The notes beneath the pieces were generated by a model. The model ran no database searches, was not told the DNA's origin, and was given only the letters and a program-made list of their open reading frames with translations. A stretch of DNA of 10,793 nt from Planctomycetota bacterium (lineage in GTDB: Bacteria; Planctomycetota; Planctomycetia; Pirellulales; Pirellulaceae), in NCBI GenBank assembly GCA_024277285.1, contig JAJRVM010000027.1, positions 1 through 10,793 of the forward strand, in the 5' to 3' direction. Numbering within the stretch: the first letter of the stretch is position 1; every line of letters begins with the position of its first letter. Below are positions 1-10,793 of this stretch, one piece after another. Both the position numbers and the translations under genes were made by a program.

Positions 1-1166
1 AAACCATCCATGGCCGTGCGGATCGTCGCTCGATCGTCGGTGAAATCAAACGGGCTCCAGAACGGAACAGCCAGCAAGCACGTGTAGGCCAAGATCACCA
101 ACACCCAAATACTCGGTGACCATCGCAGCCGAGATGTGTGGTTTGCTTCAGAGCTCGGAAGTCGCTTGCCCCACCACGTGCGCATTATCGCCACGCCGAT
201 GGTTACCCCGATCGAACCAAACAGAATATTGGTAATTGACGTGAAACGACTTTGGACAAACAGCTGGGCAAGTTCGATGCCCAAAGCGATCAGCACGCCC
301 AGCGAAATCGCGTCCGGCCAGGTACGAACGGGCCGGTCCCGAGCCGTATTCCAGACGGCCGCGAACATCCCAATCGGAATGAAAACGACCACGTCTCGCA
401 AGACATCCAGCCAGCGAGCCCAGTGTAACGGATAGTACTGGAACGGAAGCCACTCGATCTGACCACGGAGCAACTTCGTCCCAAGGTCTGAAATACTGAT
501 CGTCAGATCGAACGGCATCATGCTGTAGATTACCAGGCCGATCAAATACGCCTCGAGTAGCCAGATCAGACGCCGGTCCGGCCGGTCGACGACCGAATAC
601 GACCGGATCCAGTCTGTGACGGCCGTGCCGAGGAACTGCCAGATCAGTATGCCAACCGAAGTGCCGACCGCTTGTGCCATGACGTCCAGTTTCGACGGCA
701 CTCGAGTCGCTGTCCACAACTGGAAGAACTCGTTGCAAAGCGCCAGCAGTAGGCAGCAGATGAAAACCGGGACCGCAGCGACCAACGGGCTCCAACGCGA
801 CTTGCGTCCCGCGCCCAGCGTTCCCATCCAGAAGAAACTGACTGGGATCATAAAGAGGATATTGGTTACCACATCGGTTCGTGAGACGTACTCGGGGACC
901 AGTGGCAGCTGGTCGAAGTTTCGCACTGCGTCGAGAAACGGGACGGGCTTGAAACGGGGCGACTGGACGGACCCATAAAAAGCGAACGCGGTAAAGCAGA
1001 TTGCGAACGCCAGATATAGGCGCCGAACACTGGTGTGGGATGCGGTATATTCGGCAGTGGACGCTTCGCGTGGCTGTCTGCACAGAATTACGCGGCCGGC
1101 CGCAACGCAAAGCGTAACAACCATCAGGGCAGAACAGATAAGAATCAGACTTGGGGTCGTCGGCAT
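1..1166 (-). CDS. Multi-pass membrane protein with tandem VanZ-like units (3' end outside window)
   Basis: No stop occurs from the ATG at 1166 to the window edge (388 codons), so the C terminus is missing. Hydrophobic stretches at residues 10-29, 50-65, 130-148, 169-182, 205-217, 258-272, 289-304, 313-328 and 353-369 indicate an integral membrane protein. The VanZ-family signature (E-x-x-Q, then R, then D/N, then a Gly-rich helix) is seen twice: E146/Q149, R155, D161 and G168/G172, and again E298/Q301, R307, N313 and G317/G320. Before each lies a TD/LD-V-x-x-(N/D)-x-x-x-F-(M/I)-P segment (98-108 and 253-265). A third unit seems to begin at 368-376 (PFWSPFDFT), matching MMPFDLT at 215-221. VanZ proteins are linked to teicoplanin resistance and envelope processes, and VanZ-like proteins are common beside exopolysaccharide and exosortase genes. 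The molecular role here is unknown. No clear ribosome binding site supports the start, and translation could begin further upstream. Confidence 0.85.
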   Translation of the reverse strand, partial: MPTTPSLILICSALMVVTLCVAAGRVILCRQPREASTAEYTASHTSVRRLYLAFAICFTAFAFYGSVQSPRFKPVPFLDAVRNFDQLPLVPEYVSRTDVVTNILFMIPVSFFWMGTLGAGRKSRWSPLVAAVPVFICCLLLALCNEFFQLWTATRVPSKLDVMAQAVGTSVGILIWQFLGTAVTDWIRSYSVVDRPDRRLIWLLEAYLIGLVIYSMMPFDLTISISDLGTKLLRGQIEWLPFQYYPLHWARWLDVLRDVVVFIPIGMFAAVWNTARDRPVRTWPDAISLGVLIALGIELAQLFVQSRFTSITNILFGSIGVTIGVAIMRTWWGKRLPSSEANHTSRLRWSPSIWVLVILAYTCLLAVPFWSPFDFTDDRATIRTAMDG

Positions 1167-1220
1167 GTTTTGACAGTCGAGCGGTATTGGATATTGTTGA
1201 TCGGCCGAAAGCAACACAGC

Positions 1221-1462
1221 AGAAGCCACCTGCCCTTCGCACCCGCAGAAGCCGCCTGCTTCAGCTGGCGGAGCCGTCACACAAACAACCTACACGACAC
1301 GGCCGAGACCCCGCCTGCTCTTCGCACCCGCAGAAGCCGCCAGCTTTAGCTTGCGGAGCCGTCACACAAACAACCTAACACGACACGGCCGAGACCTCAC
1401 CTGTTCTTCGTACCCCCAGAAGCCGCCAGCTTTAGCTGGCGGAGAAGTCACACAAACAACCT
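1221..1462 (+). repeat. Three copies of a palindromic ~85-bp intergenic repeat (subfamily A)
   Basis: Hairpin cores lie at 1252-1271, 1337-1356 and 1423-1442, 85-86 bp apart and all in one orientation. Each is preceded by CAGAAG and followed by a GTCACACAAACAACCTA block. The third core, CCGCCAGCTTTAGCTGGCGG, is a perfect 9-bp stem with a TT loop. The first has one T/T mismatch and the second one C/T mismatch. Between units is a CACGACACGGCCGAGACC...TTCGCACCC segment. The array lies between two minus-strand genes, so it would be transcribed on the minus strand if they share a transcript. It resembles REP/BIME-type elements in organisation; I do not know a name for it. Confidence 0.85.
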
Positions 1463-1526
1463 ACGGACCGTTCTCCCTTTCCTTCTCCCGTTCTTTGTTG
1501 GCTGTTCCGTTCGATCTCTGTTTGGG

Positions 1527-1697
1527 TCACCGCTGGTTCTCTTTTTCCAGCATCTCGCGCAACAGGTCGAGCCAGTCCAGATACTCTTCGATCGCTCGCA
1601 ACGGCATGCCCAGCTGCATGGCGGTGCGCACAGCCTCTTTACGCTCGGTAAACGAGTCTGCATGCTCCAACAGCAGCTTCGCGGTTTCGTGATCCAT
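1527..1697 (-). CDS. Small 56-aa soluble protein of unknown function
   Basis: I choose the ATG at 1697. The reading frame continues upstream to 1877, but the extra residues are low-complexity and basic, while the 56 residues after this ATG form a compact amphipathic pattern: MDHETAKLLLEHADSFTERK, a Gly-Met-Pro turn at 30-32, then a second helix rich in Leu/Trp/Glu (34-53). The protein is acidic with no signal peptide or membrane segment, so it should be cytoplasmic and could be a small adaptor. It is read in the same direction as the VanZ-like gene 360 bp downstream, with the palindromic repeats in between. I have an unverified impression of similar short proteins in planctomycete genomes; no function is known to me. 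No convincing ribosome binding site is visible. Confidence 0.6.
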   Translation of the reverse strand: MDHETAKLLLEHADSFTERKEAVRTAMQLGMPLRAIEEYLDWLDLLREMLEKENQR

Positions 1698-2207
1698 GGC
1701 CCGAGGAGTCGTCCGTAACGTAAATGTCCAGTGGCGTTGCGTGCCCGAGACTGTGCGACTTGGGGCCGTGCCGACTTTGCTCGAATGAACTCGCAAATAC
1801 TGCGCGGCCCGGTCGCATGTGGCTGTTTTCCCTGCCACAACTCGGGAAATGTCCCATAGGTCAACGGGTTGCGTCAAGTGCGATCAGGGGAGGTTCTGGG
1901 CCGGGCCGCCGAGTCCAAGGGCGGAAAAGAGCGGAATCCGGCTCCAGCGGCCCCCGATATTGTTCCGATATTCCCAAATAGTTGGACTGCGCTCATCGCT
2001 TATGCGCACGTTTGTCCCTAGAATTGCGAATATGTGACCAGGCACAACGCCAAGCGGCCTGCGGGGCGGCTAGCAAAGCTGCCTGGGATGCCGCCGAGAC
2101 GGAAAGAGCGAAGCCCGGTTTGTGAAAGGCGTCGAGTAACGATCGGGCAAGAAAATAGACCGAACAGATCGGTGGCGAACGGTAATACAAAAGAGGGGGT
2201 GTTTCCC
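1698..2207. promoter_or_regulatory. Divergent intergenic region with 11-bp-phased direct repeats
   Basis: This 510-bp gap separates the minus-strand 56-aa gene from the plus-strand secreted-protein gene. I see no convincing gene in it. It holds two copies of CCGATATT at 1954-1961 and 1965-1972, exactly 11 bp apart (about one helical turn), as would suit a pair of regulator half-sites. A TAGAAT box at 2019-2024 matches a -10 element at 5 of 6 positions, but I see no good -35 at the right distance. The 3' part (about 2036-2125) looks structured and is listed separately. The promoter assignment is weak; the direct repeat is plainly visible. Confidence 0.35.
2036..2125 (+). ncRNA. Possible structured leader, weakly GEMM-I (c-di-GMP) like
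   Basis: The leader of the secreted-protein gene contains CACA (2043-2046), GCCAAGC (2049-2055) and GCAAAGC (2073-2079). The 17-nt spacing between the last two, and their order, resemble the Vibrio Vc2 c-di-GMP-I aptamer (CACA, GGCAAACC, 17 nt, GCAAAGC), as recalled from memory. The intervening arms 2055-2059 and 2064-2068 pair at four of five positions around a TGCG loop. GGCGGC and GCCGCC (2065-2070, 2088-2093) could also pair. Against the assignment: the canonical GAAA tetraloop and the GGCAAACC consensus are not intact, and the third helix is unclear. Treat this as a structured-leader candidate only. Confidence 0.25.
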
Positions 2208-2606
2208 ATGAAGCGAGTATCAAGTCTTGTCGTGATTGCGATGGCCGGGTTCGTGTTGGTCAGCGGTGCGGACCGAGTGGACGCTCAGGCACCGCAAAAG
2301 CCACTTAAGTACTCGCAGCGTTATGCGCCTCGTCGTCCCACGCTATCTCCATATCTGGACTATTTTCGACGCGATGTGGGGCTGACCGATCCTTATCACG
2401 CGTACATCCGACCGCGCCGGCAGCTGAACAGCCAGCTGCGTACCCAGCAAGCTTTGCTCAATCGGCAAGGTCAGGACCTAAGGCGAGTGAATGACGATCT
2501 TCGCCAGTTTCGGGGCCAGCGGTTCCGAGGCGTGACCGCCGCACCGACCGGAACCGGCTCGACGTTCATGAATTACTCGCACTATTATTCATCGGGCGGC
2601 CGCTAG
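2208..2606 (+). CDS. Small secreted protein with Arg/Gln-rich helix, planctomycete type
   Basis: The 132-residue product starts at the ATG at 2208, with a purine-rich GAGGGGG stretch 8-14 nt upstream as ribosome binding site. The frame is open further upstream, but that part is GC-rich leader. Residues 1-26 are a classical signal peptide (MKR, hydrophobic core 7-19, likely cleavage near VDA-Q at 26/27 or AQA at 28). The mature part has the segment YAPRRPTLSPYLDYF (39-53), an aromatic YHAYIRPRRQ (63-72), then a polar, probably coiled-coil helix rich in Gln/Arg/Asn (70-102), and a Ser/Gly/Tyr-rich tail. I recognise the RPTLSPYL-type segment as recurrent in small exported planctomycete proteins, but no function is established. 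It may associate with the envelope or matrix made by neighbouring genes; that is inference. Confidence 0.75.
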   Translation: MKRVSSLVVIAMAGFVLVSGADRVDAQAPQKPLKYSQRYAPRRPTLSPYLDYFRRDVGLTDPYHAYIRPRRQLNSQLRTQQALLNRQGQDLRRVNDDLRQFRGQRFRGVTAAPTGTGSTFMNYSHYYSSGGR

Positions 2607-2644
2607 CCACCGTTGGGTGTGACCATCTCGCAGTGCGTCGCAAA

Positions 2645-3093
2645 AAGAAGCCGCCAGCTTCAGCTTGCGGAGCCGTCACACAAACACCCTACGCCACGCG
2701 GCCCAGAAGCCACCTGCCCTTCGCACCCCCAGAAGCCGCCTTCTTTAGAAGGTGGAGCGGTCACACAGTGCACCTACCGACGCCCTGCCCTCCCACATCA
2801 GCGCACCGCAGAAGCCGCCTTCTTTAGAAGGTGGAGTGGTCACACAGTGCACCTACCGACGCCCTGCCCTCCCACATCAGCGCATCGCAGAAGCCGCCTT
2901 CTTTAGAAGGTGGAGTGGTCACACAGTGCACCTACCGACGCCCTGCCCGCCCACATCAGCGCACCCCCAGAAGCCGCCTTCTTTAGAAGGTGGAGCGGTC
3001 ACACAGTGCACCTACCGACGCCCTGCCCGCCCACATCAGCGCACCGCAGAAGCCGCCTTCTTTAGAAGGTGGAGCAGTCACACAGTGCACCTA
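2645..3093 (+). repeat. Tandem array of six palindromic repeats between convergent genes (one subfamily A, five subfamily B)
   Basis: The first unit (core 2651-2670, CCGCCAGCTTCAGCTTGCGG) is subfamily A, like the array at 1221-1462. It is followed 85 bp later by five subfamily B units with core CCGCCTTCTTTAGAAGGTGG at 2736, 2815, 2894, 2974 and 3053, 79-80 bp apart. The B core forms a 9-bp stem with a TT loop and one G-U wobble when read as plus-strand RNA. Linkers between B units (AGTGCACCTACCGACGCCCTGCCC..CCCACATCAGCGCA) are nearly identical, differing at a handful of sites, so the array grew by recent tandem duplication. It fills the space between two genes whose 3' ends face each other and could serve as a bidirectional terminator or transcript stabiliser. 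Open frames through it are artefacts. Confidence 0.9.
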
Positions 3094-3126
3094 ACCGGGC
3101 TCGCCAGAAGCATTATGGCTAACGAC

Positions 3127-3918
3127 CTATGTATCGTGACCTTGCTTCTTCAATCCGGCCAGTTTCGGCAGGTACCAGACGATCCCCAGCCATTCATGAG
3201 CCACTCGGTTCATGTCGCGTGCCGCCCAGGCGCAGGGCACCAGTGCAAACGGTCCGTTGTCGAAAGACCGTGCTCGATAATAGGCCCCGCGTGGGAACGT
3301 CTGGATCCCGACCGCATCAAAGCACATGATCGAGCGGCGTAGATGAGTGGCCTCGGTGACCAGAACCACGCGTTGGATTTTGCGTTGGTCCAGCAGTTTG
3401 GCCACATTCACGGCGTTTTCAAACGTCGTGCGAGACTCGGCTTCCTGCACAATATCGGCCGGTGGAACTCCCAGCTGGACTAGGAAATCGGCCATTACCT
3501 GGGCGACGATGGGCTGTTTTGGGTCCGGGACCACTTGCCCCCCGGATACGAATACGGGACAACCGCCCGATTTCCGATACAGTTCGGCGCCCAGCAGGCA
3601 GCGGTACAGTGTGTCCTGGCCCGGTTCCGCCTGTTGCCGGTTTGGACCGACCAGCCGCACGCTACCTCCCAAAATGACAATCGCCTGGGCGTGCTCTGGA
3701 AAAGTACGAACGGGCGGGTATTGCCACTCAAGCGATCCGGCGGCCAGGTAGGATATTGCCGGGGTGGATAGCAGGCCAAGCAGGAAGAACAGGCTGGTGA
3801 ACAGCCCAAGTCGTCTAGTGCGCAGCGACCCACGCGACCAGAGCGATATCAACGCGATGGCGCAGAGGAGGAATGCAAACGTGAATGGTTCAAGTAGATT
3901 GACGAGGAATCGGTACAC
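3127..3918 (-). CDS. DUF218 / YdcF-like (ElyC/SanA family) membrane protein
   Basis: The 263-residue call uses the GTG at 3918; a GTG at 3927 would add three residues, and a TTG at 4041 would give an unlikely basic extension. Two N-terminal membrane helices (about 5-27 and 38-60) precede a DUF218 domain (about 77-225). Family hallmarks are visible: VILGG (81-85), the SGG turn (125-127), the acidic stretch with ESRTTFENA (161-169), and the TEATHLRR motif (188-195) ending in the typical HxxR. ElyC, SanA and YdcF relatives sit in or outside the inner membrane and influence peptidoglycan or lipid-carrier metabolism in Enterobacteria; their biochemical activity is poorly defined. Homologues are often encoded with exopolysaccharide and exosortase genes, which fits this locus. 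The start overlaps the preceding small membrane-protein gene by about 29 bp, suggesting translational coupling. The 3' end faces the repeat array. Confidence 0.92.
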   Translation of the reverse strand: MYRFLVNLLEPFTFAFLLCAIALISLWSRGSLRTRRLGLFTSLFFLLGLLSTPAISYLAAGSLEWQYPPVRTFPEHAQAIVILGGSVRLVGPNRQQAEPGQDTLYRCLLGAELYRKSGGCPVFVSGGQVVPDPKQPIVAQVMADFLVQLGVPPADIVQEAESRTTFENAVNVAKLLDQRKIQRVVLVTEATHLRRSIMCFDAVGIQTFPRGAYYRARSFDNGPFALVPCAWAARDMNRVAHEWLGIVWYLPKLAGLKKQGHDT

Positions 3919-4066
3919 TAGAACCACGCCGCTTTCGCTTGTTGCTTCTTCGCCGCATGGAAAACGACTCGGCGACCGCCAGGATCCCGAACGTAACCAA
4001 CGGTGCCACAACCGCGAAGAACAGAAAAACCAGTAGCGCAAATAGGGATTGGTCCATGTTGGTCAT
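3890..4066 (-). CDS. 58-aa single-helix membrane protein overlapping the DUF218 gene
   Basis: This small frame runs from the ATG at 4066 (preceded by AGAGGG about 8 nt upstream on the minus strand) to a TGA at 3890. A second ATG in frame lies at 4057. The product begins MTNMDQSLFALL, has one strongly hydrophobic segment at residues 8-32, then a very basic cluster (MRRRSNKRKRRG, 37-48), predicting a single membrane helix with the C terminus in the cytoplasm by the positive-inside rule. It ends inside the start of the DUF218 gene in a different frame. The hydrophobic-then-basic design, a plausible ribosome binding site and the overlap argue that it is real. No homologue is recognised. It may be a small partner or stabiliser of the DUF218 protein (inference). 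Confidence 0.6.
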   Translation of the reverse strand: MTNMDQSLFALLVFLFFAVVAPLVTFGILAVAESFSMRRRSNKRKRRGSSVPIPRQST

Positions 4067-4742
4067 CTAAACGCCCTCTTTCAATGTTCCGAGGAAGACT
4101 TGAGTTGCCTAGACCCCGCTGCCGTCTTCCATTGACTCCATCATGATCCAAGCCCTCGATTTAGGCAAGCATTTTACCGGTTTGACGGACGCTCGCGTCC
4201 GGTGAATAAGTTGCCTTCCCCCTGTTCGGCGTAGGTTTTTCGTTTAACGCCCAGCCGCAGGCGCCGGCTTCCACGGCCGGAAATCGTTGCCACATGTTGG
4301 CCGCTTGTCACGGGTTTCTTCCCCGAGTGCAGGTGGCGTTCTGGTACGGGCCACGTGAGCGACCTGCGGCTTGATGCGGCCTCGACAACGGGCCGATTTT
4401 GTTGAGCGTTTTCCGCTCGGCCGGGAGCGATCTTTTGCGGATACGGATCTAGCGTGCGAAACTGATTCACCCACGGGCAAGCCGCGTGGGGGTCTTGCCT
4501 GGATGCCAGGACGACCAGGGTGTCTGAGATTCGTTTATTAAGCAAAACCGCAACAACAACTTGCGATTGTTGGCAGCCATACGATCTTGGCGCTATCCAA
4601 TTAGTTTGCTTATATCCTCTATCTTTCGCGACCGGTAGCTACTACCAATACTTCGGTGTCTGTCCGCCGCAGCGACTTGTCGGACATCAAGTGTCTTCGT
4701 TGGTTCCGTGACCCGTAAGGTTTAACATCCGGAGCCATCATT

Positions 4743-4805
4743 ATGAAAAAAACAACCGATGCAGGTTGTTCAATCCGAGCGATCGATGCCGATGTTTTAA
4801 CCTGA
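4743..4805 (+). CDS. Possible 20-codon leader peptide upstream of the export gene
   Basis: ATG at 4743 follows GGAG (4731-4734) at 8-nt spacing, one of the better ribosome binding sites in the window. The frame begins MKKTTDAGC and stops at TGA 4803-4805, 52 bp before the export gene. Its early codons overlap the inverted repeat AACAACC/GGTTGTT (4751-4757, 4764-4770), so ribosome position could affect folding of the leader. It could be a regulatory uORF or simply chance; its short length prevents a firm call. Confidence 0.3.
   Translation: MKKTTDAGCSIRAIDADVLT
4745..4770 (-). terminator. Weak terminator-like hairpin reading on the minus strand
   Basis: AACAACC (4751-4757) and GGTTGTT (4764-4770) are perfect 7-bp arms with a 6-nt loop. 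Read on the minus strand, the second arm is followed directly by a run of T residues (A-run at 4746-4752 on plus), the layout of an intrinsic terminator. The stem is A/T-rich and weak. No minus-strand gene in the window ends here, so it may block antisense transcripts or be fortuitous. Confidence 0.3.
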
Positions 4806-4857
4806 AGGGAATTGTCCCAGGCTTGACATCGAGTTCTTTCTATCGAAGACGAGCACT

Positions 4858-5943
4858 ATGTCCAGAGGAAAATCGAGTCATACAACGTTGGCCTCATATC
4901 ATGTTGCACTGGCACTGGTTGCTGGTGCCGTGATTGCGTTATCCGGTTGCCACTTGTCTCAACGCGGCAAGCACACACCACCGGCTCCGCCGATTGGGGG
5001 CGATATTCCGCGCGAGTTAAGTAAGACAATCCTGCCGACGTATCGGATCGAGCCGCCGGATATCCTGGTGATCGATGCACTGCAGGTGATACCGAAGCCG
5101 CCTTACACACTGCGTGCGTTCGACCTGTTGGCCGTGAACGTGATGGGCACATTGCCGGACGCGCCGATCGAAGGCCAATTCCCGGTCGAGCCTGGTGGCG
5201 CGGTGAACCTTGGGATGCCTTACGGTACTGTCAAGGTGTCGGGACTGTCGGTCGAGGATGCCAAGGCGGCGATCGAAAAACATCTGGCCCAGACACTGCG
5301 CGAGCCAATGGTTAACGTCTCCCTGTTGCAATCTGCGGGCAAACAGCAGATCGCGGGCGAGCATCTGGTCGGTCCGGATGGAAACGTCAACCTGGGCAGC
5401 TATGGCAGCGTCCCGGTGGTTGGTCTGACGTTGGCCCAGGCGAAGGAAGTAATCGAGCATCACCTGAAACAGTTCCTGGAAGACCCGGAAGTGGCGGTCG
5501 ATGTTTTTGCATACAACAGCAAGGTTTATTACGTGGTCACGCAAGGGGCCGGCATGGGCGACTCCGTGTCCAGGTTCCCGGTCACGGGCAATGAAACCGT
5601 GTTGGATGCAATCTCGAACATCAACGGCCTGACCGAGGTTGCTTCGAAGAAAATATGGATCGCACGTCCAACACCCGTAGCCGGCGAGGTCCAGATCTTG
5701 CCGGTCGATTGGAACGCGATTACCGGCCAGGCCCAAGCGTCGACCAACTACCAGGTCCTGCCTGGCGACCGAGTTTTCATAGCTGAGGACAAATGGGTCG
5801 CGTTCGATACGTCGCTCGGCAAACTGTTGGCACCGATCGAACGAGCGATGGGCTTCACGCTGCTAGGTGTGAACACCGCATCGCGGCTTACCGGCAAGGT
5901 GCTGCTGAACAGGAATGGCGTTGGTGGGTTCGGTGGGTTCTAG
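4858..5943 (+). CDS. Wza-like polysaccharide export lipoprotein (Poly_export/SLBB)
   Basis: The 361-residue protein begins at the ATG at 4858. An N-terminal signal with lipobox LSGC (C31) marks it as a lipoprotein. The first Poly_export region opens with YRIEPPDILVID (62-73) and continues through FDLLAVNVMG (89-97), FPVEPGGAVNLG (108-119) and VSGLSVEDAKAAIEKHL (127-143). A second repeat has GEHLVGPDGNVNLGSYG (167-183), VVGLTLAQAKEVIEHHL (187-203) and DPEVAVDVF (209-217). An SLBB-like segment follows (223-310), with LPGDRVFIAED at 301-311. Proteins of this family form the outer-membrane channel or periplasmic part of capsule and exopolysaccharide secretion. The C-terminal part (AFDTSLGKLLAPIERAMGFTLLG, 315-337, then a Gly/Phe tail) differs from Escherichia coli Wza and is, as far as I recall, typical of planctomycete versions. 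It is probably cotranscribed with the next gene, 72 bp downstream. No partner Wzc-like kinase or polymerase lies in the window. Confidence 0.93.
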   Translation: MSRGKSSHTTLASYHVALALVAGAVIALSGCHLSQRGKHTPPAPPIGGDIPRELSKTILPTYRIEPPDILVIDALQVIPKPPYTLRAFDLLAVNVMGTLPDAPIEGQFPVEPGGAVNLGMPYGTVKVSGLSVEDAKAAIEKHLAQTLREPMVNVSLLQSAGKQQIAGEHLVGPDGNVNLGSYGSVPVVGLTLAQAKEVIEHHLKQFLEDPEVAVDVFAYNSKVYYVVTQGAGMGDSVSRFPVTGNETVLDAISNINGLTEVASKKIWIARPTPVAGEVQILPVDWNAITGQAQASTNYQVLPGDRVFIAEDKWVAFDTSLGKLLAPIERAMGFTLLGVNTASRLTGKVLLNRNGVGGFGGF

Positions 5944-6015
5944 ATCAGCCCGCGACCGACGCGTGACGTTTTCCAAAACCAAAATAGACAACTAACCAGA
6001 AGCGTGATCAACACC

Positions 6016-7131
6016 ATGATTCATAAATCACGATTCTTGACGACACCGGCTCTCACACTGGCTGTGATGATCGTTACGTCATTCGGCTGCAACTATCGTC
6101 AGCTTGCCAAGCCGAATGTCAGCCAGATCATGCATTGGCCGTTTGTACCATCCAATTCGGTTGGTCAGTTGGACGCAGGATGCGATCGTGCCGTTGTCGA
6201 ACCGGCATGTTACGGCTACCACCCGACGTGCTGGCGTCCGTGGCCGGAAGGGTGTGACGACTGCCTGGAGCAAGCGCCGGCCGGGTGCATGCCATCGATG
6301 GGACCGCCGGAAGAGATGATGATCCCTCAGGAGGCCGAGGTACCGCTGCAGCCGCTGATGGAAGACGATCTGAAACAGCTGCCGGACGCGCCCCAGCCGC
6401 CGAAGGCAGCCGAGAGTCTGTTGAAAAAGCAGACGACCGTGCCGCAGTACCCCAAAACAAGTCCGGCGAAGAAAGCCGTTCCGAAGCCGACGCCGAAGAA
6501 GCCGCTGCCACCCGCTCCCGTGAAGACCGACAAGAAATCGGCAGCGGCAGCGACACCAGCCGCCAAACCTGCGCCGAAACCCGGTGCGACGAAGCCTGTG
6601 CCGGCTCTGCCCAAGCTACCGGCGATCCCGACCAGAAAACCGAAAGTCACTCCGGCGGTTCCCGCCGTTCCGACACCGGTCAAAAAAGGCGAGGGCACCA
6701 AGGACAAGCAGCTGAAAAACAGCGGAATGCCGAGCGACCTGTTTCGTGTTCCCGTGCCCAACGGGAAAACACAGCTGGAAGCACTTCCGGTCGGTATCCC
6801 GAAAAGCTTGGAGAATCCACGTGTGTGGACGGGAACGGCCCAGGTTCGGCCGCCAGTCAGTAAACGCGTTCGCACGTCACTTCAGCGCGTGGCAAAGCGA
6901 CAGCCGGAAATGAAAACCAAACGGCAGAAACTCGGCAGTCGTGGCCTGCTCGCCAAAAGGACTTTCACGCCGATCCGGTACGGGGACTATATCGACACGG
7001 CCGATCATCCACTGCCGGTGTCCACGAAGCTTCGACGGGAAGAGCCGACGATGGACGTCATTCCCGTGACGGCGACGCGAAAAATCCACGCCGCTGTAAG
7101 CGACGACCCCAACTGGCAATTCCAACGCTGA
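6016..7131 (+). CDS. Pro/Lys/Ala-rich lipoprotein with Cys-rich WRPWP motif
   Basis: I choose the ATG at 6016 (371 residues); a GTG at 6004 would add four. The signal peptide ends in a lipobox-like TSFGC (C25). After it comes a short Cys-rich domain holding CYGYHPTCWRPWPEGC (65-80) with further cysteines at 56, 83 and 91. A long, probably disordered linker rich in Pro, Lys and Ala (about 127-240) follows, then a basic C-terminal part with Arg/Lys clusters (about 280-320) ending in WQFQR. The GYxPTCWRPWPE element recurs, in my recollection, in exported planctomycete proteins of unknown function. Its position 72 bp after the export gene suggests a shared transcript and a periplasmic or outer-membrane accessory role in polysaccharide export. 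The basic linker could bind an acidic polymer (inference). Two hairpins follow the stop. Confidence 0.85.
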   Translation: MIHKSRFLTTPALTLAVMIVTSFGCNYRQLAKPNVSQIMHWPFVPSNSVGQLDAGCDRAVVEPACYGYHPTCWRPWPEGCDDCLEQAPAGCMPSMGPPEEMMIPQEAEVPLQPLMEDDLKQLPDAPQPPKAAESLLKKQTTVPQYPKTSPAKKAVPKPTPKKPLPPAPVKTDKKSAAAATPAAKPAPKPGATKPVPALPKLPAIPTRKPKVTPAVPAVPTPVKKGEGTKDKQLKNSGMPSDLFRVPVPNGKTQLEALPVGIPKSLENPRVWTGTAQVRPPVSKRVRTSLQRVAKRQPEMKTKRQKLGSRGLLAKRTFTPIRYGDYIDTADHPLPVSTKLRREEPTMDVIPVTATRKIHAAVSDDPNWQFQR

Positions 7132-7152
7132 ACGCGATCGAATCGGCACCCA

Positions 7153-7202
7153 CCTTGGCCGAAGGCGATGTTCACCAACAAGCGTTTGGCCTTCGGCCAA
7201 GG
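7153..7202 (+). terminator. 14-bp perfect inverted repeat after the lipoprotein gene
   Basis: CCTTGGCCGAAGGC (7153-7166) and GCCTTCGGCCAAGG (7189-7202) are exact inverted copies with a 22-nt loop. The right arm region can also fold on itself (TTGGCC TTC GGCCAA, 7186-7200). It starts 21 bp after the stop codon. There is no T-run, so it may be a factor-dependent terminator, 3'-end stabiliser or a protein site. Confidence 0.5.
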
Positions 7203-7242
7203 ACGTGGTGCACGGTCATGGTCCTGATGTGGTTGCATTGAC

Positions 7243-7258
7243 CCCGCCGTTAGGCGGG
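7243..7258 (+). terminator. Compact GC hairpin, second stem after the lipoprotein gene
   Basis: CCCGCC (7243-7248) and GGCGGG (7253-7258) form a 6-bp GC stem with a GTTA loop. The following bases are AAAGTTTG, not a proper T-run. Together with the larger inverted repeat just upstream it probably marks the 3' boundary of the export operon. Confidence 0.4.
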
Positions 7259-7732
7259 AAAGTTTGAATGGCGGTCGACTAAGATTGTAAGTTCTACTTT
7301 CCTGGTCATCTCGTTGACGCGTGCACTCGCCTGTCGCTCACGGATTTTTGGCGCGAAACGAGGAAGAATATCGCGTGCGTCTTCTGAATGCTCGGCCGAT
7401 CCTCGCGGGCATTTTCGTGAGAGAACCGTTCGTTTTATCCGAACGACCGTTCTATCCAGAACTCCAATTCCAGCAAAATACTTAGGCCCGCAAACTTCTT
7501 CTAAAGCACCGAACTTGACACGGCGTCAGGGCGACCTAGGTTTCAGGTGAACGGTCCATGGTTTGGTCAGAACCCTCGCCCGGTCGCTTGTCAATTTTCT
7601 CATTCGGTACGAAAGCTGCACTTGTGAACCCGTGACAGTCAGTCACGGAGGAGATCGCGCTTGTCACTGCTGCCTGGGGCTTCATCTCGGGCGGCGCGGG
7701 GAGATACGCGAGCAGCTTAAAGGAGTATGCCC
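7259..7732 (+). promoter_or_regulatory. 474-bp upstream region of the first acyltransferase gene, with promoter-like boxes and a dyad operator
   Basis: No gene is supported here. TTGACA (7515-7520) followed after 16 bp by TAGGTT (7537-7542) could be a housekeeping promoter, the -10 being poor. A perfect dyad CCGTGAC-AGTCA-GTCACGG occupies 7630-7648, downstream of that promoter, and looks like an operator or a leader hairpin. Further upstream CGTTCG and CGAACG (near 7428-7445) form another short inverted repeat, flanked by two copies of ACCGTTC. GCTGC (7669-7673) and GCAGC (7712-7716) could pair just before the ribosome binding site. Confidence 0.4.
7721..7725 (+). promoter_or_regulatory. Ribosome binding site deciding the acyltransferase 1 start
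   Basis: AGGAG (within TAAAGGAGT) lies 7 nt before the ATG at 7733 but only 1 nt before the in-frame ATG at 7727. The spacing makes 7733 the true start. Confidence 0.8.
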
Positions 7733-8494
7733 ATGTCGCATGCCATCGCCCTTGCTCCAGCCGTACGTAAACCGAAGGATCCGCCGGTCTACGCGGTGGG
7801 TCAAACCGCATCGGAGCGTGAAACGGCTTTTCAGTTGGTCTACCAATCGTACTTGCGGTCGGGTCTTTGTCGCCGGAATCGGCACGCCATGCGAGTGACT
7901 CCGTACCACTTATTGCCGACAACGACCGTATTCAACGCTTTCGTGGCGGACACCGTTGTTTCGACGATGACACTGATCGAGGACGGGGACCTGGGGATTC
8001 CGATGGAATCGATGTATGCCGACCAGATTGCCGAACGTCGAGCGGCGGGGCTACGGGTTGGTGAGGTCTCCTGTTTGGCGGACCGGCGGAGCAATTGCCG
8101 ACGGTTCCTGGACGTCTTTTGCAAACTAGCTCGATTGATGGCCCAATACGCAAGGTTTCACGGCCTGGATCAACTGCTGGTTGTTGTCCATCCTCGGCAC
8201 GCGCGATTCTACGAGCGGTTTCTCGGTTTCCAGCCGATTGGCGGACTGACCGAATGCCCGCACGTTCAGAATAATCCGGCCGTTGCGTTGTGTCTGGATT
8301 TTGCACAGGTTGATCGCGAGCCACCGGACTGTTACGACAGTTTTTTTGGCATGCCCATTCCGGCAGACGAGTTGACTCGGCCCAGACTCAGTGCTCGCGA
8401 ACTGGTTCGTTTGGGCGAGCTGGTGGACGACTGCTTTGAGCAAGCAGACACGATGCATCACTCCAGTACCGAGCCGCGAGTCTGTACCGTGTAG
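7733..8494 (+). CDS. FeeM-like N-acyl amino acid synthase / exosortase-associated acyltransferase, copy 1
   Basis: This 253-residue protein matches the GNAT-fold family that includes FeeM-type N-acyl amino acid synthases and the PEP-CTERM/exosortase-associated acyltransferases, relatives of LuxI-type autoinducer synthases. Visible landmarks: an N-terminal FQLVYQSYL helix (33-41), the R-x-T-P-Y-H-L-LPTTTVFNA segment (54-69), the STMTLIEDGDLGIPMESMY strand and turn (77-95), GEVSCLA (110-116), a hydrophobic helix (126-141), the highly characteristic VVHPRHARFYERFLGF (151-166), and a final NPAVALCLDF strand (181-190). FeeM enzymes join a fatty acyl group from acyl carrier protein to an amino acid; the substrate here cannot be told. 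A strong AGGAG ribosome binding site supports the start. No signal peptide, so cytoplasmic. About 60 residues after the GNAT core form a divergent tail. It is one of two paralogues. Confidence 0.88.
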   Translation: MSHAIALAPAVRKPKDPPVYAVGQTASERETAFQLVYQSYLRSGLCRRNRHAMRVTPYHLLPTTTVFNAFVADTVVSTMTLIEDGDLGIPMESMYADQIAERRAAGLRVGEVSCLADRRSNCRRFLDVFCKLARLMAQYARFHGLDQLLVVVHPRHARFYERFLGFQPIGGLTECPHVQNNPAVALCLDFAQVDREPPDCYDSFFGMPIPADELTRPRLSARELVRLGELVDDCFEQADTMHHSSTEPRVCTV

Positions 8495-8555
8495 GCGGAT
8501 GCGGCAAACGCGAGAATGCAAAGCGAACAGTGATTCGCAGTGCACATAGCAATGT

Positions 8556-9067
8556 GCTCGGCAAGCGGGACATACCGGGACCACCGAGCGATCAAGGTCG
8601 CCGTTTTCATTTCACATTTGTCATTTCCCACTTTGCACTTTGCACTTCGATCGTAGGCCGGTCGCGCAGTAGCGAAACCGGTCCGAGTTGCAGCTCCAGA
8701 CCTCTTGCGGCGTCTTGGATTACGCCCGGTCCCGCTCGGCAAGCGGGACCCACCCGGACCGCCCACGATCAATGCCGCCGTTTTCATTTCACATTTTGCA
8801 CTTTGCATTTACCACTTTGCATTTTGCATTTCCCACTTTGCACTTCGATCGTAGGCCGGTCCGGCAGTAGTGAAACCGGTCCGGGTTGCAGCTCCAGACC
8901 TCTTGCGGCGTCTTGGATTACGCCCGGTCCCGCTCGGCAAGCGGGACCCACCCGGTCCACCTTGCGACGAAAGCCCCCGTTTTCCTTTCACATTTTGCAT
9001 TTTGCATTCCCCACTTTGCACTTTGTACTTTGCATTTACCACTTACCATTTACCACTTACCATTTAC
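8556..9067 (+). repeat. Long repeats with three phased CAYTTNN heptad arrays
   Basis: Three successive units start with GCTCGGCAAGCGGGA at 8556, 8734 and 8932 (periods 178 and 198 bp). Each contains a pyrimidine-rich array with a strict 7-bp period (CATTTTG, CACTTTG, CATTTAC, CATTTCC and similar): 6 heptads at 8608-8649, 9 at 8785-8847 and 12 at 8984-9067. Between arrays is a conserved block (GATCGTAGGCCGGTC...TTGCAGCTCCAGACC...GGATTACGCC), nearly identical in the two complete copies. It ends in a 9-bp hairpin GGTCCCGCT/AGCGGGACC (8728-8750, 8926-8948). The size difference between units comes mainly from heptad number. No coding potential is credible; the element fills the gap between the two acyltransferase genes. 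Confidence 0.9.
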
Positions 9068-9323
9068 CTCCTCGTCCATCTTCTGGCTAAGTCGTTTCGG
9101 CACACCCGAGCTATGGATGCAACCCGTTATCTCTATAGTGTTTATGGCGATTGTGGATATGCTCGGTTCAACCGGGTTACTGCTATTGACGCCCTTACCA
9201 GGCTCACGTACTCTCGCCGTCCCGCCATCATTTGGCAGGGCGAAGTCAGGCTGGGTTTGGATAATCCAGCGGCTTGACGATCCGAGGGGTAGGATAGCGT
9301 TTCGTGAACGTACGAGGATTCGC
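9068..9323 (+). other. Upstream region of acyltransferase 2, no gene seen
   Basis: The frame of the second acyltransferase is open back into the heptad repeats, but this stretch reads as non-coding: it has no recognisable domain and its upstream part is repeat DNA. TTGACG at 9274-9279 with TAGCGT 15 bp further on is a poor promoter candidate. GAGG (9314-9317) is the ribosome binding site for the ATG at 9324. Confidence 0.5.
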
Positions 9324-10124
9324 ATGGATAGCGAACTAGATCAGCGTCCGCCTGGTGAAAATGCTGCGACGCCGCGTCCCGTGGGTCGACACATCGCGGT
9401 GATGTGCCGGGACGATCTCGGCAAAGCGGCTCGATTGGAGACGGGCATCGCTCAGGACCGCGAGCAGTTGCACGCATGTTTTCGCCTGGTCTACGAGAAC
9501 TACGTGTCGCTGAAGTACATCGTGCCCAGTCAGGCGGAAATGATGTACCAGCGTACGTTCGGGCTGCCCACGAGTCGTACAATTGTTGCTCGGGATTCCG
9601 ATCGACGGATTACCGGGACACTGACTGTTGTGGGCGATAATTCGTTGGGTCTGCAGATCGAGACGACGTATTCGGACGAAGTGGACGCGTTGCGCGCCGG
9701 CGGATGTCGTTTGGCCGAGGTGACGTGTCTGGCAACGCATTCCGATCGGACGACTGATATATCAGTGTTTTTCGCATTGACCCGGTTCCTTTTCCAATAT
9801 GCGACGTGGGCCGGATACAGCGACCTGTTGTTGGCGATCCATCCTCGTCACGCGCGGGTCTACACGCGATTCTTCGGAGCGGTTCAGTTTGGCCCCGTTC
9901 GACCCCATCGGTTGGTGCGTGGCAGTCCGGCGGTCGCCTGTCGGATCGACTTACAGCGTGCCGTGCAGTACATCTCGCCGGTAATTCGCGGCTGGTATGT
10001 TGACGACCGCATAACGCCCGGTTTGTTCGAGACGCCTGCGATGCGTCTTGCCGACCACAAGCACTTTTGTGCCCAGGTCGGGTTACCTTTCGTTCCCGGC
10101 CAGTCCACGGATAAAGCTGCTTGA
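9324..10124 (+). CDS. FeeM-like N-acyl amino acid synthase / exosortase-associated acyltransferase, copy 2
   Basis: The 266-residue call starts at ATG 9324, 6 nt after GAGG; the open frame extends upstream into repeat DNA and is not believed. The protein aligns along its length with copy 1: FRLVYENYV (53-61), ITGTLTVVGDNSLGLQIETTY (96-116), AEVTCLA (131-137), a hydrophobic helix (147-160), AIHPRHARVYTRFFGA (171-186) and SPAVACRIDL (201-210). It has about 20 extra N-terminal residues before the domain. Differences from copy 1 at family-typical sites are visible: the usual G-(I/L)-P-M-(D/E) turn is GLQIE here, and the LGF after the HPRH motif is FGA. This suggests a changed acyl or amino-acid preference, though activity is probably kept because the HPRH motif and the EV(S/T)CLA strand remain. 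The tail (211-266) differs entirely from copy 1. It is cytoplasmic and probably acts with the regulator encoded next. Confidence 0.86.
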   Translation: MDSELDQRPPGENAATPRPVGRHIAVMCRDDLGKAARLETGIAQDREQLHACFRLVYENYVSLKYIVPSQAEMMYQRTFGLPTSRTIVARDSDRRITGTLTVVGDNSLGLQIETTYSDEVDALRAGGCRLAEVTCLATHSDRTTDISVFFALTRFLFQYATWAGYSDLLLAIHPRHARVYTRFFGAVQFGPVRPHRLVRGSPAVACRIDLQRAVQYISPVIRGWYVDDRITPGLFETPAMRLADHKHFCAQVGLPFVPGQSTDKAA

Positions 10125-10514
10125 GCACTGCCCTTAAGCGCGCAGCAGACTGCCCCTCGCATTTTGCCGGCGCTCTGTTCTCTCTGCTTCCTCCTGTTCA
10201 CGTTCTTCCGCTAGTGTGTCTTGGGTCGATGGCACCGTGGCCCGTGGGAAGCCAAAGGTGCCGCGTCAGGAAAACTGTGTACCGAGTTGGAGTTAATTGC
10301 CACCGATGGCATTGGGTATCTTCCAGGCACGCGTTCTACCCCTAAATCAGCTACCCTAAAGTACCTAACTCATATTCCTTGTGTTATTTCTCATGTTGCC
10401 GTAGAATCACAGGCACTATCTATTCGCAAGCACCGTTCGTTGTGCGGGATCTTGGCATTTATCGATTGTCGGCCGGTGGAAGGCGAAGCACTTTGATTTT
10501 GTTGGGGCCAAAAT
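10125..10514 (+). other. 390-bp gap before the response regulator, with a stem-loop
   Basis: No convincing gene. GGCACC (10231-10236) and GGTGCC (10257-10262) enclose a nested GGC/GCC pair and could fold as a stem-loop about 105 bp after the acyltransferase stop. TGCCA-CCGA-TGGCA (10298-10311) is a small dyad. The A+T-rich part around 10330-10440 may hold the regulator's promoter; TTGCCG with TCTATT 17 bp later is only a 4/6 plus 4/6 match. Confidence 0.4.
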
Positions 10515-10793
10515 ATGCCACCCGCTATTCACTTGGGGGTTGTGCATCGCAGTCGCCTTTTCCGCGAGTGTCTTGCGACTGCGCTGTCTGCTGATCCCGA
10601 TTTTCGTGTCACGCAGTTCGAGCATACCAGCGGCCCTTTGCTGGGCGAGCTGGAGGCGGACGTTTGGATTGTCGACCTTGGGTTACCGGGCGAGCAGGCT
10701 ATTGAGATGATCCAACAGTTTCGCGACCGGGGGTGTTCGACCAAGGTGATTGCGTTGATCTCTGCCGTGGCAGACGAAGCGATCGTGCAGTGT
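10515..10793 (+). CDS. NarL/FixJ-type response regulator receiver domain, atypical (3' end outside window)
   Basis: The ATG at 10515 opens a frame that runs off the window after 93 codons. The visible part is a receiver-like domain: strand 1 at IHLGVVH (5-11), a helix LFRECLATALSADPDF (15-30), the phospho-acceptor strand ADVWIVDLGLPGEQA (48-62) with D54 as the likely phosphorylation site, helix 3 with AIEMIQQFRDRG (62-73), and KVIALIS (77-83) with S83 at the conserved Ser/Thr place. NarL-family regulators normally have an Asp-Asp or Asp-Glu pair after strand 1 (VDDHxLFREGL). Here that place reads VVHRSRLFRECL, so the acidic metal-binding pair is replaced by His-Arg. A C-terminal LuxR-type helix-turn-helix is expected by family but lies beyond the window. 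Being next to the acyltransferases it may regulate, or respond to, their product (inference). Confidence 0.78.
   Translation, partial: MPPAIHLGVVHRSRLFRECLATALSADPDFRVTQFEHTSGPLLGELEADVWIVDLGLPGEQAIEMIQQFRDRGCSTKVIALISAVADEAIVQC

What the first reader, a model, noticed from the sequence alone, without database searches (positions are those of the whole stretch)
7733..10793. Candidate acyl-amino-acid signalling module: two FeeM-like synthases plus an atypical response regulator
Two paralogous LuxI/FeeM-fold acyltransferases lie in tandem, followed by a NarL-type receiver protein, beside a Wza-type export gene. FeeM-type enzymes make long-chain N-acyl amino acids, and related GNATs occur with exosortase/exopolysaccharide systems. 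A duplicated synthase with its own regulator, and no exosortase visible, would be a lipid-signal circuit controlling the envelope locus. Domain calls are seen directly; the circuit is inference.
Basis: partly seen in the sequence, partly recalled or inferred. Interest (0 to 1): 0.72.

Follow-up and report, generated by a model that had tools for sequence, protein, structure and literature searches.

The report
Paired lipid-amino-acid synthases with pseudo-receiver regulator
A planctomycete stretch carries two ancient, different copies of an enzyme family that joins fatty acids to amino acids, next to an unusual regulator that seems to have lost the usual phosphate switch; relatives of the same regulator sit beside these enzymes in other planctomycetes, including a known producer of such lipids.

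Summary
Both proteins are FeeM-family N-acyl amino acid synthases (PF21926, 166 and 135 bits against a cut-off of 27). TIGR03694 is not matched. They are not a recent duplication: 33% identical, in two separate clades. FeeM2's clade usually sits just before a DevC-like exporter gene. The third gene is cut by the window end. It belongs to a pseudo-receiver subfamily, here called RR-A: in 120 listed relatives the Asp-Asp pair has become His-Arg, the switch Lys mostly Glu, and Asp is kept. RR-A lies within 1.7 kb of a FeeM, same strand, in nine relatives, very probably including the published stieleriacine cluster of Stieleria maiorica; only one of the nine was found independently of the seeds. 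The window's closest FeeM-pair relatives lack RR-A. Best reading: a stieleriacine-like N-acyl amino acid locus with a cluster-situated, phosphorylation-independent regulator that probably senses a small molecule. 'Lipid signal controlling the envelope locus' is possible but unproven. Unexpected: most FeeM2-type synthases end in Ala-Ala, like the hosts' tmRNA tag, suggesting a built-in degradation tag.

The parts
4858..5943 (+). Wza-type polysaccharide export lipoprotein (Poly_export)
   Evidence: PF02563 90.5 bits, cut-off 28; homologue upstream of the FeeM pair in L101 and L102, and near FeeM in L049, L067, L092
6004..7131 (+). proline/lysine-rich lipoprotein-like protein with a YGYxPTxWRPWPxxC motif; a weak look-alike follows Wza in L102
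   Evidence: no Pfam or NCBIfam family at E<=1; motif and position in L102, phmmer E only 0.019
7733..8494 (+). FeeM1: N-acyl amino acid synthase, ends in ...RVCTV
   Evidence: PF21926 165.7 bits; 574 proteins at E<=0.001, the window's own included; groups with FeeM1 of L068 and L104, then L102, L103, L069, support 92/79
8556..9074 (.). intergenic repeats: about 199-nt units with TTTGCA heptads, between the two synthases
   Evidence: find_tandem_repeats and the repeat finder
9324..10124 (+). FeeM2: N-acyl amino acid synthase of the clade that is usually followed by a DevC-like exporter gene in relatives
   Evidence: PF21926 134.6 bits; clade support 99/89, 7 of the 8 other rows have DevC downstream
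10113..10121 (+). C-terminal Lys-Ala-Ala of FeeM2: ssrA-like candidate degron
   Evidence: 27 of 41 other listed FeeM2-type proteins end in AA; controls 0 of 120 RR-A, 0 of 91 DevC/DevA/DevB/OEP; host tmRNA tags end in LALAA or LAMAA in 4 of 6 tmRNA loci read
10515..10793 (+). RR-A: pseudo-receiver of a NarL/FixJ-type regulator, cut by the window end
   Evidence: Response_reg 23.4 bits; 32-36% identical to FeeM-linked RR-A proteins; scores 104.7 bits against the RR-A profile, which contains it
10545..10550 (+). His11-Arg12, in place of the Asp-Asp metal-binding pair
   Evidence: alignment with canonical receivers
10674..10676 (+). Asp54, the retained phospho-acceptor position
   Evidence: alignment

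Best explanation
The locus makes N-acyl amino acids (fatty acid from acyl-ACP joined to an amino acid by an amide bond) in a Pirellulales bacterium. It is a two-synthase relative of the stieleriacine (NasY) type loci. FeeM1 and FeeM2 are ancient, separately kept paralogues, so they probably use different acyl or amino-acid substrates. FeeM2 probably feeds a DevBCA-like tripartite exporter, as in its clade, although none is seen within the window. RR-A is the cluster-situated regulator: a DNA-binding protein of NarL architecture whose receiver has lost the Mg-binding acidic pair, the Ser/Thr and the switch Lys, and carries a conserved His-Arg-Asp-Glu set. I infer that it is not switched by a histidine kinase but by a ligand, most likely the pathway's own product or acyl precursor (compare JadR1 and RedZ), giving autoregulation. 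Shown: the families, the fold of FeeM2, the residue changes, and linkage to FeeM in a subset of lineages. Inferred: catalytic activity, substrates, ligand, DNA targets, export, and (for the window's own regulator) the HTH and the Glu. The confidence is for locus type plus a regulator not run by a kinase; the ligand step alone I hold near 0.4.
For: FeeM family by profile, sequence and predicted fold. Tree of 92 FeeM rows: window FeeM2 in a clade of 9 (99/89) where 7 of the 8 others precede DevC; window FeeM1 in another clade. RR-A linkage: 9 relatives within 1.7 kb of FeeM (distances between open frames), 9 of 9 on the same strand as the nearest FeeM. Eight of these were profile seeds; the ninth, G477, came from a separate genome search. 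Co-occurrence: 9 of 10 RR-A genomes are among 47 FeeM genomes of 396 (Fisher 2e-8); 7 of 7 among 38 of 241 in one family, a sample that overlaps the first. Pocket: H 118 of 118, R 101 of 118, D 117 of 120, K to E 111 of 120.
Against: 38 of the 47 FeeM genomes have no RR-A. The nearest FeeM-pair relatives lack it: their best matches are canonical D-D-D-S-K receivers. One RR-A copy in G296 has no FeeM within about 10 kb, one in G006 lies by Wza with no FeeM in the 15 kb read, and G352 has RR-A but no FeeM. The retained Asp leaves phosphorylation by another route conceivable, and 13 of 120 relatives keep Ser/Thr. The window's regulator is cut and only 32-36% identical to the others. FeeM2 differs from FeeM1 and 2g0b at a conserved site (Q-I-E-T where FeeM1 has P-M-E-S), so its activity is less certain. 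Ligand binding is an analogy only.
Confidence: 0.68

Rival explanations
1. [quoted passage not shown] It shares the enzyme part with the best explanation, so the odds overlap.
For: FeeM fold close to AHL synthases; regulator beside synthase; Wza near FeeM in L049, L067, L092, L101, L102 and near an RR-A in L123; the tag-like FeeM2 tail would suit a switchable signal.
Against: No receptor, target promoter or response is shown; in the fetched loci no relative has Wza, FeeM and RR-A together; stieleriacine A1 acted on another species' biofilm largely independently of LuxR (PMC7293339, passages seen), which says nothing about self-sensing.
Confidence: 0.2
2. Plain secondary-metabolite or surfactant production: N-acyl amino acids are antimicrobial or surface-active products, and RR-A is a pathway activator that is constitutively active and controlled only by its own expression. 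It too shares the enzyme part with the best explanation.
For: Stieleriacine A1 has moderate activity against Gram-positive bacteria (PMC7293339, passages seen); a DevC-like gene lies within 1.5 kb downstream of 24 of 92 FeeM rows, in 20 loci, which suits bulk export; for several pseudo-receiver regulators no mechanism is established (PMC12632262, passages seen).
Against: The conserved His-Arg-Asp-Glu set in 120 relatives looks like a maintained site rather than decay.
Confidence: 0.35
3. RR-A is a general envelope regulator and its place beside FeeM in the window is incidental.
For: Three of 11 RR-A copies of the order sample are not next to a FeeM; closest FeeM-pair relatives lack it; spacing of 390 bp.
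Against: Nine other loci with RR-A within 1.7 kb on the same strand (eight are seeds) and strong co-occurrence, not corrected for kinship.
Confidence: 0.17
4. Some or all of the module is decaying (the two synthases separated by repeats, the regulator degenerate).
For: 829-bp gap with repeats.
Against: Full-length ORFs with family-conserved residues; the regulator's 'lost' residues are a conserved subfamily signature.
Confidence: 0.05

Closest known systems
FeeM / N-acyl amino acid synthases (PF21926; PDB 2g0b)
   Same: Whole-domain profile match; same predicted fold for FeeM2; E-V and P-[RK]-H motifs shared by FeeM1, FeeM2 and 2g0b, and P-M-[ED]-S-x-Y shared by FeeM1 and 2g0b
   Different: FeeM2 is only 20-22% identical to 2g0b in the structural match and has Q-I-E-T-T-Y at the P-M-[ED]-S-x-Y site; all 27 FeeM1-type rows of A2 keep the P. 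Two ancient paralogues side by side; no feeL-type carrier gene was looked for
Stieleriacine loci of Stieleria maiorica and S. neptunia (NasY; PMC7293339, PMC12479983)
   Different: The window's two FeeM fall in other clades; ThiF, nitroreductase and methyltransferase genes of the stieleriacine pathway were not among the window ORFs scanned
Atypical response regulators with pseudo-receivers (JadR1, RedZ; review PMC12632262)
   Same: Receiver lacking conserved catalytic residues, tied to a small-molecule pathway
   Different: NarL/GerE type, Asp kept, and a conserved His-Arg / Glu replacement set that I did not see named in the passages read; no ligand known
DevBCA-type ABC exporters (TIGR01185, TIGR02982, TIGR02971)
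   Same: Gene order permease-ATPase-membrane fusion after FeeM in relatives; Dev models are the best NCBIfam hits for the permease and the ATPase
   Different: The Dev models score below their curated cut-offs in the two loci scanned; the fusion protein instead passes the broad RND_mfp model. Not within the window
TIGR03694 exosortase-associated acyltransferase
   Same: Recalled as a GNAT-like acyltransferase of exosortase loci
   Different: No match at E<=1 for either protein

Membership tests
FeeM N-acyl amino acid synthase (PF21926) | Profile score over the curated cut-off | tested here: met
   165.7 and 134.6 bits against 27
FeeM N-acyl amino acid synthase (PF21926) | FeeM fold | tested here: met
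   FeeM2 model: 2g0b chains are the six best PDB matches, TMt 0.81-0.88; FeeM1 was not modelled
FeeM N-acyl amino acid synthase (PF21926) | Enzymatic N-acylation of an amino acid from acyl-ACP | not testable with these tools
   Needs expression and mass spectrometry
TIGR03694 (exosortase-associated acyltransferase) | NCBIfam model match | tested here: not met
   Absent at E<=1 for both
Stieleriacine-type BGC | NAS gene with ThiF, nitroreductase and methyltransferase genes nearby (PMC12479983) | tested here: inconclusive
   None among the nine window ORFs scanned, but the window ends 0.7 kb after FeeM2, so genes beyond it are unknown
Pseudo-receiver / atypical response regulator (definition in PMC12632262: lacks any of the five conserved residues) | Loss of at least one of D, D, D, S/T, K | tested here: met
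   Window: H, R, D, I, K position not visible
NarL/FixJ (GerE) response regulator | C-terminal GerE HTH | tested here: inconclusive
   Beyond the window end; present in the 7 FeeM-linked relatives scanned, 3 RR-A and 4 RR-B
Canonical two-component response regulator | Asp-Asp, Asp, Ser/Thr, Lys active site | tested here: not met
   Three of the four visible positions replaced
LuxI AHL synthase | Closest relatives are AHL synthases | tested here: not met
   The only solved-structure sequence hit at E<=1 is FeeM 2g0b
ClpX C-motif-1 (ssrA-like) degron | C-terminal -xAA with free carboxylate | tested here: met
   FeeM2 ends KAA; 27 of 41 other listed FeeM2-type proteins end AA; list of motifs seen in PMC9775585
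ClpX C-motif-1 (ssrA-like) degron | Degradation in vivo | not testable with these tools
   Needs a turnover assay

The most novel reading that the evidence does not exclude
A feedback-controlled acyl-amino-acid switch: RR-A is a receptor whose receiver pocket was rebuilt (His-Arg-Asp-Glu) from phosphate switch to small-molecule sensor for the synthase's product or acyl precursor, and the synthases carry ssrA-like C-terminal tags so that ClpXP clears them quickly, which together would make production sharply reversible.
Probability: 0.2. Interest if true: 0.78.

Novelty: new variant of a known kind. Interest (0 to 1): 0.52.

Why it matters
N-acyl amino acids of planctomycetes are known products. 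Beyond the unexplored 'putative transcriptional regulator' of PMC7293339, no regulator or turnover mechanism for them turned up in my searches: 'N-acyl amino acid' with 'response regulator' and 'planctomycet' (0 papers), 'pseudo-receiver' with 'N-acyl amino acid' (0), 'N-acyl amino acid synthase' with 'ClpXP' (0); the held library misses most subscription papers. A pseudo-receiver subfamily with one conserved replacement set, tied to a pathway of known product in a genus where nas knock-outs have been made (PMC12479983, section 7 read), makes the open question of how bacterial pseudo-receivers are switched directly testable.

Tried and rejected
TIGR03694 membership: rejected. Recent duplication of the synthases: rejected (33% identity, separate clades). 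LuxI identity: rejected. Rfam (gathering threshold) and tRNA features in the window: none. Two window ORFs (2034-2606 and 6004-7131) have no Pfam family at E<=1. G124:C21 was dropped from the RR-A count because its receiver is canonical D-D-D-T-K. RR-A's second copy in G296 and the copy in G006 were examined for context and told as unlinked. A first gene caller by codon use missed genes, both FeeM of the window among them, and was replaced by stop-to-stop ORFs, so distances between genes are between open frames. A shared operator motif upstream of FeeM and RR-A was not sought. FeeM1 was not modelled. VIA-align of the RR-A model gives receiver domains. Contig-length coincidences between FeeM and RR-A hits over 3 kb outside the seeds (8091, 21194, 95194) are weak evidence, because only 160 contig lengths of FeeM hits (119, 41) and those of the 120 listed RR-A hits were compared.

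Limits of the linkage statistics: the RR-A profile A3 was built from regulators found in FeeM loci plus the window. Eight of the nine linked relatives are therefore seeds; only G477 is independent. Fisher tests ignore kinship, and the two samples overlap. In one search only the best seven receiver candidates per genome were scored (12, up to 24). The Ala-Ala control counts use the last letters of open frames, a few of which may be cut by contig ends. Among FeeM2-labelled frames in the fetched loci, the window's included, 5 of 9 end in Ala-Ala, fewer than in the database list.
Full report
What is there. The window carries, on the + strand, a Wza-type export gene (4858-5943), a lysine/proline-rich lipoprotein-like gene (6004-7131), FeeM1 (7733-8494), FeeM2 (9324-10124) and the first 93 codons of a receiver protein (10515 to the end). 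FeeM1 and FeeM2 match PF21926 over its whole length with 165.7 and 134.6 bits, cut-off 27; both find FeeM 2g0b as the only solved relative by sequence at E<=1. A model of FeeM2 (pLDDT 89) has the six 2g0b chains as best PDB matches, and AHL synthases appear further down among other GNATs. The receiver scores 23.4 bits, below Pfam's own cut-off.

The pair is old. FeeM1 and FeeM2 are 33% identical. In a tree of 92 FeeM rows from Pirellulales loci and the window, window FeeM2 falls in a clade of nine with support 99/89. Seven of the eight other rows of that clade have a DevC-like permease gene downstream on the same strand; the eighth (L105) does not. Window FeeM1 groups with FeeM1 of L068 and L104, then L102, L103 and L069 (92/79, not a starred branch). 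Of the eight FeeM2-clade relatives, four (L074, L101, L102, L103) have another FeeM upstream on the same strand, three (L068, L104, L105) have one within 2.5 kb on the other strand, and one (L100) has its second FeeM on another contig. The two types differ at a site near the active fold: all 27 FeeM1-type rows of A2 have P-x-E, as in P-M-E-S, where the window's FeeM2 has Q-I-E-T. Overall 24 of 92 rows (20 loci) have a DevC-like gene within 1.5 kb downstream. In the two loci scanned the permease, ATPase and membrane fusion proteins match DevC, DevA and DevB models below NCBIfam's cut-offs. AMP-ligase, reductase, FAD oxidase, TolC-like and NusG-like genes accompany some loci. In the order sample, 66 of 396 genomes have a PF21926 match at E<=0.001, 47 of them with best E below 1e-28.

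The regulator. Using the 93-residue window protein as a probe in 60 fetched FeeM loci, related proteins appeared near FeeM in L052, L061, L063, L071, L075, L079 and L086; the profile then added L064. Three RR-A members scanned are receiver plus GerE proteins, and the model of one shows that layout. A profile (A3) finds 12 copies in 11 of 396 genomes. One (G124:C21) has an ordinary D-D-D-T-K receiver and was dropped, leaving 11 copies in 10 genomes. Eight copies, all profile seeds, lie within 1.7 kb of a FeeM. A search of 241 genomes of one family, overlapping the first sample, found one non-seed copy, G477; it also lies between FeeM genes. All nine are on the strand of the nearest FeeM. Against this, G296's second copy has no FeeM within about 10 kb, G006's copy lies near Wza, NusG and a homologue of the 2034-2606 protein but with no FeeM in the 15 kb read, and G352 has RR-A without any FeeM. 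Co-occurrence: 9 of 10 RR-A genomes are FeeM genomes, against 38 of 386 others; in the 241-genome family 7 of 7 against 31 of 234; in a 119-genome family 3 of 4 against 9 of 115. Kinship is not corrected for. Most FeeM genomes (38 of 47) lack RR-A. So do the window's nearest FeeM-pair relatives: in G001-G005 and G391 the best matches (113 bits or less) read D-D-D-S-K, that is canonical, and G016 has none at E<=1e-24. So the regulator is a recurrent, not a universal, partner.

The pocket. In the 120 listed database relatives (of 232 at E<=1e-60), aligned with two canonical receivers, the Asp-Asp pair is His (118 of 118 with a letter) and mostly Arg (101 of 118), Asp is kept (117 of 120), Ser/Thr is mostly Val or Ala (102 of 120; kept in 13) and Lys is mostly Glu (111 of 120). 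The window has His, Arg, Asp and Ile; the Lys position is beyond its end. Under the published definition this is a pseudo-receiver (PMC12632262, passages seen). That such a set is conserved argues for a maintained function other than Mg-dependent phosphorylation. JadR1 and RedZ, which bind end products, are precedents named in that review. A second, more degenerate regulator type (RR-B) stands 0-58 bp, between open frames, upstream of FeeM in five loci (L050, L052, L059, L062, L064).

Link to a known product. A protein of RR-A type on a 9,894,293-base contig is labelled Stieleria maiorica, the length of G296:C1, so L086 is very probably the stieleriacine locus: four synthases are reported there (PMC7293339, section 8 read) and four are found. 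The RR-A frame stands 79 bp from one of them. The paper mentions a putative regulator and transporters without following them up. In S. neptunia, deletion of nasY1 brought stieleriacines close to the detection limit (PMC12479983, section 7 read); that paper's main text does not contain the word regulator.

An unexpected tail. Of 42 listed FeeM2-type proteins, 28 end in Ala-Ala (27 of 41 without the window's own). In the top 32, Ala is last in 30 and second-last in 29, while no residue reaches half at positions -3 to -15. In the FeeM1 list 82 of 120 end in Ala or Val and 19 in Ala-Ala. None of 120 RR-A and none of 91 DevC, DevA, DevB and TolC-like frames end in Ala-Ala. Among FeeM2-labelled frames of the fetched loci it is 5 of 9. 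Four of six related tmRNA loci give tags ending LALAA or LAMAA; one gave an implausible tag and one none. This looks like a ClpX C-motif-1 tag (motif list seen in PMC9775585). The window's FeeM2 ends KAA, its FeeM1 CTV. Degradation itself is untested.

Verdict. The enzymes are new members of a known family; what is new is the regulator subfamily's repeated partnership with them and the conserved tail.

Noticed in passing
window 1226-1463 and 2646-3093: Tandem 79- and 86-nt units with the palindromic core GCCGCCNNCTTTAGNNGGYGG; six exact core hits in the window and none in the other 74 fetched loci scanned, some of which overlap.
   Followed up: partly
window 8556-9074: Three roughly 199-nt intergenic repeats with TTTGCA heptads between FeeM1 and FeeM2; the doubled heptad occurs in none of the other 74 loci scanned.
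   Followed up: partly
L050:752-1969, L052:7596-8789, L059:3772-4512, L062:4907-5647, L064:10678-11325: RR-B: a second, more degenerate pseudo-receiver plus GerE regulator immediately upstream of a FeeM gene that is itself followed by DevC.
   Followed up: partly
window 2034-2606: Small secreted-looking protein without a Pfam family; weak homologues (40-63 bits) lie near Wza in L049, L067, L092 and L123.
   Followed up: no
window 3-1280 and 3127-4041: VanZ-family and DUF218/ElyC-like membrane genes on the - strand upstream.
   Followed up: no
L007:773-1318: FeeM-like protein in a contig labelled Proteobacteria (LUTEI1), the only non-planctomycete label among the seven loci.
   Followed up: no
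L123:6918-11351: In G006 an RR-A gene shares a region with Wza, NusG and a canonical sigma-54-type response regulator with its histidine kinase.
   Followed up: no
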